In this document: positions 1 through 64,000 of the stretch, one piece after another
How the letters are laid out: each line of letters begins with the position of its first letter
Position numbering within the stretch: position 1 is the first letter of the stretch
Assembly (NCBI GenBank): GCA_022710935.1
Contig: JAKLFY010000001.1
Coordinates: 186,001 to 250,000 of the forward strand
Length of the DNA stretch: 64,000 nt
Source: Verrucomicrobiota bacterium
Lineage (GTDB): Bacteria; Verrucomicrobiota; Verrucomicrobiia; Limisphaerales; J093
Direction of reading: 5' to 3'
Notes under the pieces: generated by a model
What the model was told of the DNA's origin: nothing
Databases searched by the model: none
What the model saw: the letters and a program-made list of their open reading frames with translations, nothing else
Made by a program: the position numbers and the translations under genes

Positions 1-125
1 GTCACGACTAACGCGGGTCGCCCCGGTGTTCGCACCGGGGCGCGGATTGAAACCTTACGACAGCATCGACGTTTGCGGCGGGGGACATGTCGCCCCGGTG
101 TTCGCACCGGGGCGCGGATTGAAAC

Positions 126-160
126 TGGGACGTGTCGAGCCGGGCCGGCGTCGGGCGGCG
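126..160 (+). repeat. CRISPR spacer 2, near-duplicate of spacer 26
   Basis: This 35-bp spacer matches the spacer at 1843-1877 at 34 of 35 positions. The one difference is C at 152 against G at 1869. The two copies are 24 units apart and their flanking spacers differ, so a simple segmental duplication of the array is unlikely. Confidence 0.97.
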
Positions 161-1842
161 GTCGCCCCGGTGTTCGCACCGGGGCGCGGATTGAAACCGC
201 ATCAAGTGAACTGCACCATGCAAGCCGCTTGGTCGCCCCGGTGTTCGCACCGGGGCGCGGATTGAAACACCTTGCGCCCCTCGCCAAGAATCCTAGCTTT
301 CGCGTCGCCCCGGTGTTCGCACCGGGGCGCGGATTGAAACAGCGTTAGCGCATCGCGGTCCAAGGTCCAAAGCAGTCGCCCCGGTGTTCGCACCGGGGCG
401 CGGATTGAAACTCTTGACTACTTGGCGGCAATCGGGCGGGCATGGGGTCGCCCCGGTGTTCGCACCGGGGCGCGGATTGAAACAAACCGCGGCGTGAAAT
501 GCGCCACTATCGCCGCCCGTCGCCCCGGTGTTCGCACCGGGGCGCGGATTGAAACTATCCGGTTGCTGGTCCGCAACGTCGCCGTCCAGCGGGTCGCCCC
601 GGTGTTCGCACCGGGGCGCGGATTGAAACTCTGAGGATGAGGGGCCCGAGTACGACGGCGGCAGTCGCCCCGGTGTTCGCACCGGGGCGCGGATTGAAAC
701 CATGAGGATTTGATTTCCATCGGGGTGGTTCCTTGTCGCCCCGGTGTTCGCACCGGGGCGCGGATTGAAACTATAAGGGCAGCTTGATCCGCGCAATGCG
801 GATCAGTCGCCCCGGTGTTCGCACCGGGGCGCGGATTGAAACAAGGATTCTTTCGCCAACTTTTCGGCGCGGATTGGTCGCCCCGGTGTTCGCACCGGGG
901 CGCGGATTGAAACTACGATACATGCAGACGTCAAGCTGTTTTTGCGAGTCGCCCCGGTGTTCGCACCGGGGCGCGGATTGAAACGACCCGAAAGGCGCGC
1001 ACACCATGCAGGCCGCCCGTCGCCCCGGTGTTCGCACCGGGGCGCGGATTGAAACCGAGTCGAATGGAGCGATGAGGGGCGCGCGGCGATGTCGCCCCGG
1101 TGTTCGCACCGGGGCGCGGATTGAAACGTGAGCCAGCCGGCGGTGTTCGTGGACGCTGCAGTCGCCCCGGTGTTCGCACCGGGGCGCGGATTGAAACTTC
1201 GCCGCATGGCAATGCCTACGGAGGATTCATGCGTCGCCCCGGTGTTCGCACCGGGGCGCGGATTGAAACATCCGGGAGCAGGTTCGGGCGTTCGCCCTTT
1301 GCGGTCGCCCCGGTGTTCGCACCGGGGCGCGGATTGAAACGGGCCGAATCGCGCCGATCCTCCAGCGGACCACCAGTCGCCCCGGTGTTCGCACCGGGGC
1401 GCGGATTGAAACTTGCCCGTGCCGTTTGGCGCCAGCACGACCAGGATGTCGCCCCGGTGTTCGCACCGGGGCGCGGATTGAAACATCTCGAAGAACGGAT
1501 GCCGGTCGTCTCGAGGGGTCGCCCCGGTGTTCGCACCGGGGCGCGGATTGAAACCCCATAGCGCCTGGGTCGGCAGCGTTAAGCCCTAGTCGCCCCGGTG
1601 TTCGCACCGGGGCGCGGATTGAAACTCCAGGTTGGTGAGCATCAGTACGCATTCACCGGGTCGCCCCGGTGTTCGCACCGGGGCGCGGATTGAAACGTTC
1701 CCTACGGTTGGGCTGTGGTGAGTACCACAGCCAGTCGCCCCGGTGTTCGCACCGGGGCGCGGATTGAAACATCAAGAGGAGGAAAGAGGCGTGAGCCACG
1801 GATGAGTCGCCCCGGTGTTCGCACCGGGGCGCGGATTGAAAC

Positions 1843-1877
1843 TGGGACGTGTCGAGCCGGGCCGGCGTGGGGCGGCG
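1843..1877 (+). repeat. CRISPR spacer 26, near-duplicate of spacer 2
   Basis: This is the older of the pair if the leader is on the left. It is the same length and in the same register as spacer 2 (126-160), with one substitution at 1869. The shared ends suggest capture at the same protospacer-adjacent site from two variants of one mobile element. Confidence 0.97.
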
Positions 1878-2378
1878 GTCGCCCCGGTGTTCGCACCGGG
1901 GCGCGGATTGAAACTTTTGGAGGGCGTGAAAGATAGGTTCCCGCGGGAGTCGCCCCGGTGTTCGCACCGGGGCGCGGATTGAAACTACGTCAGCCGTCAG
2001 ACTCTCGCTGTGAGCCGCAAGTCGCCCCGGTGTTCGCACCGGGGCGCGGATTGAAACCTGGCTATCGTGGGCGGCGATGATCCTGCCGGACGGGTCGCCC
2101 CGGTGTTCGCACCGGGGCGCGGATTGAAACAGGTCGAGGTCGTGGTCGCCGAGGCCGGCGATCCGTCGCCCCGGTGTTCGCACCGGGGCGCGGATTGAAA
2201 CGTACTTATCGCGAGCGCGTTCGGCGAGCTGTGCGCGTCGCCCCGGTGTTCGCACCGGGGCGCGGATTGAAACATCGCAAGTTACGTCGGGCGCACGATC
2301 GAGTGGGGTCGCCCCGGTGTTCGCACCGGGGCGCGGATTGAAACTGCGCCACCCGCGCCCACCTCTCGCACCCGCGAG

Positions 2379-2415
2379 GTCGCCCCGGTGTTCGCACCGG
2401 GGCGTGGAGCGGGCA
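2379..2415 (+). repeat. Degenerate terminal CRISPR repeat
   Basis: The first 26 bases match the consensus repeat. From 2405 the sequence reads TGGAGC instead of CGGATTGAAAC. A decayed repeat normally marks the leader-distal end, which sets the array's orientation. Confidence 0.9.
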
Positions 2416-2527
2416 GTGGGAGGGGGGCTGACCAGCAGAGTTGTCCGCGCCAGCGCTCCGAAATTCGCCCGTTACCGCGAGCTCGTTTCGGGATTAGAAA
2501 TCACGCCCGTTCAGTTCTCGTAGTCCC

Positions 2528-2734
2528 ATGAGCGTCACGACACAGACCCTCATTGAGGAAATCAAGACCGCCCCGGAGAGCGTGCAGCGCGAGCTGTTTG
2601 ACTTCGTGGTCTTCCTGAAAGCGCGCCTCAATGCGCAGGCCGAAGGAGCGGAAAACCTGCTGCCGCTGGCGGAAACTGCCTGGGCTGCCGACTGGAGCAC
2701 CGCAGAGGAGGACGAAGCATGGCGCGATTTGTAA
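2528..2734 (+). CDS. DUF2281-like antitoxin
   Basis: This is a 68-residue acidic protein. Its N-terminal part (TQTLIEEIKTAPESVQRELFDFVVFLKARL) is the helical LPxxxxxEVLDFVEFL-type pattern seen in DUF2281 and related small antitoxins. The C-terminal tail is acidic (STAEEDEAWRDL), as expected of a toxin-binding segment. Its last 16 bases overlap the start of the toxin fragment at 2719, the usual arrangement of a coupled toxin-antitoxin pair. In the family such proteins neutralise the toxin and repress their own promoter; neither role is shown here. It lies about 110 bp beyond the end of the CRISPR array. Confidence 0.7.
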   Translation: MSVTTQTLIEEIKTAPESVQRELFDFVVFLKARLNAQAEGAENLLPLAETAWAADWSTAEEDEAWRDL

Positions 2735-2877
2735 GCGGCGACGTTGTCGTTGTGCCGTTCCCGTTCACTGACCTGACCAGCGCCAAGGTCCGGCCGGCAA
2801 TCGTGCTCGCCGCCGTGACGCGCGGTGACGTGATCCTTCGCCAGATTACCAGTCAGACCGCCTACAGTAGGAGGTGA
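2719..2877 (+). pseudogene. Truncated MazF/PemK-type toxin
   Basis: The ATG at 2719 lies inside the antitoxin's 3' end, with a strong ribosome-binding site (GAGGAGG) just upstream. The 52 residues begin MARFVSGDVVVVPFPFTDLT and continue SAKVRPAIVLA...VILRQITSQT. This is the N-terminal half of a MazF/PemK endoribonuclease, including the conserved G-D-V-V-V-V-P-F-P and K-x-R-P-A motifs. Full toxins are about 110 residues. Here a TGA at 2875 stops the frame exactly where cas4-like sequence begins, so a deletion seems to have joined the front of the toxin gene to the middle of cas4. It is probably inactive, while the antitoxin is retained. Confidence 0.8.
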
Positions 2878-3229
2878 GGCAGGGCGTCACGTTGTTGCGC
2901 GCCCTGCCGGTGTTCTCGGTGCGGCTGGGCCTCAACGGCAAATGCGACATCGTCGAGGCCGAGCCCGGGCGGGCCATCTCGAATTTCAAATTTCAAATTT
3001 CAGATTCCTGAAGCCGGTCGAGTTCAAGCTGGGGCGGCGGCGGTGGGAGAACGGCTCAGCCCAACTCTGCTCCCAGGCGCTCTGCCTCGATGAGATGTTC
3101 CCAATCCCGGTGCCACGCAGCGCCGTCTTCCATGCGGACAGCAAACGCCGACGTGAGGTCGGGTTCACGCCCGAGCTGCGGGCCTTGACCAAGCGGGCGG
3201 TGGAGGAACTCCGCGCCCTCTTTGGGCAA
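2866..3229 (+). pseudogene. cas4: cas4 remnant, frameshifted by an AT-rich insertion
   Basis: Two frames together give the middle and end of a RecB-like Cas4 nuclease. The first (to about 2975) reads LLRALPVFSVRLGLNGKCDIVEAE. After the repeat at 2976-3010, the next frame reads PVEFKLGRRRWENGSAQLCSQALCLDEM and KRRREVGFTPELRALTKRAVEELRALF. Cas4 has G-x-x-D-x-V-E, then PVEYKxG (the QhXXY-type nuclease core), then QLCAQALCLEE, and a final cysteine cluster. The N-terminus and the C-terminal Fe-S cysteines are missing. The break between frames falls exactly on the inserted AT-rich tract. In the family Cas4 acts in spacer acquisition, but this copy cannot work. Confidence 0.85.
2976..3010 (+). repeat. 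AT-rich ATTTCAAATTTC tract inside cas4
   Basis: This is a short low-complexity tract of AATTTCAAATTTCAAATTTCAG type in otherwise GC-rich DNA. It interrupts the cas4 remnant and shifts its frame. Related tracts are at 3228-3250 and 5357-5389, with a GC-richer variant at 51604-51662. Confidence 0.8.
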
Positions 3230-3250
3230 TCTCAAATCTCAAATCTCCAA
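3228..3250 (+). repeat. AT-rich ATCTCAAATCTC tract at the cas4/cas1 junction
   Basis: The tract is AATCTCAAATCTCAAATCTC followed by CAA. It sits exactly where recognisable Cas4 ends, between the two cas remnants. Confidence 0.8.
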
Positions 3251-3490
3251 GAGAACAGATTGAATTTGCTGGTGTTGTCAGAGCAGTCCTTCTCGGTGTT
3301 CACGCTCCTGCTCAAGCACCAACGGGATGCGTTTGGCTTCACCATGCGCAGCCGCCGTTCCCCCCGCGACCGAGCGAACTGCCTGTTGTCGTTTCTCTAC
3401 GCCATGGTTCGGCACGATTGCTTGGCCGCATTGACGTCGGCTGGCTTGGACCCGTTCGCAGGCTTCCTGCGTGCCGACCGTCGTCTCCCG
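3251..3490 (+). pseudogene. cas1: cas1 C-terminal remnant
   Basis: In frame with the second cas4 piece, residues from about 3304 read KHQRDAFGFTMRSRRSPRD, RANCLLSFLYAMVRHDCL and TSAGLDPFAGFLRADR. This is the Cas1 integrase core: the R-x-R-R-P-P-x-D-x-x-N-A-L-L-S-F-x-Y helix and the G-L-D-P-x-x-G-F-L-H loop. The N-terminal beta domain and everything after the loop are gone, and the usual catalytic His of the loop reads Arg. The order cas4-cas1 with no stop between them recalls the fused Cas4-Cas1 of type I-G systems, but the junction is a deletion, so the original state is unknown. The first ~50 bases of this span are not recognisable. Confidence 0.85.
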
Positions 3491-3491
3491 T

Positions 3492-5144
3492 TCACTTCCT
3501 CACCGCCCGGTAGAAGCGGTGCGCGAGCTTGTCCGGATCGGTCCAATACTCCTTGCCAGCGGCGTTTGGCGGCCGCGTGTCGAGGTCCGTCCACGTGGCC
3601 AGATCGGCGGAGCCCTGGATGGTGTGACTTAACTCCGGCGGTGCGATGAGGCAGAGCTGGAACTTTCCTTCCGGCGTGACCTCGGCGCGCAACGAGGGCG
3701 GTTCGGGCCCGAGCTTAAGGACCCAATAGTCACCCTGGCTGATGAGCGGCGCCGTCTTCAGGCCGCTGACGGGTGACTGAGACCACCCGGTGAGTAGGAA
3801 ACCGCCGTCCGCCGTGTGTTTGATCCGTTCGCGCGCGAATTGCGGCGCGGCGAACGGCCGCCACTGTTTTCCCTCGATCCCGCTGCCACCGAAGGACTGC
3901 TCCCAGAGTTTGTTGCCTTGGTCGTCGATCCGGACGATCCAGATATCCGACGAGCCGAAGCTGGGGCTGGTCTTGTTCCCACTCGGGACCGAAGTGGAGT
4001 TGCCGGAGAGCAGCCAGCCGCCATCGGGCATCGGCTCAGCGCACGTGCAGACGTCGTCGCCGGCGCCGCCATAGGACCGGTCCCAGAGCTGGTTGCCCTG
4101 GGCGTCGATACGGATCATCCAGTAATCGCAATCGCCGTAGGAGGGACTGGTCTTGGTGCCCTTCGTGGGGTCGGTTTCGGGCGGCGACTCCGAAGTGCCA
4201 AAGACCATGAACCCGCCATCCGCCAGCGGGTGCATGTCCAGGGCCAAATCGGCATCCGCACCGCCATAGGACTTGTCCCAGACCTTGTTTTGCTGCGCGT
4301 CGCACTGGACCACCCAGAAGTCCGATCCCAGAAAGCCATTGCCTGGGTCGTAACCACCGAAGTAGGGGCTGGTCTTGTCACCACACGGCTCGGCACCCGA
4401 GCTGCCGGCGACGATGAAACCGCCGTCCGCCGTCTCCAGAATCCGCAGACCTCCCGCGAGACCACTAGTCAGGCAACCGATCGTCTTGGTCCACATCTGT
4501 TGGCCTTGGGCGTCGAATTTCACGATGCCGTACCAGCCCGCCACCCCCGACACGGCGCCGAGGCCGCAGCCCAGGTAACCGGCGTCGGCGGTTTGCTCGA
4601 AATCCCACCCCCAAAGAGCGGTAAGACCGTCCGGAAGACAAGTTTGGTCCCAGAGCTTGTTGGCGTTTGGGTCATAGCGCACAGCCCACGCATCGACGAG
4701 CCCATGAAGTGGCGCCGTTTGACAGCAACCGGCTGCCGATGTCACATAGCCGGCGAGCATGAACCCGCCGTCGGGGGCGAGGAATACCCGAGAGGCACTC
4801 GAGCCGGGGCCCCAAGCGGGCTCACCGCCACAGGATTTGTCCCATTGCCGGTGGCCCTGGGCGTCGATCTTGATGACCCAGAAGTTGTAGATGTTGGGGC
4901 AGATAGGTACCGTGCGAATGTCGTTGGTCGATCCATACGCGAAACCCGCAATCAGGAAACCGCCGTCAGCGGTCTGGACGAAGTCGTAAGGTATGGCATA
5001 TCCGACACCGTCGATCATACCCGGCCCGTAAGTCGCCTGCCAGACAATGGGCAGGGGACCGTCTGCTTGCGCGTGGCCCGGCGCCGTCGCCAGCGCCAAG
5101 CCGCTGATAACTAACAGGATGTGTATGGTAGATGTGGTCTTCAT
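3492..5144 (-). CDS. Secreted beta-propeller-like repeat protein
   Basis: This is a 550-residue secreted protein. I start it at the ATG at 5144 because MKTTSTIHILLVISGLALAT is a clean signal peptide; an in-frame ATG at 5180 would add 12 charged residues. The body consists of about eight repeats of roughly 55 residues of the form 'W...YGG...D......DGGF...G.S.S......G.DyW..r.D..G'. This is a beta-propeller-like pattern common in secreted proteins. The last ~75 residues (SHTIQGSADLATWTDLDTRP ... HRFYRAVRK) form the small beta domain ending in F-Y-R-A that is frequent at the C-terminus of verrucomicrobial secreted proteins. No catalytic motif is visible. The gene runs antisense to, and abuts, the cas remnant. 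Confidence 0.75.
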   Translation of the reverse strand: MKTTSTIHILLVISGLALATAPGHAQADGPLPIVWQATYGPGMIDGVGYAIPYDFVQTADGGFLIAGFAYGSTNDIRTVPICPNIYNFWVIKIDAQGHRQWDKSCGGEPAWGPGSSASRVFLAPDGGFMLAGYVTSAAGCCQTAPLHGLVDAWAVRYDPNANKLWDQTCLPDGLTALWGWDFEQTADAGYLGCGLGAVSGVAGWYGIVKFDAQGQQMWTKTIGCLTSGLAGGLRILETADGGFIVAGSSGAEPCGDKTSPYFGGYDPGNGFLGSDFWVVQCDAQQNKVWDKSYGGADADLALDMHPLADGGFMVFGTSESPPETDPTKGTKTSPSYGDCDYWMIRIDAQGNQLWDRSYGGAGDDVCTCAEPMPDGGWLLSGNSTSVPSGNKTSPSFGSSDIWIVRIDDQGNKLWEQSFGGSGIEGKQWRPFAAPQFARERIKHTADGGFLLTGWSQSPVSGLKTAPLISQGDYWVLKLGPEPPSLRAEVTPEGKFQLCLIAPPELSHTIQGSADLATWTDLDTRPPNAAGKEYWTDPDKLAHRFYRAVRK

Positions 5145-5485
5145 ATCGGTCTTGTCCGCGAAGGCACCTGCCCTCTCCATATGTTTACGCAGGGTGTCGC
5201 GTGAAGTAACAAGAAAAGTGGAAGAAGGTTGATGTTCGTTGGTGATCGAAGCTTGCTTCGCCGTTCACGCCTCACGGATCACGGTGCAGGATGCCCTGCT
5301 GATCGGCGTGACGCACCGCTTCCGCCACCGTCTTCATCCACGCCGCGCCCCGTGTTCAAATTGAGATTTCAGATCTCAAATCTGAGATCACCTGCGCGGG
5401 GTTCCGCCCAAAAGGGACGCAGAGGCACAGACCCTTAGGCCGCAACCAAGTCGCCGCTTGGCTGTCGAGGCAGCCCGTGTCATAC
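5145..5485. other. Gap between secreted repeat protein and rhamnosidase
   Basis: The gap holds one AT-rich tract (5357-5389) containing the palindrome AGATCTCAAATCT. I see no gene and no clear promoter. Divergent transcription means both neighbours' promoters should lie here. Confidence 0.5.
5357..5389 (+). repeat. AT-rich tract, intergenic copy
   Basis: This tract of AAATTGAGATTTCAGATCTC type has the same composition and word structure as the tracts in the cas4 remnant, here in an intergenic region. Confidence 0.75.
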
Positions 5486-5556
5486 TAGCCCGCATGGTTC
5501 ATCGAGTTGTGACTGCGGCGAAGCCGAAAACTCTCAAATGCGGACTACTGCGGGCT
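5486..5556. repeat. CTAG-ended palindromic element, B-type (copy 1)
   Basis: The element starts TAGCCCGCAT and ends ATGCGG...TGCGGGCT, with GCGAAGCCGAAA inside. The interior closely matches the copy at 53065-53137. It overlaps the start of the rhamnosidase gene and supplies its ATG. Confidence 0.8.
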
Positions 5557-8472
5557 CGAAGCCTGGCCGTACTTGCGGCGGTGTGCGTTTGCTTTCTGTC
5601 GTCGATTCCCGGGCATGGGGCCGAAACGGCCGCCATCCAGCCTGTCGCACTGCGGACGGAGTTCTTGTCCAATCCCCAGGGACTGGACGCTCGGCAGCCG
5701 CGGCTGAGCTGGCAGATCGCGTCCGGGGCGCGCGGGCAGAAGCAGACCGGGTATCGCGTTGTGGTTGCGAGCACGAGCGAGAAACTCGATGCCGAGGATG
5801 GGGACCTCTGGGACTCGGGGCGCGTCGCGAGCAGTGAAACAGTCAACCTCGTCTATGCCGGACGACCGCTGACCTCGCGGCAGACCTGTTTCTGGAAGGT
5901 CAAGGTGTGGGACGCCGAGGGCAAGCCCGGCGATTGGAGCCGCCCGGCCCGCTGGACCATGGGCTTGCTCGAAGGGTCCGACTGGCAGGCCCATTGGATC
6001 TCCTTCAAAGACACGTCTCCCCTGCACGCGGCGCGCGACCGGCTTTTTCTGCCGCCGGCGCGGCATTACCGAAGGGCCTTCAATCTCGAGCGCGAGGTGC
6101 GGCGGGCGACGCTTTACGGTTCAGCGCTCGGGTTGGCCGAGTATCATCTCAACGGCCAGCGCGTGGGCGACGCGTATTTCGAGCCCGGGTGGGCCGACTA
6201 CCGACGCCGCGTCCACTATCGCACCCATGACGTGACTTCCCAGATCCGCCGCGGCCCCAACCGCATCGGCGCCATTGTCGCCGACGGCTGGTATGCGGGG
6301 TACGTGGGGTATGGCTTGCTGGTGGGGTACGGTCCGAACAAAGCCGGCCGCTGTTTTTACGGGAAGACGCCCGCACTCCTGGCTCAACTTGAAATCGAAT
6401 ACGCCGACGGCTCGCGCGAAACGATCGGGACCGACGCCTCGTGGCAGGTGAGCGGCGATGGGCCGATTCGCGAAGCCGACCTGATCATGGGCGAGGCGTA
6501 CGATGCGCGTCGGGAAGATGCCGGCTGGTGCTCCGCCAGCCCGGCCGCGGCGGGCGGGGGGGCAGCCGCCTCGGCCTGGACTTGGGAACAGGCCATTCGG
6601 GCTGAGGACAACGGGAGCACGAAGGCCCTGTTTTCGGACACATTGGGCAATCGGGAGGTCGAGTTGGGGTTCCAGCGTCCGCCGCGTCTCCAATTCTACG
6701 CCGCACCGCCCATCCGCGTCACGCAGGCGTTGCCGGCCCTGCGCCGCAGCGAACCGGAACCCGGTGTGTTCATCTTCGATTTCGGGCAGAACTTTGCCGG
6801 CATTGTCCGGATCGGCGTCCAAGGGCCGGCCGGGGCGACGGTGCGGCTGCGATTCGGCGAGATGCTGCATGCGGATGGCCGGCTGATGACCGAGAACCTG
6901 CGCCGCGCCCGCGCGACGGATTTCTACACGCTGCGGGGCGATCCGCGGGGCGAGACCTGGCAGCCGCGCTTCACCTATCATGGATTTCAGTATGTCGAGG
7001 TGAGGGGGTTGGCCGAGGCGCCCGGTTTGGACTCCGTGACCGGGTTGGTGCTGCACAACGACACGCCGCTGGCGGGCGAGTTTGCCTGTTCGGACGAGGT
7101 GATGACGCGTTTCTGGAAGAACACCCAATGGACCCAGCGCGCCAACTTCATCGAGATGCCCACCGACTGCCCCCAGCGCGACGAGCGGCTCGGCTGGATG
7201 GGCGACGCCCAAATCTATGCGGCCACCGCCTGTTTCAACGCCGATGTCGCCGCGTTCTTCACCAAATGGCTCGATGACGTCGACGAGGCCCAGCGCGATT
7301 TCGGTCCATACCCCGATTACTGCCCCTACCCCATGGCCCATGGCGCTCCGGGACAAACCTGGGGAACGGCCTGGACCGACGCGGGGATCATCTGCCCCTG
7401 GACCATGTGGATGGCCTACGGCGACACGCGCGTCATCGAACGTCATTGGGCCTCGATGACGCGGTTCATGGACTGGCGCAAGCAACGGGCGCCGGATCTG
7501 CGGGGGCGCAAGGACGGCAACACGTGGGGCGACTGGCTCAACGTGAACGAGGAAACGCCGATCGAGATGATCGATGCCGCCTATTTCGTCCACGACGCCC
7601 AGTTGATGGCCGAGATGGCCGGTGCGATTGGCCGGACCGCCGAGTCACAGGCCTATCGCGATCTGCACAAGCGGCTGGCCGCGCAATTCGCCAGCGACTC
7701 CCTGCGTCCGGACGGCACCCTCGAGGTCGACACGCAAACCGCCTATGTGTTAGCCGCCCGCCTGGCGGGCATCCCGGTTACTCGGGGCACGGGGATTGTG
7801 ACGCACCTGGCCGACAAGATCGCCAAGAACGAGCACCGCATGGCCACGGGCTTTCTGGGGACGAAGCACCTGCTCCCGGCCCTGACTGAGGGCGGCTACG
7901 ACGACCTGGCCGCGCGCCTGTTCCAGAGCCGGCGGTTCCCGTCCTGGGGCTACGAGGTGGTCAACGGGGCTACGACCGTCTGGGAGCGCTGGGACAGCTA
8001 CACCAAGGAACACGGCTTCAACGGTGCAAGCGGCAATCAGAATGCCGCGATGAACAGCTTCAGCCATTACGCCTTCGGCGCCGTCATGGAATGGGCCTTC
8101 CGCAACCTTGCCGGCATCAACACCGAGGGGCCGGGTTACAGCCGGATTGTGATTCACCCGCGCCCGCCGGCGCCCGGCAGCAATCCCGAACAAACACCCA
8201 TTCATTGGGTGAAAGCCGAGTACCACAGCATTCGCGGGCTGATCCGGTCGGAATGGCGTCGGGACGCCGACACCTTCGAATTGCGGGTCAGCATCCCTGG
8301 GAACACGACTGCGACGGTGTCTTTGCCGGCGTTGAACACGGACTCGATCCGCGAGAGCGGTCAGCCGCTGGCAGCCGCCCAGGGGGTGCGGCAGTTGCGT
8401 CAGGAAGACGGTCGAACGATTCTGGCGGTGGAATCCGGGGATTACCGATTCACGTCGAGCCTGTCGCGCTAG
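5494..8472 (+). CDS. Alpha-L-rhamnosidase, GH78, secreted
   Basis: This 992-residue enzyme should remove terminal alpha-L-rhamnose from plant or algal glycans outside the cytoplasm. The start at 5494 (ATG) leaves a basic N-region and the hydrophobic stretch SLAVLAAVCVCFLSSIPG, a signal peptide. An upstream in-frame TTG at 5458 is possible. GH78 architecture follows: N-terminal beta domains (Fn3-like opening PRLSWQIASG), a carbohydrate-binding-like beta domain, then the (alpha/alpha)6 catalytic barrel. The barrel holds the family motif DCPQRDERLGWMGDAQ near residue 560 (acid residues) and TTVWERWDSYT near residue 830 (proposed general base Glu), followed by a C-terminal beta domain. Its stop codon TAG is the first base of a repeat element. 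An L-rhamnose mutarotase is encoded at 52730. Confidence 0.93.
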   Translation: MVHRVVTAAKPKTLKCGLLRARSLAVLAAVCVCFLSSIPGHGAETAAIQPVALRTEFLSNPQGLDARQPRLSWQIASGARGQKQTGYRVVVASTSEKLDAEDGDLWDSGRVASSETVNLVYAGRPLTSRQTCFWKVKVWDAEGKPGDWSRPARWTMGLLEGSDWQAHWISFKDTSPLHAARDRLFLPPARHYRRAFNLEREVRRATLYGSALGLAEYHLNGQRVGDAYFEPGWADYRRRVHYRTHDVTSQIRRGPNRIGAIVADGWYAGYVGYGLLVGYGPNKAGRCFYGKTPALLAQLEIEYADGSRETIGTDASWQVSGDGPIREADLIMGEAYDARREDAGWCSASPAAAGGGAAASAWTWEQAIRAEDNGSTKALFSDTLGNREVELGFQRPPRLQFYAAPPIRVTQALPALRRSEPEPGVFIFDFGQNFAGIVRIGVQGPAGATVRLRFGEMLHADGRLMTENLRRARATDFYTLRGDPRGETWQPRFTYHGFQYVEVRGLAEAPGLDSVTGLVLHNDTPLAGEFACSDEVMTRFWKNTQWTQRANFIEMPTDCPQRDERLGWMGDAQIYAATACFNADVAAFFTKWLDDVDEAQRDFGPYPDYCPYPMAHGAPGQTWGTAWTDAGIICPWTMWMAYGDTRVIERHWASMTRFMDWRKQRAPDLRGRKDGNTWGDWLNVNEETPIEMIDAAYFVHDAQLMAEMAGAIGRTAESQAYRDLHKRLAAQFASDSLRPDGTLEVDTQTAYVLAARLAGIPVTRGTGIVTHLADKIAKNEHRMATGFLGTKHLLPALTEGGYDDLAARLFQSRRFPSWGYEVVNGATTVWERWDSYTKEHGFNGASGNQNAAMNSFSHYAFGAVMEWAFRNLAGINTEGPGYSRIVIHPRPPAPGSNPEQTPIHWVKAEYHSIRGLIRSEWRRDADTFELRVSIPGNTTATVSLPALNTDSIRESGQPLAAAQGVRQLRQEDGRTILAVESGDYRFTSSLSR

Positions 8473-8543
8473 CCCGCATTTCTCACCAGTCGTGCTCGCC
8501 GCGAAGCCGATGTGAGCGAAAGAGGCTGCCATGCGTGCCAGCC
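8470..8543. repeat. CTAG-ended palindromic element, B-type (copy 2)
   Basis: The element opens TAGCCCGCATTTCTCACCA, with GCGAAGCCGATGTGA inside and a weak complementary end (ATGCGTGCCAGCC). The TAG at 8470-8472 is the stop codon of the rhamnosidase gene. Confidence 0.75.
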
Positions 8544-8737
8544 AAGGCTATTTCACACGTTTGGCGAGGAACCGTAACCGGGTTCGTTTCGGAAGCAAAT
8601 TCGGGCAAATTCAAGTCTTGCCAACCGCGCGGGTTGCAGTCTACGCTCCCCGCTCTTTTGAATCCGCCGATGCGGATGACGCCGGGTCCGCTCGCGATTT
8701 GCGGGGCGGGGTCGGGCGAAGAATCATACACGATATT

Positions 8738-8998
8738 ATGGCAGTCAGAATTCGCTTGAAGCGGATCGGGACGACCAACGCCCCGGCTTACCGCATTGTG
8801 GTCGCCGACGGGCGCAGTCCGCGCGACGGGCGTTTCATCGAGGAAATCGGGTCGTACCTGCCGCAGAAGCGGGAGAACAACGTGACGCTCGCCTTGGAGC
8901 GGGCCGAGTACTGGCTGAGCAAAGGGGCGCGTCCGACCGAGACGGTTGCCAGCTTCATCAAGCGGGCCCGGAAGAGCGCGCCGGCGCCCCAGGGTTGA
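8738..8998 (+). CDS. rpsP: Ribosomal protein bS16
   Basis: This 86-residue protein has the bS16 signature from its first residue (MAVRIRLKRIGTTNAPAYRIVVADGRSPRDGRFIEEIG, then YWLSKGARPTETV). It is a component of the 30S subunit, needed for assembly of the body. The ATG at 8738 is fixed by homology, although the frame is open upstream. It heads the conserved run rpsP-khpA-trmD-rplS. Confidence 0.98.
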   Translation: MAVRIRLKRIGTTNAPAYRIVVADGRSPRDGRFIEEIGSYLPQKRENNVTLALERAEYWLSKGARPTETVASFIKRARKSAPAPQG

Positions 8999-9012
8999 GC
9001 GGGGAAGGTCTC

Positions 9013-9261
9013 ATGCAGGCTTGGCTTGAATTCGTGGTCAAGGGTTTGGCGGATCGCCCCGATGCCGTCACGGTGACGCCGCAGGAGCGGGATGGCTTCA
9101 CGGTGTACGAACTTCGCCTGCATCCGACCGATGTTGGGAAGATCATCGGACGCCAGGGTGCGACCATTCATGCGCTGCGCGCCCTGCTCCAGGTGGGAAG
9201 CGCCCGCCAGGGCCAGCGGTGCAGCCTCGAACTGGTCGAGGAAGTCCCGCCCAAAGACTAA
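9013..9261 (+). CDS. khpA: KH-domain RNA-binding protein KhpA
   Basis: This 82-residue single KH domain has its GxxG loop as GKIIGRQGATIHALRALL near residue 45. KhpA binds RNA and, in bacteria where it has been studied, pairs with KhpB to affect cell division and small RNAs. The start at 9013 has a GGGGAAGG ribosome-binding site and lies 14 bp after the rpsP stop, so the two are co-transcribed. Confidence 0.93.
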   Translation: MQAWLEFVVKGLADRPDAVTVTPQERDGFTVYELRLHPTDVGKIIGRQGATIHALRALLQVGSARQGQRCSLELVEEVPPKD

Positions 9262-9325
9262 TCCCATTCCGGCCTGACCGGGCGGGTGGTGCGGGATGGG
9301 TCTGAGGCCAGCGATCGGGGGCGGT

Positions 9326-10018
9326 ATGAAGATCGATGTGCTGACCCTGTTTCCGGGGATGTTTGCGGGTCCCCTGGACGAGAGCATCGTGGGTCGGGCT
9401 CGGGAGCAGGGCGTGTTGGATCTGCGGATACACAACCTGCGCGACTTTACCCACAACCGCCACAAAACGGTGGATGACAAGCCGTTTGGGGGCGGGCCGG
9501 GCATGCTGATGAAGCCCGAGCCGATCTTTGAAGCGGTTGAACATTTGCGCCAGCCCGACACGCGGGTGATCCTGCTCTGTCCGGCCGGACGGCTCTTTCG
9601 CCAGTCCATCGCCCGCGAACTGGCTGTTCTCCCCCATCTGCTGCTCATTTGCGGCAGCTACGAGGGGGTGGACGAGCGAGTGCGCGAGCACCTGGTGGAC
9701 GACGAACTGTCGATTGGCGATTACGTGCTGACCAATGGCGCGCTTCCGGCCATGGTCATCGTGGATGTTGTGACGCGGCTCCTGCCGGGCGCGCTCGGAG
9801 ACGATTCGAGTGCCCGGGACGAGTCGTTCAGCGCGGGGTGGCTCGAATATCCGCAGTACACGCGGCCCGCGGAATTCAGGGGATGGAAGGTGCCGGACGT
9901 GTTGTTGTCCGGACACCACGCCGGGATCAGCCTCTGGCGGGCTGAGCAGGCGCAGCAGAGGACGCAGCAGCGGCGGCCCGATTTGATGGGCCCGCCGGGA
10001 AGCGAGCCGGGAGACTAG
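9326..10018 (+). CDS. trmD: tRNA (guanine-N1-)-methyltransferase TrmD
   Basis: This 230-residue enzyme methylates G37 of tRNAs using S-adenosylmethionine. The SPOUT trefoil knot is visible: [14 protein letters not shown], then [13 protein letters not shown], then the knot [19 protein letters not shown]. The C-terminal domain has the conserved YPQYTRP...[12 protein letters not shown] prefer the ATG at 9326, which gives the family start [13 protein letters not shown]; an in-frame ATG at 9296 adds 10 residues. rimM, which commonly precedes trmD, is missing from the 64-bp gap. Confidence 0.97.
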
Positions 10019-10043
10019 AGAGAAAACAATAGCACGACCATTT

Positions 10044-10499
10044 ATGAATCAGGCATTACTGGACAAGATCGAGGCGGCTCATTTGCGCAAACGCCCTCTG
10101 AGATTTGAAGTCGGCGACAGCGTGCGCGTCCACACCAAGGTCGTCGAGGGCGACAGGGAACGCATCCAGGTGTTTGCCGGTGTCGTGATTGGACGCCGCG
10201 GGCACGGGATCAACGAGACCTTCACCGTCCGGCGCATCAGCTACGGCGAAGGCGTCGAGCGGGTGTTCCCCTCGCATTCCCCTCGGATCGAGCGGATCGA
10301 GGTCGAACGCGAAGGCTCCGTCCGCCGAGCCAAACTGACTTACCTGCGCAAGCGCATCGGCAAGGGCGCCATCGCGGTCAAGGAGAAGGAACACCACACC
10401 GCCGGCGCCACCGCGGCTGCCCCGGCGAAGGAACCCGAGGCGGAGACAGCACCCGCCGAGGTGCCGGCAGCGGACGCTGCGGCGGATACGAAGAAGTGA
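10044..10499 (+). CDS. rplS: Ribosomal protein bL19 with long C-terminal tail
   Basis: This 151-residue protein has bL19 in its first ~115 residues ([69 protein letters not shown]). bL19 sits at the 30S-50S interface. The last ~35 residues are a low-complexity Ala/Glu/Pro-rich tail that most bL19 proteins lack. It lies 25 bp after trmD. Confidence 0.97.
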
Positions 10500-10592
10500 T
10501 GCCCGGGCCCCGACGCGCGACCTCGACCACGCCTGGCCGAAGCCGCCCGGGCGCGGGCCTCGAGACACGGCACGGCACCCCGCTGCGGAATC

Positions 10593-11258
10593 TTGACTGC
10601 CCTCGAGCAGTTGAAAGCCCCGGTCGACCGATTTGAGTTCGAACGCCGCCTGCTCTGCCGCGTCACGCGGATTGCCGGTGTGGACGAAGCGGGGCGCGGT
10701 CCGCTGGCAGGTCCGGTGGTGGCAGCGGCGGTTGTGCTGCCAGCGAGCTTTCTCCGGGACGGACTTTCGACGGACTTGGAGGGTTTAAACGACTCGAAAC
10801 AGCTCACGGCACGGCAGCGCGAGCGGTACTTCGAGGCCCTGACCCTCACTCCCGGCGTCGCCAGTGCCGTCAGTGCTGTCGGAGTCGAAGTCATCGACGC
10901 GATCAACATCCTGCGGGCAACGCACCAGGCGATGGCCGAGGCGCTTGCCCAGATCGAGCCGAGGCCCGAGCATGTCCTGGTGGACGGGTTGCCGGTGAAA
11001 TCGCTCCCCTACCCCCAGACGGCCCTTGTGAAGGGAGACGCGCGAAGCTATTCGATTGCCGCGGCCAGCATCCTGGCCAAAGTCACCCGGGACCGTCTCA
11101 TGGCCGAACTCGACCTGAGCTATCCCGAGTACGGATTCGCGAGGCACAAGGGATACGGCACCCCCGAACATCTGGCCGCCCTCGCCCGCCACGGGCCCTG
11201 TCCGATCCACCGCCGCAGCTTCACCCCATCGCGGCTGTCGCAGCCGCGTTTGTTCTGA
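10593..11258 (+). CDS. rnhB: Ribonuclease HII
   Basis: This 221-residue enzyme cleaves the RNA strand of RNA/DNA hybrids and removes single ribonucleotides from DNA. The acidic active site is visible: RIAGVDEAGRGPLAGPVVAAAV (Asp-Glu), LNDSKQLTARQRE, HVLVDGLPV (Asp) and SILAKVTRDRLM (Asp). The start is a TTG at 10593, with GCGGAA upstream. No ATG precedes the catalytic motif in frame, so a non-ATG start is required. Confidence 0.95.
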   Translation: MTALEQLKAPVDRFEFERRLLCRVTRIAGVDEAGRGPLAGPVVAAAVVLPASFLRDGLSTDLEGLNDSKQLTARQRERYFEALTLTPGVASAVSAVGVEVIDAINILRATHQAMAEALAQIEPRPEHVLVDGLPVKSLPYPQTALVKGDARSYSIAAASILAKVTRDRLMAELDLSYPEYGFARHKGYGTPEHLAALARHGPCPIHRRSFTPSRLSQPRLF

Positions 11259-11266
11259 TCCATGCC

Positions 11267-11695
11267 ATGGGCCTCTGGGAGCGATGCAAGCAATGGGCTG
11301 GGCTCACGAGCGAACCGACCCATTTGCATCGCGGGCGCCTTGGCGAACGCGCGGCGCGCCGGCACCTGCAACGCCTCGGGATGAAATTCCTGACGGCGAA
11401 TTTCAGGACCAAGCGCGGCGAGATTGACCTGGTTTTCCGGGATCGGGATTGCCTGGTCTTTGTGGAGGTCAAGACGCGTTCGTCCGAGGACTGGACGCGC
11501 CCCGCGGCGGCAGTCAATGCGCGCAAACGGCGTCTGCTCTCCCGAGCGGCCCTCGATTACCTCCGCCGACTCGACGATCCGGAGATCAAGATCCGATTCG
11601 ACATTGTCGAGGTGCTGCTCGATGAGGGCGCGGTGCGCGAAATCCGGCACCTGCCGCACACCTTCTCACTCGAACTGCCCTACCGCCACGGTTGA
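11267..11695 (+). CDS. yraN: YraN-family (UPF0102) endonuclease-like protein
   Basis: This 142-residue protein of the UPF0102 family has a restriction-endonuclease-like fold: HLHRGRLGERAARRHLQRLG, then KRGEIDLVFRDRDCLVFVEVKTRS, which carries the E-x-D...E-x-K nuclease-like residues. The family's function is not settled, but it is often next to rnhB, as here (8-bp gap). Its last 30 bases overlap the tail of the convergent gene on the opposite strand. Confidence 0.93.
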   Translation: MGLWERCKQWAGLTSEPTHLHRGRLGERAARRHLQRLGMKFLTANFRTKRGEIDLVFRDRDCLVFVEVKTRSSEDWTRPAAAVNARKRRLLSRAALDYLRRLDDPEIKIRFDIVEVLLDEGAVREIRHLPHTFSLELPYRHG

Positions 11696-12721
11696 GCCTG
11701 AAGCCTCGATTCCGCCCGGAGCGGACTCCGCGCGCTGCCGCAGCTCGTCGCGGATCCAAAACCGACCGGACTTCAATTGGTCGCCCAGTTGGCTCGTGCG
11801 GAGGCTTGCGCCAGGCTCGTTGAGATGGAACTCGGTATCGGCGAAATGCTCGAGCACGACATGGGCGCCCAACTGCTCGTCGCGCAGGACGGGACAGTAC
11901 TCGGCGATTTCCCAGAGCAGGCCGGCGTTGAGCCGTTGGTAGGCGGGGACGGCATTGGTGGGCGTGTACCGCCAGGGGAGCGAGTAGCAGAGCGTCACCT
12001 GATTGCTTCGGCACCACCGGGCCAGCGCATCGAGCAGAACGCGGGCGTCCGGATCAAGATGTCCGGCGTGCGATGTCAGCGTGGTCAAGGGCATCCGAAC
12101 AGGTGTCTGGTGGAAGCCGCTGGGGCGGACCTCGGCGGTGTTGTAGCGGTAGAGCGGGCGGCCCTGAACCAGTTTGCCCAGAAGGGTGAAGACGTGATAG
12201 CCGCCCGGACGCAGCGCCAGGAGCGCCGCGGGCCAGGACTTGCGCGGCCCGCCGAAACGCGGGGTCAGCACCCACTCCGGGTGCCCCAAGGCAAAGCTGA
12301 ATTGCACACCGAGCATCGGGATCTCCGCGGGACCGGTCAGAAGGGTCGGCTCGATCGCCATCACCAGGGTGTCCTTGGGCCGTGTCTCGATCAGCGTCGC
12401 CTCGATCAACACGCTCGCACCCAGGCCGGCATTGCGTCCGAGGTTGACCGCGGGAAGGCCGTGGCGTTCGAGCAACTGCGCCGGATCGATCGAGAATTCG
12501 CAGCTCGATCCGCCAAAAAGGATCGTTTTCGCCCCGTGTTCGAGCGTCATCTTCTCCGCCCAGGCCCGTTTGATCCGGTCGCTGCCGCGCAGGTACGCGA
12601 TCTCGGGGTTCAGCCGCAGGGTATAGAAGGCCGTTGCCATCCCGGTGAGCAGCGCCGCCGCAAGGAGCTGCACGACAAACCACGGCACGCGCCGACTAGA
12701 AGGCGAAGTAGATGAACGCAT
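11666..12721 (-). CDS. SGNH-like membrane-anchored partner of MBOAT acyltransferase
   Basis: This 351-residue protein has one N-terminal membrane segment (WFVVQLLAAALLTGMATAFY) and a large outer domain. The domain starts with ILFGGSSCEFSIDP, resembling the G-x-S-x-x motif of SGNH/DltD/AlgX-like proteins, followed by VNLGRNAGLGASVLIE. Proteins of this kind are encoded next to MBOAT acyltransferases and help O-acylate exported polysaccharide. Its ATG lies 26 bp inside the MBOAT gene, so translation is probably coupled. The 3' end overlaps yraN by 30 bp tail to tail. The glycan acylated cannot be told from sequence. Confidence 0.75.
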   Translation of the reverse strand: MRSSTSPSSRRVPWFVVQLLAAALLTGMATAFYTLRLNPEIAYLRGSDRIKRAWAEKMTLEHGAKTILFGGSSCEFSIDPAQLLERHGLPAVNLGRNAGLGASVLIEATLIETRPKDTLVMAIEPTLLTGPAEIPMLGVQFSFALGHPEWVLTPRFGGPRKSWPAALLALRPGGYHVFTLLGKLVQGRPLYRYNTAEVRPSGFHQTPVRMPLTTLTSHAGHLDPDARVLLDALARWCRSNQVTLCYSLPWRYTPTNAVPAYQRLNAGLLWEIAEYCPVLRDEQLGAHVVLEHFADTEFHLNEPGASLRTSQLGDQLKSGRFWIRDELRQRAESAPGGIEASGSTVAVGQFE

Positions 12722-14099
12722 TGTCGTTTCCCGGCGCCAGAAGAACGGTCAGCACGACCAACATGACCGCCGCCACCGGATGCCGCAGATAGCAGTACGG
12801 ATCGTCCCGGCGCGCGACGGAGAGCCATTCGATCGCCCACACAATGGCCACCAGGAGGAGCAGAGAGGTGAGGGCGAACAGGTGACCGCCGCTCATCGAC
12901 GCCAGCGTCTCGCGGACGGCGGCCGCCGTGTAGGCCATCGGGTTGCAGAGCGTCCCCAACTTGGCCAGCAGGTCCGGAGTGCGCGTCTCATAGAAAAAGA
13001 CCCACCCGAACAACACGGCCACCAGCGTCACCACCCAGGCCACGAAGCGCGGCAGCCGGATCGCGCCGCCCAATGCCCGGTTCACGATGAGGGCGATGCC
13101 GTGGAACGCGCCCCAAAGCAGGAACCCCCACCCTGCCCCATGCCACAAGCCCGAGACGACGAAAACCACGGCGACATTGAGCATCCACCATCGGGTGCGT
13201 CCTCCGCCCAACGGCAGATACACATAGGTCCGAAACCACCCGCTGAGCGTCACATGCCACCGATGCCAGAACTCCCGGATGCTCGTCGAGCAATAGGGGC
13301 TGAGGAAATTCAGAGTCAACCGGATGCCGAGGCAGCGTCCGAAGCCCACCGCCACCAGGCTGTACCCGGCAAAATCGTAGTAGATCCGCAGGCCGAACAT
13401 CAGGTTGGCCAGCCAGATCGAGAACGGGTTGCTGACCGAGGTCCGGTCGACATAGATAGCCGCGTTGTCCGCCAGACAGCACTTAAAGAACATGCCGACC
13501 GCCACCCAGGCCGCCCCCGCATTCAGGTCCGCCGTCGACCAGCGGAACTTGAACTGCTCCATCTGGGGCAGCAAATCCTCCCGCCGCTCGATCGGGCCGG
13601 CGACCACCTGCGGGAAAAACCCGGCGAAATTGAGGAAATCGAGAACGCGCGGCAGCGGGCGGCCAAAGGCGAGCGTGTCGATCACGAACGACATCATCTG
13701 GAACGTGTAGAACGATATGCCGGCCGGGATGATCAGGCCGCGCAGGGTGTCGAACGACCCGCCGAGCGTGTCGTTCAGGATGAAGTCCGCATATTTGAAG
13801 TACAGGAGAGGAAGCAATTGCAGCGGGACGAACAGAACCAGAAGGAGGCGGGAATGCCGCCCGCCCCGGCGGACCAGGTAGCACATCGCACAGTACGAAA
13901 ACACGGCGACGACCAGGAAGATCAGGCACGTGACCCAACTGACCGCCACAAGGAGGCACAATCCCAGGGCGATCAGGGCAAGCCTGTCGAACAAGGCCAC
14001 CCTCGATCCAAGCCAGGCTCCTGCCGGAATGCGGAGCAACGCAATGACCGCCAGACCCGATACCAGCAGGATCCAGAATCGGCTGTCGGCGAAATTCAT
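12696..14099 (-). CDS. MBOAT-family membrane O-acyltransferase
   Basis: This 467-residue polytopic membrane protein (about 10-12 hydrophobic segments) is of the MBOAT family, AlgI/DltB type. The family core is present: YDFAGYSLVAVGFGRCLGI near 241, FWHRWHVTLSGWFRTYVYLPLGG at 277-299, and the catalytic His320 in VSGLWHGAGWGFLLWG. Members move acyl groups across the membrane to decorate exported polysaccharides. Its start overlaps the stop of a peroxiredoxin stub (ATGA), and its 3' end overlaps the SGNH-like partner gene. Confidence 0.9.
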   Translation of the reverse strand: MNFADSRFWILLVSGLAVIALLRIPAGAWLGSRVALFDRLALIALGLCLLVAVSWVTCLIFLVVAVFSYCAMCYLVRRGGRHSRLLLVLFVPLQLLPLLYFKYADFILNDTLGGSFDTLRGLIIPAGISFYTFQMMSFVIDTLAFGRPLPRVLDFLNFAGFFPQVVAGPIERREDLLPQMEQFKFRWSTADLNAGAAWVAVGMFFKCCLADNAAIYVDRTSVSNPFSIWLANLMFGLRIYYDFAGYSLVAVGFGRCLGIRLTLNFLSPYCSTSIREFWHRWHVTLSGWFRTYVYLPLGGGRTRWWMLNVAVVFVVSGLWHGAGWGFLLWGAFHGIALIVNRALGGAIRLPRFVAWVVTLVAVLFGWVFFYETRTPDLLAKLGTLCNPMAYTAAAVRETLASMSGGHLFALTSLLLLVAIVWAIEWLSVARRDDPYCYLRHPVAAVMLVVLTVLLAPGNDNAFIYFAF

Positions 14100-14227
14100 G
14101 CCTTGAGCGCACCCGCTCGACCGCGCCTGGGAGCCGCCGGCGAGACGATCTCTCCGTCCTGATCCTGCGCCTCGAAATCAGGGGCGCGGTCGTCCACCCT
14201 CATTTTCAACGCGATGCTCTTGGCCAT
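14096..14227 (-). pseudogene. Peroxiredoxin N-terminal stub
   Basis: A 43-residue frame reads MAKSIALKMRVDDRAPDFEA, then QDQDGEIVSP, then a basic tail ending ALKA. The segment KMRVDDRAPDFEAQDQDG is the N-terminal signature of AhpC/TSA-type peroxiredoxins (usually ~150 residues). The catalytic Cys region is absent. The stop TGA overlaps the MBOAT ATG, so the stub may still be translated as a leader for that gene. It is probably the 5' remnant of a deleted gene. Confidence 0.65.
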
Positions 14228-14559
14228 GTGCGGCGAAGGTTTTGATTCAACGCCCTCATGAAGTCAACCGCCGATCGAAACCGTGTCGAAGGCGCAAACC
14301 GCGAGTGTCTTTGCGCCGCGTGGGGGCACGCGGCCTACAACGCCGATGTCTGCTTCTTTGCAGGCCGGGTCCCCTGACCCGGCGACCTCACCGATGTCTG
14401 TCCTCGCGCCGCGTGGGGGCACGCGGCCTACAACGCCGATGTCTGCTTCTTTGCAGGCCGGGTCGCCTGACCCGGCGACCGCGGCGCCGCGGCGCATTTG
14501 GCGCTGCGGTTTGGCGCTTGTCAGGCTGACGACAACCGGTATGATGCCCCGCAAATACA
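14228..14559. other. Gap filled mainly by tandem double-hairpin repeats
   Basis: About 180 of the 332 bases are two copies of a 93-bp unit (14302-14480). The rest shows no gene. Promoters for the divergent genes on either side would have to lie in the flanks. Confidence 0.5.
14302..14480. repeat. Double-hairpin repeat, two 93-bp tandem copies
   Basis: Each unit has a perfect 8-bp hairpin GCCGCGTG-GGGG-CACGCGGC (14315-14334 and 14408-14427) followed by CTACAACGCCGATGTCTG. It then has a second hairpin GCCGGGT...ACCCGGC with TGCA/TGTA before it. The same unit recurs at 27425-27715, 30838-30915 and 37670-37735. Confidence 0.93.
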
Positions 14560-15420
14560 ATGACGACGTCAACTATTCCCCAATCCCTCGCGGTTTGCAG
14601 TTGGTCACTGCAGCCAGTGTCGGCAATTGACCTGCTCGAGAAGCTTGCGGCGACGGGCCTTAAGCGGATTCAAATCGCTCTGGACCCGATCCGCGAAAAC
14701 GCCGGAGGCGCGTGGTCCGATTTCGGCCGTCTTTGCGGTGCGCGGGGTGTGACCTGCGTTTCGGGCATGTTTGCGGCAGTCGGCGAGGATTACTCGACCC
14801 TCGAAGCCATCAAGCGCACAGGCGGCGTGGTGCCGGACGTCCATTGGGATCAGAACTGGCGCAACCTGCAGGCCGATGCCGAGGTCGCCAAACAACTCGG
14901 GATCAAGTCCATCGCCTTTCACGCCGGTTTCCTGCCGCACGAGGAGAGCGATCCGGCGTTCGCCAAGTTGATGGGCCGGCTTCAGAAGATCGCTGACTTC
15001 TTTGCCCCGCTGGGCATCGAACTGGCTCTTGAAACCGGACAGGAGACCGCGGACACATTGCGGACCTTCCTGAGCAAACTCAACCGCCCCAATGTCGGCG
15101 TGAATTTCGATCCGGCCAACATGATCCTCTATGATAAGGGCGATCCGATCGAGTCGTTGCGCACGCTCGGACCGTGGCTGCGGTCCTGTCACTTGAAGGA
15201 CGCGATTCGGACGAAGGTGCCGGGGACCTGGGGGGAAGAGGTGGTGCTGGGGACCGGCCAGGTGGATTGGCGGGCCTTCTTCACCGTGCTAAGCGAGCTG
15301 AAGTTCGCCGGCAACGCCTGCATCGAGCGCGAGGCGGGCAACCAGCGCGCCGCGGATATCCGCACCGCGCGCGAATACATCCAGACCCTCCTGGGCGCCA
15401 CGCCGACCGCTCTGGCTTGA
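14560..15420 (+). CDS. TIM-barrel sugar phosphate isomerase/epimerase-like protein
   Basis: This 286-residue protein has the AP endonuclease 2-like (xylose isomerase-like) TIM barrel: IDLLEKLAATGLKRIQIAL, SIAFHAGFLPHEE, LGIELALETGQE (metal-binding Glu), NVGVNFDPANMIL (Asp), LRSCHLKDA (His) and CIEREAGNQR (Glu). There is no signal peptide, so it acts in the cytoplasm. Such proteins isomerise or epimerise sugars or cyclitols. It lies 54 bp before a Gfo/Idh/MocA oxidoreductase, a pairing typical of inositol-like or keto-sugar pathways. The substrate is unknown. Confidence 0.88.
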   Translation: MTTSTIPQSLAVCSWSLQPVSAIDLLEKLAATGLKRIQIALDPIRENAGGAWSDFGRLCGARGVTCVSGMFAAVGEDYSTLEAIKRTGGVVPDVHWDQNWRNLQADAEVAKQLGIKSIAFHAGFLPHEESDPAFAKLMGRLQKIADFFAPLGIELALETGQETADTLRTFLSKLNRPNVGVNFDPANMILYDKGDPIESLRTLGPWLRSCHLKDAIRTKVPGTWGEEVVLGTGQVDWRAFFTVLSELKFAGNACIEREAGNQRAADIRTAREYIQTLLGATPTALA

Positions 15421-15474
15421 CCGCCGACCGGCCGATTGGACATCGACATAACCATTCACTCGACACACCTTTCC

Positions 15475-16497
15475 ATGACAAACATTGGCATCGTTGGCCT
15501 GGGTTTCATGGGCCTGACTCACATCAAAGCGTACCGACAACTGCCCGGCGCCAACATCGTCGCCATCTGCGACGCCGTCCGGTTGCCGGAAGACGGAAAC
15601 CTCACGCCGGTCGCGGGCAACATCAGCACGGCGGACCAGATCAAGTTCGACATGTCCGTGGTCAAGGGCTACCGGGACTATGCCGAGATGCTGGCCAATC
15701 CGGACGTGCAACTGGTGGATATCTGCCTGCCCACGCCGTTGCACGCCGATGTGGCCATCGCGGCTCTTCGGGCGAACAAGCATGTGATCTGCGAGAAACC
15801 TCTCGCCCGCTCGTCGTCCGTCTGCCGCCAGATCCTCGACGCGGCGAAGTCCTCCAAGGGCTATTTCATGCCGGCCCATTGCATCCGCTTCTGGCCCGAG
15901 TGGGCCTGGGTCAAACAGGCCATCTCGGACAACCGCTACGGCAAAGTGCTTGCCGCCCGATTGCGGCGGGTTTCGGAACCGCCGGCCTGGAGCAAGGCCA
16001 CTTACCTCAAGGGCGAAGAGTCAGGCGGCGCCCTGCTCGACCTGCACATCCACGACACCGACTTCGTCCAGTTCTGCTTCGGACGCCCGCGTCGGGTCTT
16101 CTCCCAGGGATTCGTCCGCATCAGCGGCGCGATCGATCACGTCGTCACGCAGTACGAGGTGGACTGCGGCGCGGCGGTGTCGGCCGAGGGGACGTGGGTG
16201 ATGCATGCGGGACACGGGTTCAACATGGCCTACACCATCGTGTTCGAAAACGCCACCGCCGACTACGACCTCACGCGCGGACCGAATGCCCTCAAGCTGT
16301 TCCAGAACGACAAGCCGGCTCAGACCCTGAGCTGCGAAGGCGGCGACGGATACGTCGGCGAACTGCGCCACATGCTCGAAAGCATCGAGGCCGGACGCCC
16401 GCCGTCCATCGTGACCGGCGAAGACGCGCTGAATGCCGTGGCCATCTGCGAAGCCGAGGAGAAATCGATCAAGACCAGGCAGTTGGTCACCGTCTAG
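15475..16497 (+). CDS. Gfo/Idh/MocA-family oxidoreductase, cytoplasmic
   Basis: This 340-residue NAD(P)-dependent dehydrogenase has the Rossmann motif GIVGLGFMGLTHIKAY at its start, LVDICLPTPLHADVA, the family motif HVICEKPLARS (catalytic Lys) and GGALLDLHIHDTDFVQF (active-site His/Asp). The start at 15475 (MTNIGIVGLG) is preferred over a TTG at 15436 because it gives the canonical N-terminus. It probably works with the preceding epimerase on an oxidised sugar intermediate. The TAG stop is part of a repeat element. Confidence 0.92.
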   Translation: MTNIGIVGLGFMGLTHIKAYRQLPGANIVAICDAVRLPEDGNLTPVAGNISTADQIKFDMSVVKGYRDYAEMLANPDVQLVDICLPTPLHADVAIAALRANKHVICEKPLARSSSVCRQILDAAKSSKGYFMPAHCIRFWPEWAWVKQAISDNRYGKVLAARLRRVSEPPAWSKATYLKGEESGGALLDLHIHDTDFVQFCFGRPRRVFSQGFVRISGAIDHVVTQYEVDCGAAVSAEGTWVMHAGHGFNMAYTIVFENATADYDLTRGPNALKLFQNDKPAQTLSCEGGDGYVGELRHMLESIEAGRPPSIVTGEDALNAVAICEAEEKSIKTRQLVTV

Positions 16498-16540
16498 CCC
16501 GGATCGATCACAGGCTGCGCGCTGAACCAGATCCGGGCTA
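16494..16540. repeat. CTAG-ended palindromic element, A-type (copy 1)
   Basis: This 47-bp element has complementary ends TAGCCCGGATC and GATCCGGGCTA. Its left end holds the stop codon of the oxidoreductase. Its right CTA is shared with the B-type element that follows. Confidence 0.85.
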
Positions 16541-16610
16541 GCCTGCATGTTGACTTCTCTTGAGGACTCCGGCTTGGCGGTGGCAAGAAGTGGTGAGAAA
16601 TGCAGGCTGG
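16539..16610. repeat. CTAG-ended palindromic element, B-type (copy 3)
   Basis: The element starts TAGCCTGCAT and ends GGTGAGAAATGCAGGCTGG, with CTCCGGCTTGGC inside. It is the reverse-orientation form of copies such as 45093-45166. The T-for-C change in the left arm is matched by an A-for-G change in the right arm, so pairing is preserved. Confidence 0.88.
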
Positions 16611-16616
16611 TTGGCG

Positions 16617-18320
16617 TCAAGGCGCGGGGCTCGGCTCCGCGTCGAAGACTACCCGCCCGTCCATGATGGTGCACACTACGCGCGCCTGATCGATTTCGGT
16701 CGGCGGGATCGCGAAGATGTCCCGGTCCAGAATCACGACATCGGCCAGTTTGCCGGGTGTGAGAGTGCCTTTGACATGGTCCTGGAATTCGGCGAAAGCG
16801 GAGCCCACGGTATAGGCGCGGACGGCCTGCTCGACGCTGATCTTTTCCTCCGGGACCCAGCCATCCGGGTGTTTGCCGTCGAGCGTGCGCCGCGTTACGG
16901 CGGCGGCAATCCCGAGCAGCGGGTCGAGCGGCGCAACCGTCCAGTCCGAGCCGAAGGCGAGCACAGCCCCCTGCTCGAGCAGTGACCGGAACGCGTAGGT
17001 CGTTCGAGCGCGCTCGGGACCGATCCGTTTCTCGGCCCAGCGCCCGTCGTCGGCGCAGTGGTACGGCTGCATCGAGGCAACAACCCGGCCCCGCCCAAAG
17101 CGGGCGATGTCCTGGGGGCGAAGGTGTTGAGCGTGCTCGATACGAAGGCGCCGGTCGCGCGGACCATGGGTCGCCGCGACATGCTCGAAGATGCTGAGGA
17201 TCTCGTGGTTTGCACGATCCCCGATGGCGTGGATCGCGACCTGGAGGCCGACCGCATCCGCGGACTCGACGCGCGTGCGCATCAGGCCCTCGGGCAGCAT
17301 CTCGTCCGTCGCCAATCCGCGCGTCTCGGGCGCATCCTTGTACGGATCGAAAAACCACGCGGTGGTCGAACCGAGGCTGCCGTCCGAGAAGCCTTTGAGC
17401 CCGCCAAACCGCAGGCGTTCGTGGCCGAACCCGGCTCGCACGCCCAGGGCGGCGACCGTCTCCCATTGGGGCAAAGGCCAGAAACCGTAGACGCGCGTGT
17501 TGAGTTCGCCGCGCCGATCGAGTTCCTGGTAGATTCCCAGATCCTCGTTGGCGGACATATCCTGCACGCTGGTGACGCCGAGGCGGGCGGCGTGGGCCGT
17601 GGCAGCCCGGGCGGCCCCGAGCCTCTGCTCGATCGAGGGTGACGGGATGAGCCGGCTCACAAGTGTCATGGCGGAGTCCTTGAGCAGACCGGTCGGCTCC
17701 CCGGTCCGCGGATCGCGCACGATGATGCCTCCGGCCGGATCGGGCGTATTTCGAGAGACGCCGGCCCGTTCCAGCGCGGCGCTGTTGGCGAGGGCCATGT
17801 GGCCATCGAGGCGATTCACAAAGACCGGGACGGCGTCCGTGACGGCGTCAATCATGTTGCGGTGAGGCAGCGGGGCCCCAGGCCACAGCTCGTGATCCCA
17901 ATCGCCGCCTGTCACCCAACCGCCCGCGGGCAAACGCGAGGCAAACCGTCCGATCCGTTCGACGAACTCGTCCGGGGTTCGCGCATCGCGCAAATCGACC
18001 GCCGAGAGTTGAAAGCCGCCCCCGAGGAAGTGCACGTGCGCATCGTTGAAGCCCGGGACCACGAGCCGGCCGCGGGCGTCGAGAATCCGCGGATCGCGAC
18101 CGGCAATCGCCCGCATCTGGGCATCGGATCCGACGCCGAGGATGCGATTGCCGCGGATGGCCACCGCCTGGGCCACGGGGCGTGCGTCGTCGAGCGTGCG
18201 CACTGTGGCATTGACGATCAGGAGGTCGGGCTGCAGCGAGGGAGGCGAGGCGGGGGCGGATGTGGCAGTCATAACAATCCCGGCAAGTGAAGCGGAACAG
18301 AGCAATCGGTTCGTGCGCAT
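16617..18320 (-). CDS. YtcJ-like amidohydrolase, exported
   Basis: This 567-residue protein starts at 18320 (MRTNRLLCSASLAGIVMTATSA, a signal peptide); the longer frame upstream is intergenic. The amidohydrolase fold is clear: LLIVNATVRTLDDARPVAQA at the start, the metal motif PGFNDAHVHFLGGG (H-x-H), then LKGFSDGSLGSTTAWFFDPY, QVAIHAIGDRANHEIL, RRLRIEHAQHLRPQD, AFGSDWTVAPLDPLLG (metal Asp), and the C-terminal KGTLTPGKLADVVILDRD. It matches the YtcJ/NfdA branch, whose members hydrolyse amides or formamides. The substrate is unknown. No operon partner is visible. Confidence 0.9.
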   Translation of the reverse strand: MRTNRLLCSASLAGIVMTATSAPASPPSLQPDLLIVNATVRTLDDARPVAQAVAIRGNRILGVGSDAQMRAIAGRDPRILDARGRLVVPGFNDAHVHFLGGGFQLSAVDLRDARTPDEFVERIGRFASRLPAGGWVTGGDWDHELWPGAPLPHRNMIDAVTDAVPVFVNRLDGHMALANSAALERAGVSRNTPDPAGGIIVRDPRTGEPTGLLKDSAMTLVSRLIPSPSIEQRLGAARAATAHAARLGVTSVQDMSANEDLGIYQELDRRGELNTRVYGFWPLPQWETVAALGVRAGFGHERLRFGGLKGFSDGSLGSTTAWFFDPYKDAPETRGLATDEMLPEGLMRTRVESADAVGLQVAIHAIGDRANHEILSIFEHVAATHGPRDRRLRIEHAQHLRPQDIARFGRGRVVASMQPYHCADDGRWAEKRIGPERARTTYAFRSLLEQGAVLAFGSDWTVAPLDPLLGIAAAVTRRTLDGKHPDGWVPEEKISVEQAVRAYTVGSAFAEFQDHVKGTLTPGKLADVVILDRDIFAIPPTEIDQARVVCTIMDGRVVFDAEPSPAP

Positions 18321-18858
18321 GCTGGCGGGTAGCATAGCCTTGGCCGGACATTGCACAAGGCTTAGCCCGGACATTTCCCAGCACGGCAATATCGATGGTC
18401 GCAGAAAGACCATCCTCACAGAAGGACGCCAAGAAACGCGAAGATCCATATTCCGCTTTGCCCCGTCGTGGGTTGCTCTGCACGAGCAAGCGAGAGGCCG
18501 ATGAGGAGTACGATTACGATTACGATTACGAGTGGGTGTAACAGTGTTCAGGTGCTCTGCAGATCGATGCATTGATCCCTGTCAATCCGTGTTTGATCCG
18601 TGGCTCGTGCCATGATCGCCCTGGTCGTTCATTGCAGAAGATCTTCCAGCGCTGCGCAGCAGCGCCGGGGCAGCGCGGCGACCAGGGCGTTCGTGGGCAC
18701 GGCCGGTGCAAGAGTACCCGTTGCTTTCGTTGCGGCTTTGCCGCGCTGCGAAATACGCGGGTGAGCGGGCCCTTGGTTTAGGCTTCCGTGAGGGGCGACA
18801 ATGTGTCTTGATATGGATTCTTTGCGGCGGGCCGGGCCTGCCGCCCTTGGACCGACTT
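18321..18858. other. 538-bp intergenic region with short repeats
   Basis: This region separates divergent genes. It holds an isolated half element TTAGCCCGGACATTTCCCAG (from 18362), three tandem copies of TACGAT near 18509-18533, and an 11-bp inverted repeat CGCCCTGGTCG (18617-18627) / CGACCAGGGCG (18679-18689). No gene is recognisable. Confidence 0.6.
18509..18533 (+). repeat. Hexanucleotide TACGAT tract
   Basis: TACGATTACGATTACGATTA is a microsatellite-like tract in a gap between divergent genes. Confidence 0.85.
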
Positions 18859-20082
18859 ATGCACGCAACCATGCAATCCATGACAACGGCGCTCTTGCGC
18901 CCGGGCGAGGCGGACCGCGTGCTGGCGGGACATCCGTGGATCTATGCCGGCTCGATCCTGCGCCTGACCGGACCGGCGGCCGACGGAGACGTGGTCCAGA
19001 TCAAGGACCATCGGCAACGCTTCCTCGGCATTGGGTTGTTCAATTCGAAATCGAAGATCCACATCCGATGGCTGGCGCCCGACCGGGTTGCCATCAACCG
19101 GGCGTTCTTCGAGCAACGACTTCGCGACGCCCTGGCTGTCCGGCGCCGCCACATGCCGGACGCGACCTCCTATCGCGTCGTCAACGCCGAGAGCGACTTC
19201 CTGAGCGGGTTGATCGTTGACAAATACGAGGAGTCGCTCGTGCTGCAGGTTTCCTCGCTGGGCATGGACCGTCGCAAGGCGGACATCGTGGCTGCGCTCG
19301 AGGCGGTGTTGGCGCCCAGAACGATCGTCGAGCGGAGCGATGTCGCCTCGCGCAAGTTCGAAGGCCTCTTGCCGGCGCAGGGGACGCTTTGGGGGCCCGA
19401 GACGGCCACGGTTCAGGCCAAAGTGAACGGCCTGCTGTTCGAAGTCAGTCTGCTCGAAGGCCACAAGACAGGCCTTTACCTGGACCAACAGGTCAACTAC
19501 CTGCGCGTGGCCGAATTGGCGCGAGGCATCCCCAACGCCAACGTCCTCGACTGCTTTGCCTTCACCGGCGGGTTTGGGCTGCACGCGGCGCGGGCGGGAG
19601 CGGCGCGAGTGCACATGCTCGATCAGAGCGAGGAGGCATTGGCCATCGCGCGGCGACAGGCCGACGCCAACGGCCTGGGGGCCTGCTGCTCGTTCGAGGC
19701 GTGCAACGTGTTCGACTGGCTCAAGACGCGCACGGCCACCGGGCCGCACGAGAAGTTGCTCCCCGTGTTCGATGTGATCGTGCTCGACCCGCCGTCGTTC
19801 ACGCGCAATCGCGCGGCGGTGCCCGATGCCCTCCGAGGGTACAAGGAAATCCACCTGCGCGCCCTCAAGCTGCTCAAACCGGGAGGGCTCCTCGCCACCT
19901 TCTGCTGTTCGCACCATGTGGACGCCCGAACCTTCCTCGACGTGCTGCTCTCCGCGGCCTTTGATGCCCGCAAAGTCCTCCGGCGGGTCGCCACATTCTC
20001 CCAGTCGCCCGATCACCCGGTCCTTCCCTCGATCCCGGAAACGGAGTATCTCAAGGGGTACGCGATCGAGTTGGCGCGCTAA
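18859..20082 (+). CDS. RlmI-like 23S rRNA cytosine methyltransferase
   Basis: This 407-residue SAM-dependent methyltransferase has an N-terminal PUA-like domain (LLRPGEADRVLAGHPWIYAG, VVQIKDHRQRFLGIGLFN). The catalytic domain follows: GHKTGLYLDQQVN, VLDCFAFTGGFGLHAARAGA (SAM loop), VIVLDPPSFTRNRAAV (the D-P-P-S motif) and LLATFCCSHHVDARTF (Cys-Ser-x-His). RlmI methylates C1962 of 23S rRNA in E. coli. Internal starts at 18871 and 18880 fit the family equally well. The stop TAA begins a partial repeat (TAACCCGCG). Confidence 0.88.
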   Translation: MHATMQSMTTALLRPGEADRVLAGHPWIYAGSILRLTGPAADGDVVQIKDHRQRFLGIGLFNSKSKIHIRWLAPDRVAINRAFFEQRLRDALAVRRRHMPDATSYRVVNAESDFLSGLIVDKYEESLVLQVSSLGMDRRKADIVAALEAVLAPRTIVERSDVASRKFEGLLPAQGTLWGPETATVQAKVNGLLFEVSLLEGHKTGLYLDQQVNYLRVAELARGIPNANVLDCFAFTGGFGLHAARAGAARVHMLDQSEEALAIARRQADANGLGACCSFEACNVFDWLKTRTATGPHEKLLPVFDVIVLDPPSFTRNRAAVPDALRGYKEIHLRALKLLKPGGLLATFCCSHHVDARTFLDVLLSAAFDARKVLRRVATFSQSPDHPVLPSIPETEYLKGYAIELAR

Positions 20083-20099
20083 CCCGCGTTTGAGCGGCA

Positions 20100-21491
20100 A
20101 TGCGAACACCGCCCCCAACCCCTGCCCCACCACGCGGATCGCAACGCAAGCGGCGAAAGCCCGCCCCCGGATCGCGCCAGGGCCCACTGTCATCGAGCCA
20201 AAGCTCCGCCTCTGTTGTCCTGGCGCGCCATTATCTCTCCCAACGCCCGCTCCGTGTGACGTGTCAGAACGGGCGGATCGCGAGCATCGAGCAATTGGCC
20301 GAGGCGACACCGACCGATCACTGGATTGCCCCGGGCTTGCTGGATCTCCAGATCAATGGCTACGCGGGGGTCGATTTCCAGGCTGAGGTTGTGTCGCTCG
20401 ACGCCCTGCTGACGGCGGCGAGAGGGTTGCGGCGGGCGGGCTGCACGCGGTTCCTGGCCACGCTTGTGACCGACGCCTGGGAGCGCATGCTCGACAAGCT
20501 CGGACGTTTGCGAGCGCTCCGGAATCGTTCCCCCGAATTGACGGCGGCCATTGCCGGGTGGCACATCGAAGGGCCGTTTTTGTCCGAACAACCCGGGTAT
20601 TGCGGAGCGCATGATCCGGGGTGCATGTGCGATCCCCTGCCCGAGCGGATTCGCCAGCTCCGGGCGGCCGCGGGTAACGATCTGCTGTTGTTGACTCTGG
20701 CGCCGGAACGCAGGGGGGCGATCGAAGCCATTGCCCTGGCGATTTCCTTGGGCATCCGGATCAGCCTGGGCCACACCAACGCATCGGCTGAGAGAATCTC
20801 GGAGGCGATCGAGGCCGGTGCGAGCGGCTTCACGCACCTCGGGAATGGGTGCCCGCAAACCTTGGATCGCCATGACAACATCCTCTGGCGGGTTCTCGAA
20901 AGCAGCGGTCTGACGGTCAGCATGATCCCAGATGGGCGGCACGTGTCACCCCCGCTCTTTCGACTCGCGCATCGGCTCCTGCCGAGTGGCGCGCTCGTGT
21001 ATATCACCGACGCGATGGCCGCGGCGGGCGCGCCGCCGGGGCGCTACGCCCTGGGCAAGATGCAGCTCGAGGTTGGAGACGATCAGGTGGTGCGCATGCC
21101 CGGCCAACCCTATTACGCCGGATCCGCCTTACGCCCCCTGGACGGAGTCTGGCGCGCCGCGGCCATGACCCGGACGCCCTGGCCAAGGGCATGGTGGCGG
21201 TTCTCGCAAAGGCCGGCGCAATGGCTCGGTTTGCCCACCGGGCTCGCGGTCGGCCAGCGGGCCGACTTCTGCCTGCTCAAGCAGACTGGAAACGAGATGC
21301 CGAGCCGGGTTCGAGTGTTTTGCGGAGGAGAAGAAGCCGGCCCAATTCTTAGCCGTTGCGCTCGATCATCGCGCGAAATTCGTCGAATAGAAGCGTCGAG
21401 TCATGGGGCCCCGGCGAGGCCTCGGGATGGTACTGGACGCAGAAGACAGGTTTGGTTCGATGACGGAGGCCCTCGACGGTCTGGTCGTTGA
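20100..21491 (+). CDS. nagA: N-acetylglucosamine-6-phosphate deacetylase (NagA-like)
   Basis: This 463-residue amidohydrolase should remove the acetyl group from GlcNAc-6-phosphate. Visible motifs: [17 protein letters not shown] (replacing the usual H-x-H), [21 protein letters not shown] (metal Glu), [12 protein letters not shown] (metal His), [18 protein letters not shown] (metal His), [11 protein letters not shown] and [16 protein letters not shown] (catalytic Asp). The first ~40 residues are low-complexity and Pro/Ser-rich, and no better ATG exists, so the true start is unclear. The last ~50 residues read through into the 3' end of carA on the other strand. Family similarity ends near 21340, so the tail may be a recent run-on. 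Confidence 0.85.
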
Positions 21492-22509
21492 GGTTGACGC
21501 GATTGACCTGCACGTCCGACGGGAGGCTGGCCGGATCCACGGCGAATCCGTGATTCTGCGAGGTGATTTCGACGCGCCCGCTCTCGAAATCCTTGACCGG
21601 GTGGTTGGCGCCGCGGTGGCCGAATTTCAGCTTGAATGTCTTGCCCCCAAACGCCTGCCCCAGGATTTGATGCCCAAGACAAATGCCAAAAATCGGGATG
21701 CCGGTCCGGACCAGGTCGCTGACGGCGCGGACAGCGTATTCGAGTGCTGAGGGGTCGCCCGGACCGTTCGAGAGGAAGATGCCGGACGGCTTGTGCTTGA
21801 GCGCTTCGGCGGCGGGCGTCGTGGCGGGAACGACCTGGACGCGGAATCCATGCTGTCGGAGACGGCGCAGGATATTGTATTTCACGCCGAAATCGTAGGC
21901 GACGATCGGGATGTCCGCCGGGGGCAGCGGATCGCGCGCGTTCCTGGGGTCGGCGTCGTGGGGGCCTGAAACGAGCCTGAAGTTGGCACTCGACTCATCC
22001 CGTTCGTCCCAGGCAAAGGCCTCGCGATGCGTCACCTCCTTGACGTAGTCGACACCGATCAGACCGGGCCAGGCCCGCACCCGTTCGAGCGCCTGGTCCG
22101 GACTGAGGTTTTCAGTCGAGATCAAGCCGTTGAGCGCCCCACGGACGCGGAGTTTTCGGGTGAGTGCGCGCGTGTCGATTCCCTGGATGCCGGGGATGCC
22201 CTCTCCAGCCAGGTAATCTGAAAGCGATGAATCCGCGCGCCAGTTGCTGACGATGGGCGAGAGTTCGCGGACAACGAAGCCAGCGACGTGCGGGCGCCAG
22301 GACTCGACGTCCATCGCGTTGACACCGCAATTGCCGATATGCGGATACGTCATCGTGACGATCTGGGCCTTGTACGACGGGTCCGTCAGGATCTCCTGGT
22401 ACCCAGTCATGGCGGTGTTGAAGCAAACCTCGCCGCACGCGGTCGCGCGCGCCCCAAACGCCGCCCCGCGATAGATCGCGCCGTCCTCCAGAGCCAGAAT
22501 CGCTTCCAT
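21349..22509 (-). CDS. carA: Carbamoyl-phosphate synthase small subunit
   Basis: This 386-residue glutaminase subunit supplies ammonia for carbamoyl phosphate in arginine and pyrimidine synthesis. The start at 22509 gives the family N-terminus [20 protein letters not shown]; the frame is open for 90 more codons upstream but shows no similarity there. The class I amidotransferase triad is visible: Cys in [16 protein letters not shown], and His and Glu in [14 protein letters not shown]. Also present are [11 protein letters not shown] and SNGPGDPSA. carB is not nearby. The gene converges on, and overlaps, nagA by 143 bp. Confidence 0.96.
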
Positions 22510-22853
22510 CAAAGTCCCATTCAAATCGCGGCGGATGTTAGGGAGGGTGGGAAGGCGGTCAAGTCGCAAGCGGAAGTTCTCACGTTGCAGCAGTCTCATT
22601 CTGGCTGAGCACCGATTGAGAACCGACTTGCGTCGGGCACGGACCCAGGCCTCTCGGGATTTCGGGATCCAAAGCCGGACGCCAGCCGACGCTTCGCACG
22701 CAAGATGGGTGCGGGTCAGACAGACATGCGACTTAGCCCGCATAGCAGACACCATGCGAAGTCTGATCGCCATGTGCACCGACGGGGTGCAGGAAATATG
22801 CGGGTTAGAGGCTACCGGCGGGCGGTGATCGGCGACTCAGGGTCTGCGCAATC
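22510..22853. other. 344-bp gap between carA and lnt
   Basis: The gap contains one B-type palindromic element (22733-22808). The remainder shows no gene. carA's promoter should lie in the left part. Confidence 0.5.
22733..22808. repeat. CTAG-ended palindromic element, B-type (copy 4)
   Basis: The element begins TTAGCCCGCATAGCAGACAC and ends ATATGCGGGTTAG. The interior GCGAAGTCTGATCGCCATG resembles the GCGAAGCCGATGTCAT core of other copies. Confidence 0.82.
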
Positions 22854-24578
22854 CTATACGCAGAAGGAGCGCCGGCGCACCCATGTTCCGGCAATCGCAC
22901 ACACCGTGATCGCCGCACAGCTCCAGCCGAACAGATCGCCGTGGCGCTGGTAGAAGGTCGGCGCGCGGCGGGTGTCATGGGAAAGGAGCGGGATCCGGAA
23001 CACTTTGAAGCCGGCCCCGTACACGTCCCTGGGCCCGTTGAAACCGACATCGCGAAGGCGTCCGAGGGCGTCGATCCAACAGGTCAGGCCGTTATTCGTG
23101 CAACGGACCAGGGGAACGCCGTTTTCGACGGCCCGGAAGGCGGCGTTGGCGGCCTGCTGCCATTGGGCCGCGCTTTCTCCGAACCATCCGTTGTTTGTGA
23201 GATTGAGCAGGAAGTCGGTGTCGGCATCCACGGCGTCGCGTGCGCTCGAGGCAAACACGTCTTCGAAACAAATCAGCGGCCCCAGACGCGCCCCCGTCCG
23301 ACCGAGCTGGAACCAGACCGGGCCGGGCCCGGGCGTGATACTGCAGTCGATCGGTGTGAGGTATTTGGTGAATGGCAGCCAGCGTTCGAGCGGGATGTAC
23401 TCGCCAAAAATCACCAGGCGCCGTTTGCGATAGGTGGCCGCGAATTGGCCGTCCGTGTCGAAGAGAAAGGCGCTGTTGAAATAGCGATACTCCGGCTCGC
23501 CCTGAGCATCCGGACTCACCTCAGCATCTTCGGCCCCAAACACCATCCAAACACGGTGCGATGCGATCAGATTCGTCAGGGCCCGATAATGCTCTTCCTC
23601 GAAGCTTGGCAGCGAGGCCTCGGGCCAGACCAGCAGGTCGGGCTCGGTCGCCAGGGCCAGCCGGGTCAGCTCCATGATTCGATTGAAACGATTCGTTGAT
23701 TCCCGCGGATCGAAAATGAGCCGCTGCGGGATGCTCGGCTGAACCACGGCCACACGCAGTTCCGACTCAGCCTGCTGGGGCGTCACGAGCCGGGATCCGC
23801 CGTAACCGGTAATCGCGACCACCGCCAGGAGCGGAAGGGCCAGGTCGGACGCCAGCGTGACGCGGAACGCGACCATCGGGGACGGCGATGCGATCGGGGC
23901 TCGGCGGGCGATGCGCCGCGCCACACAGGCACTGGCGCAGAGCAGCGCGACGGAACACCAGGCGACGATGAAGGACACGCCGTGGACGCCCGTGACCGAA
24001 GCGATCTGAATCAGCGGCAGGGTCTGGTGTTGGGAAACGCCCAGGAAGTTCCACGGGAAACCGGTCAGGAACCGGCCCACAACCATCTCGAGAGCCACCC
24101 ACGCGCCAGCGCATGCCAGGCACCAGAGCGTTCGCTGACGCCAGGTCAGATCGACCAGCGGCTCGAGTGTCATGGCGTGCCCGGGGAGCCGCGCCGATTC
24201 GGCCCCGCGCCCCGGCGATTCCACAGTGGTTTCCAGGTGTGGCGCGCGCGATCGGATCAGTGCAGTCGTGCAGAGCCAAACCCAGGCGGCCGGATAGAGG
24301 GCCAGATAGCCGCTGAGGGCCAGCCAGCCTGCAACCGCCCCGGCAGGAAACGGGATGTGCAGCAGCCAGTGGAGGGAGACGAGATGATGGACCAGTCCGC
24401 CCAGGTATCCGAAAGCGAATGCGTGTCGTCCGTTGGCGCCCAATCCAGCGAGCAGAAGGCACCCCGGCCCGATCCAGGCGAGGCTCGATATGTCGAAGGT
24501 GGGAAACGACAGCGCGAGCATCAGCCCCGCCAGCACGGCGAAGCCGGCTCGAAAGCTGAACAGGAATCTTTTCACCAC
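22854..24578 (-). CDS. lnt: Apolipoprotein N-acyltransferase
   Basis: This inner-membrane enzyme of about 574 residues adds the third acyl chain to lipoproteins. Several N-terminal membrane segments (FAVLAGLMLALSFPTFDIS and following) precede a nitrilase-fold domain holding the triad: Glu in LLVWPEASLPSFEEEHY, Lys in ATYRKRRLVIFGEYIP and Cys in GPLICFEDVF. The final part has LLNLTNNGWFGESAAQWQQ and VRCTNNGLTCWID. No ATG fits, and I place the start at one of two adjacent GTG codons (24575 or 24578). The longer open frame to 24872 reads through a repeat element and the neighbouring gene's tail. Confidence 0.92.
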   Translation of the reverse strand: MVKRFLFSFRAGFAVLAGLMLALSFPTFDISSLAWIGPGCLLLAGLGANGRHAFAFGYLGGLVHHLVSLHWLLHIPFPAGAVAGWLALSGYLALYPAAWVWLCTTALIRSRAPHLETTVESPGRGAESARLPGHAMTLEPLVDLTWRQRTLWCLACAGAWVALEMVVGRFLTGFPWNFLGVSQHQTLPLIQIASVTGVHGVSFIVAWCSVALLCASACVARRIARRAPIASPSPMVAFRVTLASDLALPLLAVVAITGYGGSRLVTPQQAESELRVAVVQPSIPQRLIFDPRESTNRFNRIMELTRLALATEPDLLVWPEASLPSFEEEHYRALTNLIASHRVWMVFGAEDAEVSPDAQGEPEYRYFNSAFLFDTDGQFAATYRKRRLVIFGEYIPLERWLPFTKYLTPIDCSITPGPGPVWFQLGRTGARLGPLICFEDVFASSARDAVDADTDFLLNLTNNGWFGESAAQWQQAANAAFRAVENGVPLVRCTNNGLTCWIDALGRLRDVGFNGPRDVYGAGFKVFRIPLLSHDTRRAPTFYQRHGDLFGWSCAAITVCAIAGTWVRRRSFCV

Positions 24579-24722
24579 CGGAAAGATGACAACGAAATCC
24601 GGGCTCTGGCAAAACCGCGCCCGCACAGGGACACGCGAGGTTCGGAGCGTTTCCGAAACCTCGCGAGTGCGGCGACACTCTGTTGGCCGGCTCCATCCCT
24701 CCACTCGGGCGCGGTTTGCCTT

Positions 24723-24796
24723 CTCGCCCGCATGGGTCCCTATTCTGGAGTTCCCGGCTTCGCCGTGATCACACGTCCATGAAACATGCGGGCTAG
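24723..24796. repeat. CTAG-ended palindromic element, B-type (copy 5)
   Basis: The element runs from CGCCCGCATGGGTCC to ACATGCGGGCTAG, with CCCGGCTTCGCCGTGATCA inside. The interior nearly matches the copy at 31019-31080. The terminal CTA is the complement of the TAG stop of the minus-strand gene that begins at 25749. Confidence 0.88.
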
Positions 24797-25749
24797 TCGG
24801 CAAACGCCTCGCGGAGCATGGCGATGCTCTTGGGGACGGCCGTGTCCGGATCCTCTTTCCCTTCCATTTCAAGCGAGACGTAACCCGTGTAGCCCGCGTC
24901 GGCGAGAATGCGGGCGATGCGTTTGTAATCGAGGTCGAGGGTGTACCATTCGCCGCCGCCGTAGTAGGTCTTGGCCTGGACGAATGTCGTGAAGGGGGCG
25001 ATCCGGGTAAGCTTCTCGTACGGGTTTTCGAGAAAGTTGCCTGTATCCATGAGGACGCCCAGCCAGGGGGATTGGATGGCCTTGGCGATTCGGAGCAGGC
25101 CCTCGGGTGTGCCCGTGAGGCCCCAGTGATTCTCGAGTGCGAGATGCACGCCGCATTGCTCGGCCTTGGGCAGGCATTTCTCGATGCAACCGATGCACCA
25201 CTTGAAGCCGTCGGCTTCGCTTACCCCGTCCGGGATCGGCTCAATCCCGCGAGCCTTCATGAGATCATCGAAGCTGGCGATGGTGTTCCAGCGTCCGGAG
25301 TTGAGCCGGATGCAGGGGATGCCCAGTTCGTAGGCGATCTCGATGCACTTGTGGGTGTGGGCGACCTGCTGAGCGAGATACTCCGGGTCCGGATCCACGA
25401 AGTCCTGGTGAATCGAGAGGCAGATCAGGTCAATCCCATTGCGGAAGGCGTGGCGCTTCAGCTTCTGGAAGTAGGCGCGGTGTGCGGGCGTCAGCGGCTC
25501 CTTCTCCGGGACGTCCATCTGCCGATGCAGGACGTCCACACCCTCGACCCCGAGGGCCGCGGCCTTCTCGATCACGGTTTCGACCGGCACCTTGGTGGTT
25601 CTGAAGTGCCAGTAGGAATAGGTCGCAATGCCGAGCTTGATCCGCGGCCTGGACGGCGGCGCGGCCGCGCGGACCAAACCGGTTGGAGCGCCTGCGCCGG
25701 CCACGGCGAGGCTGGCAGTGCCGAGAAACGAGCGTCGGGATAGGGACAT
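24793..25749 (-). CDS. Tat-exported TIM-barrel sugar isomerase/epimerase-like protein
   Basis: This 318-residue protein begins MSLSRRSFLGTASLAVAGAG, a twin-arginine signal (S-R-R-x-F-L), so it is exported folded. The barrel resembles xylose isomerase-like enzymes: KLGIATYSYWHF, DLICLSIHQDFVDPD, VHLALENHWGLTG (metal Glu), WLGVLMDTGNFLENP (Asp), VQAKTYYGGGE (Lys/His position) and YVSLEMEGKEDPD (Glu). Exported members are common in Verrucomicrobia and Planctomycetes and probably act on free sugars in the periplasm. The substrate is unknown. Confidence 0.88.
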   Translation of the reverse strand: MSLSRRSFLGTASLAVAGAGAPTGLVRAAAPPSRPRIKLGIATYSYWHFRTTKVPVETVIEKAAALGVEGVDVLHRQMDVPEKEPLTPAHRAYFQKLKRHAFRNGIDLICLSIHQDFVDPDPEYLAQQVAHTHKCIEIAYELGIPCIRLNSGRWNTIASFDDLMKARGIEPIPDGVSEADGFKWCIGCIEKCLPKAEQCGVHLALENHWGLTGTPEGLLRIAKAIQSPWLGVLMDTGNFLENPYEKLTRIAPFTTFVQAKTYYGGGEWYTLDLDYKRIARILADAGYTGYVSLEMEGKEDPDTAVPKSIAMLREAFAD

Positions 25750-25776
25750 AGGAAGTTGTGATGTTGAACAATTAGT

Positions 25777-26016
25777 TCATTTAAGCGTGTGATGGGTGCC
25801 GTCGCAAAACGGTTTGGTCTGCGAATGCTTGCAGGCGCACCAGGCAACCTCCCGCTCCCGCTCGATCTTGACGATCTGGGGTTTGAAGCCGGTGTCGCCG
25901 TGCGCGCCGTCGCAGAAAGGCTGGTTGGCCGAGCGTCCGCACGAGCACCAGGCGTAGGTGCCGGGCGCGGTCTTGCGCACGATGGGGGAACGCTGGGGAA
26001 TGAGAGGTGTAAGCAT
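25777..26016 (-). CDS. Double CDGSH iron-sulfur protein
   Basis: This 79-residue protein carries two CDGSH-type [2Fe-2S] sites. Each has the C-x-C-x2-S-x3-P-x-C-D-G-x-H pattern: CSCGRSANQPFCDGAH (C24, C26, C35, H39) and CACKHSQTKPFCDGTH (C60, C62, C71, H75). Bacterial members are small redox or cluster-transfer proteins of uncertain role. The start at 26016 (MLTPLIPQRSPIV) fits family length. It lies 39 bp downstream of argG on the same strand and could be co-transcribed. Confidence 0.92.
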   Translation of the reverse strand: MLTPLIPQRSPIVRKTAPGTYAWCSCGRSANQPFCDGAHGDTGFKPQIVKIEREREVAWCACKHSQTKPFCDGTHHTLK

Positions 26017-26055
26017 AGTCTGTCGAGTTGGTTGACCGGAGATCGAATCCAAAGC

Positions 26056-27303
26056 TCAACGCTTGCGGGCCGGCTTCTTCAGGGACGCGCCGGTGACGCG
26101 CGCGCCCACCTTGAGCCGGAGGGCGTTGAGGCGGATGAAGCCGGTGGCATCGCCCTGGTCGTAGGCCTTGGTGGGATCGCCCTCCATGGTCGCGATCTTC
26201 GGGTTGTAGAGGCTGACGGGCGATTTGCGTCCGGCGGTGAGGATGTTGCCCTTATAGAGCTTGAGCCGGACGACGCCGGTCACGTTGCGCTGGCTTTCGG
26301 TGACAAGGGCCTGGAGAGCATGGCGCTCCGGCGCAAACCAGAATCCGTAATAGACCAACTCGGCGTAGCGCGGGATGAGCGAATCGCGCAGGTGCATCAC
26401 CTCCCGATCCATGGTCAGGCTCTCCATCTGCCGGTGAGCGAAGTGCAGGATCGCGCCGCCCGGGGTCTCGTACACGCCGCGCGATTTCATGCCGACAAAG
26501 CGGTTCTCGACCAGGTCGACTCGCCCGACGCCATGCTTGCCGCCGAGCCGGTTGAGCGTCTTCATCACGCCGTACGGGTCGAGCGCCTTGCCGTTCACCG
26601 CAACACAGTTGCCCTGCTTGAACTCGAGCGTGACGTACTCGGGCTTGTCCGGCGCGTCCTCGGGCGCGACACTGAGTTTGAACATGGCGCGGTTGCCGGG
26701 AGCGAACGCATCCAGCCACGGATCTTCGAGAATCCCCGCCTCGAACGAGATGTGCAGCAGGTTGCGATCGGTCGAATACGGTTTCCTGGCGCTGACCTGA
26801 ACCGGGATTCTCTGCTCCTCGCAATAGGCGATCATCTCGGCGCGCCCCGGGAATCGGTCGCGGAACGCGGCGTCGCGCCAGGGCGCAATCACGCCCAACT
26901 CGGGCGCCAGGGCCGCAGCCGTTAACTCGAATCGGACCTGGTCATTCCCCTTCCCCGTGGCGCCGTGCGCAATGGCGTCCGCCCCCTCCATGAGCGCGAT
27001 CTCGACCATCCGCTTGGCGATGAGCGGACGGGCGATGCTCGTTCCGAGGTAATACTGATTCTCGTAGATCGCGCCCGCCTGCAACATCGGGAAGATGAAA
27101 TCGCGCGCGAACTCCTCCTTGAGGTCGTCAATGTAGATTTTGGAGGCTCCGGTCCGCAGCGCCTTCTTCTCGAGCCCCTTGAGTTCCTCCTCCTGGCCGA
27201 TGTCGGCGCAGAAGGCGATCATCTCCGCCTGGTAGGTCTCCTTGAGCCAGGAGAGAATGACCGACGTGTCCAAACCGCCCGAATAGGCCAGAACAATCTT
27301 CAT
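26056..27303 (-). CDS. argG: Argininosuccinate synthase
   Basis: This 415-residue enzyme joins citrulline and aspartate using ATP in arginine synthesis. The N-terminus [20 protein letters not shown] carries the ATP pyrophosphatase loop. [48 protein letters not shown] and [17 protein letters not shown] are family signatures. The length is normal apart from a basic C-terminal tail (LKKPARKR). carA, another arginine gene, is 3.5 kb away but not in the same operon. Confidence 0.98.
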
Positions 27304-27722
27304 GAACCGAGATTAACGGCCAGGCCAGGACACTCGCCAAGCGCAAAATGATCATGGTCGCAAATCCTCGGCGAATCGCCCTTGCACCGCGTGCGGCCCA
27401 CACCATGAGCATCAACGCCTGTTGCTGTAGGCCGGGTGCCCTCACCCGGCGTCCGCACCGGTGTCTGTCCTCGCGCCGCGTGGGGGCACGCGGCCTACAA
27501 CGCGCTGGCCGGATCCCCCCGACCCGGCGCCTGCACCGGTGTCTGTCCTCGCGCCGCGTGGGGGCACGCGGCCTACAACGCGCTGGCCGGATCCCCCCGA
27601 CCCGGCGTCCGCACCGGTGTCTGTCCTCGCGCCGCGTGGGGGCACGCGGCCTACAACGCGCTGGCCGGATCCCCCCGACCCGGCGCCTGCACCGATGTCC
27701 GTCCTCGCGCCGCGGGCATTCG
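27304..27722. other. 419-bp gap with tandem double-hairpin array
   Basis: Apart from ~120 bp just upstream of argG, which must contain its promoter, the gap is filled by the 78-bp repeat array. No gene is present. Confidence 0.6.
27425..27715. repeat. Double-hairpin repeat, 78-bp tandem array
   Basis: The GCCGCGTG hairpin starts at 27475, 27553 and 27631, exactly 78 bp apart, and a partial fourth begins at 27709. Each is followed by CTACAACGCGCTGGCCGGAT and an arm of GACCCGGCG. The first unit has the form TGTAGGCCGGGTGCCCTCAC, as in the 14.3-kb and 30.8-kb copies. Copies are nearly identical, differing mainly at GTCC/GCCT beside CGCACCGGTG, so the expansion is recent. Confidence 0.95.
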
Positions 27723-29891
27723 TCAGGGCGGGTTGGCCGCATCAACCGAAGAAAGCGGCTTGCTGTCTGCCAACTGACGCAGGATAAACTGCCGCCTGTT
27801 GGCGAGTTGGTCGCGAAACGACTCGATATCGCCGCGAAACCGCCTCAGGGCGAGCCCGGTGTCCCGACGCTCGATCGAGGCCCTGTAAACAATCTCCGGC
27901 TCGATCCGTTGTTCGAGCGCCGTGATGGCCGGCCCGAAGGCCTGCTGCGTGAACGCCGTGTCGCACAGCTCGTGAAGCCGCGCCAGGAAATGCTCGCGAA
28001 AGTGCGGCTCAGCCAGGAGCGGACCGGAAAACCACCCGGGCGGGCGCCACCAGGGCGCGCCTGCGTCCGGCCACCCGCCGAACCAGGAGCGGCGCGCCGG
28101 TTTGTCGCCAGCCATGCCATAGGTGAGCGGCATCTCGTACCAATCGTACGCAGGCGACGCACCGTCGTAATCCCCCCAGGTCTTGTCCTGGTCCCAGGGA
28201 ATGATCTGCCATTTCCCGCCCGGTCTCGGATCGTGATAGGCGTAGTAATTGTTGAAGAAGCCGTCCCAGTTCTGAATGCACATGCTGACGGCGTAGTAGC
28301 CGGCCAGTTCGTCGACGTCGAAATGCTGCCGGATGAAATCCCATCGGGCCAGGCCCTCGGTCTTGCGCAGGCCCTCGATGACGTCAAGCAAGTCGGCGTG
28401 GCCGGTGTCGGGATTCGTCTTTTTCTCGTGCTGGCCGGCAACGCCGTCGCCGTACCAGAGCAGCTTGTAGAGATTGCCATCCGGATCCTGACCCAGGCGG
28501 CGGAAAAAGGCGCGATTCGGTTGCTCGACCACCAGGTGGCAACCCAGGGCGTGTTGGTCCATCCACAGCCGCACGTGATCGGTGGCCGGAGACGGCACGC
28601 CAGCGCGGCGATAGAGCTCGAAAGCCAACGGTTCGGACAAGAGATAGCGTGGCGATCCTTCGAGAATCAGGTTGACGGCACGCAATCCCTGCCAGGGCCG
28701 ATCGGGTTGGAACTCGATCTTGTACCCGCCCTTCCGGCGACGCACCCGCACGTGATCGAACACAAGCAGATCGGATTCACCGGGCGGCAGAATCACCGCC
28801 GCGCAACTCCAATCCATGCGCGTCGCCCAGGGAGGCCGGGCGGACTCTTCGGCGAGCGCCTGAACCCGCCGCGCGACACCGGGCTTCTGGATGCGCCCGA
28901 ACGTGAGGAGCCTCAGGAACGGGATCCGGGCGGCATTGGTGTTGATGTGCGTTGCGCAGGAGAATGTGGGGTGCAGATCGGTCGCGGATGGACAGTGGCG
29001 CACGGCCCCGGAGACGCTCCGAGCCTCGACGACAAACCGGATCAGGCAGCTCTCCGGCTGCCCAGGGATGGCTCCCACATAGCGCGCGCCGTCGGCGGCC
29101 TCCTGGTCCACGATCAGAGGCGCCTCTCCCTTCGCGATCGGGCTGTCGGGCGACCATGCCTCCCAGTGGAGCGCGACGCGCGCAACACCCGCGTCGTCTG
29201 TCACCCTGGCCGATACGCCAATCGGCTGGCCGGGCACGGGGCGGTCGTGGCACACCTCGGAAACCCGGGGCAGTGGGACGGGCGAATCGCACGAATTGCG
29301 CCGACCGGGCGTGCCTGCAAAGGCCCCACCGGCGCCGATCCCGGATGCGCCCCAGTTGGCCGGGTCGATTGAGGCCGCTTCGGCGCAAATCCGTTCGAGC
29401 GACGAGCCGTGACCATCGGCGGCGACCGGCCAGGGAGGGCGGTCGGCGTAGTGGACGGCGTCGCGAATCTCGCCCTGGGAATCGGCCAACTCGATGCGCT
29501 CCCCTTTTCGGCTCAGTGAGCCGGTGAACGTGCCGATCACATTTGTCGAATCCCCGTGGCACGCCCTGAACGCCGCCATGTTCCGGCACACGACCCGGTA
29601 ACCGCCAGGCGGTATCGAGGCGCCGCGCGGAAAGGCGAAATCGACCCCGCCCCGCACGGCCCATCGGGAGAGATCGACGGCAGCATCGCCGGGGTTGTGG
29701 ATCTCGATGAACTGGAGGTCGTCCTGGTCGCCAAACGGATGGTACATGACCTCGCTCAAAACCACCCCGGGTTGCGCGGCCCCTGGCCCGGATTTCTCAC
29801 CACTTGAAGGAGTCATCTGAGATCCGGGACGGGCGACACACAACAACGCGCAGCAAACCACGAGCAGAGCCATGAGCGGGTTGGCGCGCAT
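27723..29891 (-). CDS. Secreted lamin-tail and CotH-kinase domain protein
   Basis: This 722-residue protein starts at 29891 (MRANPLMALLVVCCALLCVA, a signal peptide). A lamin-tail domain follows (VVLSEVMYHPFGDQDDLQFIEIHNPGDAAVDLSRW). The large second domain is CotH-like: KGGYKIEFQPDRPW, LNLILEGSPRYLLSEPLAFELYRR, LGCHLVVEQPNRAFFRR, YYAVSMCIQNWDGFFNNYYAYHD and WQIIPWDQDKTWGDYD. CotH proteins are atypical protein kinases, while in this phylum such combinations are abundant surface proteins of unknown role. The start codon lies in the end of a repeat element. Confidence 0.88.
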   Translation of the reverse strand: MRANPLMALLVVCCALLCVARPGSQMTPSSGEKSGPGAAQPGVVLSEVMYHPFGDQDDLQFIEIHNPGDAAVDLSRWAVRGGVDFAFPRGASIPPGGYRVVCRNMAAFRACHGDSTNVIGTFTGSLSRKGERIELADSQGEIRDAVHYADRPPWPVAADGHGSSLERICAEAASIDPANWGASGIGAGGAFAGTPGRRNSCDSPVPLPRVSEVCHDRPVPGQPIGVSARVTDDAGVARVALHWEAWSPDSPIAKGEAPLIVDQEAADGARYVGAIPGQPESCLIRFVVEARSVSGAVRHCPSATDLHPTFSCATHINTNAARIPFLRLLTFGRIQKPGVARRVQALAEESARPPWATRMDWSCAAVILPPGESDLLVFDHVRVRRRKGGYKIEFQPDRPWQGLRAVNLILEGSPRYLLSEPLAFELYRRAGVPSPATDHVRLWMDQHALGCHLVVEQPNRAFFRRLGQDPDGNLYKLLWYGDGVAGQHEKKTNPDTGHADLLDVIEGLRKTEGLARWDFIRQHFDVDELAGYYAVSMCIQNWDGFFNNYYAYHDPRPGGKWQIIPWDQDKTWGDYDGASPAYDWYEMPLTYGMAGDKPARRSWFGGWPDAGAPWWRPPGWFSGPLLAEPHFREHFLARLHELCDTAFTQQAFGPAITALEQRIEPEIVYRASIERRDTGLALRRFRGDIESFRDQLANRRQFILRQLADSKPLSSVDAANPP

Positions 29892-29953
29892 GAGAGCCTC
29901 TTTAGAGGACACCGGCATGGGATAAACAAGGAATGGTGACAAATGCGCGCTGG
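29883..29953. repeat. CTAG-type palindromic element, B-type, diverged (copy 6)
   Basis: The element runs from GGCGCGCATGAGAGCCTCTT to GGTGACAAATGCGCGCTGGG. It aligns along its length with the copy at 16539-16610 (TTGAGGACTCCGGC / TAGAGGACACCGGC). Both arms carry the compensating GCGC. The minus-strand gene starts inside its left end. Confidence 0.75.
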
Positions 29954-29960
29954 GATGCGC

Positions 29961-30692
29961 TCACTTCGGCGGCCCGGGCGGGTGGCGAAACTCGTCCGTC
30001 ACGGCCCAGAGATTCTCGGGGTAAAGGGCCTGGTTCTTGGTGAGCAGACGAACACTCGCGTCGCCGAACACGAAGTTCGAGCCGCGCGCATGCCGGGCAT
30101 GATCGATCTCCTCGAAATCATTCCCGCGCTCCCCCTGATCCAGGTCCATGTGGATGTGGAAGGAACCGCGGCGTTTCTCCCCGAAGAGGATCGTCTGGCT
30201 GGGACTGGGGATGCCGTCCTCGCGCATCCCGTGCGGCCAGACCCAGTTCCTGTGCTTGAGATAATCCGCGTCCGGGAGCTCCTTCATGAAATAATCGTTG
30301 AAACCGTTAATCAGAAAACTGTTCCTAGGATTCAGCTCGTCGGTAAACATCCCCACAACACCGAAACGATCGTTCGGGCAGGTGATGATCTGCCAATCGA
30401 TGAAGAAGGGCTTCAGCTTGTGCGGCCACGCGTTCGGCGGCGTGCGCCGCGGGGGAAACTGCCCATCGTAGTCCTCGGCGTAGAGGTGCAGCGACACGCC
30501 GAGCTGGCGCATGTGGTTGAGGCATTTGATCTGGTTGGCCTTGGCTTTCGCCCGGGACAAAGACGGCATAAGGAGCGACATCAGAATCCCGATGATGCCG
30601 ATCACAACAAGCAACTCGACCAATGTGAAACCCACAATCCACCGGCCCGGCCGGTTGGGTCGATTGAACTCGATCTGTGCGGACATGCTCAT
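29961..30692 (-). CDS. Pseudopilin-like protein with prepilin N-terminal motif
   Basis: This 243-residue protein has a type IV prepilin cleavage motif and helix (GFTLVELLVVIGIIGILMSLLMPSL) followed by a globular domain with C-x-N-x-M-R-Q-L-G near residue 58 and a C-terminal GSNFVFGDASVRLL (the H-x9-DG-like motif). Such proteins are encoded in dozens of copies in Verrucomicrobia and Planctomycetes and are thought to be processed by prepilin peptidase and assembled or displayed at the envelope. No secretion genes are adjacent. Confidence 0.87.
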   Translation of the reverse strand: MSMSAQIEFNRPNRPGRWIVGFTLVELLVVIGIIGILMSLLMPSLSRAKAKANQIKCLNHMRQLGVSLHLYAEDYDGQFPPRRTPPNAWPHKLKPFFIDWQIITCPNDRFGVVGMFTDELNPRNSFLINGFNDYFMKELPDADYLKHRNWVWPHGMREDGIPSPSQTILFGEKRRGSFHIHMDLDQGERGNDFEEIDHARHARGSNFVFGDASVRLLTKNQALYPENLWAVTDEFRHPPGPPK

Positions 30693-30837
30693 GATGCCAG
30701 ATAACAGCCTGCGAGGGCGCCGCGACGGCTGTGCCCCCGGCGATGTTCGTATAGACAGAACCCGGAACCAAACGTTTTGTTTCGGCCGGAGCGCGAGATT
30801 TCGGCACGCAGTTCTGGCTTGGCGTCCAGGGTCTTGA

Positions 30838-30915
30838 CGCCGCGTGAGTGCACGCGGCCTACAACATCGATGTCTGCCGCTTTGTAGGCCGGGTCCCCCG
30901 ACCCGGCGCTCTGAC
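30838..30915. repeat. Double-hairpin repeat, single copy
   Basis: GCCGCGTGAGTGCACGCGGC and TGTAGGCCGGGT...ACCCGGCG are joined by CTACAACATCGATGTCTGC. The first loop is AGTG here instead of GGGG, and the stem is intact. Confidence 0.92.
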
Positions 30916-31018
30916 GGTTCTCAAGACGAGAATTGCTGGATTTCGGCAGCGACGACTTGACCGAACCGCCCAGGGCGGTTAGGCCTAAGCCCGGATCCGG
31001 CGCGGTCTTGCTTTTCCA

Positions 31019-31085
31019 GCCCGCATGGGTCCACGTCCTGGAGTAACCGGCTTCGCCGTGACGTCAACTCCATGAGCAACACGCG
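31019..31085. repeat. CTAG-type palindromic element, B-type (copy 7)
   Basis: The element begins AGCCCGCATGGGTCCACGTC and contains CCGGCTTCGCCGTGACG and CTCCATGAGCAACACGCGAG. The interior matches the copy at 24723-24796. The right end has decayed. Confidence 0.8.
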
Positions 31086-31319
31086 AGATGGAGCACATCG
31101 ATGATGAAAACTGATTTGCAGCACCGACAGACGAACGACGACCTTCCTAAGGGCCACAGATTCGTGGGAACCCGGCCCAAGCAGGTGGTCGAGCGTCCGG
31201 CCTCGGGTAAAGAACCGCATGGCTTGCGACCCGAGCCCCGGCAATCGAGCGCGAAGCCGCTTGCGCCGCCCCCAGGCCCGGGTCTGGTCGATCGCGATGC
31301 CCGAAGCGAAGTGCTGGGC

Positions 31320-32762
31320 ATGCCGGCGAGCCGTGCAGAAATGCCGCGCCGGACCTTCTTGCGGCGGGGCTTGGCAGCCGCCGGGACTTTGGCAATCCCC
31401 ACGATTCTCGGACGAGGCGTGTGGGCCGGCGACGCCGTCCCCCCCCCGAGCGAGCGGATCGGGGTGGGCCTGATCGGGCGGGGCGCGATGGGATCGGGTC
31501 ATTTGAGGCGGCTGGCTGGAGATTCGAGTTTCCAGCTCCTGGGCGTGTGCGACGTCGATCGCGTGCGGCGCGAAGCAGGAAAGAGCACTGCCGATGACAT
31601 CTACGCGTCAGAGAAGGCTCAGGGAACATATCACGGCTGCGTGGCGTATCGCGACTATCGCGAGTTGCTGGCGCGGGATGATCTGGACGCCGTCGTCATC
31701 GCGACTCCGGATCATTGGCACACCTATCAGGCCATTGACGCGATGAAGGCGGGAAAGGACGTGTACTGCGAGAAACCGATCTCGATGACCATCGAGGAGG
31801 GGCAGCGAACGGTCGAGGTGGCGCGCCGTTATCGCCGCGTCTACCAGACCGGCACCCAGTACCGTTCCATCCCCGCGATCCGGCGGGTCTGCCAGTTCGT
31901 GCGCGAGGGCGGGCTTGGGAAAGTCAAATCGGTGTTCGCCCTGTGGCAGAATCTGGCCGGCTGGATCGGTTCGGAACGATGCCGGCCCTACGCCGCCGTG
32001 CTGAATCCGGCGGTTTGTGGTCCGTCGTATGTGCCGTTGGATTTCGCGCTCCCGGCGGAGCCGGTGCCGGAGGGACTGGACTGGGATCTGTGGGTGGGGC
32101 CCGCGCCGTGGCGCCCGTTCAACACCCTCTATCACGCCAACCCGTCGCCGGGCGTGGTGCCGTGGGCCTTTGCCGACGCCTTTGGCGTAACCTCACTGAC
32201 CTGGCACCTGGCGCATTCGGCCGATGTGATCCAGTACGCGCTGGGTCTCGAACGGAGCGGACCGGTCGAGGTGATCCATCCTTCCAGCGGCGAATTCCCG
32301 ACGCTGACGTGTCGATACTCGAACGGAACGCTGCTGCATTTGATCGACCACTGGGGGATGGCCAAGGATCTCTACCACGCCGTGCCCGCGGACGCGCGGC
32401 TAGCGGGTAACTTTGGCGGGCTCTTCGTGGGCGAACGCGGGTGGGTCACCTCGATGTCGGCCGGCGGACCCGTCGAGGCTGGTCCGGACTCACTGCTCGA
32501 GGAGATCAAGCTCAGGACACGGGAAGTCAACATTGGCGCCAACGATCATCATGCCAACTGGCTGGCGGGCATCCGAACACGTCAGGCGCCCAGCACGGAT
32601 GAGGAGATCGGGCATCGGTCCGCGTCTCTGGGTCACCTGGCCAACATCGCCTGCTGGACGGGGCGTTCCGTGAAATGGGATCCGGTCAAAGAGGAATTCC
32701 CCGGAGACGACGTGGCCAATCGCATGCGCTCGCGGGCCCCGCGCGCACCTTGGCGGATGTGA
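31320..32762 (+). CDS. Tat-exported Gfo/Idh/MocA-family oxidoreductase
   Basis: This 480-residue exported dehydrogenase has the signal MPRRTFLRRGLAAAGTLAIP (twin-arginine type). ATG codons at 31320 and 31341 are both possible. The mature part has GVGLIGRGAMGSGHL (NAD-binding), VVIATPDHWHTYQAIDAMKAG, DVYCEKPISMTIEEGQ (catalytic Lys) and TSLTWHLAHSADVIQYAL (active-site His/Asp). Export of an NAD-dependent fold implies a tightly bound cofactor, as in glucose-fructose oxidoreductase. The substrate is unknown. Confidence 0.9.
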   Translation: MPASRAEMPRRTFLRRGLAAAGTLAIPTILGRGVWAGDAVPPPSERIGVGLIGRGAMGSGHLRRLAGDSSFQLLGVCDVDRVRREAGKSTADDIYASEKAQGTYHGCVAYRDYRELLARDDLDAVVIATPDHWHTYQAIDAMKAGKDVYCEKPISMTIEEGQRTVEVARRYRRVYQTGTQYRSIPAIRRVCQFVREGGLGKVKSVFALWQNLAGWIGSERCRPYAAVLNPAVCGPSYVPLDFALPAEPVPEGLDWDLWVGPAPWRPFNTLYHANPSPGVVPWAFADAFGVTSLTWHLAHSADVIQYALGLERSGPVEVIHPSSGEFPTLTCRYSNGTLLHLIDHWGMAKDLYHAVPADARLAGNFGGLFVGERGWVTSMSAGGPVEAGPDSLLEEIKLRTREVNIGANDHHANWLAGIRTRQAPSTDEEIGHRSASLGHLANIACWTGRSVKWDPVKEEFPGDDVANRMRSRAPRAPWRM

Positions 32763-32777
32763 CGCTGAACCTGGTCG

Positions 32778-32852
32778 TTAGCCCGCATTTCTCACCAACT
32801 TTTGATGTCATCTGACCGGTCAGCGTCACATTTCACCTGAAATGCGGGTTAG
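32778..32852. repeat. CTAG-type palindromic element, B-type (copy 8)
   Basis: The ends TTAGCCCGCATTT and AAATGCGGGTTAG are near-perfect complements. The interior is TTTGATGTCATCTGACCGGT. It lies in the gap between converging genes. Confidence 0.9.
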
Positions 32853-32902
32853 GACTTCCGGATGCGGTCGTGCCGCGCCGTGCGGCCCGTCGAGACGCAG
32901 GG

Positions 32903-34036
32903 TCACTGGTTCACGTGCACGACCTTGGCCGGCGGAAAGCCGTTGAACCAGGTCGAGGAGGCGTTGCTGTAGGCGCCGATCTTCTCCGCGTACACCAGGT
33001 CATCGATCTCGAGCTCGGGCAATTCCTCGGACTGGGAGATGACATCGAGGCCGTCGCACGTCTGACCGAACACGGCGCATATGCTGGTCTTGCCCTTCTT
33101 CAAAGCCCGGAGCGGGTACTGACAGTGGTCGAAGATGATCCCGGAAAAGGTGTGGTAAACGCTGTCATCGATGAAATAGCAGGTCTTCCCGTCGCGGACG
33201 GCCTTGCCGATGACGCGGGCGATGGACGTCGCGGCGGTGGCGACAAGAAAACGTCCCGGCTCGGCCAGAATCTGGGTCTCGGGCGGGAAGAGCCGGTCGA
33301 TCTCGGCATTGATTCGCGCCGCGAGAAGGCTGAAGGGCTTGACGTGCCGATTGTAGGGCGCGGGAAATCCGCCGCCGATGTCCAGGAGTTTCAGCGCGTG
33401 GCCGCGGCTCTGCGCCTCGTTCATGACCGCGGCGGCCATGTTGAGCGCCTGGACGAAATTCTCGAAGTTGGTGCATTGACTGCCGACGTGGAAGCTGAGC
33501 CCCTCGACCACCAGACCAAGCCCGAAAGCTTCGAGTATGAGGTCCACCGCCTCGCCCGGATCGCATCCGAACTTGGATGACAATTCGACCATCGATCCCG
33601 TGTTGGGCACTCGGAGGCGGAGCACGACACCGGCGTGCGGGGCGAATTGTTTGATTTTCTTAATCTCGTTGAGGTTATCGTACGTGACCAGCGGGCGGTA
33701 CTGATCCAGGGCAACCAAGGTCTCCCGCGGCTTGGTCGGATTTGCGTAGATGACCTTGTCCCAGATGAAGTCCTGCTGTTCTTTGACAGGCAGATGCCGA
33801 ATCAGGTCGTAAACCAGCATGAACTCGGGGAGCGACGCAACGTCGAAACTCGCGCCGGCATTGTACAGAGTCCGCACGATGGCCGGATCGGCGTTGGCCT
33901 TCACAGCGTAGTAGGCCTGGACTCTGGGCAAGTGCTTGCGAAACAAGGCGTAATTGCGCCTGAGGACACCGTGATCCACCACCACAAGTGGGGTGCCGTG
34001 CTGGCGGGCGAGACTTTGCAGTTGTTTGGCTGTCAT
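32903..34036 (-). CDS. Ornithine decarboxylase-like PLP enzyme (fold III)
   Basis: This 377-residue alanine-racemase-fold decarboxylase has PLP Lys46 in VQAYYAVKANADPAIV, LSFHVGSQCTNFENFV (His), LDIGGGFPAPY (Gly loop), QILAEPGRFLVATA, and the active-site Cys/Asp in VFGQTCDGLDVISQS with YSNASSTWFNGF at the end. The G-x-T-C-D-x-x-D motif matches eukaryote-like ornithine decarboxylases rather than diaminopimelate decarboxylase. It probably makes putrescine in the cytoplasm. No polyamine genes flank it. Confidence 0.9.
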   Translation of the reverse strand: MTAKQLQSLARQHGTPLVVVDHGVLRRNYALFRKHLPRVQAYYAVKANADPAIVRTLYNAGASFDVASLPEFMLVYDLIRHLPVKEQQDFIWDKVIYANPTKPRETLVALDQYRPLVTYDNLNEIKKIKQFAPHAGVVLRLRVPNTGSMVELSSKFGCDPGEAVDLILEAFGLGLVVEGLSFHVGSQCTNFENFVQALNMAAAVMNEAQSRGHALKLLDIGGGFPAPYNRHVKPFSLLAARINAEIDRLFPPETQILAEPGRFLVATAATSIARVIGKAVRDGKTCYFIDDSVYHTFSGIIFDHCQYPLRALKKGKTSICAVFGQTCDGLDVISQSEELPELEIDDLVYAEKIGAYSNASSTWFNGFPPAKVVHVNQ

Positions 34037-34245
34037 GATGTGCGCGACGTCCGGGGAAGCTCCTCGCCCGAGCGGAAAATGGCAAGCCGCACTTCACAGC
34101 CCTTGCTCTGGTTTGAGTCCTTCAATTAAGACGGCGCGCCTGTCTTGAATAGGCCACTGTCACGACCCGTTCGCGCCCCCGAGTCCACCCGCCCGTCACC
34201 AGGATCCTCAACGGTCGCGCCATGACCTGTAGCCTCTTGCATAGC

Positions 34246-34962
34246 TCAAAGGCCCCGGATCCGTGCATCGCGTGCGAAACTGGCATGGCCATCCAACATC
34301 AGGCGATTGCGCCCGCCGGGATGCGCCCCGCGTCCGCTCAACTCGTGAGGCAGACTGGGCGCGGTGCGGGGAAAGTAGACATCGACTGTCAGTTCCACTT
34401 CCGAGGGGCCATGCGGCACACCCGCATTCGGGTTATTGGCCTCCCGCAAAGAAGTCACGCAATCGGCTTCGGTGCGACCCCAGAAGTTGTCGAGCACCAC
34501 GGGATCGTCCTTGCGATCGAAGCGCCACATCCAATAACGGACAATCGGAGCGTTCGAGGCAGCGCCGGCAGCTTGGGCGACCTGCGCAACGCCGGCGAGA
34601 GGCGCCCGTTGCGATGAAGGACAACTCCAGGTTTGGGCCATCGCCAATTCGTTGCTCAGCACCACCGCGGCCCAACCGGCCCGCGGATCGCTCGGCGGCC
34701 AGGTGGACCACGGTCGGTAGCCGCCCGGCAGGCTCTCCTTGAGATCACGGCGGTCAGGAAAACGCCCTTGGTTGTCATCGAGGAAGACGCGCCAGGCGAG
34801 CCCGTGCTGGCGGAGTTGGGACAAACAGGCGGCGCGGCTGGCCAGCCGCTTGGCTCGGGCCAGGGCCGGAACGAGCAGCGCCGCCAGGATCGCCACGATG
34901 GCGATCACGACCAGCAGTTCGGCCAGCGTGAAGGCAGTGGTTTTGAACGCAAACCGCTTCAC
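34246..34962 (-). CDS. Pseudopilin-like protein with prepilin motif
   Basis: This 238-residue protein has the prepilin motif FTLAELLVVIAIVAILAALLVPALARAK, a Cys-containing N-x-L-R-Q-H segment (CLSQLRQHGLAWRVFLDDNQGRFPD) and the C-terminal NRLMLDGHASFARD. The GTG start overlaps the stop of the sugar dehydrogenase gene (GTGA), so the two are translationally coupled, which is unusual for these normally solitary genes. Confidence 0.87.
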   Translation of the reverse strand: MKRFAFKTTAFTLAELLVVIAIVAILAALLVPALARAKRLASRAACLSQLRQHGLAWRVFLDDNQGRFPDRRDLKESLPGGYRPWSTWPPSDPRAGWAAVVLSNELAMAQTWSCPSSQRAPLAGVAQVAQAAGAASNAPIVRYWMWRFDRKDDPVVLDNFWGRTEADCVTSLREANNPNAGVPHGPSEVELTVDVYFPRTAPSLPHELSGRGAHPGGRNRLMLDGHASFARDARIRGL

Positions 34963-36425
34963 GGCACGACAGGTTCCAACCGCACGATCTTGTCCGGCTT
35001 GTTCAGGACGACGTACACCAATCCATCGGGTCCGGTGGCCACGTCGCGCACGCGGCCAATGCCCTTGAAGAGCAACTCCTGTTCGACCACCCGGTGGCCA
35101 TCGATCACGACTCGGCGTAACTCTTCAGACGCCAGGCCCGTGACCAGCAGGCTGTTGCGCCACCGTGGAAAGGAGTCGCCCCGGTAGAATTCGATTCCGC
35201 ATACCGCAATCGAAGGAGTCCAGTGCACGACCGGTTGCTCCAGACCCTCTTTGGCCGTGAGCGCAGTGATGGGCGTGCCGTTGTAATTCATCCCATAGGT
35301 GATGATTGGCCAGCCGTAGTTGAGACCGCCGCGGATCAGATTCAATTCATCGCCGCCCCGCGGGCCATGCTCGGCTTCCCAGAGTTCGCCGGTCACGGGA
35401 TGCCGATCCAAGCCTTGCGGGTTGCGATGGCCATAGCTCCAAATGGACGGCAGCGCATTGGTCAGGCCCACGAATGGGTTGTCCGGCGGGATGCGCCCGT
35501 CATCGAACACTCGATGCACTTTGCCGTTGGGCCGCGCAAGGTCCTGGGCATCCTGCATATGCCCACGCTCGCCGATGCAGAAGAAGAGATGACCCGCCCC
35601 ATCGAACACCAGCCGGCAACCGAAATGCACGCCGCCCGGACGGTAACTCGAGACAGGCGCGCGAAAGATGGTTTGCTCCTGCGTCCAGGTGCCCTTCTCG
35701 AGGCGGCCCCGCACGACGACGGTCATCCCGAAGTCGCGTGTCTCCAGCGTCGAGCCCGCTTCAGCGTAGGCCAGGTAGACCCAGCCGTTGGTCCTGCAGC
35801 CGGGGTGAGGAACAGCTTCCATCAGCCCGCCTTGCCCTTGAGATCGGACAGAGGGCGTACCAGCCACAGGGTCCAGGTTCCCTGCCCCACTCCGGGCAAC
35901 GCGCAACGTGCCAGGCAACTCCGTGACCAGCATTCGCCCATCGGGCAGCCAGGCCACGGACCACGGCGTCGCGAGCCCCTCCGCCACGGTCTTGAGCCGA
36001 AACCGGTGTTGCCGACTGGTGACCACCTGATCCTCCACCGGCTTAGCATGGTCTGTCTGGGCCGTCTTCGCTTCAGCCGCCTTCTCGCGCATCAAGACGA
36101 CCAGCGCCCGAATTTCGGCGTCATTGAGATCGCCCTTCATCGGCGGCATGCCGTTGAGTTCGTCGCCATCGCGGATGATGCGGAAGAGGGTTTCGTCGTC
36201 ACCGTTGCTGTGAATCCAGCGGTCATCCAGCAGACTGTCCGTCTGACCCCCCTCGAGGTTGGCCCCATGACATCCAGCGCAGTTCTGGGCGTAGAGCCAA
36301 CCGACCTCGCGGACTTGCCCCTGCAACCATTGGGCCGAGCACATCAGCCCCAAGGCAACCAGCGCAACTCGCGCTGACCGGTCCGAAGTCAACAAAGAGA
36401 CTACCGCACTTGGCTTGTTGCACAT
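34959..36425 (-). CDS. PQQ-type sugar dehydrogenase with N-terminal cytochrome c
   Basis: This 488-residue secreted protein starts at 36425. A signal segment (VALVALGLMCSAQWLQG) is followed by a class I cytochrome c domain with AQNCAGCHGANLEGG (heme C-x-x-C-H) and distal Met in NGMPPMKGDL. The larger domain is the soluble aldose sugar dehydrogenase beta-propeller: GLATPWSVAWLPDGRMLVTE, YRPGGVHFGCRLVFDGAGHLFF, IWSYGHRNPQGLDRHPVTG, EHGPRGGDELNLIRGGLNYGWP. The fused cytochrome would accept electrons from PQQ-dependent sugar oxidation in the periplasm. It is coupled to the pseudopilin-like gene. Confidence 0.92.
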   Translation of the reverse strand: MCNKPSAVVSLLTSDRSARVALVALGLMCSAQWLQGQVREVGWLYAQNCAGCHGANLEGGQTDSLLDDRWIHSNGDDETLFRIIRDGDELNGMPPMKGDLNDAEIRALVVLMREKAAEAKTAQTDHAKPVEDQVVTSRQHRFRLKTVAEGLATPWSVAWLPDGRMLVTELPGTLRVARSGAGNLDPVAGTPSVRSQGQGGLMEAVPHPGCRTNGWVYLAYAEAGSTLETRDFGMTVVVRGRLEKGTWTQEQTIFRAPVSSYRPGGVHFGCRLVFDGAGHLFFCIGERGHMQDAQDLARPNGKVHRVFDDGRIPPDNPFVGLTNALPSIWSYGHRNPQGLDRHPVTGELWEAEHGPRGGDELNLIRGGLNYGWPIITYGMNYNGTPITALTAKEGLEQPVVHWTPSIAVCGIEFYRGDSFPRWRNSLLVTGLASEELRRVVIDGHRVVEQELLFKGIGRVRDVATGPDGLVYVVLNKPDKIVRLEPVVP

Positions 36426-36614
36426 ACGATGCGCAATGATGGAGCCGTTCAGGTCGCTGTCAACCGCGGCCTCTAAACGCCTCACCCCCCCCATCCTCTC
36501 CGTGAGGCAGAGTCAGCGGTCAATGCGGTTTGAGAAGAAGTCTGATTCCTCTTCCCGGTGAGCAGGTTCCCAGCGGCGGCGACATCATCCATGCCCAGCA
36601 TCCTGTGAATGGCG

Positions 36615-37508
36615 CTACCTGGACCATTCTTCGGCCTCCGGCGTTGCGCGCCAGCGGAAAAACAGTGGGAGCGTGTCCTGTCCACTCGAGAAGACGTCGG
36701 GGCCATACTGGCGAACCATCGCATGCCGAAAAGCCGCGTCGACAATGAGCCCACGAGCCTCCGGCGGCCAGCTCGGCACTTCCTGATCCCGGATGGTTCG
36801 CAGGATGGCGATTGCCTCAGGCCGACCCGACATTCCTATGCCCATGGCTGCTGAACCTGCAAGGATGCCAAGCGCGACAGTTCGATCTTGTTCAAATCGC
36901 CATCGGCAGTGAACTCTCCAGAACTCCAGGCTCGACGCATCTGTCAAGAACTCCAGCGCCGAGTCACACCGAGCGGCCGTCCGTCCCAGGAGCACAGGCA
37001 GTCCGAGCATCGCCATGTGCTCACTTTTGGCCAACATGCGTCCGTCGTATTCATTGGTGAGGGCATGTGAAAGGGCTCGCACGGTTGCGTCTGACCCTCC
37101 CAGTGCCAGAATGCAGGCCAAGTGGACTTTGTTCGTTATGCTTGGAATGCGTTGGTATTGTTCAATGAGGATCTTCTCTGCAGAGGGCGTAAGAAGAGGC
37201 ACGTCACGTTCTCGAGGTTTGTACGAAGCATCATCGAGTCGGTCTCGCAGCGCGACGGGCAGGTCGGCCTCGTTCATTGCCGCATCAGGTGTGGCCCTAC
37301 CGGTAGGCTTCGTTGGCACACTGTCGCCCTGGCTCACCTGTGCGACAGGCCTCGGATTATGAGCGCCCCTGCTCCGCAGCGACGCGTTGTGGGATTTGCC
37401 GCTGCTCGGCTCCTGCCGTCTAAAGAGGTGCCAACTCGCCGCCGCCGTGAGCACGATGCCGACAGTCAGGGTGATCGATACTGCACGCGCTCTCATGATT
37501 TGCCTCAT
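36615..37508 (-). CDS. Membrane-anchored hypothetical protein
   Basis: I do not recognise this 297-residue protein. It has one N-terminal hydrophobic segment (AVSITLTVGIVLTAAASWHLF), suggesting a signal anchor, then a Ser/Pro-rich linker and a mostly helical domain with HEAT-like spacing (VHLACILALGGSDATVRALSHAL). A start at 37496 (MRARAV) is also possible. No catalytic motif is visible. Confidence 0.6.
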   Translation of the reverse strand: MRQIMRARAVSITLTVGIVLTAAASWHLFRRQEPSSGKSHNASLRSRGAHNPRPVAQVSQGDSVPTKPTGRATPDAAMNEADLPVALRDRLDDASYKPRERDVPLLTPSAEKILIEQYQRIPSITNKVHLACILALGGSDATVRALSHALTNEYDGRMLAKSEHMAMLGLPVLLGRTAARCDSALEFLTDASSLEFWRVHCRWRFEQDRTVALGILAGSAAMGIGMSGRPEAIAILRTIRDQEVPSWPPEARGLIVDAAFRHAMVRQYGPDVFSSGQDTLPLFFRWRATPEAEEWSR

Positions 37509-37825
37509 CTGCGGTCAACCTGCGCTCAGTCACCGTGATGGTGGCGACGAGTTGGACGTTTGTGAACTCATTTGTGAGCGGTTCATGGATCTTCGGAACA
37601 CCGCCCCTTGAATCCGACCCCATTGCCTGCTTCCAGTGGTGGCGGTTGTCGGTGGAAATCGAGATCACGCCCCGTGGGGGCACGCGGCCTACAGCGGGAG
37701 CAGGCCTGTGCCCTCACCGGGCGGCGAGCACCGACAACAACCAGATGCGCCGGATTTCTCGTGCCGGGGCTTCCGTGCCGGGGTTTCTTGCGGTCCGGCC
37801 CGACTATGCTAATGTGCATGGCACT
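37509..37825. other. 317-bp gap with partial double-hairpin repeat
   Basis: The only structure I see is a repeat copy at 37670-37735. The region must also hold the promoter of one or both divergent neighbours. Confidence 0.5.
37670..37735. repeat. Double-hairpin repeat, decayed copy
   Basis: CCCCGTGGGGGCACGCGGCC followed by TACAGCGGGAG and CCCTCACCGGGCGG. The left stem arm has changed (GCCCCGTG), so the first hairpin is weakened. Confidence 0.75.
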
Positions 37826-38083
37826 ATGGCAAAGCAGACTTTTCGATTTAAGAGTCCCGGCGCACTGAGCGTGTTGTTGGTCGGAGATTTCACTCATTGG
37901 CAGGAGAAGCCGATCGCGATGAAGAAATCGGCTCAGGGGATTTGGAGGGCGAGCGTGGACCTGCCACCGGGGGTTTACCATTACCGGTTCATGGTCGACG
38001 GAGAATGGCGGGACGATCCCGAAAGCACACTGCGGGTTTCCAACCCGTTCGGGTCGGAAAACGCCGTTCGGAAAGTGACCTGA
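37826..38083 (+). CDS. CBM48/AMPK-type glycogen-binding domain protein
   Basis: This 85-residue protein is just one early-set beta domain. Its pattern is FRFKSPGALSVLLVGDFTHW, then GIWRASVDLPPGVYHYRFMVDGEWRDDPES and NPFGSENAV. This is the CBM48 / AMPK beta-subunit glycogen-binding module, with the W, K and Y/W carbohydrate-contact positions retained. Stand-alone copies occur in many bacteria, with an unproven role in binding alpha-glucans or regulating branching enzymes. I start it at the ATG at 37826; the open frame upstream covers a repeat. Confidence 0.88.
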   Translation: MAKQTFRFKSPGALSVLLVGDFTHWQEKPIAMKKSAQGIWRASVDLPPGVYHYRFMVDGEWRDDPESTLRVSNPFGSENAVRKVT

Positions 38084-38268
38084 CCGCCGGCTCGATCCCC
38101 AGCCCGTATTCCTTTCGAGTCGTGCCCGGTCCGATGTGCGGGCCGGCCTTGGGACTTCGTGTGTGCCTCGGAGCGATCCGGGGGGCTGTGCCGCATGCAC
38201 GTCCCCTCTTTTTCCGTTCCCTGCTCGCGCGGCGCTTCGTTCGCGTTCGCTCTGGGCTCAGCGGCGGC

Positions 38269-39918
38269 TCAAGCGCGGCCTGACGCGCTTGCAGGCAACA
38301 GCGCGCCCTCCCCCTGGATCTTCGGAGGCAGAACGGCCAGGTTCACGCCGGGATTGCGCTCGGCGAAGAAATTGCAGGACCACTCCTCGGTGAACAGGAT
38401 CACGGTCTGACCGGCGACATCGAGCGCCAGACGCGCTCCGGAGGGTAGTGTCGTCTCGTCCACTGCTCCGTTCGCCACCCAGCGGAGCAACTGCCACGGC
38501 GCAGGTTCGAGTCGCGACTCGGCGCCGTACTCGGTCTGCAAGCGGTACTGGACCACCTCGAATTGGAGCGGGCCGACCGCGCCGAGCAGGGCGACGCGCT
38601 GGGTGGCGCTGGGCACCCGGAAGGATTGCACCACCCCTTCTTCGAGCAGTTGGGCCAGCCCCTCGCGAAAGCGCTTGAACTGCGCCGTGCTCGCGCTGTG
38701 CAGCCACGCAAAGCTCTCCGGTGCGAACCGCGGGATTTCGTCGTATCGCAATGCCGGATTCTCCGCGAGCGTGTCGCCGATCCTGAACTCGGAATGGCCG
38801 ACCAATCCAACGACGTCGCCTGCGTAGGCGACGTCCACCGTCTCGCGCTTGCGTCCGAAAAGCTTGTGCGAACTGGCCAGCCGCACCCGCTTGCCCGTGC
38901 GGGTGTGAATGACTGTCATATCGCGCTCGAATCGTCCGGAGCAGACGCGGACAAAGGCCAGGCGGTCCCGATGGTTGGGGTCCATGTTCGCCTGCATCTT
39001 GAAGATGAACCCCGAGAACCCGTCTCCAGCAGGCGACACCACGTGTCCATTCGCCGCGCGCGGTTGGGGTTTCGGCGCCAGCTCGAGAAATGCGTCCAGC
39101 AAGAGCTGCACGCCGAAATTGTGCACCGCGCTGCCAAAGCACACGGGTGTCTGCTCCCCTGCCAGGATCCGCGCCGGATCGAAGCGCGATCCGGCGCCCG
39201 CGAGCATGGCCAGTTCCTCGACGACGCGCGTGTAGACATCGGCGGGCAGCGCGTCCCTAACGGCGGGATCCCCGAGATCATGGACCGAGACCGGGGCGCG
39301 GAATGCGCCGCCCGGCACGCGCTCGAAAAAGTGCACTTGGAGGGAACGGCGGTCATAAACGCCGCGAAAGCCGGTGCCGTCGCCCAGCGGCCAGTTGAGC
39401 GGACACGGGTGCAGGCCAAGAACCCGTTCGAGTTCGTCCAGCAGCGTCAACGGATCCCGGGCCGGGCGATCGAGTTTGTTCATGAAGGTGAAAATGGGTA
39501 TGCCGCGCTGGCGGCAGACCTCGAACAGCTTGCGGGTCTGGCTCTCGATGCCCTTCCCCGCGTCGATCACCATCACCGCGGCGTCGACAGCCGTCAGGAC
39601 GCGGTAGGTGTCCTCCGAGAAGTCCTTGTGGCCGGGCGTATCGAGCAGGTTGACGCAGTACCCGCCGTACTCGAATTGCAGCACCGTCGAGCTGACGGAG
39701 ATGCCGCGCTTCTTCTCGAGTTCCATCCAGTCCGACGTGGTGGCGCGCTGGTGCTTGCGGGCCGTCACCGATCCGGCCAACTGCACGGCGCCGCCGTAGA
39801 GCAAGAGCTTCTCCGTCAACGTCGTCTTGCCCGCATCCGGATGCGATATGATCGCAAACGTGCGACGGCGCTTCACATCGTCTTCAAAAGGCAATGGCCT
39901 CATGACTTTATTCAGCAT
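38269..39918 (-). CDS. prfC: Peptide chain release factor 3
   Basis: This 549-residue GTPase recycles RF1/RF2 after termination. The GTPase motifs are FAIISHPDAGKTTLTEKLL (P-loop), KRGISVSSTVLQFEY (switch), LLDTPGHKDFSEDTYR and FMNKLDRPARDPL (N-K-x-D). The RF3-type later domains follow (FGSAVHNFGVQLLLDAFLELAP, VVGLVGHSEFRIGDTL, VGPLQFEVVQYRLQTEYG). Starts at 39918 or 39903 are equally plausible. Length is near the usual ~530. Confidence 0.96.
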   Translation of the reverse strand: MLNKVMRPLPFEDDVKRRRTFAIISHPDAGKTTLTEKLLLYGGAVQLAGSVTARKHQRATTSDWMELEKKRGISVSSTVLQFEYGGYCVNLLDTPGHKDFSEDTYRVLTAVDAAVMVIDAGKGIESQTRKLFEVCRQRGIPIFTFMNKLDRPARDPLTLLDELERVLGLHPCPLNWPLGDGTGFRGVYDRRSLQVHFFERVPGGAFRAPVSVHDLGDPAVRDALPADVYTRVVEELAMLAGAGSRFDPARILAGEQTPVCFGSAVHNFGVQLLLDAFLELAPKPQPRAANGHVVSPAGDGFSGFIFKMQANMDPNHRDRLAFVRVCSGRFERDMTVIHTRTGKRVRLASSHKLFGRKRETVDVAYAGDVVGLVGHSEFRIGDTLAENPALRYDEIPRFAPESFAWLHSASTAQFKRFREGLAQLLEEGVVQSFRVPSATQRVALLGAVGPLQFEVVQYRLQTEYGAESRLEPAPWQLLRWVANGAVDETTLPSGARLALDVAGQTVILFTEEWSCNFFAERNPGVNLAVLPPKIQGEGALLPASASGRA

Positions 39919-40108
39919 AACTGGCAGGGCCGGCCGCAAGGACTGGCTGCCCGGCAACAACACCAACAACAGTTCCGGCCGGTCGGCGGGTCGTCGGCGG
40001 GGATGGACGGTGCACCGAACCGCGCCCGGGTTGAAGAACAAAAGCAAGGTTTTCGTGCAAACCACGCTTTCTCCTTTCGCGCACTCGAATCCGGCATAAT
40101 ATGCCCGC

Positions 40109-41506
40109 ATGCATATCCGCTTCGTTCTTGTCCTCCTCCTGGCCTGCGCGTCGTACGCGCGCGTCTTGTCCGCCGATTCGCCGGACGGTGCGCAACCGGG
40201 TGCGCCAACGCTGCGTGTGGCTGCGTTTGACATCGATGCGACGCCGCCGATCGGGTCGCAAATGGCCTACGATCCGGTCACCAACCGTTGGGATCTCGGA
40301 TTGCGGGCGCGCGGAATCGTCCTGTCGGGGGCGGGCGACCCGATCGTGCTCTGCGCGGTGGACTGGATCGGGATCGCCAACGGAGGCCATGACGCGTTCC
40401 GCGAGGCCCTCGCCCGAGCCGCCGGCACATCGGCCCGCCGCGTGGCGGTGCACTCGCTGCACCAGCACGACGCCCCGGATTGCGACTTCTCCGCGGAGCG
40501 CATTCTCAAGGAAGCCGGGCTCGATCCGCGCCAGTACGAGGGCGCCTTTCAGCGCGAGGTGATTGCGGACCTCGAACGGGCCGTGGCCGCGTCGCTGGCT
40601 CGATCGCAGCCTCTCACCCATCTGGGGCTGGGCGAGGCGCCCGTCGAGCAGGTCGCCTCGAACCGGCGCCTTCGGGGCGAGGACGGCAAGGTGCGAGCGA
40701 CACGCTGGACGACCACCCTCGATCCAGCACTGCGCGCGGAGCCCGAAGGCACGATTGACCCTGTCGTGTCGCTGGTCAGCTTCTGGAATGGGGAACGGCC
40801 GGTGGCCGTCCTGAGCTACTACGCCACCCATCCGCAAAGCTATTACCGCACCGGCCTCCCGAATCCGGACTTCCCCGGCCTGGCACGATTTCTCCGTCAA
40901 CTGGCCGTGCCGTCCGCCCTGCATGTCCATTTCAGCGGTGCGGGCGGCAATCTGGGCGCGGGCAAATACAACGACGGGGCGCCCGAGAACAGGCTGCGTC
41001 TGGCCGAGCGGCTCGCCGCCGGCATGCGCCGCGCCTGGGAGACAACCGAGCGCCGGCCCATCCGTCCCGACGACGTGAGCTGGAGCGTCGAGTCCGTGGC
41101 ACTGCCTCCCGCGGCACACCTGAGCGCGGCCGCGCTCGACGCCGCTGTCCGCGGCGACCAAGGCACACCCCCGTCGCCGAGCGCGGCGTCGAGGCTTGCC
41201 TGGGTGCGCCGCTGCGAGTCCGGACAGCGCCTGGATGTGTCGTGCCTGGCGCTGGGTCGGGCTCGGCTGCTGCATCTTCCAGGCGAGCTGTTTGTCGAAT
41301 ACCAGCTTGCCGCCAAGGCGATGCGCTCGGAGCTATTCGTGGCCATGGCCGCGTATGGAGACTACGCCCCGTGGTACATCGGCACCGCCGTGGCCTACGA
41401 ACAGGGCGGATACGAGACCAGCCCCGAGGCCTCGAACGTCGCGCCGGGCGCCGAGGCTGTCCTGCTGAGCGCGATCCGCAAGCTGCTGATCGTGCCGCCC
41501 CCCTGA
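40109..41506 (+). CDS. Secreted neutral/alkaline ceramidase-like protein
   Basis: This 465-residue protein has a signal peptide ([20 protein letters not shown]). The mature part resembles the N-terminal domain of neutral/non-lysosomal ceramidase: [16 protein letters not shown] at the start, [13 protein letters not shown] (metal-type His pair), [15 protein letters not shown] (His) and [16 protein letters not shown]. Known ceramidases have a catalytic Ser and a zinc site. Here the H-x-H and His positions are kept and the C-terminal domain is missing. In this phylum the family is widespread, usually of unknown substrate. Confidence 0.82.
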
Positions 41507-41545
41507 GCCAGATGGTCGACCCTCTCCACAAGCCGCATCTCTCGG

Positions 41546-41892
41546 AGGGCCAATCCCGCGGCCGCGCATACGCGTCAACCTTAGGGCGGCTGACATGCGC
41601 ACCTTGCATGGAGGCTGCCCGGGCACGAGCGTGTTCGGTAGCGCGGAGCGCTTGGAGTGCGTGTGCTTCAGCACCGCTTTGGAATGGGAACGCACGGAGG
41701 ACCGTCCGCGGAAAGCGACGGTGAACCGCCGCACTCCAGACGCTTCGCGACCTCGGAGCCGAACCGAGCAGAGGCGACCGCCACAGCGAACACCGGCCCA
41801 AGGAGTTAGACGCCTTCGACAGCCCTGCTCCGAGAAACCACTCAGGAGCTTTCCTTAGGTTGACGCGTACGCGCCGCCGCGGGAGAGGCCCT
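41546..41892. mobile_element. MITE-like element with ~40-bp inverted ends
   Basis: The left arm (41546-41585) and the complement of the right arm (41853-41892) match at about 35 of 40 positions, including GCGTCAACCT and TACGCGTCAACC. The 267-bp interior has a second inverted pair TGGAGTGCG (41653-41661) / CGCACTCCA (41730-41738) and no coding frame with family similarity. The structure fits a small non-autonomous transposable element or another mobile hairpin element. I found no clear target-site duplication. Confidence 0.65.
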
Positions 41893-42137
41893 GTTCGGTG
41901 ACGGTGTTTGTCTCGAGCCAGGGACTCTTGGAGCTCGTCCCTCCGAATGGGTTCATGGTCCCCGTGTGCATTCAACCGCTGAATGTCGACGCTTCTCCAT
42001 GAGGAGATCCAACCCGACTTGACAAGGTCGAATCGCCTGTACAAATAGAATGGCTGTTCGAGTTGCGGCCGCGCGCGGGATCTCAGACTGGGAACTGAGG
42101 CCTGCCCCCCGCCCGAGCCGCCGATGCGATTTGAAGT

Positions 42138-42146
42138 TGAGGAACA
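42138..42146 (+). promoter_or_regulatory. Ribosome-binding site of NEW3 gene
   Basis: TTGAGGAAC lies 6-13 bases before the ATG at 42152 and decides that start over the earlier in-frame ATG at 42050. Confidence 0.75.
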
Positions 42147-42151
42147 GACTT

Positions 42152-43363
42152 ATGCGAATGCGACAACGCCATACTCTGCTCGGACTCGTCATTGCCGGCC
42201 TCGCCGGCCTGTGGACCGCGGTGGCGGCCGAGACCGCTACGACCGCGGATCTCCCGGATCGGCGCATCACCGCCGCGCTCCAATACCCCGGCATCACGCT
42301 CGGCCCCGATGACACTCTCAACGTCGACCTTTTGATCAAGAACCGCGGACGCAGCGATGAGACCGTTTTGATCGAGGTCATCGAGAAGCCGGAAGACTGG
42401 ACCGTCGAAATCAAACGCTACGGAACCGTTGTGAGCGGCGTTTTCGTGGCATCGAGGGAGGACCAGACGTTGAACCTCGCAGCCGCGCCCGCGAACAAGG
42501 AGATCAAAAAGCTTCCCCCCGGCACCTATCGCTTCGCCGTGAAGGCCCAAACGTCCGATGGCGCCCTCAGTCAGTCGTCCGCAATCGTCGTGACTGTCGT
42601 GTCCGCGGAGAAGGCGTCCGAGCGCGTCAGCATCGAGACCTCCTATCCAACGCTCCGCGGGCCCTCGGGCGACAAGTTTCAGTTTTCCCTGGACGTGCGG
42701 AACGACACCGGCCAGGACGCCGTGTTCAACTTCCGCGCGACGACGCCGCCGGGCTGGGAGGCGTCGTTCAAACCCGCGTACGAGTCCAAGCAGATCAGCT
42801 CGCTGCAAATCGGCGCCAACTCGAGCAAGACGGTCGAGATGGAGGTTACGCCACCCTACAACGCCCAGGCCGGCGAATACGATTTCAAGGTCGAGGCGCA
42901 ATCGCCCAAGGCCAGGGCCGAGGCGGAGGTGAAGGTGGTTCTCACGGGCACCTATGGTCTGAAGGTGGGCACTTCGAGCGGCCTGCTGTCGCTGGTGACC
43001 GAGCGCGGACGCAGGAGCACTGTCACGTTGCTGGTGCAGAACTCAGGCTCGGCCGCCCAGCGCGAGGTGCGATTCGAGGCCTTCAAGCCCGAGAACTGGA
43101 AGGTCGAGTTCACGCCCGAGACGATCGAGGATCTGGAGCCCGGCGCCATCAAACAGACGGAGATCAGCATCACGCCTGCCGAAGAGGCGCTCATCGGCGA
43201 TTACTCGATCAGCATTCAGACCGAAGGCGAGAAGGCCAACCAGGAGACCGAGTTCCGTGTCACCATCAGAGCCGCATCGGCCTGGGGTTGGATCGGCGTG
43301 GGCATCATCGCGGTCGTCATCCTCGGGCTCGCCGCCGCCTTCCGCATCCTCGGACGGCGTTGA
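42152..43363 (+). CDS. NEW3-domain membrane protein of an ABC export operon
   Basis: This 403-residue protein has a signal peptide (LLGLVIAGLAGLWTAVAAET), three or so immunoglobulin-like beta domains and one C-terminal membrane helix (WGWIGVGIIAVVILGLAAAF). The beta domains have the NEW3 pattern (e.g. TPPGWEASFKPAYESKQIS, NWKVEFTPETIEDLEPG, ITPAEEALIGDYSISI). It is therefore held outside the membrane. It is followed directly by an ABC ATPase and permease. NEW3-ATPase-permease triplets are known across bacteria, and the transported substrate is unknown. Confidence 0.88.
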   Translation: MRMRQRHTLLGLVIAGLAGLWTAVAAETATTADLPDRRITAALQYPGITLGPDDTLNVDLLIKNRGRSDETVLIEVIEKPEDWTVEIKRYGTVVSGVFVASREDQTLNLAAAPANKEIKKLPPGTYRFAVKAQTSDGALSQSSAIVVTVVSAEKASERVSIETSYPTLRGPSGDKFQFSLDVRNDTGQDAVFNFRATTPPGWEASFKPAYESKQISSLQIGANSSKTVEMEVTPPYNAQAGEYDFKVEAQSPKARAEAEVKVVLTGTYGLKVGTSSGLLSLVTERGRRSTVTLLVQNSGSAAQREVRFEAFKPENWKVEFTPETIEDLEPGAIKQTEISITPAEEALIGDYSISIQTEGEKANQETEFRVTIRAASAWGWIGVGIIAVVILGLAAAFRILGRR

Positions 43364-43407
43364 TGCGGCCCCGTCACGAACCGGACCGCATGGGGTGCTG
43401 CGATGCT

Positions 43408-44148
43408 ATGGCCATTATCCAAACCGACCAACTGACCCGCCGCTACGGACGCCAGACAGCGGTGGACGGCCTCTCGCTCGAGATTGGCGAGCGGGAGATC
43501 TTTGGCTTTCTGGGGCCCAACGGTGCGGGCAAGACCACCACCATTCTGATGTTGTTGGGGCTCACCGAGCCGACCGCCGGACGCGCCCGCGTGCTCGGGT
43601 ACGATCCGGCGCGCGACCCGCTGCAAATCAAGCGCCAGGTTGGTTACCTGCCCGAGAATGTCGGTTTCTACGACGATCTTACGGGACTCGAGAACCTGCG
43701 CTACATGGGCCGGCTTAACCGGTTGCCCGAGGCCCAGGCCCCCGCGCTGATCGAGGAGGCGTTGTCCACCGTCGGACTCGAGGGCGAAGGGAACAAGCTG
43801 GTGGGCGCTTATTCGCGGGGCATGCGGCAGCGGTTGGGGATTGCGGAGTTGCTGGTCAAGAACCCGAAGCTTCTGATCCTGGACGAACCGACACTCGGCC
43901 TCGATCCCGACGGCACGAACAGGATGCTCGAACTCATCGTCTCCCTGCGCCGCGAGCGCGGCATGACGGTCATGCTCTCCTCGCACCAGCTCGAGCAGGT
44001 GCAGCGCATCTGCACGCGCGTCGGCATCATGATCAAGGGGAAACTCGCCGCCCTGGGCAGTCTCGAGGAACTGTCCAAAGGCGGGTCCGGAGACAAGGCC
44101 GGGCCGAATCTCGAGGAGATTTACATGCGTTACTTCAAGGAGGCTTGA
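43408..44148 (+). CDS. ABC transporter ATP-binding protein
   Basis: This 246-residue ATPase has Walker A GFLGPNGAGKTTTI, a Q-loop (GYLPENVGFYDDLT), signature AYSRGMRQRLGIAELL (S-R-G-M-R-Q variant), Walker B KLLILDEPTLGLDPDG and switch His in VMLSSHQLEQ. It is of the DRA/ABC-2 exporter type (CcmA-like). The start at 43408 is chosen by family length. It lies 44 bp after the NEW3 gene and 3 bp before the permease gene. Confidence 0.95.
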   Translation: MAIIQTDQLTRRYGRQTAVDGLSLEIGEREIFGFLGPNGAGKTTTILMLLGLTEPTAGRARVLGYDPARDPLQIKRQVGYLPENVGFYDDLTGLENLRYMGRLNRLPEAQAPALIEEALSTVGLEGEGNKLVGAYSRGMRQRLGIAELLVKNPKLLILDEPTLGLDPDGTNRMLELIVSLRRERGMTVMLSSHQLEQVQRICTRVGIMIKGKLAALGSLEELSKGGSGDKAGPNLEEIYMRYFKEA

Positions 44149-44151
44149 GCC

Positions 44152-45096
44152 ATGTGGACCATTTGTCGCAAGGAACTGGCTGACCACTTCGGGTCGATCC
44201 GATTCCTGATTCTCTTCTGCCTCATCCTGATGGTGGCGCTGGTGTCCACCTACATGGCCGCCACGCACGTCCGGGAAGCTCTCGACGGCGCCAAGCCGTC
44301 CCAGGTGTTCCTCCTCCTGTTCACCACGCCCGGCAAGTTCTTCTCACTCGTCCAGTTCATCGCGCTCTTCGGACCGCTCCTCGGGATCATCATGGGTTTC
44401 GATGCGATCAACCGGGAGCGACAACACCGGACCCTGGGCAAGCTGGTGTCCCAGCCCATCTACCGCGACGCCATCGTCAACGGCAAGTTTCTCGCCGGCG
44501 TCCTGACCATCAGCGTCGCCCTCCTGAGCATGATGCTCCTGTTGACCGGGCTGGGCCTGATGACAGTCGGCGTCGTCCCTGGCATCGAGGAGATCGGGCG
44601 TCTGGCCATCTATCTCCTGGTCAGCATCGCCTACGTGTCGTTTTGGCTCGGCTTGGCCATCCTCTTCTCGGTCCTGTTCAGGTCGCTGGCGACCTCCGCG
44701 CTCGCGGCCGTGGCGCTTTGGATCTTCTCCGCGTTCTTTGTCGGGTTCCTCGCCGATTTGGCGGCTGACGCCCTCCGGCCCATCCGCAATCCGCGCGATC
44801 CCGAGGAGATCGTCGCCAACCGCCGTTTTGCGGACGCCTCGAGCCTCGCCTCCCCCGCCGTTCTCTATTCGCAGGCCACCTCGACAATCCTCGATCCGTA
44901 CCGACGCACCCGCAGCAACCTGGTCCTGACCGGTCCGATGGAACGGCTCTCGCTCGAACGCTTCGAAAGGCCCCTGCCCCTTGACCAATCCATCCTGGTC
45001 GTCTGGCCCTACCTGACCCTCCTGGCCGCCATGACGCTGGTCTGTTTCGGACTCTCCTACGTCGTCTTTATGCGCCAGGAAATACGGTCCGTCTAG
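44152..45096 (+). CDS. ABC-2 type permease
   Basis: This 314-residue membrane protein has six hydrophobic segments, the first at FLILFCLILMVALVSTYMAA and the last at YLTLLAAMTLVCFGLSYVVF. It has a large outer loop after the first segment and the ABC-2 motif MGFDAINRERQHRTLGKLVSQPI. With the ATPase it forms the transporter. The TAG stop at 45094 belongs to a CTAG-ended repeat element. Confidence 0.93.
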   Translation: MWTICRKELADHFGSIRFLILFCLILMVALVSTYMAATHVREALDGAKPSQVFLLLFTTPGKFFSLVQFIALFGPLLGIIMGFDAINRERQHRTLGKLVSQPIYRDAIVNGKFLAGVLTISVALLSMMLLLTGLGLMTVGVVPGIEEIGRLAIYLLVSIAYVSFWLGLAILFSVLFRSLATSALAAVALWIFSAFFVGFLADLAADALRPIRNPRDPEEIVANRRFADASSLASPAVLYSQATSTILDPYRRTRSNLVLTGPMERLSLERFERPLPLDQSILVVWPYLTLLAAMTLVCFGLSYVVFMRQEIRSV

Positions 45097-45166
45097 CGCG
45101 CATTTCTCACCAACTTCTGAAGCACGCGGAGCCGATGTCATCGAAAGGTGCACTCATCCGCGCTAG
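45093..45166. repeat. CTAG-ended palindromic element, B-type (copy 9)
   Basis: CTAGCGCGCATTTCTCACCA opens the element and CATCCGCGCTAG closes it, with GCGGAGCCGATGTCAT inside. The C-to-G change in the left arm is mirrored in the right arm. The TAG at 45094-45096 is the permease stop codon. Confidence 0.9.
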
Positions 45167-45182
45167 CCACATCAGATTCGTC

Positions 45183-46391
45183 CTACCAGTCTCTCGGGAT
45201 CACCACCAGGCAGACATCCGGATTGCCGCGCTTGTTCGAGGTGAACTCGACGTAGTCCCCCTTGAGATCCCAGCCGGCGTGGGGATGCAGCCCTTTGCTG
45301 CCATACACGCGATGGCCGGTGGTGAGGATGCGCCGCTGGGTGGTCCTGGCACTGAACAGAGCGATGGTCCCATGCCAGTTGTCGGCGACGACCCATTTTC
45401 CGTCGGGGCTGCCGGAGGCGTGCCACCAGTTCGCCTGGGAAAGCTGGATGCCGGGCACACCGGCCACCCATGCGCCCGGCCCGATGATCCGGACTTCACC
45501 CGTCTTGAAGTCGAGCACTTTGACTGTGCCTTCCTCCCGATCCCCTTCGTGGTGGAATCCGCCCACGAACGTCATCTGGTCGTTCACCCACCAGCACTCG
45601 TGGGTGGCGAGTTCGCCGGGCGCCTGATAGAAAGCCGGAATGGGCTGACAGGCTTGGACATTCAAGGTCCAGACGCGGGCGCGATACGGGTCGGGTGGAT
45701 CCAAAGGAGCCCAATCGCCGCCGGTCTCGTAGGTGCGGCTCATCGAGACAACGTCGGGGCGGTGCCGATGGAACTGCAGGTGGTCCGGCTTGAAGCCGAG
45801 TTTGGCCGGGGGGCGCATGGCGCCGCCCGCCAGATCGTAGAATCCGATGAAGTGATCCTCACCAAGCAGGTAGGCGAACGCGAGGAGGGTGCCATCGCAG
45901 TTCTCGTCCAGGGACGATCGCTGCTGTGCCCCCGCCGGAAAATCGACGATCCGGCGCTCGGCGACCCGCACGGCGGTGCCGGATGTGCGGCCGATCTCCA
46001 ATCGCCACTCGCAAATGCCACCCGCCTTGACTGCATAGAGACGGTCGCCCTGCACCGATGCCACGCGACTGCCCAGGGTGGGATCGCCCGGCCGGGTCAG
46101 CCGCACCAGTTCTCCGGTGTCAAGCAGGCAACCCATGACTTCCGATCGGCCAAACCGATCCGAGTTGAACAACAGCAGCCGGTTGTCCCAGAGGAAGCAA
46201 CGCTCGTGAAAATAGAAGTTGCTGTCGCTGCCCGGGTGGGTCGTCACGAAGATGACCTTCACGCCGCTCTGCGGATCAACCTCCACGTTCCGTTCCGATG
46301 GCAGGATGGCGCAGTCCCAGGCGGCAGCGCAAACAGATGGCGCCAACAGCGTGACAGCCAGGATCACCGACGACTGGATTTTGGAAAGCAT
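45183..46391 (-). CDS. Secreted beta-propeller, oligogalacturonate lyase-like (PL22)
   Basis: This 402-residue protein has a signal peptide (MLSKIQSSVILAVTLLAPSVCA) and a strong ribosome-binding site GGAGGAACA just upstream. The mature part is a seven-blade-like propeller resembling PL22 oligogalacturonate lyases: NFYFHERCFLWDNRLLLFNSDR, MGCLLDTGELVRLT, ATHECWWVNDQMTFVGG and DGKWVVADNWHG, with His and metal-type residues retained. It could cleave unsaturated uronide oligomers, but the assignment to PL22 is by pattern only. Confidence 0.65.
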   Translation of the reverse strand: MLSKIQSSVILAVTLLAPSVCAAAWDCAILPSERNVEVDPQSGVKVIFVTTHPGSDSNFYFHERCFLWDNRLLLFNSDRFGRSEVMGCLLDTGELVRLTRPGDPTLGSRVASVQGDRLYAVKAGGICEWRLEIGRTSGTAVRVAERRIVDFPAGAQQRSSLDENCDGTLLAFAYLLGEDHFIGFYDLAGGAMRPPAKLGFKPDHLQFHRHRPDVVSMSRTYETGGDWAPLDPPDPYRARVWTLNVQACQPIPAFYQAPGELATHECWWVNDQMTFVGGFHHEGDREEGTVKVLDFKTGEVRIIGPGAWVAGVPGIQLSQANWWHASGSPDGKWVVADNWHGTIALFSARTTQRRILTTGHRVYGSKGLHPHAGWDLKGDYVEFTSNKRGNPDVCLVVIPRDW

Positions 46392-46567
46392 GTGTTCCTC
46401 CTTTGCCCCGGACCGTCGGTGGCATGGATCATTCTCGGGTGCGTCGGCGTCGAATCGGGGCGCCCAAGGGACCATGCGGACGGGGGGGGCGATGTTCTGG
46501 TTGTTTCCAGCAAAGACGCCACGCTATGGAGCGGATGAGGCATGTCAAGCCTGGCGTCGCACCTGAC

Positions 46568-49363
46568 TCACTCGCGCGCTCGAGGCGCCAGGATCGCAGC
46601 CTCCAGGAACTCGGCGTCGGCATCCGCCAGAATCGCGTCGAGAATGACGGGCAGGTTCGGCGCCTGTTCCACGTAGGCGCGGATGCTCCTGACCGTCGCC
46701 GGATCGGCTTGATGGACAGGCGCGTGGGCGTCCCAGAGTTGGCCGGCGATGTCGAATCGCGGCGCCGCTGCGAGCCAGAATCCCCCCTTTGTGCGCAGGA
46801 CGGACTCGATGTCATCGGGTTTGGCATTGCCGGCAGCCAGGAGAGCGGTGCTCGGGGCCAAACGCAGGTTGGCGGCCCCAACACGTTCCAGGAGACTGGA
46901 GGCTTCGGTCAGGCTCCAGGGAGGTTTGCCAAAAGCCTGGCGCAGGTGGAGCGTGATGCCCTTGGCCGCCGCATCTGCCGCGAGGCGCCGGAGCGTCGCT
47001 TCGAACGCTGCCGCCGTCTGTTCCGCGGTGAAGTTGTTCTCCGGGTAGCGGTGCAGGGAGAACAGCAAGTCCCTGGCGTCCAGAATGCACATCTTGCCCA
47101 GAACATCCGAGATGGCTGTCATGCTGGCGGTGTAGTCGTCCCCCAGGTTGTCGATCAGCCGCAGGTCCGGATAGAGGTTCAGGCTCGAACTGATGTCCAC
47201 CACCACCCGCAGTCCCTGCCGCCGAATCCAGCCGGCCTCGGCCTTGAGGGAGGCAGCCTCGCGGGTGCTCAAATACCGCCAATCGACCACGACGCCGTCC
47301 CAGTGCTCGAAAAAAGTCGGACGCGCCAGAAGCGCTTCCTTGATCGATCGCGGCTGGCGGAGCGTGAGAAATCGCCCCCGAGCGCGCGGCGGCGGCGGGT
47401 TATGGGCGATCTCGTCGACCCCGGTTTCGGCGACGCGGACGGCGAAGATCCGCACGTCACCCCCGGCGATGGTGGTGGCCGCATTGCGGCCAAGCGCATT
47501 GGTGTTAACCGCTTCGGGGGTGTAGCCGACGGCCTCGAACTCGGAACAGTCGAGAGGAAGCTCCCGCATCTCGATGATCTCGCCGCAGAGGGACCGAATC
47601 GTCAGCGGCAATTCGTTCCAGGTGTTGTTCAGAACGCCCAGGGTGTATTGGCCGGCACCCTGACGACAGGTGATCAAAGCCAACCGGGGATCGGCATCAA
47701 ACAGACGTTGACTGCGCAACAACGCGTCGAGGCTCTCGCGCGCAAGCGGCGTGAGCGGATATGGCGAGATGAGCGGCTGGTCGACCGCGCTGCGGGGCTT
47801 CCCGACGGGCGAGCCGGCCACGCGTTCGTGCACCGGGATCGAGAGGAGCCGGCCACCCTGCCGCACGTAGGCATCGAGCTTCCGCCGGACCTCGGCATCT
47901 TGCGTCGTGCCAGCCCAAATGAGCGCGGGGTACCGTTCGAGCAGCCAGAGCGGGGCGTCGCTCAGGAGACAATCGGCGATGTCGCCGTAGGGGGTGGCGG
48001 TCAGGAACCCCGTTTCATCGCGACAATAGGAAGCGTCGGCGTAGCCGGGGTAGAGGAGGTTGAGCACGCCGTCGACGAAATAGTCTTGCGGTTCATAGGG
48101 CAGATTGCCCCAGACGCGGTAGAGCCTGTCGGTGTAGAGATGACGCGGAAAAGACCAGCCGGAATGGAAGTCGAGGAGGATGGCGACGGGCGTGTGCATG
48201 ACACCGGGCTGGCCATGCTCTCGAACCCAACGCTGGGCGGACTGCTGGATGCGGCCGATCGGGGAAAGACGCTCGCCGTCGAACCAACCGTTTTCGAAGC
48301 CCACGGCCACACTGTTGTAGTGGATGTGCGAGTAGAGCAGGCGTTTGAGCAGGCTCAGACTCGTGCCCTTGGTGGGGCCGTGCTCGTAGCCGTCGCTGCG
48401 ACCGGACGCCCCGTAGGTCTTGAATCCCCAGCGATTGAAGATCGAGGCATTGCCAAACCACGGAACGCCGTATTGCTTGCCGGCGCCGCGGATGAAGGCG
48501 TAGTAGACCTGGCTGTTGGGCAAGGCCTGGGCCGTCTCCGCCCCGATCAGCGTGTAGGTCCCCTCCTTCAGGAAGTAATGGCCGAAATTCAACGACACGA
48601 GCGTGGCGTGCCGATGGCCGAGATCGTCGCCCATCCGCTCGAAATGCCGCTGGAACTGGCAGTACTGCTCGAACCGGCTCCCGGATGCCGGCGTCATCTG
48701 CGCAGCGTAGCCGCCAATGTAGCGGCCATCCTGTTCCCCGATGTCAGTCCCCAGCCAGCGGTCAGCGAGGATGGATTCGAAGATGGCGAAAGCCGACGGC
48801 GGAGGCCTGAACTGCTGCCAATAGCCGCCCGGCCCCGAGCCGGGCACGTAGCCCCAGATGTCGAACAGGTAGAGCCCCCGTGCCTTCAGTTCATTGGCGA
48901 ACTCGGTGAGGTTCGTGGCAAACAGGATCGGGTAAGACGGCCACACAACATTCCCCAGTTCATGCGTTCGTGTGAACTTCTCGAGTTCCTCTCTGAACCC
49001 GACAATCCGATCGTTCTCGACACTGAAGCCGCGCAACGCCGTGAACTGAGTGCGCTGCTCGAAGGTCCCCCAGTCCGGCGGGCGGATCGCCCGCCGCTCG
49101 TAGTCCGGATGCTCGGACGGGGCCAGAAGGTGCGAGTAGACGCGGTGCGGGTCGGCGGCGGCTTGCGGATCGGACGGAGGCCAGAAGAGAAGAATGAAGG
49201 CGAAGACCCATCCCAGCCGGGAGGTCCAAGAGACCCATCGGCTTCGCACACGGAGTGTGGCAGGGTCAGGGCCATTCGGACCGCCGGCCGACCGGCGCCT
49301 CCGGTTGACTGCGGAGAATCGGTCAGCCTGGCGGACGCGGGGATGTCTCAGTGTGTGCATCAT
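46568..49363 (-). CDS. Large secreted two-barrel protein, possible glycosidase
   Basis: I do not recognise the family with certainty. This protein of about 931 residues has a signal/anchor segment (LGWVFAFILLFWPPSDPQAA). A domain of ~550 residues follows with TIM-barrel glycosidase-like features (NVVWPSYPILFATNLTEF, GLYLFDIWGYVPGSG, FGHYFLKEGTYTLIGAETAQ, SVAVGFENGWFDGERLSPIG), then an Ig-like region. A C-terminal ~270 residues looks like a xylose isomerase-like barrel (LRVVVDISSSLNLYPDLRLID, GITLHLRQAFGKPPW, GGFWLAAAPRFDI). GH-type hydrolase of a sulfated or uronic glycan is a guess from context (PL22-like neighbour). Confidence 0.6.
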   Translation of the reverse strand: MMHTLRHPRVRQADRFSAVNRRRRSAGGPNGPDPATLRVRSRWVSWTSRLGWVFAFILLFWPPSDPQAAADPHRVYSHLLAPSEHPDYERRAIRPPDWGTFEQRTQFTALRGFSVENDRIVGFREELEKFTRTHELGNVVWPSYPILFATNLTEFANELKARGLYLFDIWGYVPGSGPGGYWQQFRPPPSAFAIFESILADRWLGTDIGEQDGRYIGGYAAQMTPASGSRFEQYCQFQRHFERMGDDLGHRHATLVSLNFGHYFLKEGTYTLIGAETAQALPNSQVYYAFIRGAGKQYGVPWFGNASIFNRWGFKTYGASGRSDGYEHGPTKGTSLSLLKRLLYSHIHYNSVAVGFENGWFDGERLSPIGRIQQSAQRWVREHGQPGVMHTPVAILLDFHSGWSFPRHLYTDRLYRVWGNLPYEPQDYFVDGVLNLLYPGYADASYCRDETGFLTATPYGDIADCLLSDAPLWLLERYPALIWAGTTQDAEVRRKLDAYVRQGGRLLSIPVHERVAGSPVGKPRSAVDQPLISPYPLTPLARESLDALLRSQRLFDADPRLALITCRQGAGQYTLGVLNNTWNELPLTIRSLCGEIIEMRELPLDCSEFEAVGYTPEAVNTNALGRNAATTIAGGDVRIFAVRVAETGVDEIAHNPPPPRARGRFLTLRQPRSIKEALLARPTFFEHWDGVVVDWRYLSTREAASLKAEAGWIRRQGLRVVVDISSSLNLYPDLRLIDNLGDDYTASMTAISDVLGKMCILDARDLLFSLHRYPENNFTAEQTAAAFEATLRRLAADAAAKGITLHLRQAFGKPPWSLTEASSLLERVGAANLRLAPSTALLAAGNAKPDDIESVLRTKGGFWLAAAPRFDIAGQLWDAHAPVHQADPATVRSIRAYVEQAPNLPVILDAILADADAEFLEAAILAPRARE

Positions 49364-49510
49364 GACTTGGTCCGGATATGAGTCTGCATTTGACTGGCCT
49401 GCATCCTCACCCGGCACCCCGGGATTTCTCGTCATGTTCGGAGCGCCGTGCGCCGACATGATCCCCAATCACGCGGGACCGGACAAAGGACGCGTCCAAC
49501 CCGAACGCGC

Positions 49511-50896
49511 TCAATACTCGCGCGTTTTGTTCTGGCCGGGCGCCGGGACGGGATACCTGCCCTCGGCATCAGCCTGCAGCGGCGCGGGCGAGTCCATGGT
49601 GAAGGCGTCCACGGAAGGCGCGAATTCGTGCTCGCAGTTGAGCATATCGTCGTAGGTGACGATCTGGCCGGTGTGGGCCGCCATGCGCCCCATCGAGGTC
49701 ACAAGGCTGGCGATCGCGCCCCGCTGGGTTTCGTTATAGGGCGTGTCCTGCCGGATGGCCTCGATGAGATCGTCCCATTCCAACTGGTACGGGCTGGGCT
49801 CGGGCTGCGGAAAGGCCCAGGTCATGTCGGCGCGGGTGAAGTTCTGGCCCTTGAACAGGCGCACCCGCCCGGGCGAGTGGGACGACGTCGAAATGATGGC
49901 GGATCCTTTCGTGCCGTGTCCGTAGCTGGCGAACTCGCTGTGACAGCCGGCCTGGCTGCGCCCGATGTAGAAGAACTTCGTCCCGTCGGCAAACGTGTAC
50001 TCGACTGAGTAGTTGTCGAAATTCTGGTCGACCGAATTGCCCCGAAAATGCCGTCCGCCGCTTCCATGCGCCTGGATCGGCCAGCCGTTTTTCATCCAGC
50101 AGCATTCGTCGATCTGGTGGATGTTGAAGTCGCTGAACAACCCTCCGCTGGCCCAGAGAAAGGCGTGGAAGCGCTGGATCTGGTAGAGCAATTCGCTGCG
50201 GTCGGCCGGGCGCGGCCCAGCCGTGCCGGCGGCGCCGCCCATCCGGTAGGCGCGCAGCAGCATGAGGTCGCCGATCTCGCCCTGCAGGATGCGGTCATGG
50301 AGTTCCTGACGGCCTTTGCAGTGGCGCACCATGAGCCCGACGCCCACCTTGAGCTTCTTGCGGTCGGCCTCCTCGGCCAAAGCCAGCATTTTGCGTGTGG
50401 TGGGACCGTCCACGGTGACCGGTTTCTCCATGAACACGTTCAGCCCCTTGGCGATGGCATAAGTGAAATGAACCCAACGGAACGCAGGCGGCGTGGCGAA
50501 TATGGCTACATCGCCCGCCTTGAGACAGTCCATCGCCTGGCGATAACCGTCGAATCCGATGAACCTGCGCTCGGCGGGGACATCGACGCGGTCTCCGAAC
50601 TTCTTCTTCAGGCTTGCGTAACTGCCGTCGAGTTTTCTCGCAAACACATCGGACATCGCGACCAGCTTGATGGGACCGCTCTTGGTCGACAACGCGTTGT
50701 CCGCCGCCCCCGTTCCCCGCCCCCCGCAGCCGATGAGGGCGACTTGGATCAGGTCGCTGCCGGCGGCGTGCACGCGCGGCAGGGCGACCCCGGCAAGGGC
50801 CGACGCGGCGGCCAGACGCCCCGTCCTCTGGATGAAGACGCGACGCGAGGTGAGGTGTGTGTCGGGGGACAGGGGCGCTGGAGCGTGTGTGTTCAT
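49511..50896 (-). CDS. Tat-exported Gfo/Idh/MocA-family oxidoreductase
   Basis: This 461-residue protein starts at 50896. The Tat signal is LTSRRVFIQRTGRLAAASALAGVA. NAD-binding motif VALIGCGGRGTGAADNAL, VAIFATPPAFRWVHFTYAI, the catalytic motif NVFMEKPVTVDGP (E-K-P) and LFSDFNIHQIDECCWM (His/Asp) are all present. It belongs to the large exported set in this phylum, as does the protein at 31320, but the two are not close copies. Confidence 0.9.
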   Translation of the reverse strand: MNTHAPAPLSPDTHLTSRRVFIQRTGRLAAASALAGVALPRVHAAGSDLIQVALIGCGGRGTGAADNALSTKSGPIKLVAMSDVFARKLDGSYASLKKKFGDRVDVPAERRFIGFDGYRQAMDCLKAGDVAIFATPPAFRWVHFTYAIAKGLNVFMEKPVTVDGPTTRKMLALAEEADRKKLKVGVGLMVRHCKGRQELHDRILQGEIGDLMLLRAYRMGGAAGTAGPRPADRSELLYQIQRFHAFLWASGGLFSDFNIHQIDECCWMKNGWPIQAHGSGGRHFRGNSVDQNFDNYSVEYTFADGTKFFYIGRSQAGCHSEFASYGHGTKGSAIISTSSHSPGRVRLFKGQNFTRADMTWAFPQPEPSPYQLEWDDLIEAIRQDTPYNETQRGAIASLVTSMGRMAAHTGQIVTYDDMLNCEHEFAPSVDAFTMDSPAPLQADAEGRYPVPAPGQNKTREY

Positions 50897-51012
50897 AAGC
50901 GTGTGTCTGGGTTGCAGTTTTGGAAATGGCACGACGCGCAGAACCGTATGTCGAGAGAAATCTCAGCCAAGAGACCGCGACCGGTGCATCTGGTTGCAGT
51001 CGGTGTTCTGTC

Positions 51013-51050
51013 CTCATTCTCCCTTTTCCATTCTCCCTTTTCCCCTCTAC
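51013..51050 (+). repeat. Pyrimidine-rich TTCTCCCTTTTCC tract before ubiD
   Basis: CATTCTCCCTTTTCCATTCT is repeated once more (CCCTTTTCCCC) right before the ubiD start. It belongs to the same loose family as the tract inside ubiD. Confidence 0.7.
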
Positions 51051-51062
51051 CCTGCCCGCGCT

Positions 51063-52733
51063 ATGGCATTCGATTCCTTTCGTGACTGGGTGACCGCGCT
51101 CGACCGGGCAGGCGAGCTGACTCGGATCTCCACACCCCTGGCCACCGAGCTCGAAATCACCGAGTTGGCCAATCGCGAGATGAAAGCGCCGGGCGGCGGC
51201 AAAGCCCTGCTCATCGAACACCCGACCGTCAACGGCCAAACCAGTCCATTTCCCGTCGCCATCAACACGCTGGGCTCATGGACGCGGCTGGCGCTGAGCC
51301 TGGGCGCCCGGTCCGTCGACGACGTTGCAGCCGAGTTGGCCTCGCTCATGAAGGCCAAGCCACCCGCCGGTTTCCGGGACGCCCTGAAACTGCTCGGCAC
51401 TGCGCTCGAACTGCGCCACGCCAAACCCAAAACCGTCAAGGACGGCCCGTGCAAGGAAGTCATCCACCGATTCGAAGCCCCTCCACGACGCGACCAGCCC
51501 TGGCCACCGGCGCCGCCGATCCCAGATCTCAAACTGCAAAGCCCAAGCCCAACCGGCCCATCCCGCGCCGAGGCCGAACGGGGCCCCGCCCCGCCCCATC
51601 CGCCATCTCCCATCTCCGATCTCCGATCTCCGATCTCCCGTCTCCCATCCCCCATCTCCCACCCCCCCACGCTCCTGGACATGCCCATCCTCAAGTGCTG
51701 GCCTCTGGATGGCGGACGCTTCATCACCCTGCCCTGCGTGGTCACCCGAGATCCCGTCACGGGCGAGCGAAACGTCGGCATGTACCGGATCCAGGTCTAT
51801 GACGACCGCACGACCGGTCTGCATTGGCAACTTCACAAGGTCGGCGCGCGACACGGACGCCACTATTTCGAGACGGGGGCGCGCATGCCGGTGAGCGTCT
51901 TTCTCGGCGGCGATCCGATGCTCACGTTTGCCGCGACGGCGCCTTTGCCCGACGGTCTGGACGAGTATCTTCTGGCCGGGTATTTGCGAAAGAGGTCGGT
52001 CGAGCTGGTGAAGTGCGAGACCAACGACCTCGAAGTGCCCGCGCACGCCGATTTCGTCATCGAGGGCTATGTCGATCCGATCGAACCGCTGCGCGAGGAA
52101 GGCCCCTTCGGCGATCATACAGGCTTCTACACCCTCCCCGAGCCCTATCCCGTCTTCCATGTCACCGCCGTCACGCACAGAAAGGACGCCGTCTACCCCG
52201 CCACCATCGTCGGCATCCCGCCCATGGAGGACTTCTACATCGGCGCGGCGTCGGTCAAGCTGTTCCTGCCCGTCTTCAAAATGAACTTTCCCGAGATCGC
52301 GGACATCGCGCTGCCGCCGGAGGGCGTATTCCACAATCTGGTGTTCGTCAGCATCAGGAAGACCTACCCGATGCAGGCCTACAAAATCATGCACGGCCTC
52401 TGGGGCATGGGACAGATGATGTTCACGAAGTACATCGTCGTCGTGGATCACGACGTCGACGTCCACAACACCAGCGACGTCCTCTTCCGCCTCTGCGCCA
52501 ACACCGATCCACAACGGGACGCCATCATCACCCGGGGGCCGGCGGACGTGCTCGACCACGCCACGCCCGAGATCGGGATCGGGACGAAAATGGGAATCGA
52601 CGCCACACGCAAGCTGCCCGGCGAAGGCTTCAAACGCCCCTGGCCGCCCCTCATCGCAATGGACGCCGCGGTTGAAGCCAGGGTGGATGCGCTCTTCACA
52701 GCGCGGGGCATCACGCGAAGGAAAAACCAATGA
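51063..52733 (+). CDS. ubiD: UbiD-family decarboxylase with an inserted linker
   Basis: This 556-residue protein of the prenylated-FMN-dependent decarboxylase family reversibly decarboxylates aromatic or unsaturated acids. Family motifs: FDSFRDWVTALDRAGELTRI, MPILKCWPLDGGRFITLPCVVTRD (prFMN-binding loop region), IQVYDDRTTGLHWQLHK, PLREEGPFGDHTGFYTLPEP (catalytic E-x-x-x-G-P-F-G-D-x-T/H-G) and PMQAYKIMHGLWGMGQMM. Residues ~139-203 are an extra low-complexity linker (DLKLQSPSPT...PISDLRSPISRLPSPIS) derived from a tandem tract. The frame stays open, so it may be functional. No ubiX partner is seen. The ATGA overlap couples it to rhaM. Confidence 0.9.
   Translation: MAFDSFRDWVTALDRAGELTRISTPLATELEITELANREMKAPGGGKALLIEHPTVNGQTSPFPVAINTLGSWTRLALSLGARSVDDVAAELASLMKAKPPAGFRDALKLLGTALELRHAKPKTVKDGPCKEVIHRFEAPPRRDQPWPPAPPIPDLKLQSPSPTGPSRAEAERGPAPPHPPSPISDLRSPISRLPSPISHPPTLLDMPILKCWPLDGGRFITLPCVVTRDPVTGERNVGMYRIQVYDDRTTGLHWQLHKVGARHGRHYFETGARMPVSVFLGGDPMLTFAATAPLPDGLDEYLLAGYLRKRSVELVKCETNDLEVPAHADFVIEGYVDPIEPLREEGPFGDHTGFYTLPEPYPVFHVTAVTHRKDAVYPATIVGIPPMEDFYIGAASVKLFLPVFKMNFPEIADIALPPEGVFHNLVFVSIRKTYPMQAYKIMHGLWGMGQMMFTKYIVVVDHDVDVHNTSDVLFRLCANTDPQRDAIITRGPADVLDHATPEIGIGTKMGIDATRKLPGEGFKRPWPPLIAMDAAVEARVDALFTARGITRRKNQ
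51604..51662 (+). repeat. ATCTCCGATCTCC tandem tract inside ubiD
   Basis: CATCTCCGATCTCCGATCTC and related copies, about 12-14 bp each, are in frame within ubiD and encode the SPISDLRSPISRLPSPIS linker. They recall the ATCTCAAATCTC tracts in the cas remnant. Confidence 0.82.
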
Positions 52734-53068
52734 AACGCTATGGCATGGTTCTGGGGCTCAGGCCCGAGAAAGTGGACGAATACAAGAAGTTGCACGCCGC
52801 CGTCTGGCCCGACGTGCTCAGGATGATCGCGGATTGCCACATCCGAAACTACTCGATCTACCTGCGACGACTCGACGACGGACAGCACTATCTGTTCAGC
52901 TACTTCGAGTACACGGGCGACGACTTTGCGGCGGACATGGCGAAGATGGCGGCGGATTCGACGACCCAGCGATGGTGGTCTTTTTGCGAGCCCTGCCAGA
53001 AACCGCTCGCCGATCGCGCCCCCGGCGAATGGTGGTCAGCGATGGAGGAAGTCTTTCACACAGACTAG
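52730..53068 (+). CDS. rhaM: L-rhamnose mutarotase
   Basis: This 112-residue protein of the RhaM family interconverts alpha and beta anomers of L-rhamnose in the cytoplasm. Motifs: RYGMVLGLRPEKVDEYKKLHAAVWPDVL (catalytic His22), NYSIYLRRLDDGQHYLFSYFEY, STTQRWWSFCEPCQ (Trp pair) and WSAMEEVFHTD. The ATG overlaps the ubiD stop (ATGA), so they are coupled. The TAG stop at 53066 opens a repeat element. It fits with the rhamnosidase at 5494. Confidence 0.93.
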   Translation: MKRYGMVLGLRPEKVDEYKKLHAAVWPDVLRMIADCHIRNYSIYLRRLDDGQHYLFSYFEYTGDDFAADMAKMAADSTTQRWWSFCEPCQKPLADRAPGEWWSAMEEVFHTD

Positions 53069-53137
53069 CCTGCATTTCTGACCACTATTTGCCAGCGCGA
53101 AGCCGAAACCTCAACCATGCGGACCGCTGCGGGCTAG
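53065..53137. repeat. CTAG-ended palindromic element, B-type (copy 10)
   Basis: CTAGCCTGCATTTCTGACCA opens it and GCTGCGGGCTAG closes it, with GCGCGAAGCCGAAACCTCAA inside. It matches the copy at 5486-5556. The left CTAG holds the rhaM stop and the right CTAG is shared with an A-type element. Confidence 0.9.
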
Positions 53138-53182
53138 CCCGGAAATGAGACCGCGCGAAGCCTTCTGATATATCCGGGCTGG
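53134..53182. repeat. CTAG-ended palindromic element, A-type (copy 2)
   Basis: CTAGCCCGGAAAT at one end and ATATCCGGGCTGG at the other, 49 bp in all. It shares CTAG with the preceding B-type element, the reverse of the order seen at 16494-16610. Confidence 0.85.
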
Positions 53183-53400
53183 CGAGGCGCGCCTCAGGCC
53201 AAACCCAGTCCTCACTCCCCTGCAAAGTCCCCGGGGGCCCGGCTCCTATGTTCCCGGGCCTCGCTGCTTGGAATCCTTGCGAAACGAATCGGATAGGGGT
53301 GGGGGCGCACCGGTTGGCACAGTCCGGTCATCTACTATGATGTCTGCGATGCGGGTTAGAAACGCTTGCCATTCTCACGGGGAGTTCACAGGCTTGCCGC
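53183..53400. other. Upstream region of the sulfatase operon
   Basis: No gene is seen. With the two repeat elements the whole gap from 53069 is 332 bp. The promoter of the sulfatase-sulfatase-GH43 operon should lie here. Confidence 0.5.
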
Positions 53401-55116
53401 ATGGAAGCTCGTCCGATTGTCCACAGGGTCCGAGGATCGCTGGCCGGGCTGTCGGTGCGGGGGCCGGTTCTCAAGGCGTCCTCCCACGCGGGCCAGATTC
53501 TAAGCAGCCTCTGTCTCCTGGCGCTCCTGGTTGCCGGCGCCATTCCCGCCGTTTTCGCGGCGGACAGGCTGAATGTCGTCTTCATTCTCGCCGACGACCT
53601 GGGCTGGGGAGAAGTCGGCTGCTACGGCCAGCAGAAGATCCCAACGCCGAACATCGACCGCCTCGCCGCGCAGGGGATGCGTTTCACGCAGCACTACAGT
53701 GGCGCGCCCGTGTGCGCTCCGTCGCGCTGTGTGCTGATGACCGGCAAACATCTGGGACACGCCGAAGTGCGGGGCAATCGGCAGGCCCGCTTGACTTTCC
53801 CGGAGTTCACCGAAGGGCAGCATCCGCTGTCCGAACCGGCGTTGACCATCGCGCAGGTGTTCCAGAGGGCCGGCTACGCCACGGGCGCGATGGGCAAGTG
53901 GGGACTCGGCCCGGTGGGCAGCACGGGCGATCCGAACCGCAAGGGCTTCGATCTGTTCTTCGGCTACAACTGCCAGGCTGTCGCGCACAGCTACTACCCG
54001 CCGCACCTGTGGCGGAACGCGGAAAGGGTCACGATTAATAGCAGGCCTGTCCCCGGCCACGCGAAGCAGCCCGAAGGCCAGGTCAAGCTCGAAGACTGGA
54101 TCGGCGACACCCACGCGCCGAAGCTCATGGTTGCGGAGGCCGAGAAGTTCATTGCCGCCCACGCCTCGCGCCCTTTCTTCCTCTACCTGCCCTTCACCGA
54201 ACCGCACGTCGCCATCCATCCGCCGCGCGAGTCGGTGCAGAGGTTCCCCGCCGAATGGGACACGGAGGTCTATCGCGGCGGGAACGGTTACCTGCCGCAT
54301 CCGCGTCCGCGCGCCGGTTACGCGGCGATGATCAACGACCTGGACGGCTACGTCGGCCGCGTGCTCGGGGCGCTCGACCGCGCGGGCGTGGCGGATCGCA
54401 CGCTGGTTGTCTTCACCAGCGACAACGGCGCCACGCACGAAGGGCGCGCGGAATCGCGTTTCCACGTCGGCGGCGCCGACCCGAAGTTCTTCAACAGCAC
54501 CGCCGGTCTGCGCGGCTACAAGGGCAGCGTGTATGAGGGAGGCATGCGCGTGCCGATGATTGCGCGTCTGCCCGGCCGCATCGCGGCCGGCGCGGTCAGG
54601 GACACGCCCGGTTATTTCGCCGACTGGTTCCCGACGCTGTGCGATGCCGCGGGATTCGAGAAGCCCGACGGCCTCGATGGCCAAAGTCTCTGGCCGGTGC
54701 TCACGGGCCGGTCCCAGACGCTCGACTCGCGCAAGCCCATGATCTGGGTCTTCCCCGAGTACGGCGGCCAGGTTGCAGTGCGGATCGGCGACTTCAAAGT
54801 CGTCCGGCAGGGACTGAACACGAAGAAGCCGGGCGCGTGGGAAGTGTACGATTTGGCGCAGGATCGCGGTGAAACGAAGGATCTGGCCGCCACGCGCGCC
54901 GACCTGGTCCAACAGGCCGTGGAACTTCTGCGCCGCGAGGTCGACGAGAACGCCCTCTTCCCCGTTACCATCCCCGGCGTCAATGAAAAGGGCTCCGGCA
55001 ACGCTGTTCGATACGGAGAACCGTGGGCGGATCGAATCGCCGTGCTGCCCCGGATTTGGGAACCGTCCAGCACCGGCCGATTGAAAGGACCCGACTCAAC
55101 CGGGACTGACTCATGA
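53401..55116 (+). CDS. Type I sulfatase, secreted
   Basis: This 571-residue arylsulfatase removes sulfate from a glycan. The signal core is ILSSLCLLALLVAGAIPAVFA at about residue 34, so the N-terminus may be annotated too long. FILADDLGWGEVGCYGQQ binds Ca. GAPVCAPSRCVLMTGKH has the C-x-P-S-R formylglycine motif. GKWGLG, YLPFTEPHVAIHPP and VFTSDNGATHEG (Asp-Asn) complete the active site. A separate formylglycine-generating enzyme is needed but not seen here. The next sulfatase overlaps it by 4 bp. Confidence 0.93.
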   Translation: MEARPIVHRVRGSLAGLSVRGPVLKASSHAGQILSSLCLLALLVAGAIPAVFAADRLNVVFILADDLGWGEVGCYGQQKIPTPNIDRLAAQGMRFTQHYSGAPVCAPSRCVLMTGKHLGHAEVRGNRQARLTFPEFTEGQHPLSEPALTIAQVFQRAGYATGAMGKWGLGPVGSTGDPNRKGFDLFFGYNCQAVAHSYYPPHLWRNAERVTINSRPVPGHAKQPEGQVKLEDWIGDTHAPKLMVAEAEKFIAAHASRPFFLYLPFTEPHVAIHPPRESVQRFPAEWDTEVYRGGNGYLPHPRPRAGYAAMINDLDGYVGRVLGALDRAGVADRTLVVFTSDNGATHEGRAESRFHVGGADPKFFNSTAGLRGYKGSVYEGGMRVPMIARLPGRIAAGAVRDTPGYFADWFPTLCDAAGFEKPDGLDGQSLWPVLTGRSQTLDSRKPMIWVFPEYGGQVAVRIGDFKVVRQGLNTKKPGAWEVYDLAQDRGETKDLAATRADLVQQAVELLRREVDENALFPVTIPGVNEKGSGNAVRYGEPWADRIAVLPRIWEPSSTGRLKGPDSTGTDS

Positions 55117-56603
55117 AACGACAACCCTGTGCTCTTCTCCTGGTTCTGTCGGCGTTCGCTCTCTCGATCGCCCCATACCCTGCCGCCGCGGCGGACGATC
55201 GCCCGAACATCCTCTTCTGTCTGGCGGACGATTGGGGGTGGCCGCACGCGGGGGCTTACGGCAATCCGGTCGTCAAGACCCCCGCCTTCGATCGCTTGGC
55301 GCGCGAGGGCGTGTTGTTCCATCGGGCCTACATTTCCTCGCCGTCCTGCACGCCTTCCCGCAATTCCATCCTCACGGGGCAGCAGTTCTACCGGCTGGGG
55401 TCGGGAGCCAATCTCTATGGCGCTCTGGATCGCAGGCATCCCAACTTCATGTTCAGTCTGCGCAAGGCCGGATACGAGATCGGGCATTGGCGCAAGGCGT
55501 GGGGGCCGGGACAGTTCGAACAGGGTGGATACACGGAACACCCCTGCGGCCCTGACGTGCCGTTCACGCGGTTCGTGAAATCGCGGAACGCCGACAGGCC
55601 GTTTTGCTTTTGGTTCGGCACCAGCGATCCGCATCGTCCCTACGAGGAGGGCAGCGGACGGGCGAGCGGGATGGATGTCGGCAGAGTTCCGACTCCCGGT
55701 TTTTTTCCCGACGAGGAACCGGTTCGTAGCGACATCGCGGACTACTATTTCGAAGTGCAGCGGTGGGACCGCGACGTGGCCGGCGCCATCAGGCTGCTCG
55801 AGGAGGCGGGCGTATTGGAGAATACGATTATAGTCATGAGTGGGGACAACGGCATGCCCTTTCCTCGCTGCAAGGGCAATCTGTATGACTGGGGCAGTCG
55901 AGTCCCGCTGGCCATCCGCTGGGGCCAGGGGATCAGACAGCCCGGGCGGGAGGTGACCGATTTTGTTTCGTTGACCGATCTCGCGCCGACATTCCTGAGC
56001 GCGGCCGGTCTCGAAGTCCCCGACGTGATGACCGGACGCTCCCTGCTGCCCATCTTCCAGAGCGACAAGAACGGGCGCATCGAGGCGGCGCGCGACCATG
56101 TCGTGTTTGGCCGGGAGCGGCACACCGATTGCCAGGAAGGCGGGCCGATGGGGTATCCTTCCCGCGCGCTGCGCACAGACGATTATCTCTATATCCGCAA
56201 CGACCAGCCCGAGCGATGGCCCGCGGGGACGCCTCACCGGGACAAGGCCTTCAAGCCGGACGCCTGGCTCGGCGATTGCGACAATGGTCCGACGAAGTTC
56301 TATCTGTGGGCCAACCGCGGCCTCGATGATGCGCACCGCCGCCTCCACGACTTGTCCTTCGCCAAGAGGCCATCCGAAGAACTGTACGTGTTGGCCGATG
56401 ACGGCGATCAGGTCAGGAATGTCGCCGGCGATCCGCGGCTCGCGGGGACTCGAGAGAGGCTGGCCGCGCAATTGACCGACTATCTGAAGCGGACCGGCGA
56501 CCCCAGGGAATCAGGTTCGCCGGCGGAGTTTGATTCGTATCCCTACATCGGCGGTGTTGTGAAGTGGCCCGGGGAGGACACGATCCGGGAGCACCATCGG
56601 TAG
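55113..56603 (+). CDS. Type I sulfatase, secreted (second)
   Basis: This 496-residue sulfatase has a signal peptide (LLLVLSAFALSIAPYPAAAA), Ca-binding ILFCLADDWGWPHAGAYG, formylglycine motif SSPSCTPSRNSILTGQ, FWFGTSDPHRPYEEGSG, and IIVMSGDNGMPFPRCKGNLYDWGSRVPL. The pattern resembles heparan N-sulfatase-like sulfatases. The ATGA overlap with the first sulfatase implies translational coupling, so two sulfate positions on one substrate are probably handled together. Confidence 0.93.
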   Translation: MKRQPCALLLVLSAFALSIAPYPAAAADDRPNILFCLADDWGWPHAGAYGNPVVKTPAFDRLAREGVLFHRAYISSPSCTPSRNSILTGQQFYRLGSGANLYGALDRRHPNFMFSLRKAGYEIGHWRKAWGPGQFEQGGYTEHPCGPDVPFTRFVKSRNADRPFCFWFGTSDPHRPYEEGSGRASGMDVGRVPTPGFFPDEEPVRSDIADYYFEVQRWDRDVAGAIRLLEEAGVLENTIIVMSGDNGMPFPRCKGNLYDWGSRVPLAIRWGQGIRQPGREVTDFVSLTDLAPTFLSAAGLEVPDVMTGRSLLPIFQSDKNGRIEAARDHVVFGRERHTDCQEGGPMGYPSRALRTDDYLYIRNDQPERWPAGTPHRDKAFKPDAWLGDCDNGPTKFYLWANRGLDDAHRRLHDLSFAKRPSEELYVLADDGDQVRNVAGDPRLAGTRERLAAQLTDYLKRTGDPRESGSPAEFDSYPYIGGVVKWPGEDTIREHHR

Positions 56604-56629
56604 TGCCGCAGACGAAAGACAACGATCCC

Positions 56630-57601
56630 ATGAAGTCCACGTCTCTGTTGTATGGCCTGCTCACCCTTGTGGTTTGCCTGACCGCCCCGGTCGCGGCACG
56701 TGCCGAGGACAAGGGGGTTCGCCTCGACGCGTTCCGTGCGCGTGATCCGTTCATCCTCCCGGATGCGCCAAGCCGCACCTACTACCTCGTGACGCGCTCG
56801 CGAGCCGGCGTTTGTGTCCGCACCAGCGGTGACCTTGCACAATGGAGCGAGCCGGTCGATGTCTTCACGCGTCCGCCCGACTTCTGGGGGGGGCCGAGTG
56901 TGTGGGCGCCGGAGATGCACCTGCACAAGGGCAAGTACTACATCTTCGCCACCTTCATGAACGACAAGCCGATCGGAGAACAATGGCCGGACTGGCCGGC
57001 ACGGATCCATCGCGGCACGCAAATCCTCGTCGCCGACGCCCCGACCGGGCCGTTCCGCAGCTTTGCCAACCGTCCGCACACTCCGGAAGAGGAGATGGCT
57101 CTCGATGGGACGCTGTGGGTCGAGGACGGCGTGCCTTACATGGTCTACTGCCACGAGTGGGTCCAAATCCGCAACGGATCAATCAAGGTCATCCGACTGC
57201 AAGACGACCTGTCGGGCGCGATCGGAGAACCGAAGCTGCTCTTCCGTGCCGGAGAGGCGCACTGGACGCCGCGCGATCGCAAGAGCTACGTCACGGACGG
57301 CCCGGCCCTGTACCGCACGAAGACCGGCAGATTGCTCATGCTGTGGTCGAGCTTCACTGACAGCGGGTATACCACCGGGATTGCGGAATCGGAATCGAGC
57401 GGAATTCATGGCCCATGGACGCATCAGATGGAACCGCTGTTTCGCAAAGACGGCGGCCATGCCATGGTCTTCCGCGACTTCGAAGGCCGCCTGATCCTCG
57501 CGCTGCACAGTCCGAACCGTGAGCCCGACGAACGCTGCCGTCTCTTCCTGCTCGAAGACACGGGCAAGACGCTGCGCATCACAGGGCCGCTGGCGGATTG
57601 A
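56630..57601 (+). CDS. Secreted GH43-like five-bladed propeller glycosidase
   Basis: This 323-residue protein has a signal peptide (MKSTSLLYGLLTLVVCLTAPVAARA). GH43-type acidic residues sit in FRARDPFILPDAPS (Asp), GPSVWAPEMHLHKGKYYIFAT, and EEMALDGTLWVEDGVPYMVYCHEW. Closing motifs are YVTDGPALYRTKTGRLLMLWSS and KDGGHAMVFRD. The start at 56630 lies 26 bp after the sulfatase pair on the same strand, so the three genes form one operon for a sulfated glycan. Substrate unknown. Confidence 0.87.
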   Translation: MKSTSLLYGLLTLVVCLTAPVAARAEDKGVRLDAFRARDPFILPDAPSRTYYLVTRSRAGVCVRTSGDLAQWSEPVDVFTRPPDFWGGPSVWAPEMHLHKGKYYIFATFMNDKPIGEQWPDWPARIHRGTQILVADAPTGPFRSFANRPHTPEEEMALDGTLWVEDGVPYMVYCHEWVQIRNGSIKVIRLQDDLSGAIGEPKLLFRAGEAHWTPRDRKSYVTDGPALYRTKTGRLLMLWSSFTDSGYTTGIAESESSGIHGPWTHQMEPLFRKDGGHAMVFRDFEGRLILALHSPNREPDERCRLFLLEDTGKTLRITGPLAD

Positions 57602-57764
57602 TCTTCACCGTGCCGCCGACGAAGGTCTCGGGTGGTCGTAGCGCCCGGTCCTGATCCGGTTGAAGGCGCCGGCCGTTGACCTCGGCGGAACAATGCCTCG
57701 CCCACCGTCGCACCGAATCCCCCGCCGAAGCGTCAACTTCCTGGAGCGAGCCAAGGATGGCATG

Positions 57765-60700
57765 TCAGCGAACGCCGAAGACACACGAGGGCCGGTTCGG
57801 AAGCCTGCCTTGGGCGCGGGTGTTCCGTACCGCCCGAGCAGAGCAGTCACGCATTTTCGACAGAGCCGCTTTGCGACGCTGGCCGGTGGAAATGCAAGCC
57901 ATCCGCTTGTGGGCTTTCGCCAGGAGGATGAGTCGGGCGTTCGTCTCTCCGAACCGAAGCAGCCGCTCGATGCCTTCGATGGCCTCTCCGATAAGCTGGT
58001 GCGGCTTGAGCCTGGTGTCGCCCTTGCGTTTGGGTTGACGTGCGCACTGGACAGCCCAGCGGGTCTGATGGTCATACATCTGCTCGACGCACTCGAGGTC
58101 AAGGCGCGCACCCTCGCAAACCAAGGCGCGCTGGGTGCACCTGACAGCCTGTTCAAACCGGCCAAGCCCGGCCGAGGCCGATCCAAGCGCCGCCAGCACT
58201 TCCGCGGAATCAGCCCAGTCACGCAAGGCCACCTCGGCGAGTGTGTCGAGACGCCGGGAGAGACGTTCCAAGTCCTCCGCCGCGGCGTGCGCCGCCCTCG
58301 CCTCGAGTTCCTGCAACCGCACACAGACTTCGGTCGCGGCGTGAAACTTCTCCTCCGCCGGCTCCGCCGCCGCACCGTCGTCTTCGGTCGCCAGCCGGAA
58401 CTCAGGGTCGCCGTAGCATTGATACGCGCCCCAGGTGTTGACGCCCGGATGACGCCGATAGGCTTCGCGCCTCGCCTCGAGGACCGCGCGGCCAAAGGGA
58501 ACGCCGGCCATCAGCTCGTCGTAGAATCTGCGCGCGAAGGTTCCCGCCGCCTGGTCGTCCACCGCCCATCCGGCGGCCACCACCACCTTGACGCCCATGC
58601 GGATGAACTGCGCGGCAAGATTCGCCGCCAGTCGATTCCAGGCGGGAAGCTTGGTGGCTTGTGTTTCCGGGGTCGAGTCGACTCGCCTCAGATGGCAACA
58701 GTTGATGAACACCAGATCCGGCACCCGCCGCATCTGCTCGACGTCAGCCGGCGTCAGAAGGATGCCCTTGCCGATGATCATCCCGCTGACGAGCTGCGAT
58801 CCTCCGGATACAGGTTGCTTGCAGAGCGCGCACGACTCGATGCCGGCTCCCAGCGGGTACTCGTGCACCCCGTGGCCGGCCAGATGGAGGATGCGGTAGG
58901 ATTCTGCATGGAGGGCTTCTGCGATCGCGGGGGCACGGTTCCGGATGCACTCGGTCACCTCGTAGCCATTGCGGCGCAGCGAGTCGACAACCATACGCGC
59001 CTCGCCCTCCGCACCGGGCAGCGCCACCTCCCCGGTCGCGTCCGGGTCCCCGATGACCAGCGCGCCCTTGCGGGTCGTGGGAACGACATGCGGGCGGAAC
59101 TCACGCGTTTCGAGTTGGCGAATCACTCCGGCCTGAATCGAGAGAGGCTCACGATCGGGGCTGATGCGGTCTTCGAGGAGCTCCCACGGATACGCGGCCG
59201 CTCCTTCGTCGAGCACCAGGACGACAGCCTCCCGATTGGTCGCCTGTTCCTTCAGGTCGTTTGGCAGGAGTTGTTCGAACAGCGTCCTCGCGACCTCGTA
59301 CCGCGCGGTCGTGTCACGCATGGCCTCCACGATGAAGGTGTCCACAAGCGCCCGCTGGATCGGCACCAACGACAACTCGGCGCGGGCTTTCTGCGTCATG
59401 GCCACGAACTTCAGCGAGCCATTGTTCTGGGAGGTGATCTGGAGCCGGTGCCACCAGCCGGCAGGTTCCTCGAACGCGGCCCGTCGCCGGCCACCACCGA
59501 GCCGGCGCAGCCTGGTCTCGCACGTGAAATCTTCGTCCAAATCCCTGTCATGGGCCACGCCATCGAGTGCGCGCGCCGCCTCGATCGCCCGGTCCTCGAA
59601 CAGCTCGACAAACTCGACTTCGTCAATCGTCATCCGCGCCAACAGCTTTCGCTCTTCGAGAATCCGGATGGCCCGCCGCACGCCGCGGAGCAGGGACAGC
59701 ACCGAATCCTGCACCGTGAGCGCCCCCGCGCCACTGCCCACGAGCAGCGCGCTCAGTCTCACCGAGACCGGAACACCGGTGTTGGCACTGCCCTGCTCGG
59801 CCTGCCGCTCCGCCAGGGCGAGCGCGTAACGCCGCACGGCCTGCGCGGTGGTCCCAAGGAGGGCGTTCGGCGTCAGTTTCCCGGCCCAGCCAAGCCCCAT
59901 GACAATCGCGCCGGCGGGATGGCGCTGCCCTTCGGACCCCAATAACACCTCCGCCGTCTGCAAGGGCCCGGGATAGAGATCGAGCGACTGGCGTGTTCGC
60001 AGCCGCCCGCCAAGCGCCCGGTCGAGATACGACTCCGCGCTGACCAGACCGTCGCCGATGTAATGGCCGACGAGGATCGGATAGCGGGCATAAGCCAGGT
60101 CACCGTGTGCAATCGTCACCCTCGTCTTCGCCCGCTTCACCCGGCTTCGGCGCCGGGTGCGGCTGCCCGTGACCGCCAGGGCGAGCCCCTCATCGTCCGG
60201 ATACAAGTCGACCCGGTCGGGCTCCATGACGAAGGTGCGTTCGACACCGCGCTCGACCACGGGAGCTGTGGCCGCGAGTCGTGCCGTGGTCCCCGTTTGG
60301 AGCAGTTCGAGCAAGGCCGGGAAAGCGGGCTCATGGGCTGCCAGATCCCCATGCACCACGTCCCTCATGAACCAGGTCCGAACGTTGCGGGGCACACCGG
60401 TGCTCCAGGGTACGCGTCCGTCACCCTCGCGGCTGCCGTGGAAGCGCACCTCGGTCCGTGCGCCGGCCCGTGTGAGGACTTCGAGGGCCACCGGCGTCTC
60501 CGGCGCGCATCCGGCCACGTAAAGGATGCGATCGGATTGCGGCGGGTTTTGATCGAGCCACGCGCGGGTCGCACGCGCCGCCTCGAGCGCCGGGGCCGGC
60601 GGCGCCACCCAACCGGCCCGGGGTCCAACCTGATCGAGCAGGTTCGTCCAAAATGCCGGCGCGAAAAGATCGTGCTGCGGATCGGAGGGGAGCATCTCCA

Positions 60701-62825
60701 GCACGCCCGGAAAACGGGCAATAACCCGCAACAACTGCGACTGCGTTTGCGTGAAGTCCATCAGGGCGAGCAGGCGAACCGTCTTCTCCTGCGCCACGAG
60801 CAGACGCGGAATGGTGTGCGAGCCGCCGTTGGGTGTGCCGAGCATCACGAACCGCCCGTCGGGATGCTGCGTCAGGCGCGTCCAGAGGTCGGGGAACAAG
60901 GCGAACATGGCGCGCGTTACCAGGCCGCCCATCGAGTGGGCGAGGATTTGGACCGGCTGCCGCGCCCGATGCCCCAACTCGAGCATGTCGGCCACGAGCG
61001 CCGCCAGCCGCTTCGCTTCGTCCCGGATGGACTTGCGCCAGTCGTAGGGAAACGCAATGACTTCATGCGTCCGAGCCAGATACCTGATGAGGTCGCCATA
61101 CACTGCGCCCAGGGGGGCGTCGGGCACAACGTCCGGGGCATCGATGCCGAGCTTCTTCATGCCGCCCAGCGCCAGGTCAAAGGGATCCATCCAAATACGG
61201 TCGCCGTTGACTTTTAGATGCGTTCCCATGATTCCCGGCACGATGATGACGACCGGCCGCGGATGGCCCTCCCGGGGCGGCGCCGGAGCGGACGGCTCGC
61301 GCGGTGTGAGGTCAAGCGGCTGAAAGTCCTGCCGTCCATCGCCGGCCTGCGCGAGACCCGCGAGCAGGCGCGTCGCCGTCTTTGGATTGCGAAAATAGTG
61401 GAAGTGGCACACGTCCGGTCCTTGATCGAAGAAGAACCGGGCCGCGTCCTTCGATCGCCGCGCGCCGCCGAACATGGACGACGTGTCCACGACCAGGTCG
61501 TGGTCCCCACCGTAGAAAAGATCGGGCAGGAGCAGTTTCAGCCGCCCCAGCGCGCTGCGATCCTCGATGTCTCCGGCGATGATCGACAGGTCGGACGACA
61601 CTTCGAGATTCGGGCGGTTCAACACCTTCACCAGCGGCGACGCCGGCATCATGGCTTCGAGCCCCGGCAACACCTCGGGCTTGGCCCGCTGCCTGGCCAC
61701 CAGCAGCACGAGGTCACTGAGGAACTGATACACCGGCGAAGCCTCCGAGCCGGAGATCAGACCCACCAGATGCCGCAGGATCGAAAGCCAGGTGTCGAGC
61801 CGCTCGGAGGCGAGGGTTGTGCCTCGCGCCGGGCAGGCCACGCGGACAAATCGCGTGATCGCAAATTGCTTTTGCTTCAGCAGGGTGTTGAGTCTATTCA
61901 ACTCCTTGCACTGGTGCTCGCGAGCCTCCTTCAGGTCGCCTTCGGCGCTCCCGGCGGCCGACTTAAACACATCGAGGTCCTCCCCGGCGAACGGCTCCTG
62001 GCCGGCTGCCACCCCGCAGCGACAGAGCAGTTCACCAATCAGGCCTCCGCCCGAGTGGGATACCAAGTGCAGATCCGCACGCGCCGGCAATTGTGTGGCC
62101 AGGGCAATGGCATTCTCAATCGGACTGACCGTGAGCGTGGGATGCTCGAAGGCATAGATGCGGTCGGCGTAGCGCCGGCTCAATTCCTGCCAGACCGTCG
62201 CCACCTCCGCCGCCTGTGGTTTGGCCTTCTCGCCTGCGGCGGCTGGCCACAGGGCGCCGAAGCTCCCCTTGGTGCTGGACGCCGTGCCATGAAGGAAGAC
62301 CAGCATGGGTTGTTGCGCGGCGACCTTGACCTCCCCCTCGACCGGTTCGAGAGCGCCCGCGGGCGACTTCAAGACGCGATGCAGACCTGGGCGGGGGATG
62401 AGGTGCTTCTCGAGCGCGGCCACCGCCAGCAGCATCGTCTGCGCAAACTTCGGCTCGACGTCGACCTTGACGACGCGCAGACCCTTGATCAGCCACGACA
62501 CCCCGCCTCGCGCCGGACCGCCCAGGCTGAGTGTGGTCGGGAACATCGTTGCGCCCGAGGCGGCGTCCCGCGGCGCCTGGCCCGGATAGCGCTGCTGGAA
62601 TTGCGCCCAACTCGTCACGAGTCGGAAGCCGTTGTCCAATTCGATCTCCAGCACGTCGTCTCCGGCGATGTCCTTCACCTCGATCGGTGGCGTCGCCGCC
62701 GCGCGCGCCGCGTCGAGACTCACGGCCACCCTGGTCTTCGCCTTGAAGACCGCTTGCCCCACCGGGCTGGTGGTGATTTCACCGGCGGGCTCGGCCATGC
62801 CCGCGATGCGAAGGGTGGATTTCAT
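57765..62825 (-). CDS. Giant two-hydrolase, CHAT-protease and TPR fusion protein
   Basis: This 1,686-residue protein starts at 62825. Residues ~170-480 form an alpha/beta-hydrolase (PMLVFLHGTASSTKGSFG; nucleophile in LHLVSHSGGGLIGELL, Ser258). Residues ~520-840 form a second one of LCAT type (VVIIVPGIMGTHLKVNG; nucleophile in ILAHSMGGLVTRAMF, Ser631; MLGTPNGGSH). A long middle region follows. The CHAT caspase-like domain is at ~1200-1480: LDEGAAAYPWELLED, LHLAGHGVHEYPLG (His1318), VFINCCHL (Cys1377) and VVVAAGWAVDDQAAGTFARRFY. A TPR-like helical tail ends the protein. There is no signal peptide. CHAT proteases elsewhere cleave proteins in defence or cell-death pathways, but the role here is inferred. 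It lies 113 bp after a metalloprotease gene on the same strand. Confidence 0.88.
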   Translation of the reverse strand: MKSTLRIAGMAEPAGEITTSPVGQAVFKAKTRVAVSLDAARAAATPPIEVKDIAGDDVLEIELDNGFRLVTSWAQFQQRYPGQAPRDAASGATMFPTTLSLGGPARGGVSWLIKGLRVVKVDVEPKFAQTMLLAVAALEKHLIPRPGLHRVLKSPAGALEPVEGEVKVAAQQPMLVFLHGTASSTKGSFGALWPAAAGEKAKPQAAEVATVWQELSRRYADRIYAFEHPTLTVSPIENAIALATQLPARADLHLVSHSGGGLIGELLCRCGVAAGQEPFAGEDLDVFKSAAGSAEGDLKEAREHQCKELNRLNTLLKQKQFAITRFVRVACPARGTTLASERLDTWLSILRHLVGLISGSEASPVYQFLSDLVLLVARQRAKPEVLPGLEAMMPASPLVKVLNRPNLEVSSDLSIIAGDIEDRSALGRLKLLLPDLFYGGDHDLVVDTSSMFGGARRSKDAARFFFDQGPDVCHFHYFRNPKTATRLLAGLAQAGDGRQDFQPLDLTPREPSAPAPPREGHPRPVVIIVPGIMGTHLKVNGDRIWMDPFDLALGGMKKLGIDAPDVVPDAPLGAVYGDLIRYLARTHEVIAFPYDWRKSIRDEAKRLAALVADMLELGHRARQPVQILAHSMGGLVTRAMFALFPDLWTRLTQHPDGRFVMLGTPNGGSHTIPRLLVAQEKTVRLLALMDFTQTQSQLLRVIARFPGVLEMLPSDPQHDLFAPAFWTNLLDQVGPRAGWVAPPAPALEAARATRAWLDQNPPQSDRILYVAGCAPETPVALEVLTRAGARTEVRFHGSREGDGRVPWSTGVPRNVRTWFMRDVVHGDLAAHEPAFPALLELLQTGTTARLAATAPVVERGVERTFVMEPDRVDLYPDDEGLALAVTGSRTRRRSRVKRAKTRVTIAHGDLAYARYPILVGHYIGDGLVSAESYLDRALGGRLRTRQSLDLYPGPLQTAEVLLGSEGQRHPAGAIVMGLGWAGKLTPNALLGTTAQAVRRYALALAERQAEQGSANTGVPVSVRLSALLVGSGAGALTVQDSVLSLLRGVRRAIRILEERKLLARMTIDEVEFVELFEDRAIEAARALDGVAHDRDLDEDFTCETRLRRLGGGRRRAAFEEPAGWWHRLQITSQNNGSLKFVAMTQKARAELSLVPIQRALVDTFIVEAMRDTTARYEVARTLFEQLLPNDLKEQATNREAVVLVLDEGAAAYPWELLEDRISPDREPLSIQAGVIRQLETREFRPHVVPTTRKGALVIGDPDATGEVALPGAEGEARMVVDSLRRNGYEVTECIRNRAPAIAEALHAESYRILHLAGHGVHEYPLGAGIESCALCKQPVSGGSQLVSGMIIGKGILLTPADVEQMRRVPDLVFINCCHLRRVDSTPETQATKLPAWNRLAANLAAQFIRMGVKVVVAAGWAVDDQAAGTFARRFYDELMAGVPFGRAVLEARREAYRRHPGVNTWGAYQCYGDPEFRLATEDDGAAAEPAEEKFHAATEVCVRLQELEARAAHAAAEDLERLSRRLDTLAEVALRDWADSAEVLAALGSASAGLGRFEQAVRCTQRALVCEGARLDLECVEQMYDHQTRWAVQCARQPKRKGDTRLKPHQLIGEAIEGIERLLRFGETNARLILLAKAHKRMACISTGQRRKAALSKMRDCSARAVRNTRAQGRLPNRPSCVFGVR

Positions 62826-62938
62826 GATTCTGTGAAGAAGCGGTAAAAGGTCCCCAGCCCCCACTAAACGCCTGTTGCGGAAGCCAGCGCGCGCCGACCG
62901 CGGAGCACTTGGTTATTGGTCGTCGCCCACGTCGCGGC

Positions 62939-64000
62939 CTACTTATAGGTCACCCACGCGATGCCGAGGTTGTAGCCGTAGGTCTTGATCAACATCTTGG
63001 CGTAGCGGCCGGCGTTGGTCTTGATGGCGATGACCGTGCCGGGGGTCAGACGGTTGGCCGACGAGGCGCTGCCATTGATCGGGAGAGCGGTGTAGGGCTG
63101 GGCCTTGAGCGTCTGTAACGAGACCGCGTCGAAGTTCGGTTTACCCATGTGGGCCAAGAAGGCCCCGCTCTGCGGGGTCAGGAAACGGACGGTCGCAGTG
63201 GCTTGCCGCCACCAGATATCGGCCCCGGTGGGTGGTCCCTGCTTGCCGGTGTCGAAGTCGAAGGTCCAGGTGCCTTTGAGGATGGTGGTTCCTTTGGATT
63301 GGACGGCCAGTTCGTTCCAGCCGAGGTGGCCGCGGGTGTAATCGCAGACCGCCGGGGTGTTGGCCTTCATCAAGCAGGGCATCGAGGCTGGGTTGCAGTT
63401 CTCGCAGTTCCCGTTGGCCACCTGATAGCGCCCGAACACGCTGGTGCAGTTGCATCCGCTCGAGCCGTACTCGTCAGGGCAGCCGAAGACATGACCGGTT
63501 TCGTGAGCCACGACCCGGCTGAAGTTGTCGATGCCCCACCCATCGACCCCGAAGTCCATGACCACATGGTTTCCCCAATAATAGGCGAACCAGGTCTTCG
63601 GGTACTTCGTCACGAAGAGCGCATAGGCCCATTGGGCCGCGTTGGCGGCCTTGATATGATTGATGTAGGCGACCATGCCGTTGATGTTGGCCGGGTAGCC
63701 TAGGACGCCCATGCCGGCGTTGCGCCATAGATCCTCCCAGCTATTCTGGTTCGCGGGGGTAAACTGGTTGGCGGCGAGACCGATCTTGGGTCGCTTGAAG
63801 TCGTAGAACCACTGGATATTAGCGCGCGGCTCGAAACCGGAGAGCATGCTCAGCCCTTCGGTCGTCTCGGAAACGACCTTCATCTTCTCCTGATCCGTGA
63901 TCGCGTAAGCGCCCACAGTGCTGTCGACGAACACCACCCCCACGGCCACGCGTCCCGTGAGGACCGGGATGCTCATCACCGGGCCACCCCGGGTGGCGGC
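62939..64000 (-). CDS. Zinc metalloprotease, 5'-partial
   Basis: At least 353 residues; the frame is open to the window edge, so the true start is outside (an internal GTG at 63979 is possible). A zinc site of metzincin type is clear: VVAHETGHVFGCPDEYG (H-E-x-x-H-x-x-G-x-x-D, third ligand Asp). It is followed by a Cys-rich segment (GCNCTSVF, NCENCNPASMPCLMKAN, the last like a Met-turn) and CDYTRGHLGW. The C-terminal ~120 residues look like beta strands. It probably acts outside the cell, or is activated by processing. Co-directional with the CHAT gene, 113 bp upstream of it. Confidence 0.8.
   Translation of the reverse strand, partial: AATRGGPVMSIPVLTGRVAVGVVFVDSTVGAYAITDQEKMKVVSETTEGLSMLSGFEPRANIQWFYDFKRPKIGLAANQFTPANQNSWEDLWRNAGMGVLGYPANINGMVAYINHIKAANAAQWAYALFVTKYPKTWFAYYWGNHVVMDFGVDGWGIDNFSRVVAHETGHVFGCPDEYGSSGCNCTSVFGRYQVANGNCENCNPASMPCLMKANTPAVCDYTRGHLGWNELAVQSKGTTILKGTWTFDFDTGKQGPPTGADIWWRQATATVRFLTPQSGAFLAHMGKPNFDAVSLQTLKAQPYTALPINGSASSANRLTPGTVIAIKTNAGRYAKMLIKTYGYNLGIAWVTYK

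Follow-up and report, generated by a model that had tools for sequence, protein, structure and literature searches.

BIMEs are assembled from GTAG-tagged REPs, whose presumed mobilisers are RAYT (Y1) transposases, and SMAG is the name of one type of GTAG-tagged repeat. Insertion of the IS200/IS605 type is not known to make a target duplication. In excerpts of the published literature, GTAG repeats are reported in PVC bacteria (PMC3733652), and the eukaryotic transposon piggyBac is described as inserting at TTAA and excising without a footprint, so that one tetramer is restored (PMC7351741). The bacterial IS1380 family is a distant relative of piggyBac and, in the available portions of two accounts, serves as its prokaryotic outgroup (PMC10813416, PMC10140906).

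The window considered here is the whole stretch of DNA that was analysed, 64,000 nucleotides long (G000:C1:186001-250000), in the 7.52-Mb draft genome G000. Together with 49 stretches of 20 kb, it forms a sample of 1.044 Mb (~14% of the genome); 40 of these stretches were systematic, and nine were added for facing contigs of G001 or for holding known copies. G001 belongs to the same genus, was sampled over 0.596 Mb and is ~88–95% identical to G000 across aligned stretches. The stretches L060/L059 (G000:C194) are 97–100% identical to L168/L169/L162/L126 (G001:C130, C53), against 88–95% in most aligned regions, and may represent one contig binned twice or a recent exchange.

CTAG-bounded elements and their chains

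The A, B and C elements are terminal-inverted-repeat units of the form CTAG-CCYGSAT...ATSCRGG-CTAG, 46–75 bp long, without a gene and divided into at least 10 subfamilies. They thereby show the features of MITEs: terminal inverted repeats, short length, absence of coding sequence and multiple copies. A search with ten subfamily profiles (B1–B5, ~72 bp; A1–A3, ~46 bp; C1 and C2, ~48 bp) gave 105 elements in the 1.044-Mb sample of G000 and 53 in the 0.596 Mb sampled from G001. With no more than one mismatch, TAGCCYGSAT ends formed 44 pairs in 864 kb and none in either of two scrambled controls. The 394 end tetramers of 197 elements include CTAG (122), CCAG (34), CTGG (31), TTAG (30) and CTAA (28), most of the non-CTAG forms being a single transition away from CTAG. 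The tetramer itself is rare: 137 copies were counted in 864 kb, ~20-fold below the 2801 expected from base composition and below the 571 of a Markov model, and detected element ends hold about a third of the CTAG in the 1.044-Mb sample (53 of 170). The two tetramers of an element agreed as direct repeats in 10 of 168 cases and as inverted repeats in 16 of 168, where shuffles expect 11.8 and 12.3. Such pairs being no better as direct than as inverted or shuffled ones, the argument for a target duplication is carried by the empty sites and the IS1380 copies described below.

The sequence-only reading had described A- and B-type elements sharing a CTAG in both orders, and both chains were confirmed. 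An A1 element with CTAG on both sides occupies 16494..16541 on the plus strand (CTAGCCCGGAT...ATCCGGGCTAG, 48 bp counting both tetramers) and is also present in G001; the element's left TAG serves the upstream frame (...KTRQLVTV*) as its in-frame stop codon. Its right CTAG, at 16538-16541, is at the same time the left tetramer of a B1 element (16538..16610, plus strand, CTAG/CTGG, CTAGCCTGCAT...ATGCAGGCTGG), which is inserted there and is not found in G001. At 53065-53182 the order is reversed. A B element with a B1-like left half and a B2-like right half (53065..53137, plus strand, CTAG/CTAG, CTAGCCTGCAT...CTGCGGGCTAG) has its right CTAG (53134-53137) in common with an A-type element (53134..53182, plus strand, CTAG/CTGG, CTAGCCCGGAA...ATCCGGGCTGG), which was recognised by end pairing and missed by the profile search. 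The order carries little information, because the ends are nearly their own reverse complements and A-B equals B-A on the opposite strand.

The third proposed chain, at 30986..31085 on the minus strand, does join half an A element to a B2 element, but the joint is CGGCGCGGTCTTGCTTTTCC and not CTAG. Comparison with full A-K-B composites identifies this piece as a remnant of a core, K, and the site is a deletion derivative of such a composite without a CTAG junction. Core K is ~120 bp long and contains the inverted pair GGCGCGGTTTTGC/GCAAAACCGCGCC. Complete composites, A-K-B or C-K-B and ~240 bp long, are present in both G000 and G001 and, in diverged form, in G004 of another genus. Examples lie in the window at 24569-24796 and in L086, L088, L089, L095, L104, L116 and L121; the one in the window is a C1-K-B2 composite (24569..24796, minus strand; C1 24569-24603, K between, B2 24728-24791, CTAG 24793-24796). 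In these composites core K pairs one A-type with one B-type end, and the outer modules vary independently around a core that is kept in the other genus too.

Further elements on the plus strand of the window are a solitary B2 (5485..5558), a solitary B3 between TTAG and TTAG (22733..22808), a C2 with a degenerate right end (29783..29832) and a B5 with CTAG on both sides, whose left TAG closes a 315-codon upstream open frame (45093..45166). A B5 element (8469-8541, CTAG/CCAG) is followed by a degenerate A2 (together 8469..8590, plus strand), where G001 has 21 unrelated bases. At 17-2415, repeat units of the GTCGCCCCGGTGTTCGCACCGGGGCGCGGATTGAAAC type, 71–72 bases apart, form a tandem array that presumably is a CRISPR array.

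The chains are real and non-random; the explanation that fits them best is nested insertion of MITEs that target CTAG. Thirteen pairs of detected elements lie at most 12 bp apart, where random placement expects 0.13; this count omits hits 53070/53092, which are one element split in two. Junctions were also sought as a core end, a YTRR-type tetramer and a core start, with three control sets of tetramers. At no more than one mismatch, 7 were found in G000 against 0, 1 and 1 in the controls, and 3 in G001 against 0, 0 and 0. The excess is smaller at two mismatches (18 against 4, 8 and 8 in G000; 9 against 3, 10 and 3 in G001), so that it is clean in the strict count only. A chance origin of the chains is ruled out by the end-pair and junction controls. 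A-type elements do stand alone: for 14 of 21, the nearest other element detected is over 400 bp away, and the same is true of 42 of 73 B-type elements. The independence that the sequence-only reading had set against its own proposal was thus found in one respect, most copies being solitary, but not in the other, shared junctions being clearly in excess.

Empty and swapped sites in a sister genome

Mapping of insertion polymorphism between close relatives, as the sequence-only reading had suggested, gave 44 rows (24 from G000 and 20 from G001, some sites appearing from both sides). Ten rows, five in each direction, were set aside as lying on 100% identical contigs (C194 versus C130/C53), and in several others, among them L190:11914, L059:5342, L072:3349, window 29787, L178:238 and L174, the other genome was unrelated or unclear, so that they support neither reading. 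Six sites among the 44 rows are occupied in one genome and empty, with a single tetramer, in the other. At 16538, G001 has the A element without the B (GGG-CTAG-[B]-CTGG-TTGG versus GGG-CCGG-TTGG). At 32778..32852 (plus strand), a B4 element lies between TTAG and TTAG in G000, and G001 is empty, with equal flank length and one TTCG. The remaining sites are L073:9059 (CTGG/CTGG in G000, empty in G001), L186:15405 (an element in G000, a single CTAG in G001), G001 L180:2767 (an element in G001, a single TTAG in G000) and G001 L178:1246 (CCAG/CCAG in G001, a single CCAG in G000). L073:9059 and L186:15405 are less clean, their left flanks having diverged near the element. The empty sites begin and end at the tetramer, which supports the earlier suggestion that the CTAG end bounds the mobile unit. 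Since one tetramer is kept, what moves is the interior together with a single tetramer, and a 4-bp target duplication is the best reading of CTAG (YTAR). The direction of the individual events is presumed: the empty sites may be deletions instead of the pre-insertion state. A different kind of insert, of 65 bp and not of the A/B type, lies right after a TAG stop at L072:7430-7496 in G000 and is not present in G001.

The greatest interest of the A/B system lies in its in-place swaps. Five distinct orthologous sites, with flanks 88–96% identical, hold different elements in the two genomes: L191:16441 (B2 versus B3), L191:4097 (B4 versus B1 plus A), L073:4747 (A1 versus B1), L101/L122 (A-K-B2 versus half A-B1) and window 24569, where G000 has C1-K and G001 has B3, the B2 being kept in both. 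At L060:13668, B3 occurs in both genomes in opposite orientations. Matches of the same family in the same place include L009/L120 (B1), the B2 at window 24728, the A1 at 16494 and L172:18848 (B2); at L067 both genomes have B3, and G001 has an extra A-K. The site L191:16441 adjoins a further CTAG-bounded repeat of ~77 bp, with ends CTAGAATCCTTGACC...GGTCAAGGATTCTAG, which occurs at L058:121-197, L191:16363-16438, L194:13825, L170:5929 and L198:9393 and shares a CCAG with the B element at L191:16438.

We consider it probable that the A, B and C elements are MITEs which duplicate a 4-bp YTAR target, with chains as nested insertions and an inferred transposase of the IS1380 family. Insertion would duplicate the target, mostly CTAG, leaving a CTAG at both ends into which a further element could enter; the common CTAG of an A-B chain would then be one arrival's target duplication and no special joint. 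Because CTAG is rare, about one in three of its sites is an element end, and such ends are hit again; if new insertions took CTAG sites at random, ~31% would land on element ends, so this rarity suffices for chaining. If the elements were excised precisely, as piggyBac is, one tetramer would be restored, and a neighbouring insertion followed by excision could leave orthologous sites with different elements. A swap would accordingly begin with insertion beside an old copy and end with the precise loss of that copy, the A-B chain being the intermediate; this order of events is inferred.

The swaps could instead reflect recombination in place and no transposition: gene conversion, or a site-specific recombinase that works at the short inverted ends, would exchange or invert modules at fixed sites bounded by CTAG. 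The five sites with different subfamilies and the one inverted site, all between closely similar flanks, agree with this, as does L191:16441, where the outer tetramers (CCAG and CTAG) are the same in both genomes and the 66-bp interior differs. We nevertheless regard it as unlikely: the clean empty sites show gain or loss of whole units, the swapped elements are identical for only ~10 bp per end, and insertion plus excision requires no extra enzyme. Under nested MITE insertion, it is possible, if still rather doubtful, that modules are exchanged genome-wide at fixed pads, seamless excision and insertion of the IS1380 type replacing hairpin modules in place. If so, CTAG would be nearly purged, its remaining copies, many of them stop codons, would be re-usable pads, and related species would have pads in common but not elements.

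Gene context bears on a further alternative, in which the elements are structured RNAs or terminator-like hairpins selected at gene ends and CTAG is a stop codon after a C. Half of the intact TAG ends (31 of 62) terminate an upstream frame with 150 or more open codons, compared with 4 of 62 and 13 of 62 in the other two frames and 108 of 488 among the remaining CTAG half-sites. The same placement is, however, also expected if insertion is harmless there, as it would be because the target copy restores the TAG, and this harmlessness may be why such sites survive. With interiors, and even subfamilies, varying between orthologous sites, and sites that can be empty, selected hairpins are a very improbable explanation; a search of Rfam at the gathering threshold gave no match in six sources (the window and five loci).

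Candidate transposases

The mobiliser of the A/B/C elements is probably an IS1380-family (piggyBac-related) transposase, to judge by the ends. Intact IS1380 copies elsewhere have ATTTCTCACC ends with duplications of CTAG, TTAG or CTAA. Clean ends with ATTTCTCAC were found in seven distinct copies (three in G108, three in G124 and one in Nannocystis); the search demanded identical flanking tetramers, and all seven are YTAR (CTAG, TTAG and CTAA), the same target duplication as that of the A/B/C elements. Copies in two genomes of the same class have SCCATTTCTCACCA-type ends between TTAG/TTAG, CTAG/CTAG (four copies) and CTAA/CTAA. In Nannocystis poenicansa FL3 the copy spans 1758 bp, with CTAG-YCCGGATTTCTCACCACGG at each end and a PF13701 frame that looks frameshifted, and a same-order copy (G150) has CCCGGATATTTCAC ends adjoining TTAA and CCAG. 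Most other IS1380 loci examined lacked clean ends between identical tetramers; several of them are fragments that lie at the end of a contig. B4, C1 and one end each of B1 and B5 match the IS1380 ends (TTTCTCACC); the ends of A1, B2 and B3 have CCCGSAT in common with them and match the inner TTTCTCACC weakly, with a weak TTTCAC. The same chaining is seen at L379:316-2205 (G108, another genus), where the right CTAG of a full IS1380 copy is shared with a ~184-bp MITE.

In G000, PF13701 has a single, partial match (C187:64348), with TTAA-CCCGGACTTCTCACC 5′ of the ORF. An intact IS1380 gene was found in neither G000 nor G001, and the A/B/C elements have a PF13701 transposase neither within nor beside them. 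In the class as a whole, 27 of 236 genomes match PF13701 at E 1e-40 or better. Within the same order, a long-range DNA search aimed at autonomous copies matched 3 of 58 genomes and yielded no transposon.

The end pattern CTAGCCYGSATTTCTCACC was searched in named genomes and viral contigs, and matched at least 118 stretches of the former, in many phyla, and 5 of the latter. Among the matches listed, paired ends in the 123 loci are mostly 54–250 bp apart, with peaks at 184–186 and 246–251 bp. Twelve intervals between far-spaced ends in other species were read; a transposase was present only in L318, the others holding ordinary genes between two separate MITEs or being bounded by chance ends. In the viral-collection contigs L338, L340, L341 and L342, a MITE end lies ~105–125 bases from the contig end, in L342 at both ends; these are possibly repeats that broke assemblies.

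Other transposase families have ends that do not match: IS701-type DDE_5 (PF13546; two weak matches) and DDE_Tnp_1 (PF01609, IS4/IS5 type; 14 matches, seven each in G000 and G001, with the loci read). The likeness to BIMEs drawn by the sequence-only reading is not supported either. It is very hard to maintain that A and B are REP/BIME-like repeats in which CTAG replaces the GTAG tag and which RAYT (Y1, HUH) transposases move in the form of single-stranded hairpins: the genome does have 12 Y1_Tnp matches and the window does have GTAG-tagged REPIN-like repeats, but both ends carry CTAG as the tag, in place of GTAG/GGAG at one hairpin end, none of the 10 Y1_Tnp loci examined is bounded by A/B ends, and the empty sites imply a duplicated tetramer, unlike insertion of the IS200/IS605 type. 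The GTAG-tagged repeats (GTAGGCCGCGTGCCCCCACGCGGC paired with GTAGGCCGGGT...) lie apart from the CTAG elements, at 14306-14491, 27428-27714, 30830-30911 and 37665-37696 of the window. Inserts of ~130–150 bp that resemble them differ between G000 and G001.

Comparison with described systems

The CTAG chaining and in-place swapping look new, MITEs as a kind being already known; a search of the open-access literature, in which sources were available in part, returned no description of chaining at CTAG and none of IS1380 MITEs. The elements offer a bacterial, genome-scale case of piggyBac-like target use, in which insertion duplicates a palindromic tetramer and loss of the element apparently restores the single copy. 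They also suggest a simple reason for BIME-like chaining: where every insertion copies a rare target, elements pile up. As CTAGCCYGSATTTCTCACC occurs in many phyla, the same explanation may fit many unnamed bacterial repeats. No published account of seamless excision by IS1380 was found in the literature search; with two close genomes that differ by in-place swaps, the question can be tested directly.

With REPs, BIMEs and REPINs, the elements have in common that they are short, palindromic, high-copy repeats with modular chaining; those repeats differ in carrying their GTAG tag at one end, in their link to RAYTs and in the absence of a target duplication. SMAG-type and other GTAG-tagged repeats likewise start with TAGCC and have a hairpin form, but have an outer G on one side, where A and B have an outer C on both. 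As in piggyBac, a 4-bp palindromic target is duplicated, TTAA there and CTAG here; piggyBac is eukaryotic and long, and seamless excision of the bacterial elements is a presumption. Compared with IS1380 (DDE_Tnp_1_4, PF13701) and its non-autonomous derivatives, the A/B/C elements are short (composites included) and gene-less, with their many subfamilies, and IS1247, of the same family, is listed with a 5-bp duplication in the available part of one source (PMC3281130). The likeness to IS1380 lies in ends of the form CC(S)SGATTTCTCACC adjoining CTAG, TTAG or CTAA, in the 4-bp duplications and in the truncated family member of G000, which has an end of the A/B/C type.

Follow-up and report, generated by a model that had tools for sequence, protein, structure and literature searches.

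The pairing of a caspase with an alpha/beta-hydrolase has already been described in bacterial conflict systems, where the two are encoded by separate genes. In the VMAP systems, caspase domains always occur with a neighbouring alpha/beta-hydrolase gene (Kaur et al. 2020, PMC7159879). In the canu anti-phage loci, a caspase activates an adjacent pro-nuclease by proteolysis (PMC12799240). The window analysed here, a stretch of 64,000 nucleotides from a Verrucomicrobiota bacterium, encodes on its reverse strand a 1699-aa protein in which two alpha/beta-hydrolases, a macro-like domain, a CHAT domain and a TPR tail are joined on one chain. The locus resembles the VMAP and MoxR-vWA systems in combining a caspase-superfamily peptidase and an alpha/beta-hydrolase with exchangeable effectors (TIR, trypsin, caspase). 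The VMAP hydrolase is a separate gene, however, whereas the window protein fuses two hydrolases in cis with macro-like and TPR-S regions. MoxR ATPase and vWA were not among the best 25 of 62 upstream-gene families across the homologous loci, and no recurring pair of them was seen.

With canu and with the Hachiman and AVAST pairs, the locus shares a protease gene with an adjacent effector enzyme, a caspase-type protease and TPR regions (PMC12799240), but here the effector is phospholipase-like and lies on the same chain, and the partner gene often encodes a protease. The TPR-CHAT protein Csx29 of the type III-E CRISPR Craspase and the SAVED-CHAT proteins also combine TPR and CHAT, and in structure the CHAT region here lies close to Csx29 (Z 20.8). 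Unlike these, the window protein is found without a CRISPR effector or SAVED domain and has two hydrolases and the macro-like domain. The novelty here is the in-cis fusion of such parts together with a macro-like domain. A literature search found no paper on DUF7379, the domain of the first hydrolase, nor on the multi-domain architecture. CHAT-TPR-S proteins may have been noted earlier, in the 2020 TPR-S paper by Burroughs & Aravind, and the novelty would then be smaller.

Domain architecture of the CHAT protein

The DUF7379-LCAT-macro-like-CHAT-TPR protein is encoded by a single ORF at 57765–62864 (reverse strand), as defined by the reading frame, Pfam, homologue alignment and AlphaFold. It is 1699 aa long from a GTG start and 1686 aa from an ATG 13 codons in, the latter agreeing with the single frame of about 1,686 residues in the initial annotation. 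All of the motifs named there were located: SHSGGG at S271, AHSMGG at S644, AGHG at H1331 and NCC at C1389-C1390. The chain was modelled with AlphaFold as two halves, both predicted confidently (mean pLDDT 86.1 and 84.8), and no hydrophobic or signal segment was found in the 1699 residues. Residues 1–170 (62355–62864, reverse strand) form an N-terminal mixed alpha/beta region that AlphaFold predicts to be structured; a fold search in which the second hydrolase took up most of the matches gave no assignment for it. The domains that had been named are real, but a macro-like domain at residues 911–1110 had been overlooked.

The first alpha/beta-hydrolase spans residues ~185–505 (61350–62312, reverse strand) and matches DUF7379 (PF24096) with 114.6 bits against a cut-off of 33. 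Its putative triad S271-D456-H487 is invariant, with each residue retained in 81/81 full-length homologues. The identity of this domain rests on DUF7379 and the conserved Ser, Asp and His, because the second hydrolase dominated the structure-search matches. This second hydrolase spans residues ~535–865 (60270–61262, reverse strand) and matches LCAT (PF02450) with 39.4 bits against a cut-off of 21. Of its triad, S644 is retained in 77/81 homologues and D815 and H838 in 81/81 each. A PDB structure search placed it with lysosomal phospholipase A2 (Z 27.5, rmsd 2.9 over 296 residues), followed by LCAT (Z 24.9) and the Tle4 phospholipase (Z 24.8), and on sequence and model it is predicted to be of the phospholipase type. 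It shares the fold and the Ser-Asp-His triad of LCAT and lysosomal phospholipase A2 (PLA2G15) but differs in being bacterial, cytosolic-looking and fused to a protease.

The CHAT domain occupies residues ~1136–1497 (58374–59459, reverse strand; PF12770, 93.6 bits against a cut-off of 24). Its His-Cys dyad is almost perfectly conserved in the 81 full-length homologues, with H1331 in 81/81, C1389 in 80/81 and the adjacent C1390 in 81/81. Separase is the top structural match of the region (Z 21.7), and the anti-sigma factor DdvA is also matched. The domain thus has a caspase/separase-like fold in the predicted model and is a predicted protease. It differs from separase in having no cohesin context and in its other fused domains. 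The two hydrolase nucleophiles and the CHAT His-Cys pair recognised initially are therefore well founded, with Pfam scores above the cut-offs and residues that are invariant or nearly so. Degenerate active sites, named as an outcome that would refute the earlier reading, were ruled against, as the sites are intact and both half-models are confident.

Between the second hydrolase and the CHAT domain lies the macro-like or leucine-aminopeptidase-N-like domain (residues ~911–1110; 59535–60134, reverse strand), which was assigned from fold, profile matches and loop conservation. When the AlphaFold half was compared with the PDB, this region matched leucyl aminopeptidase (Z 16.6) and macroH2A (Z 16.1). 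In a sequence profile search, its first half aligned with a PepA-type N-terminus (E 0.0015). The window copy has no Pfam match over the cut-off to M17_N or macro; M17_N is matched in 9/44 relatives, and L049 scores over the cut-off. The domain carries the loop GSGAGA at residues 1043–1048. The conserved family consensus of this loop is GTGAGG, and the macro protein TTHA0132 has a GTGVGG loop that aligns with it weakly (E 0.71). This phosphate loop plausibly resembles that of TTHA0132, and ADP-ribose binding is only putative.

The C-terminus is a helical TPR tail (residues ~1509–1690; 57795–58340, reverse strand), assigned from Pfam TPR_2 and family comparison as a shortened TPR-S form. TPR-S (PF20308, 'Tetratricopeptide Repeats-Sensor') was identified by Pfam in the tails of 41/44 relatives, and the window tail matches TPR_2 only. 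The TPR-like tail noted at the outset is present, but it ends ~120 aa earlier than in the family. A C-terminal frameshift was considered and rejected, and since no other frame continues the tail, it is taken as truncated.

Family distribution and neighbouring genes

A scan of genome contigs with the single sequence found no relatives, and a 5-sequence alignment was used to scan 84,980 species genomes, giving at least 569 relatives. From these, 80 near full-length loci from at least eight phyla were retained. The conservation counts are based on 81 full-length sequences, the Pfam architectures on a sample of 44 and the neighbour survey on 78 loci. Sensing, proteolysis and predicted phospholipid hydrolysis may thus be combined on one polypeptide in a family with more than 500 relatives in one genome scan, spread over at least eight phyla, and the DUF7379 hydrolases gain a context. 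Among 388 sampled Verrucomicrobiota genomes, the full-length protein was found only in the host genome. Five plasmid records (Ensifer, Azotobacter and three Paracoccus) carry relatives with at least 80% coverage and 34–38% identity. No relatives were found in phage genomes and IMG/VR viral contigs, and PADLOC gave no model match for the CHAT protein, the upstream metalloprotease or the homologue L052.

The architecture of the family is modular. One relative is LCAT-M17_N-CHAT (L049), another is M17_N-CHAT-TPR-S (L048), and three are DUF7379-CHAT (L136–L138). Among the last, the Verrucomicrobiota protein at L136:1024–7822 is preceded, at a distance of two genes, by a gene with a caspase domain (C14), so the caspase pairing reaches this distant architecture.

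Other variants were also observed. An LCAT-type hydrolase occurs with a trypsin-like domain and without CHAT at L051:7629–10358. Four proteins (L058, L064, L066 and L126) have an additional C-terminus of ~350 aa, for a total length of 2050–2170 aa. At a single locus of Azotobacter chroococcum (L098) the full-length gene is present twice; a metacaspase gene adjoins one copy and a TIR gene the other.

Neighbouring genes at the 78 loci were identified by Pfam and tblastn, with the tblastn seeds drawn from the neighbours themselves, and those within 3 kb were compared with those farther away on the same contigs. In these counts, which treat related loci as independent, a metacaspase gene (Peptidase_C14) lies within 3 kb at 24/78 loci, always on the same strand, and only two lie farther away. 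The M15 peptidases are similarly placed, being found downstream within 3 kb at 18/78 loci, all on the same strand, with one farther away. TIR genes number 23 within 3 kb versus 7 farther (same strand within 3 kb at 20/78 loci), TPR-S genes 18 versus 7 and SLOG-like genes 16 versus 6 (SLOG/TPR-S on the same strand within 3 kb at 14–15/78 loci). Rarer partners within 3 kb are clostripain (3), patatin (3), astacin (2) and a transglutaminase-like protein (1). About two thirds of the loci have a gene nearby for another protease, for a lipase or for a protein of the TIR, SLOG or TPR-S type, and 26/78, several of them on cut contigs, have no recognised partner within 3 kb.

The metacaspases retain the motifs GHG and D[SC]CHSG in 17/17 cases. 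Their pairing with the CHAT gene changes at least seven times on the tree and occurs in Alpha-, Beta- and Gammaproteobacteria and Myxococcota; it has therefore been gained or lost repeatedly. The partner position is a slot for an exchangeable protease or NAD- or lipid-acting effector. The repeated presence of a second protease next door makes protease-to-protease or protease-to-lipase activation in bacterial cell death directly testable.

Clustering of the homologues in defence islands, which the initial annotation had asked to be checked, applies to some loci only. The Azotobacter plasmid locus is accompanied by restriction-modification and Fic genes and a Rhizobium locus by TIR genes, but the wider neighbourhoods are mostly ordinary; among 74 control genes more than 5 kb away, no partner family occurs twice. 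The adjacent genes are thus often of the immunity or death type (metacaspase, TIR, SLOG/TPR-S, patatin), while the farther ones mostly are not.

The M15-type peptidase follows the CHAT gene at, for example, L087, L091, L100, L104, L107 and L130. At several loci it is itself followed by a ~517-aa protein without a Pfam match (cluster 8).

Candidate functions

The anatomy of the protein and its neighbours point, with slightly better than even confidence, to an effector of regulated death or immunity. Such an executor protein would be cytosolic and normally silent. The TPR-S tail and/or the macro-like domain would bind a signal of infection or stress, and the CHAT protease would be freed. This signal is plausibly a nucleotide derived from ADP-ribose or NAD, which a TIR-type partner would make at the loci that have one. 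The freed CHAT would then process the hydrolases and/or the partner enzyme, and membrane-lipid hydrolysis together with proteolysis would kill or arrest the cell. The specific ligand is proposed with lower confidence than the death or immunity reading itself. The initial proposal of a membrane-lipid attack coupled to proteolytic control is supported in part, as the second hydrolase is of the phospholipase type and the sites are intact, but the pairing with the metalloprotease is not conserved. Counting against a role in death or immunity are the 26/78 partnerless loci, the ordinary wider surroundings, the lack of a PADLOC model and of phage carriage, and the partial loss of the TPR-S tail in the window.

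A narrower form of this explanation, held tentatively as a minority possibility, is an anti-phage component of the Thoeris or canu type in which nucleotides from TIR or SLOG proteins trigger the TPR-S or macro region. The same-strand TIR and SLOG/TPR-S genes, the TPR-S tails of the relatives and the macro-type phosphate loop all agree with it, but a TIR gene is missing at most loci, including that of the window. Extending the death reading to a caspase cascade is unlikely to be correct. A NAD- or ADP-ribose-type signal would act on the macro-like domain and TPR-S, CHAT would serve as the initiator, a metacaspase, clostripain or metzincin would serve as the executioner, and the two in-cis phospholipases would be activated. 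If this were true, membrane and proteome would be destroyed together by a self-contained bacterial system.

The structural closeness of the CHAT domain to separase and its match to DdvA would also suit a HetF- or separase-like protease of stress or developmental signalling that cleaves one particular regulatory substrate, with hydrolases that remodel lipids or scaffold ligands and no part in death or defence. Some copies do stand alone or beside housekeeping genes, and those of Ensifer and Paracoccus have periplasmic or solute-binding-type genes upstream. This role is nonetheless rather unlikely, as genes for metacaspases, TIR proteins, patatins and SLOG/TPR-S proteins repeatedly accompany the CHAT gene. 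Two complete hydrolase triads are also kept in nearly all 81 sequences, which suggests catalysis over scaffolding. A secreted or injected lipase that acts on other cells, like the T6SS Tle effectors, is very unlikely: the match of the second hydrolase to Tle4 and the M15 and peptidoglycan-binding neighbours would fit, but the chain lacks an export segment, no secretion-system gene is among the recurring neighbours listed, and fusion to CHAT and a TPR tail suits intracellular sensing. The probability of a degenerate pseudoenzyme scaffold is close to negligible, since the replacements of S644 (4/81) and C1389 (1/81) are set against catalytic positions that are otherwise all invariant.

The upstream metalloprotease and flanking genes

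The gene upstream of the CHAT gene on the same strand encodes a metzincin (M6/M7-like), of which the window holds the 3' part (62939–64000, reverse strand). The HExxHxxGxxD protease recorded at this position is real. Its zinc-binding motif HETGHVFGCPD starts at residue 328 (63473–63505, reverse strand), and its stop at 62939 leaves a gap of 74 bp to the CHAT gene start. Extending the contig to the right, as had been suggested, completed the gene to 515 aa (C1:248939–250486 of the 7.5 Mb host assembly) and uncovered an adjoining 134-aa ORF. The protein aligns with snapalysin and is below the family cut-offs (Peptidase_M7, 19.8 against 25; TIGR03296, 25.8 against 110.8).

The expectation that this metalloprotease would be a conserved neighbour was not borne out, as an astacin is found at that spot in only 2/78 loci and the tree-nearest locus (L065) has none. 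A conserved metzincin partner was rejected, the relatives found sharing only the C-terminal ~120 aa. This C-terminal domain (62942–63304, reverse strand) is also present on TIR proteins beside CHAT homologues at four loci (L055, L064, L126 and L129), and the metzincin is therefore tied to such loci.

The 134-aa ORF (C1:250453–250857) overlaps the start of the metzincin gene, and its product is ~30% identical to the N-terminal region of the metzincin; neither of the two has a family match. By reading of the sequences, the metzincin N-terminus is possibly of the propeptide or inhibitor type and the 134-aa protein a free-standing paralogue of it. At the window locus, the two could hold the metzincin inactive until CHAT cuts.

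Farther upstream is a 1163-aa multi-TM protein without a Pfam match (L002:12594–16085, reverse strand), which was rejected as a partner, as no relative occurs near other CHAT loci. On the other side, two sulfatase-like genes and one glycoside-hydrolase-like gene (53401–57601, forward strand), identified by reading only, are convergent with the CHAT gene. The host genome also contains five more CHAT-domain stretches, on contigs without a DUF7379 match (C72, C74, C180, C181 and C244).
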